From Amanita rubescens (lineage: Eukaryota; Basidiomycota; Agaricomycetes; Agaricales; Amanitaceae), in the NCBI GenBank assembly GCA_015039365.1, contig WION01000192.1:40225-104224 (forward strand): a stretch of 64,000 nt of DNA, written 5' to 3'. A program made the position numbers and the translations under genes. Below, in pieces: positions 1 to 64,000 of the stretch (position 1 is the first letter of the stretch; every line of letters starts with the position of its first letter). The notes beneath the pieces were generated by a model that was not told the DNA's origin, made no database searches, and saw nothing but the letters and a program-made list of their open reading frames with translations.

Positions 1-1082
1 GATCAACATCCCTTCTATTACTTGTAACGTGATCGTTTTCCGCCAGAATTGTGGCTTCCAATCGTCGAAGCATATTATATGCGCTGACAACACTTGCCCT
101 GTCTTGTAGAGGCTGAGGGAGCAAAAGTGGGAGTGGAGTGCCGGGCATGAGGCCAAGGAACGACTCGAAGGCGTTCTTATAGCAAAATGATGGATAAATG
201 GGACAAGCGATAGCCTACAGCACGGCTTTTCCCGCCATCGGCTTTTCCCCTCCCTCTCTAATCCGTTTGATTGTGCTGACCAGCTGTGTTCCACGGCCAT
301 CCTGCCTCAATCGTGCCCACCGCATGAAACCCCTACCCCAACATGCCAAATCCTGCCCCACGACGACTCTGACAACTACGCGGGGACTCTGACCCTTTAC
401 ACCCTACCATGCCCAATTTCGCCCAATGGCATCTTTTACAACAACGCGAAAGGCCCAACACCTGGCTGTGACCCCTCTACACACAATCTCACCCACCGGT
501 ACCTCTTCCAACCATGCGTAACCCATTTACGCCCACCGGCGACCCCCTACTATCTGCTCAACTTGTTTCCAAAAAAGGAGAGGCTCGCTCGCGAACGTCT
601 CCTTTTTGGGACATATCCTTTTTGGGAAAATACCAACGTTGTCCGCTAATGTATCTTCCAACCATCTACAAGCATTGAAAGTTCAGTTACTATTGGAATC
701 GCAATCGGTATCTCATCCTGCAGCACTATCTACCCTTGCCAGCTGCCCAGTTAGTCTGTGGGCGATGAGCTATATGCTGGGCCATATTATCCGGACTCGT
801 TGGTGTATGTTCTCATCATGCAAGTCGTGTTACAACAGCATGGTAAATCTCCGGGCCCCAACAGTCAACACTACGCTGAACGTTGTCGGGTGAGTCAGGG
901 GACGACTGTTGCGAGGAAGATACACGCTCTCCGATACGTATTCGCTACAGAAGCCGTTGATGTAGGCAGAATAACAACATGATTTTATTGTTCCTTGCAT
1001 ACAAAGAAAGAAGACGCAAAACAGGATGATGCATAATCGGATCGTTTGATTGAAGCATAAATGAAGATATCAGACAAAGGTG
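1..1082. other. No convincing gene; contains a perfect-looking hairpin
   Basis: I see no supportable gene here. Short open frames exist but lack recognisable motifs or splice structure. The one visible structure is an inverted repeat at 569-581 and 598-610 (CCAAAAAAGGAGA against TCTCCTTTTTGGG) with a 16-nt loop. From about 867 to 1082 the DNA resembles 1484-1700, so this is the 3' flank of the oldest unit of the membrane-protein tandem array to the right. Confidence 0.6.
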
Positions 1083-1345
1083 TCAATAATATGCGGGTGG
1101 TGGCTCATCGGACAATCCTTGCGCCCAATCTGACGAGAGCTGCGTGTGCAGGTGGTCAATTCTAGTGTTAAGGTGACGTATCTGCTCGTGCATAACCTCC
1201 ATCTCGCGTTCTGTTTCTTGCCTTCTAACGTCACTTGACGACAAGGAGACGTGACCGGTCTCGCTGCGCATCGCAGCGGATTGCTAGAAGTAAGGTCGTG
1301 CATCTCCTGTTGCGCAGTTTGGAGATGCTGATTGATTTCCATTTG
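1083..1345 (-). pseudogene. Remnant tail of a third membrane-protein copy
   Basis: Minus-strand fragment matching only the C-terminal cytoplasmic tail of the genes at 1712-3166 and 4665-6137. It keeps the coiled-coil stretch starting QMEINQHLQTAQQEM, the segment EVMHEQIRHLNTRIDHLHTQ, and the terminal DEPPPAYY. The two halves lie in different frames, so at least one indel separates them near 1271-1290, and no ectodomain or membrane segment precedes them. Its 3' flank also resembles that of the neighbouring copy, so a whole 3' end was duplicated in tandem and then decayed. Confidence 0.8.
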
Positions 1346-1711
1346 GCCCGCAGCTCCTTCTGGATCGGTACTAGCTATGCTCGTCCGAGCAACGTCATTG
1401 GGATCCTCCACCAGCGGCCCCCGTCATATAAGCCGTATTGATCATGTTGACAACAGGCTGGTAACTCTTCGGGATTTCACACATTCAATACGACGCTGAA
1501 TGTCGTAGGATGAGTCAGGTGACGACCTTGTGAGGAAGGCACACGCTCTCCGACACATATTCCCCACAGAAGCTGTTGGTGTAGGTGGTGTTCACGTTGA
1601 ACAATAACATGTTTCTAAAAAGTAAAAGGAAACGCAAGACAAGTTCCTACTAGGACTATACGTATTTGGGTCACTTGGTTGAAGCATAAACGAAAATGGC
1701 AGGTAAAGATG

Positions 1712-3166
1712 TTAATAATACGTGGGTGGCGGTTCATCGGATAACCCTTGTGCCAAATCCGATGAGAGCTGCATGTGAAGATGCTCCATTCGTGTGTTAA
1801 GACGATGTATCTGCTCGCGCATAACCTCCATCTCCCGGTCCGTTTCTTGCCCTATAACGTCACTTGACGTCTCACTGCGCATTGCAGATTGCCTAGGCGT
1901 AAGATCCTGCATCTCTTGTTGTGCGGTTTGGAGATGCTGATTGATCTCCATTTGGCGCATGGCTCTCAGTCCATCTTGGCCCTTCCTATTGGGTGCCAGC
2001 GATGACTGGAATTGTCGAAAAGGCACCAGTCTCCCAGTCGAGTCAAACGAATGTGAGTGGACAATACCGTGTTGGTTTGGCATAATTCCCTCGGAGGGGC
2101 CGGGATTTTCATTCTGGCTGGCAGAGTTTTGCTGCTGTAGATCGGTAGTATTGCTCGTCTTAACACCATCAGAGCCGCCTACGAGCAATTGACGATTGAA
2201 TGATGTGGTAAGGATGGGCTCAATAACTACTTTCTGCGACCTCCTTGAACGTCTGAATCGGAACGCCAGCGCCACGAGTAACGCAATAAATCCAAGACCC
2301 CCAAATGCACATCCGATGGCAATCTTCAACTTGCGATTCGATGATGAGATGTATGTTTTTGCAGTCTGGGTGGGATGGGCAATCGTCCTAGTGGATGATG
2401 ATCCTATTAAAGTCGATGAGGTCGCATTGTCGGGGATGTCAGCTCTGAGGTGATATTAGATCCGCGGGCTGATGGGCGATATCAATGAATAGACATACGT
2501 ATAAATGGCATAGTCAAAGATGAGATTGGTTTGATTCACGCCTTTCGTCCAGATCACCAATTCATGCTGGGAGTTGTCCAACCCGGTAGCATTGAAGACG
2601 CTAGCATTATACTGTATGGCAGGAGTCCCGTTAGTCTGGTGGAAGAAAGGGCCCATATCATTGCCATCGAGGGTAAAATTGCATGCCGTATTGAATGGAA
2701 TAGAAACGTTGCCAACGGCGACTGGCCCTGCCAACTCACTGGCATCAGGATTCTGAGTGTTTGCGATGATGAAAAATACCCAGATGGATATGCCTGTAAA
2801 GAGAGTGTATCGTTGGTGAACAAGGAAAGAGTTGGATGGGTGCCCATTTTTCTAACCTGTGAAAGAGAGTGTGATGTTCAGCCCAGTGGTCTTATAAGGC
2901 GAAGTCGGATCATATGATGCAGCCGTCCATGTTCCGTTAAAGGCTAAGGAAGTGTTCGATACCAGACCACAACCATCAGTGCCACATTTCGCTGAATAAT
3001 ACCAAGCGGAATATACTCCACTGGCACTAGGCCAGTAGATGGGCTTTTGGCCCGTTGCAAGGTCCCCATAAGTATCATCTATGCTAATGTTGACGAAGCG
3101 TGCCCCCGTTGTGTGGATGAGGAGGAAGAGAAAGAGACAGTCGAGGGAGGCTTGTCTGACCCACAT
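1712..3166 (-). CDS. Single-pass membrane protein, N-glycosylated ectodomain and PPxY tail
   Basis: Three exons: 3166-2857, 2793-2499 and 2444-1712, with introns of 63 and 54 bp (the second has a GTATGT donor and CTCAG acceptor); the phases give 445 residues. The N-terminus is a signal peptide (WVRQASLDCLFLFLLIHTTG). The ectodomain begins with NISIDDTYGDLATGQ, a start common in an Agaricomycete family of beta-rich extracellular domains, and has many N-x-S/T sites. A membrane helix (AIGCAFGGLGFIALLVALAF) is followed by the basic stop-transfer FRFRRSRR, a Ser/Gln-rich linker, a heptad-like coiled coil and a terminal PPPTYY. PPxY is a known ligand for WW-domain ubiquitin ligases, so endocytic turnover is a reasonable inference. 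Substrate and function are unknown. This is the only intact copy of the array. Confidence 0.85.
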
Positions 3167-3339
3167 ATGTGGGTACCGTGGTAGGAGTTCTCATAGTACG
3201 TTATCTCCGCACCTGTTCAAACACCTCCTTGTTCCCGTCGCAGCTTGGCCCTTAATGCGGCATGCGATCTGGGATCGAGACTGGGGGCCAGATCACTTCC
3301 TCCTTGAACCCATCAGGAAAATTCTGGTTTGGCTTATGC

Positions 3340-4240
3340 ACTTTGGGGACTTAAAATGTCTTTCCTGCCTTAGTGATAAAAATGGCTAAGACCATCCTAA
3401 GACTCTAAGTGCATTAAGGTCATTGATTTTTACCTGATTTTTTCCAAGTCCAAGATAAGGCCATTGACAATGGTCATGTCTTATATAAGTCTAAGTGTCT
3501 TTGTCAAGTCAAAATAAGTCACTAAGCTTGGCGTGGGAAAGTGAGAAAAATGCGAATACCTCATTAACTAAGCCATTTTTGGCAATTCTGATTTTAGATT
3601 TGGGTTTTTCGACATCAAGAGCACCACTTTGATGTCACGTGATTATTACGTAATACGTTCCCACGGTCAATATGGTCCGTGCGCATGACCGAGGTATATA
3701 AAGGAGGGCCTCTAGACCCCCTCCCATGCCCCAGGTGCCCAGGGACTTCTCATAAGGCATCAGTTAAGTTGTACTAAGTCAAGCTAGAAAGTAATTAAGT
3801 CAAAAGAGTAATAAGTTACTAAATAAGTAGTAATAAGTGTAAAAGTACTTAAAAATCAATGCCACTTTTTTTGACCTTATTTTCAGCCACTTAAGACAAG
3901 ATAAGGATCATAAGACCATCACCTACCAAATAAGTGGCAAAAAGTGCTTGTAAGTTGAGCACCTGCAAAATAAGTTGCAGAAAGTGCAAATAAGCGGTAG
4001 AAAGTGCAAAATAAGTGGCAGAAAGTGCTTGTAAGCCAAGCACCTGTAAGTGGTGCCAGTAGGCTGGGTTTGGCTTCCAAAAGTCCCCAAAAATAAGTCA
4101 ATTAAGTCAGCTTTTTTATTTTAAGGCTCTCAAAAGAGGGGGGGGGGTGCCTTATTTTACTTATATAAGTCAAAAATAAGTCCACAATTTGGTAACTTAA
4201 AAATTACTTATTTGTCTTATTTAAGTCAATAAGTCCTGAT
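3340..4240. repeat. AT-rich TAAGT-dense segment with internal TATA box (possible solo LTR)
   Basis: No gene. The segment carries more than twenty copies of TAAGT/ACTTA, many in the contexts AATAAGTC and AATAAGTGGCA. At 3918-4050 these form an imperfect tandem array of about 30-40 bp units (AAATAAGTGGCA...AAAGTGC). A TATATAAA at 3695-3702 is preceded by CACGTGATTATTACGTAATA and followed by a CT-rich stretch, which looks like an LTR promoter. I could not find matching LTR ends or a target-site duplication, so 'solo LTR' is only a suggestion. A G-run of about ten lies at 4138-4147. Confidence 0.45.
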
Positions 4241-4664
4241 AAGGCAACCCAGAATTCTCCTGATGCCGTTCCCAGGGAGACGAGTGCTCGTCCCTTAAAC
4301 CGATATAATGTTGAGCCAGACAACATAACGCCAAGACGTCCCGGGATCGTACTACGCTCAGCTTCCCCAACTTGATGTGACTTGTGTTGACAGCACGCGC
4401 GTATTGCGCCCAAGACTCACCGTCAATAGCGAGTAACGTCATCCAAAATAGCAGTTTTGGGAGGCTCGTGCTTTACAAGTGCGTCAGTCTCATATATCTC
4501 ATCTTCACTTGATACAAGCCAGTATCGTTGAAATTTCTTCATCATTGCCCGACATTGGCTAACACAGTCGATGCTACTGGTGTATGGGGTATTCGCATTG
4601 AACAATACATAACACGCTATTGCTCTCTTGGTTGAAGCATAAACGAAAATGACGTGTAAATATG

Positions 4665-6137
4665 TTAATAATAGTATGCGGGCGGCGGTTCATCGGATAA
4701 CCCTTGTGCCCAATCCGACGAGAGCTGCATGTGAAGATGCTCCATTCGTGTGTTAAGATGATGTATCTGCTCGCGCATAATCTCCATCTCGCGTTGCCTT
4801 ATAACGTCATTTGGTGACGGGTTGTGATCGGACTCACTGCACATTGCAGATTGTCTAGACGTAAGAACCTGCATCTCTTGTTGTGTGGTTTGGAGATGCT
4901 GATTGATTTCCATTTGGCGCTCGGCTCTGAGTTCATCCTGGCCCTTCCTATTGGGTACTTGTGGCGACTGGAATTGTCGAAATGGCACCAGTCTTGCAGG
5001 TCTCCCTGTTGAGTCAAACGAATGTGAGTGGACAATACCAGCGTGTTGGTCTGTTATGATTCCCTCGGAGGGGCCGGGATTTTCATTATGGCTGGCAGAG
5101 TTTTGCTGCTGCATATCAACAGTATTTCTCATTGTAACACCATCGGAGCCGCTTACAGGTAATTGACAGTGATTGAACGACGCGGCAAGGATGGGCTTAA
5201 TAACTCCTTTCTGCGCCCTCCTTGAACGTCGGAATCGAAACGCTAGCGCCAGGAGTAACGCAATAAGTGCAAGACCCCCGAGTGCACATCCAATGACAGT
5301 CTTCAACTTGAGATTCGATGACGAGATGTATGTTTTTGCAGTCTGGGTGCCACTGGGATGGACAATTGTCATAGTGGATGATGTCGATGAGGTTGCATTG
5401 TCGGGGATGTCAGCTCTGAGGTGAGATCAGATCCGCAGGCAGATGGGGCAATATCAATGAATAGACATACGTATAAATGGCGTAGTCAAAGATGAGATTG
5501 GTTTGATTCACGCCTTTTGTCCAGATCACCAATTCATGCTGGGAGTTGTCCAACCCGGTGCCAAGCATTGAAGATGCTAGCATTATACTGTATGGCAGGA
5601 GTCCCGTTAGTCTGGTGGAAGAAAGAGCCCATATCATTGCCATCGAGGGTAAAATTGCACGCTGTATCGAATGCTTCAGAAAATGTTTGAATGTTTGACC
5701 CCGTAGAAGCAGTAGCATTCCCGGTGTTTGAAATGATGAAAAATAGCCAGATAGATACGCCTGTAAGGAGTATTGTCAGTGAATATTTGAAGACAAGGAA
5801 AGAGTTGGATGGGTGCTAAATTTTTCTAACCTGTGAAAGAGAGTGTGATGTTTATCCCAGTGGTGTTGTAACTTAATGGATCATATGATCCAGCTGTCCA
5901 CGTTCCGTTGAAGGCTAAGGAAGTGTCCGGTGCCACATAACAACCAGGAATACCAGGAACGCAGTTTGCTGAATAATACCAAGGGCTTCCGGTGCCAGTG
6001 GGCTGGTAGACAGGCTTTTGGCCCGTTGCAAGGTCCCCATAAGTATCATCTATGCTAATGTTGACGAGACGCGCCCAGACTGTGCAGACAAGGAGGAAGA
6101 GAAAGAGCAAGTTGAGGGAGGCTCGTCTAACCCACAT
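4665..6137 (-). pseudogene. Frameshifted paralogue of the membrane protein at 1712-3166
   Basis: Same three-exon plan: 6137-5831, 5760-5471 and 5415-4665, with introns of 70 and 55 bp. Signal peptide, NISIDDTYGDLATGQ motif, membrane helix (IGCALGGLALIALLLALAF), coiled-coil tail and terminal PPPAYYY are all present. In exon 2 the codons for NATGLDNSQHE are disrupted by four extra bases near 5560 (CCGGTGCCAAGCATT against CCGGTAGCATT in the intact copy). Translation from the start therefore ends about ten codons later, before the membrane helix. The downstream frame is otherwise well preserved, so the lesion is recent or the gene now makes only a secreted ectodomain. Exon phases confirm the shift: the summed exon length is not a multiple of three. 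Confidence 0.8.
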
Positions 6138-6203
6138 ACTATGTGGGTAGTCTCCCGTAGTCAGACCAATATGTAAATTTGTGTCTTTTTTGACGTGATG
6201 CAC

Positions 6204-6892
6204 GACGACACGTATGTGGGTACCGAGGCACTGAGATGCCTATAATTAGCATCAAACAACTGATATTATTACAAACTTAGATTCCGCTTATAGGACGGCG
6301 CGCACTGCTGCCTATGACGACCGTCCACCCGTCCACCCACTTCACGCAAACGCTAAAAAAAGATTGTTTCGGCCAGCCTCGTTGACTACGACGTGGATGC
6401 GGGTAGTTACAAAAATGAGGGAGATACCTCACTCCGGAAACGGCGGTGGCAGCGCCCAACCCAAGCTCCACATGATCTACCATGCCTGGTGCAAGAATCA
6501 ACGTCCTCCGCAAATTCATGGGCACCAACAACTTTGTAACCAAGTTATACCAGTAACTCCATCCCCCGTCTGCCGTGAAAACTCTTTAGAATGATCAGCG
6601 ACCCCAAATATCTCTAGGACGAACTCGGGACCTCATTCGTCGTCTTGAACGTCGGCGAGCTCAGCCGTAGCATCCTAGGGTCACACTTCAAACACAACAA
6701 TGTAGAACAGGAAAACATCAGCCGCCCGAGCTTCCGAGGATGCAGAAGCGAGCAAAATACACCCAGAACAAAGTACGTACCCGATCCTTCCCCCTTCCTT
6801 GCTCCTTCTAATCATCCCCACCCCCCTCACAAACCACGTATACCCTCCATACCCCCTTACTGCCCATCTCGAACACTTGCCCAGCCTACCGG
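6204..6892. other. Intergenic, left flank of Gypsy-1
   Basis: I see no gene with support. Open frames on both strands are short and lack motifs or splice structure. The stretch ends at CCGG (6889-6892), the target-site copy at the left end of Gypsy-1. Confidence 0.6.
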
Positions 6893-7464
6893 TGAAACGT
6901 GTGAGAAGGGCGTGCGATGTACTTGTCCGCCCAAAGGGGTCCGAAGGAAAGGCTAACAAAGGGGAACCGTACAGAGTACGGAGACGGAGGGTTCGACGGT
7001 GACGGAGTAAACCCGCAATGCAAACGGACGCAAGTCCGACGAAGATGCGTCGTGACGGAACGAAGTCGGACAAGTGCGAAGACGTACGACGGTGACGGAG
7101 TGAACCCGCGACGTAAAGGAACGTGAGTGCAACGAAGTTGCGACGGAGAGATATCAAACGGATGCGGAGGAGTGAAGGGCAGTATATTCGATGTCCATAC
7201 AGTACAATGAAGCCGTATATAAACTAATATGCACGAGGCGCACTCACCGCAATCATCCTGAGCTCCTCCGATGGTCCGTGCGCGTATGCAGATTGCCTTG
7301 CTGTATGAATATGTCGAGTCGGCGGGTTGAGCCCTTGGCATCGTGTACGGGTGTCGAGGCGCGAAGGTTTAAGTGCGTCGGAATGCTCCGACGGATATCT
7401 CCGATGTCGGAATATCGGGCCGCGGATGCCTGCTGCACAACGTAACCGGAATCGGTACGTTACA
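6893..7464 (-). repeat. 3' LTR of Gypsy-1
   Basis: 572 bp, TGTAACG...CGTTTCA on the coding (minus) strand, matched by 15018-15589 with two substitutions. Internally it holds imperfect repeats built on GACGGAGT(A/G)AACCCGC and CGACGGTGACGGAG. A TATATAAA at 7216-7223 reads towards the antisense gene. Confidence 0.95.
7216..7223 (+). promoter_or_regulatory. TATATAAA in LTR, oriented towards the antisense gene
   Basis: The box reads TATATAAA on the plus strand, about 355 bp upstream of the ATG at 7579, so the 3' LTR could supply the antisense promoter. The reverse strand reads TTTATATA, so the same site may also serve the sense transcript. Promoter use is inference. Confidence 0.4.
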
Positions 7465-7578
7465 CCTCCTGGATACTTTTAGAAACTGACTCCGAGTCAG
7501 CGCCGCGGTGATAAGAGGGGATAAGATTTGTGATAAGGGAGGTGGGTGGGATGCTTCCGTTCTTGAATCGCTACAATC

Positions 7579-8730
7579 ATGTCGCAGGCATCGTCGCTAT
7601 CGCAAGCTCCGTCGGCCTCTACGAATCCGTTGGCTGATGCGACCGCTGCTCAGTTAAAGAAGATGTCGGTGAAGTTTGTCCAACGTCTAGAGTCTAAGCC
7701 GGAGGGTCCGCAGGCGGAAGACGTAGCCGAAGTGCGCAAGTGGGTGGAACTGGCTCGAGGAGATGTGGTACGTCGATCGCATCGTATCGTCCTTTCGTTA
7801 TCGTCGAGTCTAGAAGAAGATACGGCGGTACAAGAAGGAGCTGGAGGAGATGGAGAAGGAGGTACTGATCATCTCTGTTGTGGAAGAAGGACTGGAGGAT
7901 TTCGATACGCTGGAACGGTGGTTGGCGGATCTGAACGAAGCAGGCACCATAAGTCGGTCGGAATCGGGCGTAGGTTTATCACCAGCGGACTCCATCAGTG
8001 TCGTGCCATCCGTCACTACCAGTGCTGCTGAGCGGAAACGAGCGGGGCCGTCTTCAGTTCAGGTCTCCTCCTCGAAGAAATTGGATGCTGGCGCATCGTC
8101 TCGTAAGGCTACTCCTTTTCCTGCTACCGAATTAATTGCGACCGATCAGGTACGTTGATTGCTGACTATGTGCTTGTCCCGTCGTTGCTGAAGGGCCGTC
8201 AGCGTTGCGCTTTGTGCGTGGAGCATGATCAGTTGTGCATTGTTAGTTCGGCGGGCGATGCATGTGACTTTTGTCGTCGTCGGAAGAAGGGGTGTAGCAA
8301 TGTCGGCAAGCGGGGAACCAGCGTGGCTTCCTCATCGATCCCAAGCGTCTCGTCGTCGCTGATAGGAGGGGTAGCGGACATGAGTGTCAAACCAGGCACT
8401 CCGAAACGGTCGGTCAAGCGCAAGGTGGAGGTGGTCGGGTCGAGCCCAGAGGATCAACCGCCGCGGAGGCACAGTCGGGGGGATCTTAAAGCGGAGGCAT
8501 CGGGGGAGGCCAGCTCGTCAAAACGCGATAAACAGCTGGCGGATATTCAGGTGGAGATGCAGGAGCTGAAGAACGTTGTGACTACTACGTTGAGTCACTA
8601 TAGCCGATCGTTTGAGAACCTTCATTCGCGGATTCAACAGATGCGGGATGAGGAGGGTGGCGAAGAGGAGGTTGTCGTCAAAACGGAGCCGAAACCAAAG
8701 GGCAAGGGCAAGGGCAAGGGGCGCGGTTGA
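7579..8730 (+). CDS. Antisense accessory gene of Gypsy-1: Zn2Cys6-type zinc-cluster protein
   Basis: Lies between pol and the 3' LTR on the strand opposite to gag-pol. Three exons, 7579-7767, 7814-8149 and 8194-8730, join in phase 0 across 46- and 44-bp introns (both donors GTACGT) to give 353 residues. The N-terminus is Ser/Ala-rich, followed by a charged coil (KKIRRYKKELEEMEKEV) and an acidic segment. Cysteines at 180, 183, 190, 199, 202 and 209 give CX2CX6CX8CX2CX6C, within the spacing of GAL4-type binuclear zinc clusters, with CRRRKKGC in the second half. A Lys/Arg patch, a second predicted coil (around DIQVEMQELKNVV) and a KGKGKGKGRG tail follow. DNA or RNA binding is likely; a regulatory role in the element's life cycle is inference. 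It ends 121 bp from the pol stop, so the transcripts converge. Confidence 0.8.
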
Positions 8731-8851
8731 AACGGACTGTCGGCGAGCGGCGGATGACGCGAGGCACCTGTACCATGTATGTTTTAAAATGAGCGTATCG
8801 TATAGTATGGCATGAAAGAAAGAGAAAATGTATTGGAACAGGGGAGCACGA

Positions 8852-11800
8852 TCAGCATTCTTCGGCGTCGGAGCCGTCATCCATGAGCTCTGCGTCGTCG
8901 AAACCACCATCTCCGCCGTCAGCGGAGAGGGTTTCATCAGGCGGCTCGTGTGTCATCGTATATAGCTCCCTGTCTGTCATATTAATTAATTTTAGAAGTC
9001 TCTCACCGGATTGTATTCTACGCGGGTGGTATGGGATTAAACGCTTAGCTGCATATCTTAGCTTGGAAAGGGATCCGTCGGTTTCTGCGAGTATAAATGA
9101 TCCTCCCTGAGTCTTTCTGATGACGACCATTGGTCCGAGGTAGCGGGTTTTGGTCTTGCGGTCGAGCTCCATGTCGATCTTATTATTGCGGACTAGAACG
9201 AGGTCTCCTTTATCGAATTGGAAGGATCGGATGGTGTGGCGGAAGCGCGATTCAAGTTTGCGGACCGCATTGAGACGTGACTGATATACTTCATCTTTGA
9301 TGCGTTCCAAGTCGGCGGGTCGCTTCTGAAGTTGTCGGGCGCGAAATGCAAGAAGGTCATCCGTCGTCAGCTCTGCGCTAATAGGTGGACATAGGTACGT
9401 AGCCTGGGATATGTCAAGCGGAAGAGTCGGTTCTACTCCGTGCGCAATGAAAAAGGGACTGTAACCAGTGGACGGGTGTACGGTGATACGTTCTGCCCAG
9501 AAGACGGAGGCTGCTACTTGACTCCATTTTGATTCCTGTCCGTCGGCCGCTTTAACGAGTGACTCGCGAACTCCACGATGTCGGCGCTCGATGATACCGT
9601 TAGCCTGTGAGTTATACGGCGAGATCCTGATGTGGTTAATGCCGTATCGTTGTCGGAGGATATCCAAGGCGGCAATATAAGGTGTTCCGTTGTCGGTGAC
9701 TATGCATTCGACGGCGCCATGTCTGCAGAGGATGTCTTCGAATATAAACTTCGCGATTCCTTCGGCTTTCTCGTTTCGGAGCATCCTATACTCGGGCCAG
9801 GCTGATAGAGAGCAGCGGGCATGCGTGATATATGAATAACCGCCGGAGGAGGGCATCTTCATAGTGTCTATGTGGATATTGCGGAAGAGACCTCCGGGCT
9901 CCGGCACGGTCGGCGGGATGTGGAAGCGCTGAACATTTCTTATTTGGCATGCGTGACAGGTGCGGACGTACCATCTAATGTCGGGCTCAAGCGATGGCCA
10001 CCAGAATCGGTCGCGGACTCGTGCGCTAGTGGCAAAAATGCCTTTATGACCTGTATCGTCGTGGGCCTCCTGAACAATCTCTAACCTCTTCGTGTCGTCT
10101 AGTATTACCAGCTTATGGCGGCGGTGTTTGTCGCGGCGCCAGAGCCTATCACCTTGGACGAAGAAGCGCTTTACTTTGCCCATCCAGTGGCGGAATCGTT
10201 CTTCATCCATATCTATCGGCCGTAGCGGATTGTCGAGGAACTCCTGAATTTTGAAAATTTCGGCGTCGCGGGAGAGCTGTTTGTCGGAGCGGGGGAAGGG
10301 GTCGGAGTCCGTTGTTGTCGACCAGGCAGAGGCCTTATTGTGTAGGACGTCCCAGTTAGCCGCCTGTATACAGAATCCGTTAGCTTCATCAATCCAGTCG
10401 TCGGGATCGGAGTCATCGGGCGGATCGTCGTCTTCTGCGCGGCGTCGTCGAGAAAGCCCGTCGGCTGGGGTGTGATCTTTACCGGGCACGTGTCGGAGGC
10501 GGAAATCAAACAAGAGGATGCCAGCGATCCATCTATTGATCGTGTTGTTAGGCTGTATATCGGGGTTATTGATCATTCCTTTAATGTATTTCGCGTCCAC
10601 CTCAACGATGAAGTTCTTAAGTCCGATAATGAATATTTTGGCCTCCCGAAGGGCGCGGAATAAACCGTAAAGTTCCAGTTTGGCCTGCGAATATCGTGCT
10701 TCTCGGTCGTTTAGTGTGATAGATCCGTAGCGGTTAGGGTAGCGGTTTCCGTCGTCGCCTATTTGGGAGAGATAGTATCCGACAGCATGGGCGGACGTGT
10801 CGACTGCTAGAATAGACTCGTTTTCTGACTCGTAGTCGAGGGCGCGAATAGCGGAGCAATTGGCGGCGAGCTTCTTAAGACTGTTGAAAGCTTCGATGTG
10901 GCGATCGGTGAATTCGAAGGCGGTCTTCCATTTGAGGAGGGCGGTGAGCAATGGCGCGTGCAGAGTGTAATCCTTGAGGTAAATGCGTACAGTCCCTATG
11001 GTTCCTAAGAATCCGCGAACGTCGGAGATGTTTTGAGGGATCGGCCACTTGGCTATTTTAGAGACTCTATCGTCGTCGGGGAGGCGGCCTTCGTACGTGC
11101 ATTTGTGTCCTAGAACTATCGCTTCGGGAGTGCAGAAAAAGGACTTCTTTCCTGAGAAGGTTCCGCCGGCGTGCTTAATGCGTTGGATGACCCTGTTGAT
11201 GTTTTGTAAGTGTTCCCAAACGAAGCGGCGGATTCCGGTGTTATCGGGGATGGTCTCAAACGTGCCGTCGGGTAACTCGTAACGTGTTTTCGGTCCTTTG
11301 CAGGGGCAATCGTCGATAAACGGCTTGGTAACGTGTGGGATTTCGTCCTGTAAAATGAAGGTAACGTCACCGTGGAAGATTTGCATAGAGTTCGTATATC
11401 CCATCGGTATGGAAGTGAGGCGGAACGTGCCAAGGGGCGTCTGGAAGGTGGTCAAGTCCCGGGACTCAGGCGCAAGGCGACGCTGGTCAAATCCGACGAA
11501 TAGATCGAACATTCCGAAGCATGAGTATCCGCCGAATGATTCCGCTAAAAGTTCAATGTTCGGCGGCTGGGCGGCGTCTTTGATAGTAACGGCGTTAAGC
11601 GGCTGGAGGTCGTGGACGATGCGGAGGGATTTTCCATCTTTTTTGAAGACGCAGAACCATCTGGAGCGGTAGGAAGAGTTAGACGGCTCGTATACACCAG
11701 AAGCGATCTTATCTTTGATAATTTTGACGATCTCATTGTATTTTCCTGGCGGAATCGGAATATTTCTGAGTACCCAAGGCACGTGTTCTATTGTCGGAAT

Positions 11801-12622
11801 GATGACCGGGTCGAAGTAGTCGTTACTGAATTTTCCTTTCTCTTGTTCCGTCCAGGTGAAGCCTTGTTCATGAATTCGGATTAGGTGGTGTACTAGCTTC
11901 TCTTCTTCTTCGGTTAAAAAGCCATCTGGGTTGATATTCTGCTGTTTCATGCGCTCTTCGGTGTATCGTTCCCCTGGTGTGAATGCGGGCGGATGTGTCG
12001 GAAGCGTGGGCAGATCGGCTAGCGGATCGGACGGAATGCGGCGGATAATGCGGAATTTTTCTGGCAGCGTAGTGGCGACAGGCTTAGTTCGGTTGGCGAC
12101 CTTTTTGTATGCTTTCTTGCTCGCAGCGAGAATTTCAGCAGATGAGATAAAATTAATTTCGATAGACGTAGTAGCTATATGTCCGATGCAAGGAATTAAG
12201 GAGTCACCAACCATCCTCGGTGCTGTTAACATTTCCCCAAAGTGTCCGTCACTGAGCTGGTATGGGTTCTTGTCGGCTCCGACAGTGTAAACGTGGAGGT
12301 GCTGCGTGTCGGCTAGGTAAGCGGAGGAATGGTAGTCGTCGACTTCAATATTAAGGGTAGCGATTGTAGCGGAAGCGAATGTTTCTTTATTAGTGTCGTG
12401 TATGTGCTTGATATCTGTATGTACTGTCGTCGGGCTCGTATGAACATTGTCGGAGGTTGTCGGGTCGGGAGGCGGGTCGGGCGGTAGTGGCGGAATGTCT
12501 TGTCGTCTTGGAGGCGATTCATCGACTACTAAAAACCCAAGCTGACATGATGGGTACAGGCGCGGTTCTTGTTGGTGCGTGGCCTCGTGGTCAGGACTGC
12601 TGTCGCTCTTGTCTCTGGACAT
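8852..12622 (-). CDS. pol: Gypsy-1 pol: reverse transcriptase, RNase H, integrase
   Basis: A 1256-codon open frame overlapping gag by 94 nt in the -1 frame, so its first codons before the slip site at 12532-12538 are not expected to be translated. After a Pro-rich linker comes the RT: IVHDLQPLNAVT, FDLFVGFDQR and FIDDC (about residue 435) with the fungal-clade extension KGPKTRYELPDG. RNase H follows (ILAVDTSAHAVGYYL, SQAKLELYGLFRAL), then the integrase HHCC zinc finger (HDDTGHKG to CHACQIRN, about residue 855) and D,D-35-E (HIDTMKM, VTDNGTPY, GIIERRHRG, residues about 918-1010). The C-terminus has the GDLVLVRN/MVVIRKTQGGSF module of gypsy integrases and no chromodomain. No internal stops were seen. 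Confidence 0.92.
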   Translation of the reverse strand: MSRDKSDSSPDHEATHQQEPRLYPSCQLGFLVVDESPPRRQDIPPLPPDPPPDPTTSDNVHTSPTTVHTDIKHIHDTNKETFASATIATLNIEVDDYHSSAYLADTQHLHVYTVGADKNPYQLSDGHFGEMLTAPRMVGDSLIPCIGHIATTSIEINFISSAEILAASKKAYKKVANRTKPVATTLPEKFRIIRRIPSDPLADLPTLPTHPPAFTPGERYTEERMKQQNINPDGFLTEEEEKLVHHLIRIHEQGFTWTEQEKGKFSNDYFDPVIIPTIEHVPWVLRNIPIPPGKYNEIVKIIKDKIASGVYEPSNSSYRSRWFCVFKKDGKSLRIVHDLQPLNAVTIKDAAQPPNIELLAESFGGYSCFGMFDLFVGFDQRRLAPESRDLTTFQTPLGTFRLTSIPMGYTNSMQIFHGDVTFILQDEIPHVTKPFIDDCPCKGPKTRYELPDGTFETIPDNTGIRRFVWEHLQNINRVIQRIKHAGGTFSGKKSFFCTPEAIVLGHKCTYEGRLPDDDRVSKIAKWPIPQNISDVRGFLGTIGTVRIYLKDYTLHAPLLTALLKWKTAFEFTDRHIEAFNSLKKLAANCSAIRALDYESENESILAVDTSAHAVGYYLSQIGDDGNRYPNRYGSITLNDREARYSQAKLELYGLFRALREAKIFIIGLKNFIVEVDAKYIKGMINNPDIQPNNTINRWIAGILLFDFRLRHVPGKDHTPADGLSRRRRAEDDDPPDDSDPDDWIDEANGFCIQAANWDVLHNKASAWSTTTDSDPFPRSDKQLSRDAEIFKIQEFLDNPLRPIDMDEERFRHWMGKVKRFFVQGDRLWRRDKHRRHKLVILDDTKRLEIVQEAHDDTGHKGIFATSARVRDRFWWPSLEPDIRWYVRTCHACQIRNVQRFHIPPTVPEPGGLFRNIHIDTMKMPSSGGYSYITHARCSLSAWPEYRMLRNEKAEGIAKFIFEDILCRHGAVECIVTDNGTPYIAALDILRQRYGINHIRISPYNSQANGIIERRHRGVRESLVKAADGQESKWSQVAASVFWAERITVHPSTGYSPFFIAHGVEPTLPLDISQATYLCPPISAELTTDDLLAFRARQLQKRPADLERIKDEVYQSRLNAVRKLESRFRHTIRSFQFDKGDLVLVRNNKIDMELDRKTKTRYLGPMVVIRKTQGGSFILAETDGSLSKLRYAAKRLIPYHPRRIQSGERLLKLINMTDRELYTMTHEPPDETLSADGGDGGFDDAELMDDGSDAEEC

Positions 12623-14331
12623 GTGATGGTAATATCTTGGCCTCCGTCGGTGTAATCGCGTGTAATGGCGGATAGGAGCGTATGGAATGGTCGGCCGAGC
12701 AAGACTTCATACGGCGCGTCTTCTACTATGTGTGCCTGTACCCTGATCGTTATTCCGCCTACTGTCATGCTGAGATTGGCGATACCCAAAGTCCAACTGG
12801 ACGAGCTGTTGGCTGTTTCCATCATGATTCTGCGTGTCGGAGCGTACTGTGCGCCGGAGAGCTGCCATTTGTCTTTTCTGATGACGATGATCTGAGATCC
12901 GTTGTCGATAACACATTCGCATTTCACGTTTCCGTCGAAAATTCCATCAACTGCGCGGAGCGACTCGATAGGCCTCGTGGATGCCATAAGGACTTCAGCC
13001 TCATCGTGTGTCTCAGGTTCGGTTTCATCGGAGATAACTTCTACCTCATTGGCGGAGGCTGGATCGACACGTTTATTGGTTACTAATTGGCGGAGCTCTT
13101 TCTGGACGGACGGCGATAGCGCTAGGATATCTTTGGCGGTTATAGAGACGGGAAGGCTGAGCAAGTGATCAACGATGCGTTTCGGGGCGGCAATGTCGTC
13201 GATGGGTGTGCGATATTTGAACGCGGGTGTGTCCTTCTCTTTGCCTTTAGACGTGGAGGCGGATGAGGAAGTTGCGGCGGGAATGGGCGGAACGGGCGGA
13301 ATGGTCTGCTTAGATCTAGGTAAGGCTGTTGTCTGTCGGGCGGTATAAATGTCGGCGGCGTCGGAGGCTTCTGTAGCAAAGACCTCTAGCAAGTTGGTCG
13401 ATGCAGATGTCGGAGGTGCGGGGGCGCCAAGGGGTGTCCTGTTAGTCCCTGTTGCAGGGTTGCCAGTGGTAGCTATTTGGTGCCATCGATCAATTTTCTC
13501 CTTCACACCTCTCCCTGGGCCTGTCGGTTCCGATCCATCGGGCAGCTGTATTCGTCCATCAATGCGTCGACACTTATTGGATCGGATATATTCTTCCAGG
13601 GTCGGGCAGTAGTTAAAGGTGTGTCCATTGCCCCGGCAGAAGGTACAGTCGTTCCATGGCCGATCATAGCGCTGTCCCTCATTGCGTGGCGGAGGTGTGG
13701 TTGTCGTCGGAGGTGATCTAGCAGGCATGGTCGCGGCCATTAAAGCGATGACAGGGCGGGAGGAAATGACAAACTCCGCAGCATTGAATATATCGGCTAA
13801 TTCATATCCTTCGTCAGGGCGGACGTCGGGGTGCTTGATAGTAAGGCGGGTAGTGATATCGGATCGGTATTCACCAGGGAATGAAGAGATAAACATAAGC
13901 CCTGCTTCGCGTCGGGTCATTGTGCTTTTATTGACCAAGAATCCAGCCGTCTCAGAGAATTCTCGGTGAAACTCGCCCAGCGCTGGTCCCGTCATGGTAT
14001 GTTTAGCTTGGAACGTGCTGCTGATCGATTGCAACGCGGCTATGGTGTGGCGGTTCTCAGGCTTTGCTTCGGGGTACAATTTGGTAATGGCTGTTTTAAA
14101 CGCTTCCCATGATGTTTTATCGGCTAGCGCATCGCGTGTAGTCTTCCATAGCCCTGATGATTTTTCGTCTGTGTAATAGACCGCCCATTTAACGATTTCG
14201 TCGGATTTGTCGCGATTAAGGCATATAAGCTCTACGTCATCAAGATATCGATCTAAGTTGGTTGCCACGCCGTCGAAACGCGGAGCCTCCTTGCTGGAGC
14301 GGATGGGCATATGAGTCGGCTGGCCGGACAT
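12529..14331 (-). CDS. gag: Gypsy-1 gag with C-terminal retropepsin-like domain
   Basis: 600 residues from ATG (MSGQPTHMPIRSSKEAPRF). The N-terminal half is helical capsid-like (KWAVYYTDEKSSGLW, RRHTIAALQSI-like). A zinc knuckle CTFCRGNGHTFNYC (CX2CX4HX4C) lies near residue 228. The C-terminal part has VIDNGSQIIVI near residue 475 and YEVLLGRPF about 70 residues on, the layout of an aspartic protease with the catalytic triad written DNG instead of DSG/DTG. The related gag-only element at 16904 shares the N-terminal half, supporting this ATG. An open frame continues upstream to about 14985 without ATG (separate entry). Confidence 0.88.
   Translation of the reverse strand: MSGQPTHMPIRSSKEAPRFDGVATNLDRYLDDVELICLNRDKSDEIVKWAVYYTDEKSSGLWKTTRDALADKTSWEAFKTAITKLYPEAKPENRHTIAALQSISSTFQAKHTMTGPALGEFHREFSETAGFLVNKSTMTRREAGLMFISSFPGEYRSDITTRLTIKHPDVRPDEGYELADIFNAAEFVISSRPVIALMAATMPARSPPTTTTPPPRNEGQRYDRPWNDCTFCRGNGHTFNYCPTLEEYIRSNKCRRIDGRIQLPDGSEPTGPGRGVKEKIDRWHQIATTGNPATGTNRTPLGAPAPPTSASTNLLEVFATEASDAADIYTARQTTALPRSKQTIPPVPPIPAATSSSASTSKGKEKDTPAFKYRTPIDDIAAPKRIVDHLLSLPVSITAKDILALSPSVQKELRQLVTNKRVDPASANEVEVISDETEPETHDEAEVLMASTRPIESLRAVDGIFDGNVKCECVIDNGSQIIVIRKDKWQLSGAQYAPTRRIMMETANSSSSWTLGIANLSMTVGGITIRVQAHIVEDAPYEVLLGRPFHTLLSAITRDYTDGGQDITITCPETRATAVLTTRPRTNKNRACTHHVSLGF
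12532..12538 (-). promoter_or_regulatory. Programmed -1 frameshift site G GGT TTT next to UAG
   Basis: On the coding strand gag ends TTG GGT TTT TAG. The heptamer G GGT TTT fits the X XXY YYZ slippery rule exactly. A -1 slip reads GGG TTT TTA GTA GTC and enters pol as GFLVVDE. It sits directly against the gag stop inside the 94-nt overlap. A downstream stimulatory structure could not be judged by eye. Confidence 0.85.
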
Positions 14332-14987
14332 GATAGGAGGTGGCGGCGGTGGCGGTGTAGATGGTCTGCTTGGCCCGGGTGGTGTCGGAGTAGACGGTCT
14401 GCTTGGCGGCGGAGACGGTGTAGATGGTCTGCTTGGCGACGGAGGCGGAGTAGACGGTCTGCTTGGCGGCGGAGGCGGAGTATTTGGTCTGCTTGGCGGG
14501 AGCGACTTAACTGATGGTGTAAGCGATGGAAGTGGCGAAGATTCTTGTGCGTTGACTAGTGCAGATAGGGACGGAGCAGTAGATTCGTCGCTTAGGCTTG
14601 GCGTCCGCTCTCTTGGGCAATCAAAATTAACTGGTAAAGGCGACGGCTGTGTTGATTGATATGGCGGGAAATCAGTAGGTTCGGGAGATTGCCTAGATGA
14701 AGATGGAAAGGATCCTGGGAGTGATTGGCTATCTTCGTCTGTCTGTACGGAGCTCGAAAACAGGAGGGACTGAAGCTGTGCACTAGAGAATATCGGCAGG
14801 AGGCTTCTACGGGGTGTCTGTGGAAGCGGCGGTGTGGCGGATTCAACTGGTGTCGGAGGTGGGGCAGCTGTTGGCGGAACCGGCGGCGGTCTAAAACGTG
14901 GCCTACGTTGCGGACCTAACTGAGCAGGGAACCTCTCGTTGGCCTTTTTGGCTGCCTCTCGTTTAGAGGTTATGACTTGAAAACCTT
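14332..14987 (-). other. ATG-less open frame upstream of and in frame with gag, PSRPSTP repeats
   Basis: In frame with gag, about 218 codons upstream of its ATG are open and coding-like: Pro/Ser/Thr-rich, with an imperfect repeat PSRPSTPxPP in multiples of 30 bp (14345-14500) and a basic N-terminal stretch (TSKREAAKKANERF). No ATG occurs. The open frame begins immediately after TTCCTTAG, a good splice acceptor, so a spliced leader could bring in a start codon from the LTR and remove the PBS. Alternatives are a non-AUG start or a relic. Confidence 0.5.
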
Positions 14988-14997
14988 CCTAAGGAAC

Positions 14998-15015
14998 CCC
15001 TCGCTGTGGGCTCCA
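14998..15015 (-). promoter_or_regulatory. Gypsy-1 primer-binding site
   Basis: Two bases inside the 5' LTR the coding strand reads TGGAGCCCACAGCGAGGG. It starts with TGG, the complement of a tRNA 3' CCA. Element 2 has the same site with one substitution (TGGAGCCCACCGCGAGGG at 16520). I cannot assign the tRNA from memory. Confidence 0.75.
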
Positions 15016-15017
15016 GG

Positions 15018-15589
15018 TGAAACGTGTGAGAAGGGCGTGCGATGTACTTGTCCGCCCAAAGGGGTCCGAAGGAAAGGCTAACAAAGGGGAACCGTACAGA
15101 GTACGGAGACGGAGGGTTCGACGGTGACGGAGTAAACCCGCAATGCAAACGGACGCAAGTCCGACGAAGATGCGTCGCGACGGAACGAAGTCGGACAAGT
15201 GCGAAGACGTACGACGGTGACGGAGTGAACCCGCGACGTAAAGGAACGTGAGTGCAACGAAGTTGCGACGGAGAGATATCAAACGGATGCGGAGGAGTGA
15301 AGGGCAGTATATTCGATGTCCATACAGTACAATGAAGCCGTATATAAACTAATATGCACGAGGCGCACTCACCGCAATCATCCTGAGCTCCTCCGATGGT
15401 CCGTGCGCGTATGCAGATTGCCTTGCTGTATGAATATGTCGAGTCGGCGGGTTGAGCCCTTGGCATCGTGTACGGGTGTCGAGGCGCGAAGGTTTAAGTG
15501 CATCGGAATGCTCCGACGGATATCTCCGATGTCGGAATATCGGGCCGCGGATGCCTGCTGCACAACGTAACCGGAATCGGTACGTTACA
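15018..15589 (-). repeat. 5' LTR of Gypsy-1
   Basis: 572 bp; pairs with 6893-7464 with two visible substitutions. It is followed outside by CCGG, the target-site duplication. Confidence 0.95.
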
Positions 15590-16119
15590 CCGGAACGTTC
15601 AGCTATGGCGACCCGAATCCATCCGCACTCACCTGGACCCATCCACTGCGCCCATTTGTTGCCACGTAACCACCACGGCGCGCTGTTACCTCTAAATAAA
15701 CCATCGAAATGCGCCCTGCGCCTACCACCTAATCTTGCACATGCCCACGACCCAAACCACGCCCACTACCTACACCCCGCACACCTCTGCGATGCGCTTA
15801 ACGAACCTCAATGGATGCCCAGACTTGCGAGTTTTCCCACCCCAAGTTTCTCCGAGGCCACCCAATGCGGGCTCGCTCCTCAACGCGTCAGGGATGGAGC
15901 CTAGCCCTGCAAAGAGAAAACGGCCAGCTTACCTAGGAACGACAGAGCCACAGAAGTACTACTAGGACTAGAGACAACGTCAGTATTCATTATTTCATTT
16001 TGCTCACACTGGCATCTAACGAGCACGACAGGGCTGAATGAGCTATGTCTGAATCTCTGGTCTCCGTTACCTCTCACGTACGTCAAGCTCGCAATTCCGA
16101 ATCAAATGCGGTTTGGCGT
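15590..16119. other. Intergenic between two retroelements
   Basis: I see no supportable gene; open frames are short and cross element boundaries. This is original host DNA between Gypsy-1 and the gag-only element. Confidence 0.6.
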
Positions 16120-16517
16120 TGTAACGAGCCGATTCCGGCTACATTGGAACCGATCTCCGAAACCTTCCGAAGCTCCCTGAAGCACTCCGAGCCTATACTC
16201 GACCCCGGAGGATGATCGTTTGAGTTCGGATATGCGCACAGACCCTCAGACTCGGTGCAGGATTCATCACATGGTTACCTCATGCCTCCGTAGTATATAT
16301 ACCACCTTGTACGTAGTTGTAGTTAGCGAATTATCACCCCATTACTGCTCCGAGTTTGATTCCTTCGGTTCCCTTCGTTCCTCGGTGCTTCGGACACCTT
16401 CCACTGGTTCACCTTCGCATTCGGCACCCTCTCTGCCTCCGAGGCACCTCCAGGACTGACCTCCGAAGCCCCTTTGGCCGAACGCACTTCCGCATCGGCC
16501 TTCTTCTGATCGTTTCA
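16120..16517 (+). repeat. 5' LTR of gag-only element
   Basis: 398 bp, visibly identical to 18350-18747. A TATATATA box lies at about 16297-16304. Outside Gypsy-1-like termini the LTR body is diverged from Gypsy-1. Confidence 0.93.
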
Positions 16518-16519
16518 AC

Positions 16520-16537
16520 TGGAGCCCACCGCGAGGG
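16520..16537 (+). promoter_or_regulatory. Primer-binding site of gag-only element
   Basis: TGGAGCCCACCGCGAGGG, two bases after the LTR; differs at one position from the Gypsy-1 site. Confidence 0.75.
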
Positions 16538-16903
16538 GCTCTTAGGTCAGTCCGTCGGTCATTCCTTTCACCCAACTGCTGCACAGAAAGCATCGGACAA
16601 GTTCCGGTGTCACTTGGAATCTGCTCCGAGCCACTCCAAGCACTCTGCCGGCCTCCCCATAGCTCAGAGACCATACCCCGCCGACCTTTCTTCAATTATA
16701 CCCTCCCCGCTCTTTACACTGCAGTAGCCTTCACCACTCGGCCCCACAGCACTGACACAGCATCAGCCGAACAACGCCCACACGTTCCACTACTCCCGAT
16801 CCAGCTCCGATCGATCAATAGCTTTTGTCCCTGAAGCCCCTTGCTTAATCCACCTCGCTTTCCATCAGAACAGCTTGCTTCACTTCGGCCTGCCAGTAAC
16901 ATC

Positions 16904-18445
16904 ATGACCGAACCAAACCGCCGCATGCCCATCCGAACGAACAAGGAGGCACCCTGCTTCCGAGGCACTGCCGCTGGTCTTGAGAGATACCTCGAAGATA
17001 TCGAGATGATCTGCGAGGATAGACAACGCTCCGGAGATGCTGAACTGATCAAATGGGCTGTCTACTATACCGATGAGAAATCTTCCGAGATCTGGAGAGC
17101 CGCTCGAGACACCCTATCGGATCCGAAAACCTGGGATGCGTTTAAGAAAGCGATTTCCGAGATCTACCCCGAGGCACAGCCCGATCGCCGCCACACTATT
17201 GCAGCACTACACGCCATTTCCGGCCGCTTCTCAGTGCAAAATGTTGCATCAGAGACAGCCCTCGCTGAGTATCACAGGGAATTTTCCGGAACAGCTCAGT
17301 ACCTCATCAGAAAGCGCTGCATGACACGCCGTGAGGCAAGCATCATGTACATGTCCGCATTCCCTCCCGAGCTCCGACCCGATATCACTACTCGGCTCAC
17401 AATCAAGTACCCGGACGTCCACCCCGATGACGGCTATGATCTAAAGGACATGAATAGTGCCGCACAATTCATTATCAGCTCAAGGTCTGCTATAGCCTTG
17501 CTCGCCGCAACCACCCCACAAGCTCCGACGCTTCCAACACCTCCAACACCTATCCCTACTCCCCTTCCGAGCACTGCCTTCGCTCCGAGCACAGCCTCCA
17601 CCCATCTCCTTAGTGGATGCATTTTCTGCGGAGATATCAATCATCGGACGGCCTGCTGCCATATCAGGGATGAATACGCAAGGCAAGGGAAGATCAAAAT
17701 AGTCGATGGACGGATTCAATTTTTGGACGGCAACGAACCAAATGCATTCCAATACCGCCACTTCGGACAATGGTTCAAAGAACGCATTGATGTATGGCTG
17801 CTGAGGTACACACAGCCGACCGCTCCGAAGCCATTTGTGTCCTCCAACTACTTCCTGGAAGCTCTAGACCACTCCGGAACGCATACCGCCGAGCCTGTCA
17901 ATACTGAAGCACTGCAAAACGTACATACGACTCCGACGCACATACACATTAGCACCACGATCCCTAATCAATCCACGCTCCCTAATACCACCCCCTCCGA
18001 ACCCTCCAGACCCTCCAGACCCTCCGACGCTCCTACCACTACAATGCATGATACCGCCGAGACCTCTGAGGCTCCTGATGACCCCACCACTGCTACGCCA
18101 ATTTCTGCCACCCCGGAAACCCTCGGCGACCCCATCGCCGAAGTCTTTATCATTTCCGAGCCATCTGGCATCCCAACAGCTGCCATTCCGAGACCTGATT
18201 CCGCCGAAATTCCGACCGCCGCCCTGACCGCCTGCACGATTGAAGAAAGCGAGATGAGAAGAACCCACCCACCACTTCCCTTCTACTTTCTATCACCATC
18301 CGACCTCTCCGACCTGACCAGGAGGTCAGTATTAAAAGTACCCAGGAGGTGTAACGAGCCGATTCCGGCTACATTGGAACCGATCTCCGAAACCTTCCGA
18401 AGCTCCCTGAAGCACTCCGAGCCTATACTCGACCCCGGAGGATGA
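16904..18445 (+). CDS. gag: Gag of the non-autonomous element, running into its 3' LTR
   Basis: Begins ATG at MTEPNRRMPIRTNKEAPCF, collinear with the Gypsy-1 gag start. Shared segments include KWAVYYTDEKSS, RRHTIAALHAIS, DITTRLTIKYPDVHPD and zinc knuckle CIFCGDINHRTACC (CX2CX4HX4C, near residue 242). After this, a Ser/Thr/Pro-rich region replaces the protease. The frame has no stop before the 3' LTR (18350) and takes its last ~32 residues and stop from LTR sequence. That junction suggests an internal deletion that removed PR and pol. About 513 residues from this ATG. Confidence 0.85.
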   Translation: MTEPNRRMPIRTNKEAPCFRGTAAGLERYLEDIEMICEDRQRSGDAELIKWAVYYTDEKSSEIWRAARDTLSDPKTWDAFKKAISEIYPEAQPDRRHTIAALHAISGRFSVQNVASETALAEYHREFSGTAQYLIRKRCMTRREASIMYMSAFPPELRPDITTRLTIKYPDVHPDDGYDLKDMNSAAQFIISSRSAIALLAATTPQAPTLPTPPTPIPTPLPSTAFAPSTASTHLLSGCIFCGDINHRTACCHIRDEYARQGKIKIVDGRIQFLDGNEPNAFQYRHFGQWFKERIDVWLLRYTQPTAPKPFVSSNYFLEALDHSGTHTAEPVNTEALQNVHTTPTHIHISTTIPNQSTLPNTTPSEPSRPSRPSDAPTTTMHDTAETSEAPDDPTTATPISATPETLGDPIAEVFIISEPSGIPTAAIPRPDSAEIPTAALTACTIEESEMRRTHPPLPFYFLSPSDLSDLTRRSVLKVPRRCNEPIPATLEPISETFRSSLKHSEPILDPGG

Positions 18446-18747
18446 TCGTTTGAGTTCGGATATGCGCACAGACCCTCAGACTCGGTGCAGGATTCATCAC
18501 ATGGTTACCTCATGCCTCCGTAGTATATATACCACCTTGTACGTAGTTGTAGTTAGCGAATTATCACCCCATTACTGCTCCGAGTTTGATTCCTTCGGTT
18601 CCCTTCGTTCCTCGGTGCTTCGGACACCTTCCACTGGTTCACCTTCGCATTCGGCACCCTCTCTGCCTCCGAGGCACCTCCAGGACTGACCTCCGAAGCC
18701 CCTTTGGCCGAACGCACTTCCGCATCGGCCTTCTTCTGATCGTTTCA
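18350..18747 (+). repeat. 3' LTR of gag-only element
   Basis: Copy of 16120-16517; preceded by PPT CCCAGGAGG and followed by GCGT (target-site copy). Confidence 0.93.
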
Positions 18748-19815
18748 GCGTGCCAGCGTTGCACCTGCTACGGGCGGAGCCAGGTAGTGCATCGGTACAT
18801 CATCCAACTCAAATAACCCCAATAGCAGAGGTAGTCAGTCGACGCATACCCCTAACCCAACCGACGCATACCACCTCCAGCGGGACAACCTTACTCCGCC
18901 GGGTTCGTTGGCCAGTACGAATGGGACTTCTCGCAGAGGTGCTAGTGCGACGGGGAATGGCTCCACGTCCAATCAGGGCGCGAGGAACCAGCGTGGTGCC
19001 TGCCGGAGGTAAGATGTGGGCTCATCTTCTGTATCTCAGGGATTAAATAATGAACAAATGCGAGTGCGAAGCTGTACAAGGTCTAGTTCATGCACCTCAT
19101 AATCAAATTCACATTTCATAATGGCAAGTCTGGGCCCGCCGTCCATTCGTTTGTTCCATCTTTTCCCCCCGAATGACATTCAAGATTCAAGTTACCGGAA
19201 CCTTGCCATGCTGCAGACACGCTTTACTCGCCCGGTTTCACCACGCCTTTCCAGCACTCCTCTGACACGTTCTTCTATTCTCGCCCGCTAATGTCCCATT
19301 CCTGCCTTTTCCAGTCGCTTCCCTCAGGGTGCACTTTCTCAAGCACCCTGTTCGAGGGTCTCACTTGGATGCCCTTCTAAACTCTCTGTTACCCGTAACC
19401 CATCAACCATCGTCTTATCTCTTTAATAAGTATCGTGTCAATTCCACTACGACGCCAATCCACATGTTTCATGGGTAAATCAGCTCAACGCGTGTTGTTC
19501 ATCAATGGCATCGGCCTCGGCCTGACTGCCGCATCGGACTTAGCTCCACTCAAAAGTCCACAAAGACCCCAGAAACTGGCTTCTCGTGGCAACACGTTTG
19601 CATACTCATTCTTAATCTGTCACAACAATGTCCACGTTGCGACAAATTCGTCATACAGCGAATAAAGAAAAACGAAAGAGAAAGACTATCTTGTGAAATG
19701 CTATTCAAAAATTGCGCCATAAAGGGTTCACCCTACTTGGCCGGTGCCCTGGAGTTGGCTCAGTCTACCTCCCCTTTTCCTCAGAAAGCACTTCAATCGT
19801 CTTTCCACCCTCGTG
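18748..19815. other. Intergenic
   Basis: I see no gene with motifs or consistent splicing. Probably the 5' flank and promoter of the DUF6593-like gene; no clear TATA box. Confidence 0.55.
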
Positions 19816-20574
19816 ATGGCGGCGTCGACAAGCGATGTTTTGTCCTGGACAAACCAAGATCCCCGTGAAAGCCAACTCTTCAATAGCTGGGGTGTTGTCT
19901 ACCGGCTTTCGGTTCAGTGCTTTCCTTACACCTTTATGTCGGCGGTCCTGACAACCTGCCTAAGACCGTAGTGAGCAGTAACGGGCAAAGCACCACCACT
20001 CTCTGGCGGACGGCGAACGCCAACAGGGAGGATCGCGTTGCGAGGCTCGAGTGGGCATCAAACGGCGGTCTTGGGCGAGCAGTGATTGGCAAGGTAAGAG
20101 AAAGAATCAGTGACAAATACATGCACGTTCTCTGATCAACATTTATCTGACAGAACGCGGTCCCGATGTCCGACCTCGTCCGCCCAGATCCTCGTTACCC
20201 GGTACGTTATATTCTGTGCAACATCTCGAATGCGACACTCATCGCATGACTAGGGCGCACGGATTTTCAACGCGCCCGATGGCCTACAATATCGTTGGCG
20301 ACCGTCTTCCAAAGCCCCTGAGGTTTTGGTATGTTCCGAGCGCGTCACCTTGCATGCACTGACGGGCCACTCGCAGCTGGAGGATCCCGCAGGAAATGTC
20401 GTCGCCTTCTTCCGGCCCACAAAGATCACCCGGTATCAAATCGGGAATGTCTACGGGGAGTTACACTTTCTCCGGAACGCAGGTGCGAGAACGATAGTGA
20501 GGTTCCTCTCCAGGAGTCACATCATTGTACTTGACGAAAGGGAAACGCCCAGTAGCGCAGCGTCGAGGAGTTAA
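19816..20574 (+). pseudogene. DUF6593-like gene, last exon split by the Copia insertion
   Basis: Five exons join in phase 0: 19816-19911, 19965-20093, 20154-20201, 20254-20328 and 20377 onward; introns are 48-60 bp with GT..AG ends. The protein starts MAASTSDVLSWTNQDPRESQ, then VVYRLS, TTTLWRTAN, DRVARLEWASNG, ARIFNAPDGLQYRW and DPAGNVVAFFRP. This order (DPR-x-S-x-L, YRV, TT-x-x-R, VA-x-x-EW, F-x-x-x-DG-x-x-Y-x-W) is the pattern I know from the basidiomycete DUF6593 family. At 20527-20531 (GTACT) a Copia LTR interrupts the last exon. The broken frame reads 14 codons of LTR and stops at 20574. The original 3' end (17 codons) now lies at 38154-38205. Function of the family is unknown. Confidence 0.65.
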
Positions 20575-20935
20575 AGCGATAGCTTACCCGATGTGTACAG
20601 TAGCTAACCACTCAGCTGAGAAGATGGTGGTAGGAGGTTAAGAGAGCTTGTTCCTATTCTACGGTACATGGCAGGTTTATATACTGTCTGTGTCCTAATA
20701 GGTAACAACATAGGTAAATATATGTAACTACATATGTCATACTCATATATGGAAATATGGAGCTGCGCTGATGTCATGCGCAGCTATGGTGTCATATGGC
20801 ACCATCCGCAGTGAGGATGATGCAAGCGTGCTAGAACCTTCTACAAGGTTCTATCTATATATATCCTAATCTGCTTAGTAAGCAGATAAGATAAGATCTC
20901 CTTGTTATCTTATATTAGATAAGATAACTTCGTCA
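20532..20935 (-). repeat. 3' LTR of Copia
   Basis: 404 bp, TGACGAA...TTCGTCA, visibly identical to 37745-38148. It donates an in-frame stop to the DUF6593-like gene. It contains a palindromic GATAAGATAAG...CTTATATTAGATAAGATAA tail. Confidence 0.95.
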
Positions 20936-20950
20936 CACCCCCTCGCTAAG

Positions 20951-22104
20951 TAGGCAATGGCACAGATACTTTTACAGATACTGTCCAGTGTATCTGTATC
21001 TGTCCCTTCAAGGGTAAGTATCTGTGCAGTCACAGATAATCCATGGATAATCCACAGATACATCCACAGATTACCCAAGGGTCTATAGCCTGGCTATTCA
21101 ACAAACTTCAAAGTTTGTACCTAGACTAGTAGTAAGCTATGTCACAGTAGTTTAAGTATTCAGACAGTCTTTAGTTAACTCTATCTCAACCTACACACCA
21201 TCTAAATGTGTTAGCACTGCTTCTACATCTTCATCTCTTACAATGGCCATAAGCTCAAACATACTGGAAGTGCATGTGTTGACTTAACTGAAAGCCAATT
21301 ATGGGTATGGGAAAGCACAAGATGCCCACAGCTGAAAAGCCTGCTGCTTCATACCCTTCAGGCAGAATAATAAAGTACTAGTTATTTCAAATACCTATGA
21401 CAACCCTTATGTCAATGGGTCTCCAGAACTGCTGCACATGGCAATCATCCTGTTAACATCCTGGAGGAAGACAGAGCATCATTCAGAAATTGTATCAGTA
21501 CCTACATGAATGTCATCCATCCATGATAGCTCAAGGATGAGAAGATGGTTAGCACTATCAATGGTTTTAACCTTGAGACTGAGCCAGATGACAAAGTTGA
21601 GGTTCATCCTCAGCAGTTATTGAAGGACAAGAATTCTGAATGGGGTACTATGGCATGATCACCACCACTTCTCTTGGAATGCACTGTATCATTCATACAT
21701 AGCTTAAGACACTTTTGCAAAATTCTGGTGGTGGAACCATGGAATCTGAGTCTGGTTCAAGATTTGGAAAACTGATAATGCTGGAAGAGGTGCAGCTGGC
21801 AGATCTTTGAGAAGCTATCCTCAGCTTAACAGCTTCAACAAGAAAACAATGCTTCTGTCATGCATGCACTTGTGCAGCTACAGCCAGGCTTAGGTCACCC
21901 AAGCCATATGTAGACACCCTACTAACAAAGCTAGGAAATATGAAGAGAGTTAGCAGTTAGGGTGATCTCTATGCTTTTAGCATGAGATTTGAGGTTAACA
22001 GATAGTCACAGATTACAGATACCCCTGACCAGTATCTGTATCTGTCCTGTCAAGGGTACTTATCTGCAATCTGTACAGATTACCTGTATCTGTGCCATTG
22101 CCTA
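20951..22104. mobile_element. hAT-like DNA element, non-autonomous
   Basis: 1154 bp with 19-bp perfect terminal inverted repeats (TAGGCAATGGCACAGATAC at 20951 and its complement ending at 22104) and an 8-bp target-site duplication TCGCTAAG at 20943-20950 and 22105-22112. An 8-bp TSD with short TIRs starting TAGG is characteristic of hAT. Both subterminal 150-bp zones carry many GTATCTG/CAGATAC motifs in both orientations, as expected for transposase-binding sites. I see no transposase frame; the interior (21100-21960) has only broken coding-like stretches. It landed one base after the Copia pol stop codon. Confidence 0.88.
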
Positions 22105-22112
22105 TCGCTAAG

Positions 22113-23145
22113 TCATCCTAGAATATTTATCCGCCATTTCTTTTTAATGAACTCTACTAGGAATTTGTTTTCATCCGTTAATGTCTCTAGAAGATTCCAC
22201 GAGTCCAACATTTTAATGTCTTCTCGTTTAAAGGATCTTTTTATCTTTGACTGCCTTATAGGTTCGTATATCTTCATAATACGATCTCTAATTGGTTTCG
22301 GCAGAAGGTCTTCTTTCCTATTCATGAACGTATCCTTTGGTACTTTTGGATCAAGCATATCACGAATGAAATTTTGTCGCTTGTTCGTATACATGAATGT
22401 TGCTTCAACTCCATTTAACCCTTCGGCTGAAAGGTGTATCCAGTGACTTGCACTATGCATTTTGATAGTGGGATATGGAGTAACATTAACGGTGATTCCT
22501 AATTCATTTATAAAGAACTGAATTTTCTCTCTATTCAGGTTCTTAGTCATTAAGTCCGCTATTTGTTGATTGGTGGGAACGTAATAAAGATTGATCTCTT
22601 TTTGTTCAACACGTTCCCTAATGTAATGATAGCGAATGGAAATGTGTTTTGATTTGTGCTGTTGTGCAGGGTTTGATGCCAGAAATATCGCACCCTGATT
22701 GTCACAAAGAAGGTCAATGCCGCCCAAGGGGAAACCTAATTCTTGGTATAGGTTTAGCACCCACATAATTTGACGTGAGGCATCGGACATTGCCATATAT
22801 TCAGCTTCCGTTGATGACAACGCAACTGTTTTCTGTTTTCGAGAAACCCAACAAACTGCACCCCCTGCCAAAGTTAAGGCATAGCCTGTAACCGAGACTC
22901 TAGTCTCTCTGTCAGACGCCCAATCTGCGTCTGCATAGGCAACGAAGCCTTTCCCATTTCTGGAATAGGTAATTCGTGTGTCAAGGGTGTGCGCTATATA
23001 TTTTACTATATAAAGTGCCCTTTGGATGTGGTCGTAAGATGGATTAACAGAAAACTGCGACATTAAAATAACAGCATAAGCAATATCAGGCCTAGTTCCT
23101 AAGGCGAGATATAATAATGATCCAATTATTTGTTGATAATAGGAT
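22113..23145 (-). pseudogene. pol: Copia pol, 3' part (RT end and RNase H), separated by Gypsy-2
   Basis: Continues the 31281-36343 frame across the Gypsy-2 insertion; one copy of target site CTATC completes the codon, reading SED then RSYYQQIIGSLLYLA. Contains the copia RNase H motifs VAYADADWASD, SSTEAEYMA, NQGAIFLASNP and HISIRYHYIRE, then a C-terminal extension, stopping at 22113. Internal open frame is fully preserved. Confidence 0.92.
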
Positions 23146-23150
23146 CTATC

Positions 23151-23602
23151 TGTTACGAACTCGTTAATCTCAACTTAAGTTGCAGCGGCAACTCTAGTCA
23201 CGATTACAAGTCTTAAGTCAAACGTTAAGATTATAAGTTCAATACTAAGTCAAGGCGTTGACTTAGGATCTGAGGACGATTGTGGTAGATGAGTTAAGAG
23301 TACAGTTATATTGCCAGACGACAATAAACAGCTAAGTCGAACTTAGGGTTCGACTCTAGAATACAAACGGTACTTATACTAGCAAGTACAAGGAGATGTA
23401 CTAATTAATGAATAATGGTAAGTACGAAAGTAAGTATAAGGACGGCGTCATATGTGGAACAAGGATTGGTATAAGTAAGGGAACGAGTTAGTCCATATGA
23501 ATCGAGCATAAGGGGAGTGACGAGTAAGGTATGCATAAAGAAAATAAACATGTCCGACGTATCATGTAAGCATAATGCGGGAGTCCGTACCGTGTTGTAA
23601 CA
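23151..23602 (-). repeat. 3' LTR of Gypsy-2
   Basis: 452 bp, visibly identical to 30829-31280; rich in TAAGT/ACTTA. Confidence 0.95.
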
Positions 23603-23642
23603 CTAGCTCTCCCCTACGTTGTTGACCGCAACAACAAAACGT

Positions 23643-24416
23643 TCAGGTGTTCATGTTGTGCATGGCGTCGTCATCGTGCTGATAGCCGTAGTCGCCGTAA
23701 AGGTTGCAGGCGTCGTCGTCGGCTCCGTCGCACTGTCGTCCGTTGACGCATGCCTGACACTGTGACGCGTGGTGTGCCTTCTTCTTTCCCTTCTTCTTCG
23801 GCTGATGAGGGCGGCGGCTAGTGGAAGCGGAGGTATTGGCGGCATCTGCGGTAGTTCGAGAACGTCCTTTCTTCTTAGTGGAAGGACCGGGCGTCGAATC
23901 GTGTCGGCGCGTGGGAGCGCGTGGAGGTAGAGTAGACATAGGAGGAATTGCAATAGCGAGATGGTGATCCTCAGAGGCATGCTTTCCTCGGCAGTGGATG
24001 CAGCGGTTGTAACGATGGGGGCGTTGATTGGCGGCATTTGTCATACTGCGGGTCGTAGGTCGTCGAGAAGGCGGAGTGTCGTTTCGTCGAGCAGTGGGGA
24101 CAGGAATATTCCAGACTCCGTGGCGAATAACGGTGGTGGTTGGGGGTGATGCGGATCGAGGAGGAGGAGGAGTCTTCTTATCTCGTTTCGGTTCTTCCTC
24201 AATGAGATCGCCTGTTGTACGGATTCGGCGATGAAGATCGAGATCGCTGATCGCATTATTGATCTGCGCAATGTGGTCGCTAGTGAGTTGATGCAAGGGA
24301 ACTCCATCTGCGAATTCGGCCGTGGTCCATTCCGTGTCTCCTTGGATACTGGACAAGAGATCTCGGATCTTTCCGGTGAGGCACCAGATTTCTCTTGATT
24401 TACGATCTGTCTCCAT
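23643..24416 (-). CDS. Gypsy-2 distal ORF (ORF4), Cys/His-rich and Lys-rich
   Basis: 257 residues starting METDRKSREIWCLTGKIRDL. It holds a helical N-terminus, a Pro-rich linker, a CIHCRGKHASEDHH motif (CX2CX3HX4H), two Lys-rich patches (TKKKGRSR, PKKKGKKKAHH) and a C-terminal CQACVNGRQCDG cluster. It lies in the same frame as the ORF before it, separated only by one TGA and five codons. It may therefore be the second half of one ~585-residue protein. No envelope-like signal or membrane segment is seen. Basic and Cys/His-rich content suggests nucleic-acid binding; unrecognised otherwise. Confidence 0.6.
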   Translation of the reverse strand: METDRKSREIWCLTGKIRDLLSSIQGDTEWTTAEFADGVPLHQLTSDHIAQINNAISDLDLHRRIRTTGDLIEEEPKRDKKTPPPPRSASPPTTTVIRHGVWNIPVPTARRNDTPPSRRPTTRSMTNAANQRPHRYNRCIHCRGKHASEDHHLAIAIPPMSTLPPRAPTRRHDSTPGPSTKKKGRSRTTADAANTSASTSRRPHQPKKKGKKKAHHASQCQACVNGRQCDGADDDACNLYGDYGYQHDDDAMHNMNT

Positions 24417-24431
24417 AATGCATCTAGTTGC

Positions 24432-25400
24432 TCAGTGTCGGTCGGGTGTAGCTTCGGTAGCGCGAAACCAATGGTTGACAGCGATGCGGTTATTCTGATC
24501 GTGAGGTTGTATTTTTAGTCCAAACCTTTGATCGTCAATGCTTTCTATAGCAAGGATGATGTAACGTTCGATGTCAGCTGTGAGAAGTCGTCGTAATAGA
24601 TCTATCGCCAATTGATCTAGGTTTCCTCCTTTCGGATGAATGTCTTCCCAGTATAGTGACGTAACGTTTACAAACGTTTTGATTAAATCGGCACAGTGAT
24701 AGTTGTACTGATCTCGGGCTTGACCGGCAAGGGTAGTGGCGGTTCGGAAATCCATGAGAAGTCGCCAGACTCGAGCTATCCTTTCTTGGTCAAAGATGTC
24801 GACCTGTAATCTAGCGGCGTTACAGATTAGAGTGACGCGGTCTCTAACCTTGGTGTAAGTAGTAATTCCGTGATAACTGAGATAGAGATCGGGGGTGGTT
24901 CGTATGATGGGGCCAGCCATATCGCGGTTAGTCCCATCTGTACCGTGACTCTGGTCGTTGCCTCGAATAGATTCGTTATGAGGTTGAGTCGAAGCGTGAC
25001 CGGCAAGTACCGCCTCTCTATGTAAGGTAACGCTAATGTCTTCAGCGTTTCTAGGTGGGATCGGTCGGCTATTGCGATCTTCCGTAATTCGTCCAGGTAC
25101 AGCCAGAGTTTCTGATGTTCCGTGGTGGGTTTCCTGGGTTTCGGTGGGAGTGATCGGGATCGTCTGAGACGAGGTTTGATCGGGAGATCTGTGGGGAACA
25201 TCAACGAAGTCGTTCGGGTCAGTGTCTTCTTCGTCGGTGTCGGTGGTATGAAGAACGAGTCGGGGTCGGTGGGGTTCAGTGGAAGTGGTGAATCGGGTGT
25301 CGGTGGTGTCTCCGGCATAGAATTCGGACCAGGGGAAGCGTTGAACGATGTCGGTGGTGTCGTTTCCATTCTGCATAGTGACTTGGTATGTGAGTGACAT
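24432..25400 (-). CDS. Gypsy-2 post-pol ORF (ORF3), unknown
   Basis: 322 residues from ATG at 25400, one base after the pol stop (TGA A ATG). The N-terminal half is Thr/Pro/Asp-rich and probably disordered; residues from about 165 (PDLYLSYHGITTYTKVRDRV) look folded and helical, with DIFDQERIARVWRLLMDF and LAIDLLRRLLTADIERYIILA. No known domain recognised, no transmembrane segment. Position matches the env/extra-ORF slot of gypsy elements. Close packing suggests stop-reinitiation or a subgenomic transcript. It ends at TGA (24434-24432) with the next ORF in frame. Confidence 0.65.
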   Translation of the reverse strand: MSLTYQVTMQNGNDTTDIVQRFPWSEFYAGDTTDTRFTTSTEPHRPRLVLHTTDTDEEDTDPNDFVDVPHRSPDQTSSQTIPITPTETQETHHGTSETLAVPGRITEDRNSRPIPPRNAEDISVTLHREAVLAGHASTQPHNESIRGNDQSHGTDGTNRDMAGPIIRTTPDLYLSYHGITTYTKVRDRVTLICNAARLQVDIFDQERIARVWRLLMDFRTATTLAGQARDQYNYHCADLIKTFVNVTSLYWEDIHPKGGNLDQLAIDLLRRLLTADIERYIILAIESIDDQRFGLKIQPHDQNNRIAVNHWFRATEATPDRH

Positions 25401-25401
25401 T

Positions 25402-28400
25402 TCAGAGTTTCCTTCGTCTTTTATATTCTAGAAGGAGGTCTTCCATATGCGTCAAGTTATTTTCTGGTTCCCATGTGTTTTCGCTGGTGTCATAGCCTTT
25501 CCACTTTACTAGGAATTGTAATTTCCCTCTAAACTTGCGATGTGCAAGCAGTGCTTCCACTTCGTATTCTTGTTCTCCTTCGATCAGATCGGGAGGGGGC
25601 CTTCTTTCCGTTATTCCGTGAAAGGAAGTTTCTTTGAACGGCGTTAGTAAGGCGGCGTGGAATACGTTATGAATTTTCCATTGTCTTGGTAGCGTGAGAC
25701 GATATGTCACTGGTCCTAAGACTTCTTTGATGGAAAAGGGACCTTCTCGTTTAGGTGCGAGCTTTCTGCTCTGATAAGGAATCTTCAGGTTCCTAGACTC
25801 TAACCATACTTTGTCATTGACTTTGAACGGTTTAGTCTTTCTCGTTGTTCTTTCCATCATCTTAGCTCGTGCTAGATCATGTGCGGCGAGTGCTTCTTCT
25901 CGTGCGCGGAACAAGGAGTTGATGCGGTTATCGGCGGTTGGTGTATTTGTCTTGTTTGAGACAAGGGGAAGTGCAACCGGGGATGTTCCATACATCAATT
26001 GAAAGGGCGATTGTTTCAATGCTTCATGAGTGCGTGAATTATGCGCGAATTGTGCTATTGGTATCATTTTGTTCCAAGTATCTGGTTCATAGGCACAGAA
26101 TATTCGGAGATAAGCTTCTAATTCGGCATTATATCGCTCCGTTTGTCCATCAGTCTGTGGATGGAAGGCGGTACTCATTTTGTGTTTGATTTTTAATGAG
26201 TCCATTATGCCGTTAAAGACATGTGATGCGAACTGTGGTCCTCGATCGGAGATCATGACGTCGGGTAAACCGAAGTTTTTGAATACATTCCGAATGTAGA
26301 GGTCGGCGGTTTCGTCGGCGGTGATAGTTTTGTTACAAGGCATGAGAATTACTCCCTTTGTAAGTCCTTGATCGACCACGATAAAGATAGAATCGAAACC
26401 GTTACTTGTGGGTAAATCGGTTATGAAATCCATAGTTATTTGTTGAAAGGGTCGGTGTGCGTGAGACTTGATTGGCATCAGAGGTGCAGCAGTAGGGTGT
26501 GTATTCGATTTCATTTGTTGACATGCCGTGCATCCGTCAATGAACTGTTTAACCATTTTAGACATTAATGGCCACCAGTAATATTCCTTTAATAAGGCGA
26601 GTGTTTTGAAGAAACCGGGGTGTCCGCTTGTTGGTGATTCATGAAAATCTCTAATAATATCTCGGCGAAGATCGGTGTCAGGGGGAATAAAGGATTTCCC
26701 TTTGTACAGGATTAATTCATCGTCAAGGGTCCAATCAGAAAGGGCAGTGCGTAAAGGTGGTGTTCCTTTTTCTTTTAGACATTTCTTGATTGATTGAGCA
26801 AATTCGTCTTTGACAGTTATTTCTATTGCTCTGTTACGGAGATCTTCGGCGATTGTGCGAACAAAGAGTTCTTTTGGGAGCATCGTTATTAACTCTTCTG
26901 GTTCGTCTTTTGTCATATGATCGGGTCGGCGGGATAGTGCATCCGCTATTATTAGTTTTGCTCCGGGAACGTGGGTTAATTTAATATTAAATCGAGACAA
27001 GTCGTTCCACCATCGTGCTTGGCGGTTCGTAAGACGTTGTGGTTCTCGATAATAGAGTAAATTCTTGTGGTCGCAATGAATAATGACAGGGTGTTCTGCT
27101 CCTTCAAGCAGGTATCTCCATTCGTTATAAAGAGCGTAGTAAATGGCGAATAACTCTCGGTCGTAGATTTGCCATCGTGTTTCAGTTGGCGTTAAAGCGT
27201 GGGATAGGTATCCACATGGGTGTAAGTCGCCATTATCATCTTTTTGCATAAGAACTGCTCCGATTGCGCGGTCTGATGCGTCCGTTTGTAGAATAAAGGG
27301 TTTGTTAACATCGGGCATCATTAAGACAGGTGCGGATGTGAAGCGTTCTTTTAATAGATCAAATGCGACTTGGCATTCTGCGGTCCATGTCCATAATTTG
27401 TTTTTCTTTGTTAGGTCGTGCAGGGGTCGTGCAAGGTGGGCGAATCCGAAAATAAACCTTCGATAGTAATTTCCGAATCCTAAAAAGGATCTAACTTGTT
27501 TAACGGTAGTAGGGGTTGGCCAGTCCCTGATTCCGGCAAGTTTGATCGGGTCCATTTTTATTGTATTTTTGGATATGACGGTGCCTAGAAAATCAACTTC
27601 TTGGGCAGCGAATTTACACTTTTCAAGCTTGAGGTAAAGATCGTGTTTCTGTAATCGTTCAAGTACTTGTTTTGTTCGAATCTCGAGTTCTTCTTTAGTG
27701 CGCGCGTGTATTAGCATGTCATCCATGTAGATGACAAGCCATCCTTTTTCTGTAAAATCCCTGAAATAATCGTCCATCATTGCTTGAAACGTTGCTGGTG
27801 AATTTCGTAATCCAAAGAACATGACGTTAGGTTCAAATAAACCTCGATTGGTGATAAAGGCGGCTTTCCATCTGTCAGATTCCTTGATTTGAACGTTATT
27901 ATATCCCCATCGGATATCCAATTTTGTAAAGTATTCCGAATCTTTGAGTTTGATCATAAGATCGGAGATAAGAGGTAGTGGATATGCGTTTGGTTTAGTA
28001 TATTCGTTCAGATATCGATAATCTTGGCAGGGTCGTAATTTTTGTGCTTCTTTCTTTTCTACAAAGAAGAAAGGTGATGCCTGCGGTGATTTCGACGGTC
28101 TGATGTAGCCTTTTTCGACGTGTTCTTTAATCCATTCATCCAGTGTATTCTGCTGTTTCGGAGATAAGGGATAGATTTTTCCTCTTTTTGGTATGAAATC
28201 ATCGCGAAGTTCTATCTGGTGATCCCAAGATCGGCTTTCTGGGAATCGTTCACTTGCTTTTTTCTCGAATACGTCTTTCCATGCCGAGTATTCAGGAGGG
28301 AGCGTGTAAACCTCCTCTGTTTGATGGTATTTGTGTTCCATTTGTTGAGCTGGTGTATATCGTGCGATAGTTACTTGGTCGTATTCGTCTTCTGACCAGC

Positions 28401-29008
28401 TTCCTATATCCTCAAATGTATGCGTGTTCCATCCGTGATCTGTCGTCTGTGATCCTTTGTGTGACATCAAATATCCGATAACGAGATCTTCTTCCTGTTC
28501 AGGCATAGCTATTCTGTCAATCTGTTGACAGATGCTCCGAAGTGATGCCTTGATCTTGTCCTGTTCAGAGTCTCGGAACTCTAGAGTCTTTTCTTTCCAA
28601 TTTACGTCAGGGTTATGCTTCTCTAGCCAAGGAAGCCCCAGTATAATCGTTTGTTTTCCTATTGCTGATACGTGAAACCATTCAGTCATGCGTTTTCCGT
28701 TCATTTCGAAGGTGATTAGACATTGTTCATCGATTTCTCCTTCTTTGTTTATGGTGCCATCGACGTTATAAACTCTAATTGGTCGTGGAGTTTTTCGTTT
28801 TCTCCATTTGTGTGCTATCCTTTTGTCGATAAATATCCCTTCGGCTCCGCAGTCGACAAGGGCAACTGAGGTTTTCAGTGTTGTTTTCAGTTTCAACTTT
28901 GATAGGGACAGATAATCTTCGTTTTGAAATAGATTGTACTGTTACATGAGATATATTGAGAGTTGAATCTGGTGTATCTGAGGCTTCATCCACTGTCATG
29001 AGCCCCAC
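25402..29008 (-). CDS. pol: Gypsy-2 pol: protease, RT, RNase H, integrase, chromodomain (one frameshift in PR)
   Basis: The main frame runs 28896-25402. Protease begins VALVDCGAEGIFIDK (DCGA in place of DSGA). RT has FFFVEKKEAQKLRPCQDYR, FTKLDIRWGYNN and YMDD (about residue 388). RNase H is marked by LQTDASDRAIGAVL. Integrase zinc finger is HESPTSGHPG...CTACQQ with catalytic TMDFITDLP, ISDRGPQF and DGQTERYNAELE. The C-terminal chromodomain (EVEALLAHRKFRGKLQFLVK, WKGYDTSENTWEPE) marks the chromovirus branch. The N-terminal ~35 codons (ATG 28999) lie in another frame; removing one base near 28899 would make PIK-LKLKTTLKTSVALVD continuous, so a 1-nt insertion is likely. Confidence 0.88.
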
Positions 29009-29010
29009 TG

Positions 29011-30760
29011 TTAAAAATCCTCGTTTTCATCGGCAAGAGATAGTAATAGATCATTCTTTTCGTCGGTTGACATCCCTTTCATCAGCGCTCGGATGTTCTT
29101 GGTGTAATTTGGTTTAGACTCTCGGACTTCTTCTTCTTCCCAATTTCCGTCACCATCATTTGATGTGGCTCGAATGTGACGTTTGGGCGTGAATCCTCTT
29201 TTCCTTCCTCCTTTAAATCGGCCTTTCCCTTTGTTTCTTTTCTTCTTTGGGCATTGCCCTGACATGTGTCCTTTGATTCCGCAGATAAAACATAAACCGT
29301 CTTTGATGTAGCGTTCTCTTTCTTCTTTGGACATAGATCTGATCGTAAGTTCTAATTCTGGGTCTTCTTCGTATTCCAGAAATTTATGGATCGATCTGCA
29401 TAGCCCATGATTCGTCGTTATGAGAGGATGATGAATGACCATTTCCAGATCGAGGGGAATAAGCATATGAACGGGTTCGGATGTTGTCGAGTTTGATAGC
29501 AATGTCGTACCAATCTTGTAGTGTTTTTGGGTTCATGAGCATTGCTTTTTCGAACTCGGGTGCTGTAAGTCCTTTTCCGAACATATGGAATGCTGCTTCT
29601 CCTTCGATTCCGGCTTTCGTGATTTGTTCCTTGAACTGATTAACGTAGTTAGGTAGGGTCATCTGTTTCTTTCCTTTCATAGACGATCTGTTCTGTAGAT
29701 TGAGAATTTTCGTGTATGCATTTCCACTTGGATCAACTTCTCCCCAATCTGTCAAGAATGACAGTTTAAATGCTTCCCAGTCATCGAATAAAGCAGGTCT
29801 CGTGATGCCTCCTTCGGTTGTGGCACGAGATTTTCGTAGTTCTGCTAATTTATTCTTTTTCCATTGTCTAGCTCCGTCTGAGATTTTATTCAGGGCGGCA
29901 AGGATTTTTAAACGGTCTGTGTTCATCCGTTCAGGGTTCATATCAAAGAAGATTTCGATATCTTCTATGAATGTGTTGGCATCCTTTCGCTTCCCTTTGA
30001 ATTCAGGAAGATCTCCGATGAGACTAGGGGTTCGTGGGTTAGGTATAGGGTCTGTGCTTCCTCCAGACATCCTTGGTGGGGGTGATGGATCTCTTCGTGG
30101 TGGAGTTGGGTCGGGTTTAGGTTCGTCTACTTCGATTCTGTCAGAGTCAAACGGGTCTTCTTCGTCTTCTTTAGGGTTCGAAGGATCTGGTTCGGGATTG
30201 GTCGGTTGTTGGGCAGGTGTTGGTGTCGTTCCAACTGAAAGATCACTGAGAAAATCAAGGGATAGATCGGGTTTTTGATCTGTTTCTCCTTCTTTCTCGG
30301 ATTCACTATCGTTTAGGCCAAATTTTGCTTTCTTTTTGCCTTTTGTCTGTATGGAAAGGAGAGTTTTCGGTCTTAAGTTCTCCTGGTAGAGCGTCAACAG
30401 TCCCCTTTATCCAAATGGGGGTGTTGAAGTATTCGTTAGGGACAAATTCTTGTGTTTCGGATGCTATCCAACGTTCTGTGAGGTGATCGAATCTGATGTG
30501 CTGTTCCTGAAGATATAGATCTGCGAAATAATAATATGATTCGTTCGGAGGTCTAGTTTCTTTTTGTGGTATCCAGAATTCTTGTTCTTTAACTGGATTT
30601 CCTCCTGTATCTTCCCAGATTCGTTTTGCACCGTTTAGTCTGACGTAGTATCCGTCAAGAACGTAGTTCCCTTTACGATCTCGTGTAGCTCTATTCGGTG
30701 GAGCTCTCCAATCCGTTTTGACAACGTGGCCAGTAACCTACGGGCTGGCTTTCCGGAAGT
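29011..30760 (-). pseudogene. gag: Gypsy-2 gag, broken into three frames
   Basis: Three consecutive open segments on the minus strand belong to one protein. About 30760-30370 reads YVLDGYYVRLNGAKRIWEDT to VDALPGELKTENSP without an ATG seen. 30370-29387 reads KGKKKAKFGLNDSESEKEG through the capsid-like DANTFIEDIEIFF, LAALNKISDGARQW to WAMQIDP. 29490-29011 reads FLEYEEDPELELT, zinc knuckle CFICGIKGHMSGQC and a basic KGGRKRGF tail. Each junction needs a one-base change. They could be real lesions or, less likely, programmed shifts. The gag end (GAG GAT TTT TAA) stands 9 bases before the pol ATG. Confidence 0.75.
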
Positions 30761-30813
30761 TCGTCGAAGTGTATGTTATCAAATGCCAATGAATCGATGT
30801 TCAGGCTTATTGA

Positions 30814-30826
30814 TAAGTTCGACTTA
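30814..30826 (-). promoter_or_regulatory. Putative self-priming site of Gypsy-2
   Basis: Two bases inside the 5' LTR the coding strand reads TAAGTCGAACTTA. Its exact reverse complement TAAGTTCGACTTA lies in the LTR at 31023-31011, about 30 nt after a TATAAG box (31056-31051), where the transcript should start. No TGG tRNA-type PBS is present at the boundary. This is the arrangement known for the Tf1/sushi self-priming group. Confidence 0.65.
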
Positions 30827-30828
30827 AT

Positions 30829-31280
30829 TGTTACGAACTCGTTAATCTCAACTTAAGTTGCAGCGGCAACTCTAGTCACGATTACAAGTCTTAAGTCAAA
30901 CGTTAAGATTATAAGTTCAATACTAAGTCAAGGCGTTGACTTAGGATCTGAGGACGATTGTGGTAGATGAGTTAAGAGTACAGTTATATTGCCAGACGAC
31001 AATAAACAGCTAAGTCGAACTTAGGGTTCGACTCTAGAATACAAACGGTACTTATACTAGCAAGTACAAGGAGATGTACTAATTAATGAATAATGGTAAG
31101 TACGAAAGTAAGTATAAGGACGGCGTCATATGTGGAACAAGGATTGGTATAAGTAAGGGAACGAGTTAGTCCATATGAATCGAGCATAAGGGGAGTGACG
31201 AGTAAGGTATGCATAAAGAAAATAAACATGTCCGACGTATCATGTAAGCATAATGCGGGAGTCCGTACCGTGTTGTAACA
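30829..31280 (-). repeat. 5' LTR of Gypsy-2
   Basis: 452 bp, visibly identical to 23151-23602. Includes the TATAAG box at 31051-31056 and an AGTCGAAC/GTTCGACT hairpin overlapping the inferred transcript start. Confidence 0.95.
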
Positions 31281-34200
31281 CTATCTTCGGAGGATGCTTC
31301 AGAGGTGTTTTTAGCAGGTACATATCCTGCAGGTAAAGGAGTTGACACCGGCTTGCAATTTAACAAGCCAAAGCGTTCGACGACTGTCTTTGCATAGGCA
31401 GCTTGATCTATTACAAGCGTACCAATCGCTCGGTCGTAATTGATTCTAATGCCCAAGTATTCTTTGACTTTTCCTAGGTCTCGACATTCCCACATTTTCA
31501 TAAACTCCTTTTTGATATATGAAATTGTTTCAGTACTGTCTCCTATGAAAAGTATATCGTCCACATATATTACACATATGGTAATATCTTTATCTGTGGT
31601 TCTGACATATATGCCAGAGTCGGCTAAGCATCGTTTAAATCCTAGGGACTTCAAGGATTTGTCTGCTTGTTTATTCCAAGCGTACGATGCTTGTTTTAAG
31701 CCATAAATAGCTTTCTTAAGTTTATAAACTTTAGATTCTTGTCCTTTAATGATGAAACCTTCTGGTTGTTGCATATATATTTCCTCGTCTAAGTCGCCAT
31801 AGAGGAAAGCAGTTTTAACGTCAAGTGCTTCAATATCCCAATTTTCTAAAGCACTTGTTGCCAGAAGAAGTCTAATGGTTTCATATCTCGCTACCGGCGA
31901 GAATGTTTCATCATAATCCAATCCCGGGCGTTGGCTAAAGCCTTTGGCGACAAGTCGTGCCTTTTTACGGCCATCCGACTTAATATCATAAACCCAACGA
32001 CACTTTATTGGGTTACGCCCTTTTGGTAATTCCATTAATTCCCATATATCTCTATTTTGGAGAGATTTGAACTCGTCTTCCATAGCAGTTCGCCACTGCT
32101 TATATAGATCAATGTTTTCACCTTTGATCTTATATATATCCCTATATTGATACGTTCGAATTTCTTCTCTTGGTATCATATTCGCGAGTAAGAAATGCAT
32201 GAAGTCATTTCCACACTCTTTGATCATCCTAGCCATCGTTGCCTTTGGATCTATATCCATAGATCTTGAGGGTGGTGTTTTAGCAGTTGGATTGAAGCGT
32301 GTAGCCGCATCCTTATTCGGGATACGACCACCAAAGTCATTCTCGTAATTATCAATCTGATATTTGATCAGATCTCTTTGTCTGAGAATTTCTTTTTCTA
32401 TTTCAACTGCTTTCTTTTCACCATACGCATTGTCTTTACGTATAATTGGCTTGGGAACGCGATTAGATCTTCGGGGAACTACTGCCGGTGGAGGTACCAC
32501 TGGAGTGGGTTCATTTAGCCTCTGTCTACTACGAGGTCTATGAGATCTATCTAAAGATTTGGATCTTTCTCTACGTTTTCCCATGGCTTTGGATGATGGT
32601 CTAATCGTTTCAGGGATATAATCTGCTGGATTTATAGGCTTTTGAACGGTTGATCGTTTGCCAAATTCCTGTCTAACTTTATTAAAAGTTAGATCTGGCA
32701 TCGGAATTTGTTCATCAATCTCCTTTTTAAATTCAGAGATTGATCTACGATCTTTATTAATTCGTTCAAGATTCCTATCTGGTGCGAATCTTTCTGCAAG
32801 TCTTTTTCTAATATCCAAGACTTGTTCTCTAGTATTCGTACGTGGTGGACTTCTGTCAGGGATGAATCTTTTTTGGATCTCATCCGCATTGCGTCTACGA
32901 ATTTCTATATTTGTGTGCCTGTCACGAAGTCCACTGTTCTGTTCCAGCAGGCGAGTTCTTTCTCCTGCTTCAAGGTCCTCTAGTTCATCGTCAATGTTCC
33001 TCATGGTTTCTTGGAATCTCCTTCTAAGATCATCCATGGTGGAACCTTTTCTGATATCAGGACTATCCGGTTTATCAGCCTCATCCGGTGTTGGACTACG
33101 AGATTTTAATCCCCAAGATGGAGTTTTAAGGCCATCTGATAGGGGTGATAAAGATTCTCGTTTTACTGATGCCGGTTTATCGCCCGAGTGACCGGAGCTG
33201 GAGCTTGAGTCGCTTTCAGGATCTCCTCCCTCTACAGAGTCAGCTGGTAGAGGAGATTGTGTGCGCCTGCGACCAAGTTGTCTTCCCCTAACAGGGGAAG
33301 GGGATGGAATACCATTATTAGTGTCTCGATTATCAAGAAGGATTGGTGCAAGATCTTTAGTAATAATAATATCACTTTTTCCTTTACGAGGAAATCTGTC
33401 TTCAAAGAATGTGGCTTGGGCGGATATGACTAGTGTATTATTGGAATCCATAAATTTATATGCTTTTGATCCTAGTTCATACCCGACAAAGGTCATAAGT
33501 TCTGATTTTGGAGATAATTTATCAGAACGTTTTTCAACTGGGATAAAAACCCAAGCTTCACATCCAAATACTTTAAAGTATTGAACGTCAGGAAGGGAAC
33601 TATATAAAAGTTCCCAAGGCGTTTTCCAGTTGCCACGCACAATTGGGGTTCTATTGTATACGTGTACAGCTGTTTCGATTGAAAATTCCCACCATGATCT
33701 CGGTATACATGCATCGAGCCGCATAGCTTCAGACTTATCATTTAAAGTCTGAATCATCCGTTCAGCTCGTCCATTTTGTTGATGTATATGAGGTGCCGAT
33801 GTTTGGTGTTGAATGCCATTTTTGTCAAGGAAATCTTTAAAGGCTTTATTTACGAATTCCCCCCCTCGATCGGAACGGAGGTAGAGTATTCGTTTGTTAA
33901 GTGCAGAAACTTTTGTGAACCATCGCTGGAACACTTCAGTTGTATCTGACTTGTGTTTAAGGAATCCGATCCATACATACGATGAATAATCATCGACCAC
34001 AACAAGTATATACTTGTATTTGTGATAAGATTGAGTTGGAAACTCTTTTAAATCCATGTGGATCATTTCAAGTGGACGTGATGCCCGCTTTTTAGATTCC
34101 TTGTAAGTTTTTGCCTTCATTTTTCCTTTTAAGCATCCTTCACATCGAAGATTTGGGGATGGTTTGGGAAGATCGCCTTTTTCAAACCCTTTTACGTGTC

Positions 34201-36343
34201 CTTTTAGATGTTGGAACACGTCTTTACCAGGGTGACCTAGACGTTTATGCCATATATCGTACGTTGATACGCTTTCATTTACTGTATAAGTTTCAACAGG
34301 TGGAGCCTTATCAACGTGTGTATATGTATTGACAGATTCTTTTTCAAAGAATGGTGGCACTTTGTGGACGTTTTTATGAATGATACGTCCTGTGCATAAA
34401 GTTAATGTATCTTGATTGCGATAACTTGCTTCAAGATATATTTCCTTTTTACCATCTTTATAGGAAAAGGTGATCCGTTGATCGTCTTGTGACGCCAGTA
34501 ACCCTTGCTTACACAACATGCCATTCGAAACAAGTCGTATGTTAAGACGCGGCATGTATAACACGGGGTACAGTTTCACAAGGTGGCTTGTTCCATTAGA
34601 TAATTTATGAATAAAAATAACAGTGCCTTGTCCAATTAGATCGGATGTGCCATCTGCTGTTTTTACCAGTTTTACTTTATCAAAAGGTTTATAATCTGAA
34701 AAATCGTTCAGATTAAAGGTAAAATGCTCAGATGCACCAGAGTCACACATCCATAGTGTTTCTCCAGTCCGTTCTGTACAACAGGAAGGACATTTGCAAT
34801 TGTCCGTTCTACCAGCACATATTATGTGCTGATGTTGATTTCCTGTTGTATGCATTGGATAGGCGACATGAACCTTATTTTTATAGTTTGGACTTATAGG
34901 GCTAACTCTCATTGGGACGTTTTTAGATTTACATGAATTTTTATTACATTCCATGTTATATACAATTACAGAATCTGAGATTGTTTTACATACGTCCACT
35001 GAATAAGAGTTAGCCCAATCCGTACTAAAATAAGATTTTACCCACTCGTCATTATAGTAATCATCATATGCAGAATCATCATAATTCTTCATATCATAAT
35101 TGTCAAAAGCCGTGAAGTTATCATTCGGCTGATCATCATATGCCCCTTCTATAAGGGGTTCTTCTTGCATGGGAGTAACTTCTTCTATTCTCCCAGTGGA
35201 TGATCCTTGTACAAATGGTACAATGGAATGGTGGCCAAGTATGGCCGGTGCAGCAGTATACTGAGTTTGGTTTTGCCCAGTATAGGTCATGCCAGAGGTT
35301 ACTTGATGAGCGTCAGCTCGTGCTGCCGCTCGGTTGGCCTTCGCAGTTTGGCGAAGTTGCCTATTACGTTGCCAATTACGGCCACGTGTTTGGTTGGTCA
35401 TTTGACCCTGCCACTGCTGCTGTTGCTCCGGTAACCTTGGAGCATTACCAGCTCCCACTACTGGTTGCTGGTTTTGTGGTGTGTATGGTTGAAAACCACC
35501 ACGACCTCGTCCACGGCCACGGAATCCTCCGCGGCCTCGTCCACGTCCTCGCCCACGACCTTGCCAGGGTGCCTGTCCACCAATCCTTTGTTGCAGGTCA
35601 CCCCGCGCCATCTGTGCGGTCGTATGTGCGACACTTGAGTGTCGTCTTCTCCATTCCTCCCTGATCTGAATTGCGACATGCTGGACTGTTAGACCAGCCG
35701 CCGGTGCAGTTGCCAAAACGGCTCCTACAAAATTGTCCCAACGATGCGGAACACCGCGGACAATTATCATCGCTTTTTGTTCTTCGGGTAGCGAGAAACC
35801 CTGTCCACCTAATCGCTCAAATTTGGCGATTATTTCATTAAGGGACTGTTCAGGGTCCCTTCTTTCATCAAGCTTCCAATCCAGGGCAGCCTGGAATTCG
35901 TTGAAAGTACCGGTTCGGCCGGTATCTCCATATCTCTGTCGTAAGGCAATCCAAAGGACCCTTGCATTGAGGTAAGACCCTGTGTCGTATATCTCCGCGA
36001 TAGAATCGCTCAAACGGAGCATAATTGAACCCAGGGCTTTCTCGTTATCAGAGAGCCAGTCTAAATATGAGTCTCTCTGATCTAGTAGAGCTTGGATATT
36101 TGCTGGTATTGGGGCCAGCACAGGAGCTTCACCTTCTACTGCAGGCAATACAGCATCGAAGTCATGAGCCTCGAGCGTTGCCTGCTCGGTGGCATTTAGA
36201 TCAAAGGGTTGGATAAAGGAATCTCTCATGTATTTGTAGATTCCTTTTACTTGTAAATAGGCTGTCATTTTGCGAGCCCACAAGCGGTAATTGTCTCCCT
36301 TAAGTAAGGGGACAGTGGAGAGTGATGCTGAATCTTCGGACAT
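31281..36343 (-). pseudogene. pol: Copia gag-pol, 5' part (gag, protease, integrase, most of RT)
   Basis: From ATG at 36343 (MSEDSASLSTVPLLKGDNYR). The gag region has the copia LKGDNYRLW start and an Arg/Gly-rich RGRGRGRGGFRGRG box instead of a CCHC knuckle. Protease is WMCDSGASEHF (about residue 531). Integrase zinc finger is HKRLGH...RCEGCLKGK (about 704) and its catalytic residues lie in HMDLKEF, RSDRGGEF and QNGRAERM (761-859). RT has RWVYDIKSDGRKKARLVAKG, DVKTAFLYGDLDEEIYMQQP and VIYVDDILF (about 1593). The frame runs into the Gypsy-2 LTR after EASSED. With 22113-23145 it forms one 2031-residue frame without other stops. Confidence 0.93.
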
Positions 36344-36349
36344 CTTTAT

Positions 36350-36985
36350 TTAGATAACGAAGATTGAGAGTGATGCGAGGAAGGCGGCAAGAAAGAGTTG
36401 TAAAAAGGTTCTTCGGAACCTTTGTTGGATGATGATTTGGTTTGGTTCAGCTAATGAGCTGAACGAACTTGAACTGTGTTGCGAGAATGGTTCTACCTCG
36501 CTATAATCAGGTCCTCGATCTTCGATTAAAGATCTTCGGAACTGGATTTCGTCGGTTAACATGAAACCGGATCGAAAGGTGTCAGTTTCAAGTCTGTACT
36601 GACGATTTATCAGCGAGGTATGGACACCTGCTGAATGACGAGCTGTTCCTGGTAAATATACAGGAAGTGGAGTATCTGCTCTTGGGACGTAATAATCGTT
36701 TGGATCACGATCTAATTCGTCCTCGGATGATGAAGCAGATGGGTATGTAGGTACTATCCGATTAACTGGTCGGGTAGTAATTCGAGCTGAACTGCTTGCA
36801 AAGTTTGCAGTTAGCGATTCAAGTTCACTGTCGGATGATGAACTTGAAAATAGGTTGTTTAACCTATTTAGGTCTTCTGCTAATCTATTATATCTTCTAG
36901 CTCGACGGCTCATAGGCTGGAGCGAAGATTTATCTAAGATTGGAACAATTAATGAGGTGTCATTACGAAAACGACAACAACCCAT
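36350..36985 (-). CDS. Copia upstream ORF: predicted tail-anchored protein before gag
   Basis: 211 residues from ATG at 36985 (an internal ATG at 36913 is an alternative). Basic N-terminus, Ser-rich acidic tracts (SSSSSDSELES, SASSSEDELDRDP) and a single C-terminal hydrophobic segment (TFLQLFLAAFLASLSIFVI) ending at the stop, which is the layout of a tail-anchored membrane protein. It shares the reading frame of gag-pol and is separated only by TAA plus two codons (TAA ATA AAG ATG). Extra ORFs at this place are unusual for copia elements as I know them. Function unknown. Confidence 0.65.
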   Translation of the reverse strand: MGCCRFRNDTSLIVPILDKSSLQPMSRRARRYNRLAEDLNRLNNLFSSSSSDSELESLTANFASSSARITTRPVNRIVPTYPSASSSEDELDRDPNDYYVPRADTPLPVYLPGTARHSAGVHTSLINRQYRLETDTFRSGFMLTDEIQFRRSLIEDRGPDYSEVEPFSQHSSSSFSSLAEPNQIIIQQRFRRTFLQLFLAAFLASLSIFVI

Positions 36986-37731
36986 TCGTGCAGCTTATGA
37001 GCTGCTCCAAGCATGGACATGCCTGGACGCCACCACCTTGGACGTGTACCCGTGTGTGTGAACGTGCTACCTGTAAGAGATGACATGCATATAGTCCTGG
37101 AACTGGGAGCGCGCAAAACGGCATTTCTCCCCTGGATCCCCTTGAACGGGGGAGAACAGTTTGTTCCAGGAATAGAAATAGCTTCTGGTCCATAAACCCC
37201 CCAGACAGCTATGTAAGCACGACCGGTAAACAATATGAAGCTATCTAGATAGGATTGTGGGATCACCACAGAGCCTAAACTTAGAATGTTCCTATAGAAC
37301 ATTCCGACTAGAGGAGTCCCTAAGGGCGCATCCTCAATAGACTGCGTGTACCACCCCAAATGGGATGTCAGCACGTCCTTTATACTAGAATAGCTATGTA
37401 CGAGCCATATTGTATTATAAAGCCTCCAATGGGCTTATGATGTTATATCGTGCATTAATACCCCAATCACGTCACGGAGGGCAAGTAAAACTCCGTGGGG
37501 GTCAGGGTTGCCATGCCAGCCCTGAGAAACGTAGGTTGTACCCTTATCCCTGGGTGTCTAGGAGATCCCCCTTAGCCCTAGGGTCCGGGCGCATGTCATT
37601 AGCTCTTATAACAGGTGCAAGGGTCAGCTGTAATCAACGGTGCTATAAGTACACAGACCCGCACGATACTATACCTGTGTTCACACATCGCGTACGTCGT
37701 TGGCGATAGCGTCGACAAGCAATACCATGTC
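36986..37731 (-). other. Copia leader region
   Basis: About 745 bp between PBS and the upstream ORF. A 141-codon open frame (37374-36949) overlaps the start of that ORF but shows no motif. Probably untranslated leader and packaging region. Confidence 0.5.
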
Positions 37732-37744
37732 GGGGCCCATAACC
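37732..37744 (-). promoter_or_regulatory. Copia primer-binding site matching the initiator-tRNA anticodon arm
   Basis: Directly at the 5' LTR edge the coding strand reads GGTTATGGGCCCC. Its complement GGGGCCCATAACC matches the anticodon arm of eukaryotic initiator tRNA-Met (CAU anticodon) rather than a tRNA 3' end. This is the half-tRNA priming known from Drosophila copia. Confidence 0.75.
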
Positions 37745-38148
37745 TGACGAAAGGGAAACGCCCAGTAGCGCAGCGTCGAGGAGTTAAAGCGATAGCTTAC
37801 CCGATGTGTACAGTAGCTAACCACTCAGCTGAGAAGATGGTGGTAGGAGGTTAAGAGAGCTTGTTCCTATTCTACGGTACATGGCAGGTTTATATACTGT
37901 CTGTGTCCTAATAGGTAACAACATAGGTAAATATATGTAACTACATATGTCATACTCATATATGGAAATATGGAGCTGCGCTGATGTCATGCGCAGCTAT
38001 GGTGTCATATGGCACCATCCGCAGTGAGGATGATGCAAGCGTGCTAGAACCTTCTACAAGGTTCTATCTATATATATCCTAATCTGCTTAGTAAGCAGAT
38101 AAGATAAGATCTCCTTGTTATCTTATATTAGATAAGATAACTTCGTCA
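37745..38148 (-). repeat. 5' LTR of Copia
   Basis: 404 bp, visibly identical to 20532-20935; followed by target-site copy GTACT (38149-38153). Confidence 0.95.
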
Positions 38149-38153
38149 GTACT

Positions 38154-38205
38154 CATGTTCCCTGACCTTAGACACACCCACCCATTATGGACACAGTTAC
38201 AGTAA
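38154..38205 (+). pseudogene. Displaced 3' end of the DUF6593-like gene
   Basis: Directly after the second GTACT the frame of the broken last exon continues (LMFPDLRHTHPLWTQLQ) and stops with TAA at 38203-38205. This is the end the gene lost to the Copia insertion. Confidence 0.6.
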
Positions 38206-39160
38206 CAGCGATGCTTTACCGATTTTGCCAGGCATTTGGTCTTTGACAATTCCTCCACCCACAAAGTTGTAAGCTAGATCGGAGACACGCTCTCATCATA
38301 CCTATCCACGGTGACACATGTGTACTATAATTGACATGCAATGCACAAAATTTAACCCTAAATAGCCAGTTCCTTTTACGCAGTCAGATGATGGCTAGCA
38401 TGACGTCCCCATCCATGTCATCACGTAACACGGGTTTTACGCCACACACGCGCCCACGCGGGAAACACGTTGCATGGCCAAATTTCTGCAGGCTAGAGCG
38501 ATCACGCCACGATCACATTCATTTACGATCGATCAAACACATAAATCAATATGACCCCCAGCGAGTGAGAGTTGTAGGATAGTCCGTCCCGTTCGGGACG
38601 CCAGGGCTTTGGGCTGTCGCGACACACTGAGGTTTACTCGACTGGTTAAGAATATCTCGCAAACTATAGATATTAGATAGTATGATATCAAGGGATTATG
38701 TCAACCAAACAATCCCGTGTCCCTGCATCGGTCACACCGCTATTCTGATACCACATCGCTTCCTATGTCTCTCGCAGTAGCCTCTACGCCTCGGTTGGTG
38801 TTATCGGAAGTTGGCTGCGAGCCAGTCGGCCCGAGCATCCGGAAGCCCGGCTTGGCCCGGTAAGCAAATCTGGTGATGCGCCTCAACTTTGAAAATACGC
38901 TCATTGACATGGAAAACTACTACCACGGCCCTTTGTCACTCGCCATCGGTGTGCTTCATTGTCCGCCGCCTTATAGATGATCTAATTATCTCCAGCGTAT
39001 GTTCATTTAGTTTAAGTTTACAACAACGATGTGCAAAGAGGCCTCCTAGCCGGTCGCAAGCCATGGCGGATTGAAACTTTGCAATCTTGCTCATTTCTGA
39101 CGCTTGACCAGATCTCTGGGTTGGTAGCGCTTCTATCTTGATTGCGAGTCCTTTTCACGT
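38206..39160. other. Intergenic
   Basis: No supportable gene. Short open frames only; no splice-consistent reading. The right end leads into DNA resembling the 5' region of the GTPase copies at 50190 and 53740. Confidence 0.5.
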
Positions 39161-39169
39161 TGATCGTGC

Positions 39170-41548
39170 ATGGTAGACTGCCATCGTCCTCGTGGATGGC
39201 AGCGTATTCCTGTCTCCACACTGCCAGTCAGCCTATGGAGCCTACATTCAGTACGAGAGGCGAAACTTGGGTGAGTAGATACATACGTTGTTTTTCAATC
39301 AACTTTACTGTTGGCATCGATGCACGTAGTGCAACAGCGACAAAGCGCGTCAGGTTCGTCGCACCTCATAGGTACCGTTGTAAAACTCTCCTAAGATGGA
39401 CTTAGCCTCGGCGCAACTCTTCGCAGCACCGATACCTGGTGAGTCTGAATTCAATTTCCTCCCCTCCGCACTCAACGAGATCAACATTTCAGGGACACCT
39501 TCAACAATGCCGTAGATGACAAGTAAGCGAATTCTGAACCATTCAAGATGATGAGGCTCACAGTTGCCGTAGGCTGAGTTCATTGAGCAGATCTAGGGAA
39601 GAGGCTCCAATAAACCCCCGTATAAAGTGAGTAGCCTATCCTGTATCTTGTAATTTATTCAAATCCAATCTGAATCAGCAATACCGAAGATCTTCGCAAT
39701 GGCATTGTAACAACGCAGAAGAATAGAACAAAAGAATACACGATTCTAATTGTTGGTAAGGCATAGAAATTCATTTTCCCTGAACGAATCATTTCAATCT
39801 TCACCTAGGGGAGACGGGAACGGGGAAAACAACCCTTTTATCACTGTTTTTCAACATATTGGTGGGTAATGGCATAAGGGAGTACATGTTAGCGCACGAC
39901 GAATCCAATGATACCGGCAACGCACAAAACCAGAGTCAAACCATTTCAGCACTGCTTTATGAATTCGAAAGCAGGAACGGTGTCAAACTGCGCATACTAG
40001 ACACTCCTGGACTCGTAGACACCCGTGGCATTGAACAGGACAATCTACACAAAGCCAGTATTGCGAGGACAATCAGAGAACATGTGACTACGGTCAATGC
40101 AGTCCTCCTCCTCACCAACGGCACCGTAGAGCGTCTGGGCGTCGCAACCGACTATGCATTATCGACACTTTCTTCTATATTTCCTCGCTCGCTCGCGGAC
40201 AACATAGGTGTGATGTTCACATGCGTTCCCGACATTATGTCGTGGAACTTTGACCTACAGTCCTTACCAAGCGTCCTGCGTGACATGGAAGGCAACCGAT
40301 TCCTAATCGACAATCCTGTAGCAAAGTGGCAAAGGCTGGTTGCACTAACGCGCTCAAATCGGATCACTAGGAGCCAGTTGGTGGAGATGAGGCGTAAATT
40401 GGAAGAATGCCACACGGGAGCCTTGAGCGTTCTTGCTATCCTGTTTGATTGGCTTGATACCCTTACCCCACAACCGACGAGCGCTATCATGCAGCTTTAC
40501 GACCGGTATCAGGAAATCGAGCGCGGCATCGCTAATGCGTTATCTCGCGCGTCACAGGTATCGGAGCAGAAGGCTGAATTGAAGAGGATGCAAATGTTAG
40601 CCGAGAATCATAGAATTGTAAGTTCATTCTGCGTGCTTTACCACTGGTGATACTGACTCGTGGCAGACAATGGAACAATACCTAAGTGTTGTCGTCACAA
40701 AGACATGGGAACGAGTAAATACGGTTCAGTATAACACCATTTGCCGTCATCCTGGATGCCGTTCCAACTGTTGCGTCGGATGCAAGCTCCCTTTCTCACT
40801 GAATCCACTGGTGATGGAGGCATGCTCTGCAATGGCTAATTCTAACTGCAAGAGACGCGGATGTCGACATCCCATGAACGAACATTATCATGATCGCTCA
40901 ATGTGGAAGAAACGAGAGCGTGGGCAAGAAGTGATTCGCGAGGGTTTAGAACAGCAATACAGTGACGCCAGACAACAAAACGACGAAAACGAGAGGAAGA
41001 TCGTTGATCTCGGGGAAAAAATAGCGGAGCTTGACAAGGAGATGGAGGAGCGTCTCATTTCATAGGGACGACTAACTGAAGATTACGCGCATCTGTCTCT
41101 CACTGGTAGCTTCATCGGACAGGTCAAAACGACTATACGATTTTTGGAGACGAATTTGGAGATGATAAACCAGAATGGAGAAGCTGATCCGAGATTAATT
41201 GAGCGCGTCGAGAAGACCTTGGACGAAATGAACCAAAAGTTGAAAGTACTGCGGCAACTAGACCCGGAAAATGATGCGGAAAATGACGGAGCGAATGGAA
41301 AGACCGGAGAAGGAACGGGTGGAGGGAGCGGTGGAAGGACTGATGGAAGAACTGGTGAGGGAGTGGGTGGAGGATCTGGCGGTGGGTGGAGGTTTTTAGG
41401 GAGTGGGTGGAGGGTCTGGCGGAGGAATGACCAAGGAAACAAGGGGGAAAATCAAGGCACCATAAAGAACGGGCAGTCTCGACTCTCTACTGCGTTCAAG
41501 CGTAAACCTGCTACGCTCGAAGACCTGAAAAAACATCAGCCATCTTAG
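39170..41548 (+). pseudogene. AIG1-like GTPase copy 1, premature stop in coiled-coil tail
   Basis: Clear exons: 39679-39755 (NGIVTTQKNRTKEYTILIV), 39809-40617 and 40667 onward; introns of 53 and 49 bp. Earlier exons near 39170-39600 are present by similarity to copy 3 but not resolvable. P-loop GETGTGKTTLL (G1), DTPGLVDTRG (G3), then FDWLDTLTPQPT and a helical region, a Cys/His cluster (CRHPGCRSNCCVGC ... CKRRGCRHPMNEHYH) and a coiled coil. At 41063-41065 a TAG replaces the TTG found at the same place in copy 3 and in the loose fragment at 49122. The frame then stays open to 41548 with a Gly-rich end. A stop-truncated protein keeping the GTPase and Cys/His parts remains possible. Confidence 0.75.
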
Positions 41549-42317
41549 CATTCCTCAAGGCCTCATTAGCGTCGATCGCCACTAATTTTTCCTTCCCCAT
41601 CATTGATAATACTTTCGTGCAGTACCCTCGGCTAATATATTCATCTGCTCTTGCCTAATATCAAAGACGTTGTAACAGAATTTGTTCGGTCCATCCGGTT
41701 TTCAGACAATATAGGATTGGCTCAATCTTTTCCGAATCCATCGAGTTCTCTTTATCCGAGGCTGGACCGCTGGATCCCCGCTCTACCTGAGTCTATGCTC
41801 CTTCGTTCTCTCTCAATCTCGGTCTCTTACCAATTGATTACGCACAACAGAGCAGTCGAACGTTTACGAAGAGACTCGCGTCATTTGCAATATCGCCTCG
41901 ACTCAGGACACGAATCGCACGATACTCTGTGTCATCGCATGAGGGCTTCCGTTCCACTGGCGAGTGTGAAGAAGCGCTGCGTTCGACATCTGGAATTTGA
42001 AACCAAGTGCTAGTAGGGGCGTTCAGCGTAGTCCGGCTTGGCCCGCTCTCTGTCCACCGTCCTCACGACATTTGGCACTGGACGGCTGATTTTGCTAACC
42101 AATCCGGATTGGAATTTCGCAGTCAAGCTTGACGAGATGGCCCGGCTTCAGGCTTATGAATCTGATCGTCCTGCACGGGTCCTGAGTCGGAGATTGAAAA
42201 AGTCTGAGGAGCTCAGCTTACGGCCACTCGCATTCGTTCTGCGCATATATTTCCTCTAGTGCTGTTTCGCCGACAGAACCATATCAACAGTAACGACCAA
42301 ACGTCATGCTGTAGATC
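41549..42317. other. Duplicated spacer between GTPase and HNH genes
   Basis: Strongly similar to 47230-47839 and 49390-50150. No gene called. On the minus strand of the other copies a conserved peptide can be read (see 49550-50145); here it is broken. Confidence 0.55.
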
Positions 42318-43592
42318 ATGTCTGCAACCACGCCCAAAGTCAGGTTACGGCTGTCTTTCCCCAATGTGACCCGGACCAAGCTTGCGCTGTCGATCCCACT
42401 TGATAAATGCGTCACCTTTGCTGTTAACCCTCTAAAATGGCTTCGATTTCTAGGGTTTGCCATCTACGGACGAGAAGGCCACCTCTCCCTATCAAGAGCT
42501 GGCCCAGATCTCGGTGATTATACAGCACCTATAGAGGCCCGTTCATACTATTTTGTCTCACAGGGTAAGATGGAGTGACCGGCATGCATACGATAATACC
42601 TCGCTAACGTTGTTTGCCTTTTCAGGTGGACCCCGCCTTGTCGATGTCGATGCAGCGGACGACAGAACATCAATTACTTCAAATTTAGCTATCCGCCAAA
42701 GAGATTTTAGGACCAAGGTGGTTGGGCGAGATGGGACCTGCGTGATAACGGATGAAATAGAGAGACTCTGCACTGCGTGCCATATTCTCCCCCATGCGAA
42801 GGGAAGCAACGTGCGGCCTTACCAATCTTCTATGGCAACTTTCTGACTTAATCAAGTACATCTCGAACGTCGTCCATCACCGCGGCGGACCAGACGATGA
42901 CATTAATGACATTAACGACATTCGGAATGGACTTCTGTTAGCCAACCACCTCCATGTCCCGTTTGGAGCTGGTAACATAGCATTCCTGAAGGTTTGCTGT
43001 TATTTCCATCCAAGGCTATTCTGAAACTTAAGTATCTCAGACGCCCAACTTTGGTTTGACTGTTGATGATATTCCTTACAATCCACCAAACGCAGCCGAT
43101 GATGAGGGCCCGGCCAGTCGCCTTACGCTGCACCATTTCGGCGGTTTTCCTCAGCTTGGCTGCCTGACCCCCAAACTCGCTCCCCACAACTCTGATGCGC
43201 GGCAGCCACAAGACACCACTGAATGGCCACCTGCTGTCATTGTTGATTTCTTCTATGCCGCGGCCGCTATGAATGCATGGAGTCCAAAATCCTTTATCGA
43301 ATATGTCCGGGAACAGTCGAGCGATGTTTATTATCCCGAAGGGCATGTTGATGCACAGATGGGTGATCAGACAACAGGACAACCTGGATCCGAACGTAGC
43401 AGGAACAGAATGTCAAACGTTCCCCCGGAAGAGGGGCGCATCGCTGATTTGCTGGATGGAGTGTGCGCGCTGTGGATGCAGTCTTCGAGGATGGGCAAGA
43501 AAAAGACAGAAGACGTTCATGCATCGAGTCTTTCTCGCAACGAAGGCATTAAGAAGTGGTTAGAATCAGTGGAGGATCCCGAGACAAATTAG
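42318..43592 (+). CDS. HNH-endonuclease domain protein, copy 1
   Basis: Four exons, 42318-42564, 42626-42810, 42857-42991 and 43041-43592, with introns of 61, 46 and 49 bp; 372 residues. N-terminal beta-rich domain (KVRLRLSFPNVTRTKLALSI). The HNH core reads VGRDGTCVITDE, CTACHILPHAKGSNY, NDIRNGLLLANHLHVPFG and IAFLKTPNFGL, matching the fungal HNH_2-type pattern with both histidines and the central Asn. The C-terminus is acidic and Asn-rich. DNA or RNA cleavage is expected from the family; the biological target is unknown. The stop codon is followed within 20 bp by a loose GTPase tail fragment. Confidence 0.85.
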
Positions 43593-43607
43593 ACATGTTC
43601 ACCACTT

Positions 43608-43900
43608 AACGTCTCATTTCATACGACTAACTGAAGATTACGCGCATCTGTCTCTCACTGGTAGCTTCATCAGACAGTTCAAAACAACTATACGATTTTT
43701 GGAGACGAATTTGGAGACGATAAACCAGAATGGAGAAGCTGAGCGCATCGAGAAGAGCTTGGATGAAATGAACCAAAAGTTGAACATACTGCAGCGGCTA
43801 GACCCGGAAAATGATGAGGGAAATGACGGAGCGGACGGATGGACTGGTGGAGGAATGAGTAGGCGGACGGTCTGGCGGAGGAATCGTCTTCCTCATTAGC
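43608..43900 (+). pseudogene. Loose GTPase C-terminal fragment
   Basis: Matches 41055-41320 of GTPase copy 1 (LTEDYAHLSLTGSF, FLETNLETINQNGEA, EKSLDEMNQKLNILQRLDPE) with several small deletions. It starts abruptly after the HNH1 stop, so the duplication breakpoint lies inside the GTPase coding region. Confidence 0.8.
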
Positions 43901-44499
43901 GTCGATCACTACTAAGTCTTGCTTTTGTCTTTTTCTGTCATTATTTAATAAAGTGTGCGGTGCTCAGGTAATATATAGAGTATATCGCTGACTGGCTGGT
44001 AAGGTGACTGGTAACGCCCGGCTAAGCTAAGGGTGCGCTTTGGTGACCATGGGCTGGGATTGGCTGGGGCAACTTCCTCAAACGGAAATACTCACGAGGG
44101 CCGTCACGCATCACGCTTGCCTCATGCCTCTTCCTAGCCCCGCCTCGTCCCACAGCCCAGGCCGCCACGCACGTCACGCAAATCGCCCACGACCCTCAAC
44201 GCAACCCTGAGCGCTGCTGGTGCTTCCTCGTGAGGGACTCAAGCCGCGTCCTCCCCAACCAACGAGATAAGGTCCCAGCGACCTCGCTTGCGGCTGAGCA
44301 ACCGCCGATCCTCATCTGCGCTTCAGGAATAGAGCAAAACTTGCTCTCTTCCCTACACATCGGATTTTCCATTTCACCTCGAAGTGAGTACGTGCTGCGA
44401 CATACACGAGCTTGACCTGACAGCGTTCTTTTCGTAGTTTTGACCTAGACGCTGAGGTATCCATTTTTCACGACCTCGAATGTTCCGTCACTCAAACAG
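43901..44499. other. Intergenic, upstream of HET gene
   Basis: Begins with a short piece of the duplicated spacer (43890-43980). Otherwise no gene; probable promoter of the HET gene. Confidence 0.5.
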
Positions 44500-46952
44500 A
44501 TGATACAATCAGGTCACGGTGGCTGCCTATTACGCGACGGATACCTGACACTAAGTTCTGCAGCAGATGAGCTCTCGCCGTCGAACAGCGGGCGCCCGCC
44601 GAAACCATGGGAAAGCCACCCAAACTCCAAACCAGGTACTTGGCCCTACACTTGCTCCATATCGTGTTTAGATGACGTATCTGGCCAACAGTTCCCGACT
44701 CGCCATCCCGCGGTCGCGATTCCACAAATCAGAATTCTCCACTTCGATGAAGGAATCCGGGACCCTACCACACAGAAACCCTTAATATGGGACTACTATG
44801 CTGCACCCCTGCAAATCGATAAGCATGTGAGGCGATCTCCAGGCGCCTTTCGAGCCTTCTCTGTCGCCGACCTGCAGAGGTCCCCCCCTGTCATCACGCT
44901 TAGCGAATGGACTGACCTTCGTTATGAAAACAAGGAAGTCAACATCGCTTCCAATTACCCCAACTACGCCGCCATCTCTCATGTCTGGCAGTCCAGCAAA
45001 GAAACTGCCGATATTTCCCGAGAGAAGAACCGCCCTCTCTGGATCGCGATCAACGGCGAGCGACCTACCCACGAGATTACTTGGCACGGGCTCGTTGAGG
45101 CGGCCAATGCAGCCGAGGAGCTCGGGTGCGAATATCTCTGGCTGGACTTGCTGTGCCTAGACCAGGTCAAACGGATCGAAGGTGGCCGTGATAAACCGCC
45201 GCAGATCGCCAACATGGGAAACATTTACAAGTACGCGCTGCATGTAATCTGCATGCTCGGCGGCGTGTCAGCTGTGCAGAGCATCCATGCGGTATCACCC
45301 TGGATTGATAGGGCCTGGACGCTACAGGAGGCCACACTTAACAGTCGCACTTGGGCATACATCACATGGAAAGATGACGGCTTAGTACGAAGGTCGCAAA
45401 ACTGGTCTCCCGGAGGCGCACTACCCGTACGAAAGGAGGCTCACAAATACCTCGTTCCGCTCGGTCAATTATCTTCGGCAGCGTCGGACAAGGATATGTT
45501 GTCTGCGATAGGGATTCAATGTGGGTGGTACAATGTTAACTGCCTAGACGGTATGATGCACTGGTCGGATCATCTGAAGTACTTACAAGCTAGCACGGAT
45601 GGCTCTAGTCCTGTGAGAGCTATCCTATCCCATCTCCGACGCGCAGACCACGCGCACCGGCTCGTAGGCGCCTGGCCTGCCATGTTCCTTCGGACATCAA
45701 CAAGGCCCGTTGATATTGTCTACAGCGTCATGGGTCTTTTCAATGTGGAAATTGATTACGACGAGGACCGCGGCTTGCAGGGTTTGTACAATGAGCTCGC
45801 GTGCAGGGCCGCCCTCCTTGGCGGCTTCGGTCTGGGATGGTTGACCATGGGTGGACTTTCGGGCAGTGTGGGCATTCTAGAGCGCGACGAATCTTCACTT
45901 CTTATCCCGAGCGTGCCTATATACCTAGAGAGTCAAGGAACCCCACACTACCTTATCGGAGGCAAACAGGTCGTGACAGGCCTGGTCTTCGCAAAGAGCG
46001 ATGTCATCAGTGACGTAGCTGTCCACCCTTGCCGTTACCACATCAAATTCGACACCGATTCGCACCCTCATATCATATGTGCGGCCATGTTCGAAGTCGT
46101 TAAAGGCGACCAGCAGAGACGACGCCTCACTCTCCGCGGGGTGAAAGGCGACCAAGAGTTTACTTGTGATTACCAAGGGATCATTCATCCAAACAGCACT
46201 GCCATCTTGGTTGGCACCCACGGCTTCGTGGACAAACCTGTATATCCTCACATTTATGTGCTGTTCATGCGGTGGACAAAGAATGGGTGGGAACTCACAG
46301 CAGATGGGAAAGTATGGAATGTACCATGGAGTTCAGGAGGAGACGACGCCAGGGACGAAGTTGCGAAGCTACCTCGGAGGCACTTCACAATGGGAAAAGG
46401 TGCACAGAAGGTTATTCCTTCATGGCCGTGTGATCACGGGAATTCCAAGATCAGCGTCACCCCGTTACCTTTAAGCTACGGGGTCTTGTTTTTGGAGAGT
46501 TACTTCGTCGGAGATAGCAAGGACAAGCCGAAAAAGGTAGCCTGGTTCGGGAGAAAGGCGAGTAAACCTTTTCAATCTCTGCATGCCCGTTCCTCACATG
46601 TGTTTAGGGGGATAAGCCTCCTCCACAGGCGTGGCGAGACTTCAACATCAAGATCGGGAAAAAACCACAGTGGGATTCCGGACCATCCCTTTGGCTTGTA
46701 TCATCTCCCTTGGCAAACCCCCCTGACAAATTCGACGAGAAACATATGCAACATGTTGTCGAGCTCACTGTGGAATTAAACCACTGCTTCCATGGAAATG
46801 CCAATCATGACAACATGAAGGGGTATCCGCAGGAAAAGATCTATTCCGTGGCCGTGGAGTTTAGGGAACATATGATATATGTGAAGGCGGCCCTGAATAA
46901 GAAACAGAGGAGTGATCCGCGGTTCGCCAAGACGGCAGTTGCGCCGTATTAG
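44500..46952 (+). CDS. HET-domain (heterokaryon incompatibility) protein
   Basis: Two exons, 44500-46536 and 46608-46952, with a 71-bp intron (donor GTAGCC, acceptor TTTAG); 793 residues. The HET core reads YAAISHVWQSSKE, LGCEYLWLDLLCLDQ, MGNIYKYALHVICMLGG and WIDRAWTLQEATLNSRTW, the order known for PF06985. N-terminal RILHFDEGIRD and a long C-terminal region of unknown fold follow. In filamentous ascomycetes such domains trigger cell death on non-self recognition; in basidiomycetes they are common but functionally little studied. It sits between two halves of a GTPase/HNH duplication. Confidence 0.85.
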
Positions 46953-47839
46953 GATGAGTCATGGACCTCTTGGACTGAAGGACCAATGGCTTGAACATTA
47001 TGAAGTTTTTCGGTTTTGGCTTCCTGTACTGTTAGGATGTAGGATGACATAGGTAGCACGTAGGATCACTGTATATTGAATATCAAGTTTCCTGTTTTGT
47101 TTTCTATCGTTTCATTTCTTGAATGTCTGAGCACCATGGAAATTCCGCACCCTGAAAACGGTGACTGATAATAGAAGTTTGCTTGCGAAAGATTTCCGGA
47201 TGCGGCAGCGGAAATCCCGCCTTCACAGTTCGCTCTCACCTATAGGATTGGCTCAATCTTTTCCGAATCCATCGAGTTCTCTTTATACGAGGCTGGACCG
47301 CTGGCTTTTTTTGCTTTCAACGTCAACATCACTTTGGATGATTGGATCCCCGCTCTACCTGAGTCTATGCTCCTTCGTTCTCTCTCAATCTCGGCCTCTT
47401 ACCAATTGATTACGCACAACGGAGTAGCAACTCGAACGTTTACGAAGAGACTCGCGTCATTTGCAATATCGCCTCGACTCAGGGCACGAATCGCACGATA
47501 CTCTGTGTCATCGCATGAGGGCTTCCGACATCTGGAATTTGAAACCAAGTGCTAGGGGCGTTCAGCGTAGTCCGGCTTGGCCCGATCCGGCAACCAGAAA
47601 TCAAATTTACGCTCTCTGTCCAGTATCCTCAAGACATTTGGCACTAGACGGCTGATTTTGCCGGATGGAATTTCGCAGTCAAGCTTGACAAGATCGCCCG
47701 GCTTCAGGCTTATGATCGTTCCGCACGGGTCCTGAGTCGGAGATTGAAAAAATCTGAGGATCAGACGCCTCAAAACCTTACGTCATCCACTCGCTGTTTC
47801 GCCGATCAACAGTAACGACCAAACGTCATGCTGTAGATC
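46953..47839. other. Intergenic plus duplicated spacer
   Basis: 46953-47230 is unique with no gene. From about 47240 it repeats the spacer before HNH1. A minus-strand open frame at 47773-47552 carries the conserved peptide RERKFDFWLPDRAKPDYAE. Confidence 0.5.
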
Positions 47840-49101
47840 ATGTCTGCAACCACGCCCAAAGTCAGGTTACGGCTGTCTTTCCCCAATGTGACCCGGGCCA
47901 AGCTTGCGCTGTCGATCCCACTTGATAAATGCGTCACCTTTGCTGTTAACCCTCTAAAATGGCTTCGATTTCTAGGGTTTGCCATCTACGGACGAGAAGG
48001 CCACCTCTCCCTATCGAAAGATGGCCCAGATCTCGGTGATTATACAGCAACTATAGAGGCCCGTTCATACTATTTCGTCTCACAGGGTAAGGTGACCGGC
48101 ATGCATACGATAATACTTCGCTAACACTTTTCAGGTGGACCCCGCCTTGTCGATGTCGATGCAGCGGACGACAGAACATCAATTACTTCAAATTTAGCTA
48201 TCCGCCAAAGAGATTTTAGGACCAAGGTGGTTGGGCGAGATGGGACCTGCGTGATAACGGATGAAATAAAGGAATACTGTACTGCGTGCCATATTCTCCC
48301 CCATGCGAAGGGAAGCAACGTGCGGCCTTACCAATCTTTGATGGCAACTTTCTGACTTAATCAAGTACATCTCGAACGTCGTCCATCACCGCGGCGGACC
48401 AGACGATGACATTAACGACATTAACGACATTCGGAATGGACTTCTGTTAGCCTACCACCTCCATGTCCCGTTTGGAGCTGGTGACATAGCATTCCTGAAG
48501 GTTTGCTGTTATTTCCATCCAAGGCTATTCTGAAACTTAAGTATCTCAGACGCCCAACTTTGGTTTGGCTGTTGATGATATTCCTTACAATCCACCAAAC
48601 GCAGCCGATGATGAGGGCCCAGCCAGTCGCCTTACGCTGCACCATTTCGGCGGCTTTCCTCAGCTTGGCCGCCTGACCCCCAAACTCGCTCCCCACAACT
48701 CTGATGCGCGGCAGCCACAAGACACCAGTGAATGGCCACCTGCTGTCATTGTTGATCTCTTCTATGCCGCGGCCGCTATGAATGCATGGAGTCCAAAATC
48801 CTTTATCGAATATGTCCGGGAACAGTCGAGCGATGCTTATTATCCCGAAGGGCATGTTGATGCACAGATGGGCGATCAGACAACAGGACAATCTGGATCC
48901 GAACGTAGCAGGAACAGAACGTTTGACGTTCCCCCGGAAGAGAGGCGCTTGGCTGGTTTGATGGATGGAGTGTGGGCGCTGTGGACGCAGTCTTCGAGGA
49001 TGGGCAAGAAAAAGAGAGAAGATGTTCATGCATCGAGTCTTTCTCGCAACGAAGGCATTAAGAAGTGGTTAGAATCAGTGGAGGATCCCGAGACAAATTA
49101 G
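47840..49101 (+). CDS. HNH-endonuclease domain protein, copy 2
   Basis: Exons 47840-48086, 48135-48319, 48366-48500 and 48550-49101; introns 48, 46 and 49 bp; 372 residues, same lengths exon by exon as copy 1. HNH residues are intact (YCTACHILPHAKGSN, NDIRNGLLLAYHLHVPFG). Replacements against copy 1 are few and scattered; the longest difference is a 13-bp shortening of intron 1. Both copies look functional, so selection or very recent duplication keeps them. Confidence 0.85.
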
Positions 49102-49121
49102 ATCATGTTCACCACTTAGCG

Positions 49122-49390
49122 TCTCATTTCATTGGGATGACTAACTGAAGATTACGCGCATCTGTCTCTCGTCGGTGTAGCTTCATCGGACAGGTCAAAA
49201 CGACTATACGATTTTGGAGATGATGGAGAAGCTGATCCGAGGTTGATTGAGCGCGTCGAGAAGAGCTTGGAACCAAAAGCTGAAAGTACTGCGGCAACTA
49301 GACCCGGAAAATGATGCGGGAAATGACGGAGCGGATGGAAGGACTGGAGAAGGAACGGGTGGAAGGAGCGGTGGAAGGGCTGATGGCATT
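49122..49390 (+). pseudogene. Second loose GTPase C-terminal fragment
   Basis: Starts 20 bp after the HNH2 stop at the same breakpoint as the 43608 fragment. It retains TTG where GTPase copy 1 has TAG. Deletions near 49215 and 49270 remove most of the coiled coil. Confidence 0.75.
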
Positions 49391-50189
49391 CCTCAAGGCC
49401 TCATTAGCGTCGATCGCCACTAATTTTTCCTTCTCTATCATTGATAATACTTACGTGCAGTACCCTTGGCTAATATATTCATCTTCTCTTGCCAGGCTAA
49501 TATCAAAGACGTTTTGGTTACTAATCAGAATTTGTTTGATCCATCTGCCTCAGTTTTCTTTCAAACCCCCGTCGATATAGTCCACCTGTAGTATGAGTGC
49601 CCTTCCACCTTTTTCTCCCTGTCGTTCGTAAGACGTTAGTAAATTGATGCGCATATTCAGACCGTATAGGATGGGCTCAAATTTTTCCATCGAGTTCTCT
49701 TTATCCGAGGCTAGACCGCTGGGATTCAGCCTCTTTTTTTTGCTTTCAACGTCAACACCACTTTGGATCCCCGCTCTAGCTGAGTCTATGCTCCTTCGTT
49801 CTCGCCCTCTTACCAATTGATTCCGCACAAACGGAGCAGCAGCTCGAACGTTTACGAAGAGACTCGCGTCATTTACAATATCGCCTCGACTCAGGGCACG
49901 AATCGCACGATACTCTGCGTCATCGCATGAGGGCTTCCGTTCCACCTCCGAAACTGGCGAGTGTGAAGAAGCGTTCGACATCTGGAAACCAAGTGCTTGG
50001 GGTGTTCAGCGTAGTCCGGCTTGGCCCGATCCGGCAACCAGAAATCAAATTTACGTTCTCTGTCCAGTGTCCTCACAACATTTGGCGCTGGACGGCTGAT
50101 TTTGCCAACCAATCCGGATTGGAATTTCGCAGTCAAGCTTGACAAGATCGCCCAGCCCTTGAGGCTTCTCCCCTTTATCGTTCATCACG
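49391..50189 (-). other. Duplicated spacer with a conserved minus-strand open frame
   Basis: The plus strand shows no gene. On the minus strand, 49981-49550 (KPSCDDAEYRAIRALSRGDI, NDASLFVNVR) and 50145-49990 (VVRTLDRERKFDFWLPDRAK) are readable, and both peptides recur at 47773-47400. Shared reading across copies hints at an unannotated minus-strand gene between GTPase and HNH, but recent duplication alone could explain it. I do not recognise the sequence. Confidence 0.3.
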
Positions 50190-50790
50190 TTGGCCAAGCA
50201 TGGCAACCTGCCATCGTCCTTGCGCATAATAGCATATTGACACCCACACCGTACTGGCCAGAACATGAGACCTACACTGAGCCCGAACGACGAAAAGTGA
50301 GTAGGATATATGCGTTTTTGCTATCAAGTTCGACTGTTGACGACAATGGACGTAGCTCACCAGCATCAACCGAGCGGGTCAGGTTAGTAACACCCTTCGC
50401 CATTAGGGAACTCTTGCTAATATGTCCTTAGTCTCGGCGCAACTGCCCCTAATAGCACCGACACTGGGCATGTTTGCATCGAACTAATCTATCATTGGCA
50501 GACTCGATCCACTCGCAGAAGTACGCAATATCCCCCGTATAAAGTGAGTGGCGTGTTTTGCGCACTAATTCAATTTTGGATTAGCAATGCGAAGGATCTT
50601 TGTAAGGGTATTGTCACGACAAACACACAATCCTTCTCGTCGGTAAGGTAGCCAGAGTTTAGGTTCCTTCGACGCCTCGCTAAAGTTTCATTCAGGGGAG
50701 AAAGAAATTGGAAAAACAACCTTGTTATCCTTATTTGCAAAACGTGTTAGCAGGCAGGGATCGGCCCGGTTAAAGTACAACCTAAAACAG
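50190..50790 (+). pseudogene. AIG1-like GTPase copy 2, 5' part only
   Basis: Matches the 5' exons of copy 3 up to and just past the P-loop. The exon pair around 50585-50643 and 50698 (donor GTAAGG, acceptor TTCAG) is kept. The P-loop has changed to GEKEIGKTTLLSLFA, retaining GxxxxGKT. Similarity ends near 50760 within the G domain; no G3 motif, Cys/His cluster or tail follows. A truncated relic. Confidence 0.75.
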
Positions 50791-51394
50791 GAGAGACTCA
50801 GAGACCAAGTTAGGTTAAGTGTGCCTATTGTTCATTGTATCGTACAGGGCACTGATCGAATTGACAATGATATTTCTCTAATCAACATGAGTCGCCACAC
50901 GAAGAACCCACGTCGCGCTAAGCTCCCCCGTGCCAAGCCAGGGCAGATGTCCCTTTCCAGCTTGTTCCTTGCGGATACCCACGGTTGGCGTACATAAAAG
51001 ACTGACAGGGGCCGCAACCCTGACCGACTTTTGGTCGCTTCTGGTATATCATCCTACAGTGACTCGAGTCTGATACAAGGTGCAGCCACCCTAGTACTAC
51101 TGGTGAACATCGGTATGTATACTTTCATCCAATGGTTGAAGCTCGCCACTAATTCATTTCTCCCCATGATAAGCATCTCGTATCGAAAATGATAAACGTC
51201 AGGTACAAAGCATATCGCACGTGGATCGTACTGTCATGGGACTTTCCTCTATTCGGTATCACGGCGTTTAATGGACGTGATTTCTACGGGCAATTAACAC
51301 CGTTGGATCTGTCTTCCTTGATTAGTGAAATGTAGCGGTGCCGGGCCTGCAGAATATAAGTAGGCCAAAGTCGACTCTAGGTTCCGCACTCAAC
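50791..51394. other. Intergenic
   Basis: No supportable gene. Likely the upstream region of the secreted protein at 51395. Confidence 0.55.
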
Positions 51395-52059
51395 ATGCGC
51401 TTGACTCTTTCCATTCCTCGAATCCTCTCAATCGCAGTTTTGGCCTCCTTCGCTGGTGCTGTCAGGGTGCCAAACGCGGACACGCCATCTTTCTACTTCG
51501 TTGCCAGCTCGGCGGCCACGGGTCCGAACCTCCTGGTGAGCCACATTCTCGAACGTTTCGTGAGATAATTATAGCTAACTCTCGTAGCCTCTGCGAACTT
51601 CTGGCGGAGCAGGTGGCTACGCTACTCTTACTGGCAGTGGCCCAATAGGAGTATTCTACTTCTACCAAGGAGTATTGACGGCCGCAGCCGCCCCAGGCTC
51701 TACCTCTACCACGCGAGCCCTCATCGGTGCAATCCCACTGTCTACAGGATGCACGACTTACGGCCCACTTGGATTCGCAGGAAGTAGTTCGGACAAATGC
51801 GCCAAGTACAGCTCGTTCCAGATCCAATCCGATACGGAGAATTCACAGCTAGGCGCACAGCTGACGTTCAATTATGTGGGCGGCTTTTATGCATGTGGAT
51901 CCGGAAAAGATGTGGGTGTTGATATTCGGTTATGTTGTTTGTAGAATTTTCACTGATATTTTTTTTCAGGTGTGGTATCAGGCCAGTCCTACCTCAGGTC
52001 CACCTGGGTTGACGTGTACACCTATTGCTTTGTGGACCGTCCCACTTTACGGCCCGTGA
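51395..52059 (+). CDS. Small secreted protein
   Basis: Three exons in phase 0: 51395-51535, 51588-51911 and 51970-52059; introns 52 and 58 bp (second acceptor T8CAG); 184 residues. Signal peptide MRLTLSIPRILSIAVLASF. The mature part is Gly/Ser/Thr-rich with four cysteines spaced through the second half (STGCTTY, DKCAKY, YACGSG, LTCTPI) and a short C-terminus ending LYGP. No family recognised; size, secretion and cysteines fit a small secreted/effector-like or cell-surface protein. The 3' end is tandemly duplicated just downstream (52085-52150). Confidence 0.75.
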
Positions 52060-52573
52060 TCTCGTGTGGCGGAAGGACTTCGTGTAGTTATAGTTTTGGA
52101 CCGTCCAACTTTACGGCCCGTAATCTCAAGGACTTCGTGTAGTTATAGTCTGAATGAACTGTTCGCCGTGTATTCAAATAAACCTTGAAACCTGCCGTCG
52201 CGTCGGGCCACATCCAGGTCAGCTTATTTTGTACCAGCATCCAAACCCATACCTGGTTACATGAACGGGTACGTCATGGGTACAAGTACACGCCTGGTAT
52301 CTATACCCGAGCCAGGGCCAATTCATAGGCCCGGCTCATATTTATTACCAAAGCCATCTCAAGCCGAGCCAGGGCATAAACATTACTAAATGATGCCTCA
52401 CGTTAGCGAAGATCGAGTTGTCTGACGCTGGGTTTCTAACCAGTCCAGACCTTCAATGTTGGTAGTGACATGCCAGACCAGAAGTGCGGCCCGAGATGAG
52501 GAGAGAGGAAAGGCTAGAACGAGTCATCTCCAGAGATATCCCGGTGGTGGAAGCACACCCGAAGCCTCTAACA
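52060..52573. other. Intergenic with short tandem duplication
   Basis: About 60 bp around the stop codon of the secreted gene (TGGACCGTCC(C/A)ACTTTACGGCCCGT ... GGACTTCGTGTAGTTATAGT) is repeated at 52093-52150. The rest holds no gene. Confidence 0.7.
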
Positions 52574-53331
52574 TCATAAGATACTAGTATATTTGTTAAA
52601 ACCAACATTATAACTGACGAAAAATAACGTACTTACCTTGCCGAGAATTCTCCGCACGAGAGATCGACCGGGAATCCATTCTAACTCGATGCCCCGCGCA
52701 GGTAGCAGCTCGCCAACTTTCTTCATGACCGATGGTGATTTTGCCTCACAGACTACTGCTTCCATCAACAATATAATCAACTCTGGAGCTGCCTCCTCGG
52801 ATAAAGTTTTCTTCATCGGCTTCAAATCCATGTCCACCATATACTGCCAAACACTTGCTTGCCGCTTGGAAGACTCCCTGATTTAACAAGGACAAGTCTG
52901 TCGCAAGGGGTCAGCGTGAATTGCTTGACCTTGAATGATTCTGAAGATCGGGAATCCTTCGGAAAACTTATACGTGCTTCACTGGAATTTGTGGACCACT
53001 TGCGGTCCCGATAGCCGAGCTCATTGCCTTGTATTCTGCGCAAAAAATCCGCTAGAAGATAACTTTCGACATCCTCTGGTAGAAGAGCCTCGCCGAGGAT
53101 GTCCAACTCGAGAGTAAGGCTATGACAAAACTTCTGAACAGGAGTATCGCCTGTCACAGCACGATTGGCCTTCCACTCCCTCCTGATCGACCCGGCTTCA
53201 ATTTGGGATATATCGGTAGTTTGTATAGATCTACCTTTATCGGGGTGAGGAAATGGGAACTTTGCATGTTCCACCAAAAAATCGTTCCATTTCGACATGG
53301 TTGTGCGGAGGATACCTGCCAAAGGAGTCAA
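52574..53331 (-). CDS. Hypothetical protein, exon structure uncertain
   Basis: Two overlapping coding-like segments on the minus strand: 53298-52900 (SKWNDFLVEHAKFPFPHPD, FCHSLTLELDILGEALLPED, VESYLLADFLRRIQG) and about 52860-52638 (MVDMDLKPMKKTLSEEAAPE, VMKKVGELLPARGIELEW), the latter ending at a GTAAGT donor. An intron of about 50 bp near 52870-52925 probably joins them, but I could not find donor and acceptor giving matching phases. Both ends may be incomplete. No family recognised. Downstream exons beyond 52574 were not found, so it may be a truncated gene. Confidence 0.45.
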
Positions 53332-53998
53332 GTTGTCTTACTAGTAATATTGCAATGCTGCGACACTCGATAACCGTGAACTTGTCAGATCTGACCATCA
53401 ATTAATATTAATCAATTGCACTTGAGTGTCATGGCATGCGTCGGCTCGGACTGATGGTTTCTCTCCGAAACTGCGTGGGATTCGGCCCCCTCTTTTTTTG
53501 TTCATTCAACATTACGTTTGGATCCCCGCTCCGTGCTCCTTCGTTCTCTTTCGATCTCTGCCTTGTCAATTGATTCTGCACAAACGGAGCAGCAGCTTGG
53601 ACGTTATCCGCCCTCTATCCTCATAACAGTGGTCAACTTGTGAACGACTGATGTCGCCGACCAAAGCCGAATCTCGCAGCCATTGACCCGATCGCCCAGC
53701 CCTTAAGGCTTCTCCCTATCGCTCATCACGTTGGCCAAGCATGGAAACCTGTCATCGTCCTCGTGCATAGTAGTATATTGACACCCACACCATACTATTC
53801 AGAACAACTTGGAGACCTACAGTGAGCCTGAACGACGAGAAGTGAGTAGTAAGATATATGCGTTTTTGCCATCAAGTTCGACTGTTGACAACAATGAACG
53901 TAGCTCACCAGCATCTCATGCCATCAATGGAGCAGGTCAGGTTAGTAACACCTATGCTGCTCCTCGCCATTGGGGAACTCTTGCTAACATGCCCTTAG
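53332..53998. other. 5' region of GTPase copy 3
   Basis: From about 53640 this matches the 5' region of copies 1 and 2. It probably contains one or two N-terminal exons (around 53800-53840 and 53905-53940, each followed by a GT donor), but no start codon could be fixed. Confidence 0.45.
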
Positions 53999-55957
53999 TC
54001 TCGACGCAACTGTCCCCAGTAGCACCGACACCGGGTATGTTTGGATCAAATTAATCTGTCATTTCCGTACTAAAACGATAGGCAGGGTCGTTTCACCTAG
54101 GGCTGAAGTACGCAGAATCCCCCGTATAAAGTGAATAGCATGTTCTTTGCATTCGATCATCTCAATTCAACTTTGGATCAGCAATGCGGAGGCTCTTGGT
54201 AAGGGTATTGTCGCGACCAACAAGAATAAAACAAAAGAGTACACAATCCTTCTCGTCGGTAAGGAAGCCAGAGTTTATCTTCCTTCGACGCCTTGTTAAA
54301 ATTTCGGTCAGGGGAGACAGGAACTGGAAAAACAACCTTGTTATCCTTATTTGCCAACGTGTTGGCAGGCAGGAGTCCCAGCGAGTTTAAACCCGGGCAT
54401 ATTCAAGGAAACGAAGCTGGTGGTGAAGAAAACCAGAGTCAGACAGAATCTGCGAAAATTTACGAACTTGAAAGTCAGAACGGTATTAAAGTACGCATAC
54501 TGGATACTCCAGGGCTTGTTGATACTCGTGGTATCGCCCAGGACGAGCTACATAAAGCCGATATTGCGAAGGTCATTCAAGAAAGCGTTACATCTGTCAA
54601 TGCAGTCATCATCCTCACGAACGGCACTGTAAAACGCCTCACCGTCACCACGGATTATGCTCTCTCGACATTGTCCTCTATGTTTCCTCGCACCCTCGCA
54701 TACAACATCGGGATTATGTTTACCTGCGCTGTCGGCCGTCTTAGATGTCACTTTAGATCACAATCCCTACCAGAAGCCCTACGAGGCATTAAAGGCAACC
54801 AATTTATTCTTGATAATCCTGTGGCAATGTGGCAGAGGCTAAATGAAATCAGCGAAGACGGGGATGTCGAGGGCGAAGACGGGGGCGTTGGGAACGACCT
54901 GGAAGAATTTGAGAGTGAAATAGAGGAATGCCATAAGAAAGCCTTGAAGGAGCTTGGACTCTTTTTCGATTGGCTTGATACGCTTACACCTCAACCGACG
55001 AAGGATATTTTGACCGTTTACGAACGATACCTTGACATCGACCGTGACATCGACAATGTGTTGTCTCACGCGTCGCAAATAATGGAACAAAAAGCTGAAC
55101 TGACAAGACTCGAGGAATCAGCCAAAAGCCACGAACTTGTACGTTGGTTCAACATTTCATTCTCGCGATACCAATTACTTATTAATGGCGCACAGAACAT
55201 GGAACAATATCGAAAAATCAAAAACATACCGATATGGGAACAAATTGATAGAGCACGATATAATACTATTTGTCGCCATCCCGGATGTCATGCCAACTGT
55301 CATGTTGGCTGTACTCTTCCGTTCTCACTAAATCCGGAGAATATTAAGACGTGCAGGGCAATAACTCGTGCTGAGTCTGAGTGTCGAATGTGTCGTCACC
55401 CTGTGACGGAACATTACCATTCTCACTCATTATGGCTCAAACGAAACCAAGCCCAAGAAGTGATTAAGAAAGGGTCAGAAGAGGAATACCACGACGCCAA
55501 GCAACAAAACGATGAGAATGAGAAGAGGATCCTTCACCTACGGGGAAAAATCACACAGCTTGACAAAGCTATGGAAGAGAAGCTCATTATATTGGGACGA
55601 CTAACCGCGGCGTACGCTTCCCTGTGTCTCAATGGGAATTTCATCGGACACGTCCAAAAATCCATAAAGATTTTGGAGCTTAATCTGGAGGCCATACGTC
55701 AGAAAGGAAATGCCGCTGATCCTAGAGTGCTTCAGCTCGTTGAGAAGACCTTGTCCGATATGAACAAAAGGCTGAAAATACTGCAGCGGGTAGATAAAGT
55801 AGACCCAGCGAATGGCGGACGGGCTGATAGAGGGACGAGCGAAGGAACGATAGCGAGATTAAAAGGCACAGTAAAGAGCGGGATGCAGGCGATCTCTACT
55901 GCGTTTAGACCTGGCCGCACCCCCAAACGTCAAGGGGCGCGCTCATCAATGCGCTGA
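53999..55957 (+). CDS. AIG1-like GTPase copy 3, apparently intact, with Cys/His cluster and coiled coil
   Basis: Resolvable exons: 53999-54034, 54082-54130, 54182-54258, 54312-55138 and 55196-55957; phases agree, giving about 583 residues plus an unresolved N-terminus. G1 GETGTGKTTLLSLF, G3 DTPGLVDTRG, then FDWLDTLTPQPT; I see no NKxD-type G4. The Cys/His cluster CRHPGCHANCHVGC ... CRMCRHPVTEHYH resembles a zinc-binding segment also found beside AIG1-like GTPases in other eukaryotes (from memory). A long coiled coil (QQNDENEKRILHLRGKITQL) and a basic tail follow. Intron 55139-55195 is 57 bp with no stop, so retention would add 19 residues. AIG1/GIMAP GTPases oligomerise in immunity in plants and animals; a fungal role is unknown. 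Confidence 0.8.
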
Positions 55958-56256
55958 CTTCAACGTAAACGTGAATCTACCCCTTGATATTCCTCGTAGC
56001 GTCGACCGCTTGTCCTGCTTCTCATTTCCCTACCCCCGTGGGTCGTTCGTAAGACCTGGATTGTGTTACGCACGTTCGTATTTTGTAGGATTAGCTCTAA
56101 TATATTTTCTCGGTCGAACCTCTTTGGCCCTGTTAACCTTTTCTGACTCAACGTCACCACTGCTCTTCTCCATATTCCAGTTCCCAGACGTAATGAGCAA
56201 GTTGATGTCGTAGGACATCTTTTTAATCTACTATCTGATGGTATAGTAGGAACTCT
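55958..56256. other. Short convergent intergenic region
   Basis: 3' ends of GTPase 3 (plus) and SPE3-LYS9 (minus) face each other; no gene seen. Confidence 0.6.
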
Positions 56257-58875
<2,619 letters not shown>

Positions 58876-59228
58876 GGGTGAATAGAACGAATAGCCTGAT
58901 CTAAATTTTATCTTATCGAAGGGCTGAGCGGCGTTTCTAAATATAGGCTCCGGCTCGGCTCTCAGCCGAGCCGTTCACAATACTCCTACAGTGGGACTAC
59001 TAGACAGATAGAATGTGGATTACAAGCGAGAATACCAAGTTCGATGCTAAAGCTAAAGACTCGGGGTTACGGGAGTGCGAGAAGTTCTCATGTATATCAA
59101 TCTAATCAGATAAGATATGAAACGCCTATCGTAACACTACAACACGATGGCTACTAATTAACCATTACATATACCAACAATCAGAACTACATAAATTATT
59201 ACAAGCATCGTACAATAATATTTATAAG
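58876..59228. other. Intergenic promoter region of SPE3-LYS9
   Basis: AT-rich, no gene seen. Contains a small GC palindrome GGCTCGGC...GCCGAGCC at about 58950-58975. Confidence 0.55.
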
Positions 59229-61071
59229 TCAAGCGGTAATACAAGAATCATCGGCCCCTTTGGGCGTCAACCCAAGTTTATCCAATAAAACCGAATTTCT
59301 CATCTTCAAATCTTCATTTTCTTTTTGCAGGCCCCTCGATCTCTCTCTTTCCTCTTGCCTCACTTCAACCATTCCAGGAAGCATCCCCTCAACCTGGGTC
59401 CATCTTTCACATCGAACTCTAATTTCCCGCGCTATATCGTGAGGGATATGCAATTTTTCGTCCCATGTCACGCCAGACTCCACCCGGCAAGCGGTAGGGA
59501 GTATCGAGCTGAGAAATAGTGTAACGCCGTTGATATCCGAGATCCGCGATACACCCATAGATAACTTGTTCAAGGACTTGAATTTAGGTGGGTTACGTGG
59601 CGCCCTGATTCGCTTGCTTGGCGAGAGCGAAGACGTCGGCGTACTGTTGTATGGTTGTCCTATAGTGGAGGCGTTGATGAATAAGCCTAGATGACGTAAA
59701 CGCGGACAGTGCTTCGCGAAAGGCAACAATGCATCCAATGTAAGGTTGGCATTGTTGATAAACCCTGGTTCATTATTCAGCAATAGCGTTTCTAGGGAGG
59801 GCCACTTCTCCGCCAGCTCTTCTATCTCGTCTTGCGTCATCATCACCGGACATCCGTGCACCAATTCAAACGACGTCAAATTGGGGCAGTTCAATAAGGC
59901 CTTGAGCGTATCAAAGGTGATGCACTGTTCATCGGCTGGATCGAAGTGGAGTATTCCATTCGGAACGTCGACGCGCGACAGCAATGCAAGTGTTTCAAGG
60001 AGCTGACAATTCTCGGAGAGGGACCCGAGCATCACCTTGACGTCTTCAGGAGCCTCGAACAACTGGGAGTCAAGGTAAAGCATTTTCAAATTCGTGGGTG
60101 CAAAAGGGGCATTGATGAATCTCGTGAAATCTTGATAACTGATAGCCAATGAGAGATCCCATAACGATGGGAAAGCACCCTCTTCAACCGTTGGCCTGAA
60201 CTCCGTGACGTCCTCCGGATCACCGAGACCTTGGTCGTCAGAGTACTGGAACTCTATGCAACCTAGGAACTCCAGCCTCGATAGCGTATTCATTAAGTTG
60301 GCGGTAACGGAATATCGAGGACCTGTAAGCTTCTTCAGCTTCTTAAGGCCACGTAACAGCTCGGCGACCTCGTTCTCAACCTTGCTGATGGCATAGTTTA
60401 TCTTCATGTTAAGATGCGTGAGGTCAGGCATCCGGTCCACGACGTCGGCGAAAAATGATTTTAGAGCAGGAAAACTGCCTGGCGAGATGCTGGCCTGGGA
60501 GCCATCATTCGCCGTGAGGTCTAGGCAAATTGGGAGTCGGATAGCCAACCGGCGGACATTGGCGTGCATAAACATGACGCAGAGGTCCACAGGTCCTTCC
60601 CATTCAAGGGTATGCATGTTTGGCAGAATAGCCAAACTCGTCCGTGTCCGTGCGATGTCGTCAAACACGGAGTGTGCTATTGGAAATATTTTGTTGTCCC
60701 CAGGACGATAACATAGCCGTCGAACGCGTCTTCCATAGCGCTCAAACCGCTTCCAGTCGATTGATTCGATATGTCGCGTAAATTTCTGTAGGGGCACGAT
60801 TGAACAAAGGCAGACAAAGGGCATCGGTGGCAAAACTCACCTGTTCACCAGCGTCTGTAAGGTATAAGGGAGCTAGGAGACCGAAAAGTCTGCACATGTC
60901 CTCCACGTCTCTCCAAAGTGTATCCAACGCGACGTCGCACCACCGCCTACAGACTCGAGCATTGGCAGCGTTGTCCGACGCATCCAGATAGCTGAAAATC
61001 ATATCCAAAAGCTCGGGTATAAAAAGAACGCGCAGCATGGTGGTATTCTGCAGATACCCCGGACGCGACAT
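59229..61071 (-). CDS. F-box protein with leucine-rich repeats
   Basis: Two exons, 61071-60841 and 60785-59229, 55-bp intron; 595 residues. The N-terminal F-box reads LFIPELLDMIFSYLDASDNA and ARVCRRWCDVALDTLWRDVE. Degenerate leucine-rich repeats follow (LPNMHTLEWEG, MPDLTHLNMKI, NCQLLETLALLS, CPNLTSFELVHG, WPSLETLLLNNEP, CPRLRHLGLFI). A charged coil near the end (EVRQEERERSRGLQKENEDLK) closes the protein. By family it should be a substrate adaptor of an SCF ubiquitin ligase; such F-box/LRR genes are abundant in Agaricomycetes. The ATG at 61071 is chosen because the codons upstream have no ATG. Confidence 0.85.
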
Positions 61072-61255
61072 TGTCTGAGGAGTTGGCGAAGAGTGTGGTT
61101 TAAGGTGAAATGACGGAGAACAGAGGTCGCGCAAAGGACACCAGTGTCACGTGTGACCGTTTCACGTTCTCACGCTCATTATAGGCTCAGCAAGTTCTTT
61201 CATTTCAGTATTACAACTACACAGAACAAGTACATGGTTTTTTTACGAATGGCGC

Positions 61256-63238
61256 TTAATGGTTATGGCGACCCGCAGTCACATCGTGATAAATTTCCCT
61301 CTCACCGACCTTTGGAAGCGGGGAGCTTGGATCAGTGGTGAGCGTAACAGCGAGTGCGGTAACGTCCAAGGAGTGGATTTCCACTGGCTGCCTTGCAGTC
61401 TAATCGTGGACCGTGATCATCAGTTCGAGCCCGGTACTCCGAGAAATAATTGCTTACATCGATGACACGCCAGTTCAGGTTCTCTTTCAAGTACGGCACG
61501 ACGACGTCAGGCGCACACGGCAGCCGAACTTGCGGCGCGAGTCGTGCAAAGCCGCGGTTCAAGTGTACGAAGCCTTCGTGGATAATGTTGCTTTGCCGGC
61601 GGCAGTTTTCGCAGTTTCCCGGAGCGCTGTTAGCGAACACGTGGTTCCTCCCAACCATTTCCTTGCAGGTGTACCATTCTGCAGGGTTCTCCGGAACTTT
61701 TCCCAAGAAAACAAGAATAGTGAAACTTCGCCCAAGCTCAAACTTCCGTACGCGAATGCGGACGCTCCAGTTATACCACTTGGGCACAGAAGGGTCGCCC
61801 TTGAATATACTGTCCTGCGGTTTCGCCAAGAGTCTGTGGATGACCTTCTTCGCAGCCTGTTGCATCGATTTGTGGTCATTACGATCGACGTCTGAGAATG
61901 CTGGGTAAACGTATCCAGCTTGTCGGTGTTGTAATAACGCTTCTTGGCATCAAACAGCTTTTGAGATTGCCAGAACGTGTCGTTGGAATCCCAGAACGGC
62001 GTAAGGTCTGTTCCAAAATCAATTAAATGTAATCCAGAATTAGCTCCTCTGACGTACCCGTCGTTTCATCCACCATCGTATCCGGGGAGGCAGTGAACGT
62101 TCCTGCTTGGTCGTTTACTTCCCTGGTAACCACAACGTTGTGGTTCAGTGCAGACCATATACTAACCAGACGATCCACGTTGCAATGGTGCAAGTAGAAA
62201 ATAGGGTCAAACGCTGTGGAACGAAAGACTTGAAGAACGGATTCACAATAATTAAAATGGACCAACCTGCGACTGAGGGGTCACTCATTTGTCCATTTCC
62301 GCCGACTTCGACATGGATCTGATCGTGAATAGTCTCAAGGCTGCTTGTTACCGAGCCCGCGCTGTCTCGATGGTTACTGAAGCCCGGCCAGTCATGGACC
62401 ATATGGAGCAAAGCAATCGTATCATCCGTGGTTTGCTCTTGTCCGTCAGCAAGGGCGCTGGCAAAAGGTTCTACCATCAGCGCTCCATATAATAACGGGA
62501 TACACGACATCATACCTCTTAAGCTCGGCGATGTTCTCGTTCCCGTCGCCGTCTGGGTGCCGTACTGTAGTCGTAAACTGATTCCAAGGGGGAGTAAACG
62601 GCAACGCTCCCTGGAACCTGTAGCGCATCAAAGGGTTATCAACTTGGGTCTGCGAACCGTCGAAATCAGTGATCGTGACGTTCGGGCTGTTGATAACGAC
62701 ATCAGGAGGCACGGAGTTCTTGGCCCAATCCCAGAACGGCAACCGAAACTTGGTGGCAGCACTCTGCCAATCCGCCCTGTTCACCTGAAACTGTTGCGCG
62801 GCCTGAAGAGCTGCCCGTTGAAGGGTTTGCTAAACCTGAAGTAAGCATGAAGTCATTTGTGCGCGTTAAAAATACCCACCTCTAGCAGAAGAACATAAGG
62901 CCTGTGCCACGTAGGGAATAAGGGAGATCCATGGGTGCAGTAACCGCCAAAGTCCCATTTTCCGGGCGCAAAGTCCCCCACGGCACCATTCCAACTGACG
63001 AAGGGTTCGCCGTGGATTCCACTGATTCCGAAGAAAGAGGCATCCTTGGCCTCATCAGCAGCTTGTGCAGCCTCTGGGCGATCAAGTTGAGATACTACAA
63101 CGAAGACCGGAGAAGGAACATACGGAGCGCTCTGATATACAGCGTAAAGAGCTTGTCGTTGGTGATGAAATCATTGATCTCTTGGCGCTCGGCGACGCCG
63201 CCTGTAGCACCAGAAATGACAATTCGATCTGAAGACAT
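61256..63238 (-). CDS. Tyrosinase (polyphenol oxidase), type-3 copper
   Basis: Seven exons: 63238-63124, 63073-62880, 62829-62516, 62457-62267, 62213-62058, 62008-61458 and 61399-61256; introns 48-58 bp; about 554 residues. Oxidises monophenols and diphenols to quinones (melanin, browning). CuA: GIHGEPF, GYCTHGS (CxH, thioether Cys) and FPTWHRPY. Cu[13 protein letters not shown] and [16 protein letters not shown]-terminal lid-type domain: [46 protein letters not shown]. The exon at 62008 reads DLTPFWDSN in one frame, then [19 protein letters not shown] in another, then [11 protein letters not shown] back in the first, where a TGA (about 61950) blocks straight reading. This is either two compensating one-base changes or a missed intron. 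Confidence 0.85.
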
Positions 63239-64000
63239 GTCGAAAATGCAGAGGTGACTTGTGAAGTGCCTCCCTTTCGTGCTCCCTTTTATGCTGTCTA
63301 GATTAGGTACGGTGGCTCAATAGGCCGATTCCGTATGGAACCTCTCTCCGTTGCCATAAGAATGCTGTAGCGGTGGAGTGTTCTATAAAGAAGGGCTAAA
63401 CACGGCTATGGGCGGTACGCCCATAGTAGTAGTGCATATGCTCAAGTTCCTGGGGGTCGGACATCGGTTTTTACAACAGACCGATCCACCAACGTAAGAG
63501 CATCCCAGCTGCGGAGTCCAACGCATTATTAGGCCATACTTGTGTCACGGGGCATGATATCGCGCAGTCATCGTGGCAAACGCAATTTGAAACGTAAACT
63601 CGAGCTGTGTAAGCATCCCCTTGGGCCTCAACAGCACTGTGTATTGTAGGCCTCATCATTCAGTGTGCTTATTTTCACTATCAGCTGGGAAAGGAGCCAC
63701 TGATAATTAACTAGGGTCCATCATGCTTCTCCCATATAAACTTTATTCTAAAAACAGGTCATCGCGCAGAGCTCCACTGAGAAAGTGTCGGTCCCGATTC
63801 GTCGAAGAAATCGCAGGCTATGAAACGTGCGACAGTAACCAACCCTGTTAACACCGCCTTTTGAATACACTTACTCAAATGGGGATATTCCCCAGCTTCC
63901 ATTCATAACAAAGTGTTATCGGTGGCTGATATCAGATTATGCCGAAATATAGGCTTCTCAGAATCTACAATTGGGTGTTGGATGCCAGGTCGGCGCATCA
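63239..64000. other. Upstream region of the tyrosinase gene
   Basis: No gene seen. Contains CTTTTATGC at about 63287-63296 near the expected promoter position. Minus-strand open frame 63659-63471 has no recognisable motif. Confidence 0.5.

Follow-up and report, generated by a model that had tools for sequence, protein, structure and literature searches.

An intron-containing antisense gene with a Zn2Cys6-like cysteine cluster in Ty3/gypsy retrotransposons of Amanita rubescens, probably encoding a control protein of the element

Introduction

Ty3/gypsy retrotransposons are already known to carry accessory ORFs that lie antisense between pol and the 3' LTR. In plants this class (aORF-3R) includes gene23 of Grande, an ORF of RIRE2 and TRP28 of Retand; the available parts of the reports describe ORFs that run antisense to gag-pol, are kept in most copies and probably encode nuclear or DNA-binding proteins (PMC7264820, PMC11963269). 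The functions of the antisense accessory ORFs of LTR retrotransposons are stated to be unknown in the available text of PMC7264820. In fungi, brtn of the Boty-like Ty3/gypsy elements of Botrytis cinerea has the same orientation and place, as far as it is described in papers that cite it (PMC7264820, PMC8365987). Among retroviruses, HBZ of HTLV-1 and APH-2 of HTLV-2 are spliced antisense genes expressed from the 3' LTR with nuclear products, and HBZ interferes with sense transcription according to the accessible part of PMC10186651.

Here we describe a multi-exon antisense gene of Amanita rubescens retrotransposons that resembles the plant ORFs in place, orientation, retention in most copies and in a product that is probably nuclear or DNA-binding. 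It differs in its protein, since the plant proteins carry TRP28, SMC or no known domain and the available texts describe no Zn2Cys6-like cluster (PMC7264820, PMC11963269). The word intron does not occur in either source. Our literature search, which covered few subscription papers and not the one on brtn, found no fungal LTR retrotransposon with an antisense gene that has introns or encodes a zinc cluster. Thus, going by the literature covered, the introns conserved between element families and the Zn2Cys6-like domain appear to be new.

Results

The window, the whole stretch of 64,000 nucleotides analysed here (contig WION01000192.1, positions 40,225 to 104,224), contains a complete minus-strand Ty3/gypsy element (Table 1). 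Gag is followed by protease, reverse transcriptase, RNase H and integrase between LTRs with a target-site duplication (TSD), CCGG, on both sides. In a Pfam scan RNase H, integrase H2C2 and the gag-asp protease scored above their cut-offs; RVT_1 reached 24.5 bits, below its cut-off of 29.6. The LTRs differ at 2 of 572 bp, in line with the very young age assigned by a previous reading of the letters alone (the sequence-only reading). The coordinates also bear out its placement of the antisense gene between pol and the 3' LTR, the gap to the pol stop being 121 nt. Boty-like gag-pol has a chromodomain according to the available text of PMC4227169, whereas Pfam found none in the pol of the window.

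Table 1. Features of the element and of its antisense gene (positions within the window)
Feature	Position	Strand	Basis
3' LTR, 572 bp	6893-7464	-	LTR pair comparison
TATATAAA in the 3' LTR, candidate antisense TATA	7216-7223	+	motif scan
Leader/PPT region with three GATAAG motifs, candidate antisense promoter	7465-7578	.	motif scan
Inverted repeat CTGACTC-C-GAGTCAG between PPT and gene start	7486-7500	.	leader comparison
Exon 1, 63 codons	7579-7767	+	ORF joining, A/B comparison
Intron 1, 46 nt, GTACGT..TAG, phase 0	7768-7813	+	predicted, A/B comparison
Exon 2, 112 codons	7814-8149	+	ORF joining, A/B comparison
Intron 2, 53 nt, GTACGTTG..CAG, phase 0	8150-8202	+	predicted, A/B comparison
Exon 3: cysteine cluster, serine-rich linker, coiled coil, GK-rich tail; stop 8728-8730	8203-8730	+	
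CX2CX6CX8CX2CX6C cluster, Zn2Cys6-like, residues 2-31 of exon 3	8206-8295	+	alignment, Pfam, structure model
pol ORF (RT, RNase H, integrase), 1256 aa	8852-12622	-	ORF + Pfam
gag-protease ORF, 600 aa	12529-14331	-	ORF + Pfam
5' LTR, 572 bp	15018-15589	-	LTR pair comparison

Two further features of the window are mentioned in passing. A plus-strand element at 16120-18747 with a gag-like ORF, a 4-bp GCGT TSD and a matching PPT-palindrome 3' end has about 1.8 kb between its LTRs and lacks the start of the antisense gene; it is probably an internally deleted, non-autonomous relative. Furthermore, a stretch at 1023-3167 is duplicated at 4624-6138 in blocks of about 73-97% identity spaced by about 2,970 bp, with a partial third copy at 1023-1356; its ORFs resemble a secreted or membrane protein gene.

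When the genome that contains the window (75.7 Mb, 786 contigs) was searched with the protein, 103 exon matches resulted, which correspond to 9 loci of the window's family (A) and 27 of a second family (B). Family A has at least 9 copies of 99-100% identity including that of the window. By exon, B shares 42-45% identity with A in exon 3 and about 34% in exon 2, with a weak match in exon 1 (E 0.17-0.86). For the full ORFs identity was about 75% for pol and 54-59% for gag; the antisense gene reached 37-39% in amino acids. One more match, on contig C42, was weak (25% identity, E 0.6). Outside this genome the protein searches retrieved only 3, 10 and 1 metagenome proteins as homologues; no relatives were found in viral_contigs.

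The sequence-only reading had regarded absence of the gene from related elements as evidence against its proposal; instead, the gene is present in family B, and all 36 loci lie beside pol or a pol fragment. At 33 of them gene and pol occupy opposite strands and converge with their 3' ends, 31 of these pairs at a distance of 128-156 nt (pol positions stem from 37 scored of 624 candidates); the fetched DNA of the other three (C30, C229, C588) holds pol fragments. The 36 loci are not equivalent to independent insertions, as some contigs are probably duplicate or allelic (C337, C475, C478 and C479 match alike; L040, L052 and L053 have one flank in common, L050 and L051 another). From family B 15 of the 27 loci, mostly lower-ranked matches, were fetched for close reading. 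At six of these 15 we recovered both LTRs of the element itself, with 99.6-100% identity between them. A seventh pair, in L039 (contig C126), belongs to an inserted element: an insert of about 2.6 kb separates the exon 2 and exon 3 parts of this gene copy, flanked by a 99.6% direct repeat, the ends of which match the LTR end of the window's neighbour element. In family A, five LTR pairs from copies outside the window have identities of 99.5-99.8%. The coding frame is unbroken in seven of the eight A copies read, L008 having one extra base. The fetched B loci comprise four with the full frame of 362-363 residues (L040, L041, L042, L044), L049 with an in-frame deletion, the broken L050-L053 and six outside the gene models of our script; exon 3 is free of stops in 25 of the 27 B matches. 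Thus position and retention of the frame correspond to those of aORF-3R genes.

Since 36 of 36 loci adjoin pol or a pol fragment, we rejected the reading as a host gene that merely happens to lie next to an LTR. A captured host zinc-cluster gene might still hitchhike in the element without function. Zn2Cys6 proteins are common regulators in fungi, and the presence of introns points to descent from a gene of the cell. However, the same constant association with pol, the presence in two families with about 75% pol identity and in metagenome relatives, and the purifying selection described below make functionless hitchhiking very improbable.

The sequence-only reading had joined exons at 7579-7767, 7814-8149 and 8194-8730 (plus strand), giving 353 codons and a stop with all junctions in phase 0. 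The introns do restore a single frame, but intron 2 was revised: the 44-nt intron with an AAG acceptor ending at 8193 was replaced by one of 53 nt with a CAG acceptor at 8202. Because this acceptor 9 nt further on gives a length of 53 nt, which aligns with intron 2 of family B, the predicted end at 8202 and a product of 350 residues are most likely. Intron 2 has 53 nt in A and in B. Intron 1 has 47 nt in the seven other A copies read; in B its position is conserved with 46 nt, or 47 nt in the broken copies L050 and L051. Codon boundary and phase 0 of intron 1 are common to both families, yet the intron sequences are unrelated (43% identity). Therefore the frame is restored only by splicing. 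The layout of intron positions and of six cysteines is identical in A and B.

The aligned exons of A and B contain no stop in the gene frame and 3-18 per sequence in the five other frames. A pure chance ORF is ruled out by the conservation of frame, introns and cysteines across families. A sense-strand gene, considered for a 139-aa minus-strand ORF at 8518-8937, was rejected, as in A and B all three minus frames of the aligned exons are interrupted by 3-15 stops per sequence. Read in the frame of exon 3, intron 2 resembles a conserved peptide, DYVxVPxLxxxxQRC or a near variant, in A, B and six metagenome relatives (P0004-P0009), part of which is accounted for by donor, branch point and acceptor. 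Its DNA identity between A and B (0.585 against an exon mean of 0.487) is not exceptional, with 18-19% of windows equally high. An isoform with a retained intron 2 or an alternative start is possible.

The spacing CX2CX6CX8CX2CX6C noted earlier is present in the window copy and in 9 of 9 sequences that span the cluster. The consensus spacing of Zn2Cys6 domains is CX2CX6CX5-12CX2CX6-8C. A search of structures with the modelled cysteine domain listed eight PDB entries, all GAL4-type, at low Z; the domain models as Zn2Cys6. Linker and coiled coil beyond the cluster are further similarities to GAL4-type factors (PF00172). On the other hand, the basic half-cluster CDFCRRRKKGC (CDxCRxxKxxC) is the second half, whereas the DNA-contact residues of GAL4 are in the first; the profile pairs GAL4's first half with the second half of the element cluster. 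This match covers just 13-15 of 39 profile positions, with 25.0 bits for P0006 (gathering cut-off 21), 20.1 for L044, 13 for P0008 and a score below threshold for the window copy. Unlike Zn2Cys6 factors, the protein has its cluster in the middle and is encoded by a retrotransposon. Thus the label GAL4-type holds for the spacing and probably for the fold, with the two half-clusters in exchanged order and the score of the window copy still under the Pfam Zn_clus cut-off.

As to the coils of the sequence-only reading, an AF2 model shows one, a 47-residue helix comprising residues 105-151 of exon 3; the GK-rich tail is found in the same exon. A Pfam scan with E up to 10 gave no match to a bZIP domain in the proteins of the window. 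HBZ has a bZIP and APH-2 has none, in contrast to the zinc cluster of the element protein; HTLVs are viruses of people and nothing suggests homology. Probably the product is a dimer in the nucleus, with the Zn2Cys6-like cluster as its putative DNA-binding part, followed by linker, coiled coil and basic tail.

On the strand of the gene, 362-367 nt before the ATG, the LTR contains TATATAAA in A and TATATATA in B; the leaders of both families also have recurrent GATAAG motifs. The inverted repeat of the leader is identical in all eight A copies read. Family B has CTGACC-TCCT-GGTCAG in 11 of 15 loci, namely those whose leader was examined, and the truncated neighbour carries this version at 18314-18329. 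At both loci of a third family, C, the repeat reads CTGACTG-TCCC-CAGTCAG. The arms vary, yet still pair, in families B, C and D. A single repeat of this kind is not rare (8-21% of shuffled leaders with arms of at least 6, 2-8% with arms of at least 7); it is noteworthy because it recurs at one place in each family. A dimeric protein might use it as an operator; alternatively, it might fold as a hairpin in the RNA of the 5' leader or belong to the PPT signal.

Selection on the gene was estimated from the B subfamilies represented by L041 and L044. In the gene frame pN/pS was 0.40 (bootstrap 0.26-0.64), and it was below 1 in each exon (0.35-0.68). Out-of-register frames gave 0.95-1.15; the codon-mirror minus frame gave 0.42, as expected, but contains stops. 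The ratio is thus not near 1, the value that the sequence-only reading had named as evidence against its proposal. With mutation type and CpG context controlled, 45 of 82 differences between L041 and L044 were nonsynonymous with 57.2 expected (P 0.0016); likewise in the eight A copies read, including L005, 6 of 17 against 11.2 (P 0.0098). Within the B subfamilies, excluding the broken or truncated L039, L050, L051 and L052, the shortage was not significant (7 of 14, P 0.24, five copies; 15 of 26, P 0.14, two copies). A multi-copy B test (421 variants, P 0.53) was discarded as invalid, since broken and truncated copies were misaligned. Between A and B pN/pS was 0.59-0.63, which carries little information with synonymous sites near saturation. 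The corresponding ratios of gag (0.06) and pol (0.09) show that the antisense gene is weakly constrained; its dN is about 10-fold that of gag or pol. Thus the gene is under purifying selection and evolves faster than gag or pol.

The sequence-only reading had proposed a regulator, a silencing suppressor or an antisense brake. Selection at the protein level favours a role of the protein over a pure antisense-RNA brake, in which the transcript would interfere with gag-pol RNA or feed RNA silencing and the reading frame would be secondary. Such a brake has parallels in retroviral antisense transcripts that repress sense transcription (available text of PMC10186651) and in the dsRNA proposed for plant antisense ORFs (available text of PMC7264820). 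However, a protein is needed to account for the constraint on amino acids, the absence of stops, and the cysteines and phase-0 introns that are kept from family to family, and the gene ends short of the pol stop, so that overlap with pol would require readthrough. We regard the brake as improbable.

The rapid evolution might instead point to a protein that binds DNA or chromatin and defends the element against methylation or RNAi by the host, which would make it a suppressor of silencing. The gene is the fastest-evolving internal part: between the B subfamilies its exon 1-2 stretch diverged most, by 8.5-10% compared with 0-5% elsewhere (blocks of 200 columns). Yet scans against families revealed no known suppressor, and the exon ratios below 1 do not, at this resolution, indicate positive selection. 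We consider the chances of a suppressor to be as small as those of the brake.

A 4-bp TSD with a central CpG (NCGN) was found in 11 of 11 two-sided cases: five of family A (window, L003/L056, L004/L057, L005/L058, L007/L060), five of family B (L040, L042, L044, L049, L051) and the neighbour at 16120-18747. The CpG frequency of the window is 0.059. One-sided flanks read GCGG (L041) and ACGC three times (C54, C662, C590), with CCAT, common to L045-L048, as the one exception. These sites bear on a role of the protein in integration, as a dimeric DNA-binding factor that tethers or aims the integration complex or aids nuclear import, with introns and antisense place reflecting only the mode of expression. 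GAL4-type domains commonly read CGG. Moreover, the antisense protein of Grande is reported to be nuclear (available text of PMC7264820). But the central CpG forms a palindromic core, of a kind that an integrase can select unaided, and the truncated neighbour without the gene start has an NCGN-type TSD as well. Thus a function in integration seems rather unlikely.

Family C (C157, C160) is the next pol family with 43-56% pol identity. Downstream of pol it has a multi-exon antisense gene, modelled by eye, with introns GTAAGT..CAG and GTAAGT..TAG; the latter ends exactly at the first cysteine in phase 0, and intron 2 of A and B stops one codon ahead of it, also in phase 0. The cluster CX2CX8CX10CX2CX7C lies outside the Zn2Cys6 spacing given above. 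It is followed by an acidic/basic linker and a long coiled coil, and past a third intron the protein ends with PPKKKSRRN. An AF2 model is confident for the coiled coil and not for the cluster. In a profile comparison the family C cluster gave no significant match to the A/B protein (hhalign probability 0.5%), and the DNA examined contained no LTR pair for C157. The common plan may reflect common descent or repeated gain. The metagenome relative P0014 keeps the cysteine spacing of family C and seems to read through the intron at the matching place; C50:74052-74630 and C777:25613-26191 encode 41-45% relatives of the family C protein. A survey of reverse transcriptases with PF00078, in which 150 of 525 candidates were scored, did not contribute to these results.

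Discussion

Structure, position, conservation and selection argue that the antisense gene is a genuine accessory gene of the retrotransposon. Our best explanation adds to this a spliced antisense product that would regulate its own element in the manner of HBZ; taken jointly, we consider this whole reading evenly balanced between right and wrong. Host RNA polymerase II would transcribe the integrated DNA in antisense, starting at a promoter located either in the 3' LTR or in the 114-bp leader, and the transcript would be spliced. The likeness to HBZ and APH-2 thus lies in predicted splice sites and putative expression from the LTR. The protein dimer may bind a palindromic site in the element's own LTR or leader, the best candidate being the inverted repeat of Table 1, and would control how strongly the genomic strand is transcribed, in the way that HBZ acts in HTLV-1.

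Genomic RNA would originate from the minus strand, where the introns of the gene are antisense, stay unspliced and pass through reverse transcription. The argument of the sequence-only reading that introns persist for this reason is sound and fits their retention across families. By the same reasoning the gene would be expressed only from integrated DNA. Because such expression is combined with a probable DNA-binding dimer, the product would be a nuclear regulator of the element, acting most simply on its own LTR or leader. Tentatively, and as a possibility that falls clearly short of even, we go one step further and suggest an independently evolved HBZ-like circuit: a split antisense gene carried for long, made only from integrated copies, whose dimeric, half-swapped zinc-cluster factor would read the co-varying palindrome beside its own promoter or LTR and set sense transcription.

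Since the gene is kept in related elements and under selection, its product probably serves the element that encodes it as a control protein. The introns conserved between families mark the coding strand of an antisense gene. Together with a candidate DNA-binding domain, a candidate palindrome and many young copies, these strand-marking introns make the function of antisense ORFs in retrotransposons directly testable.
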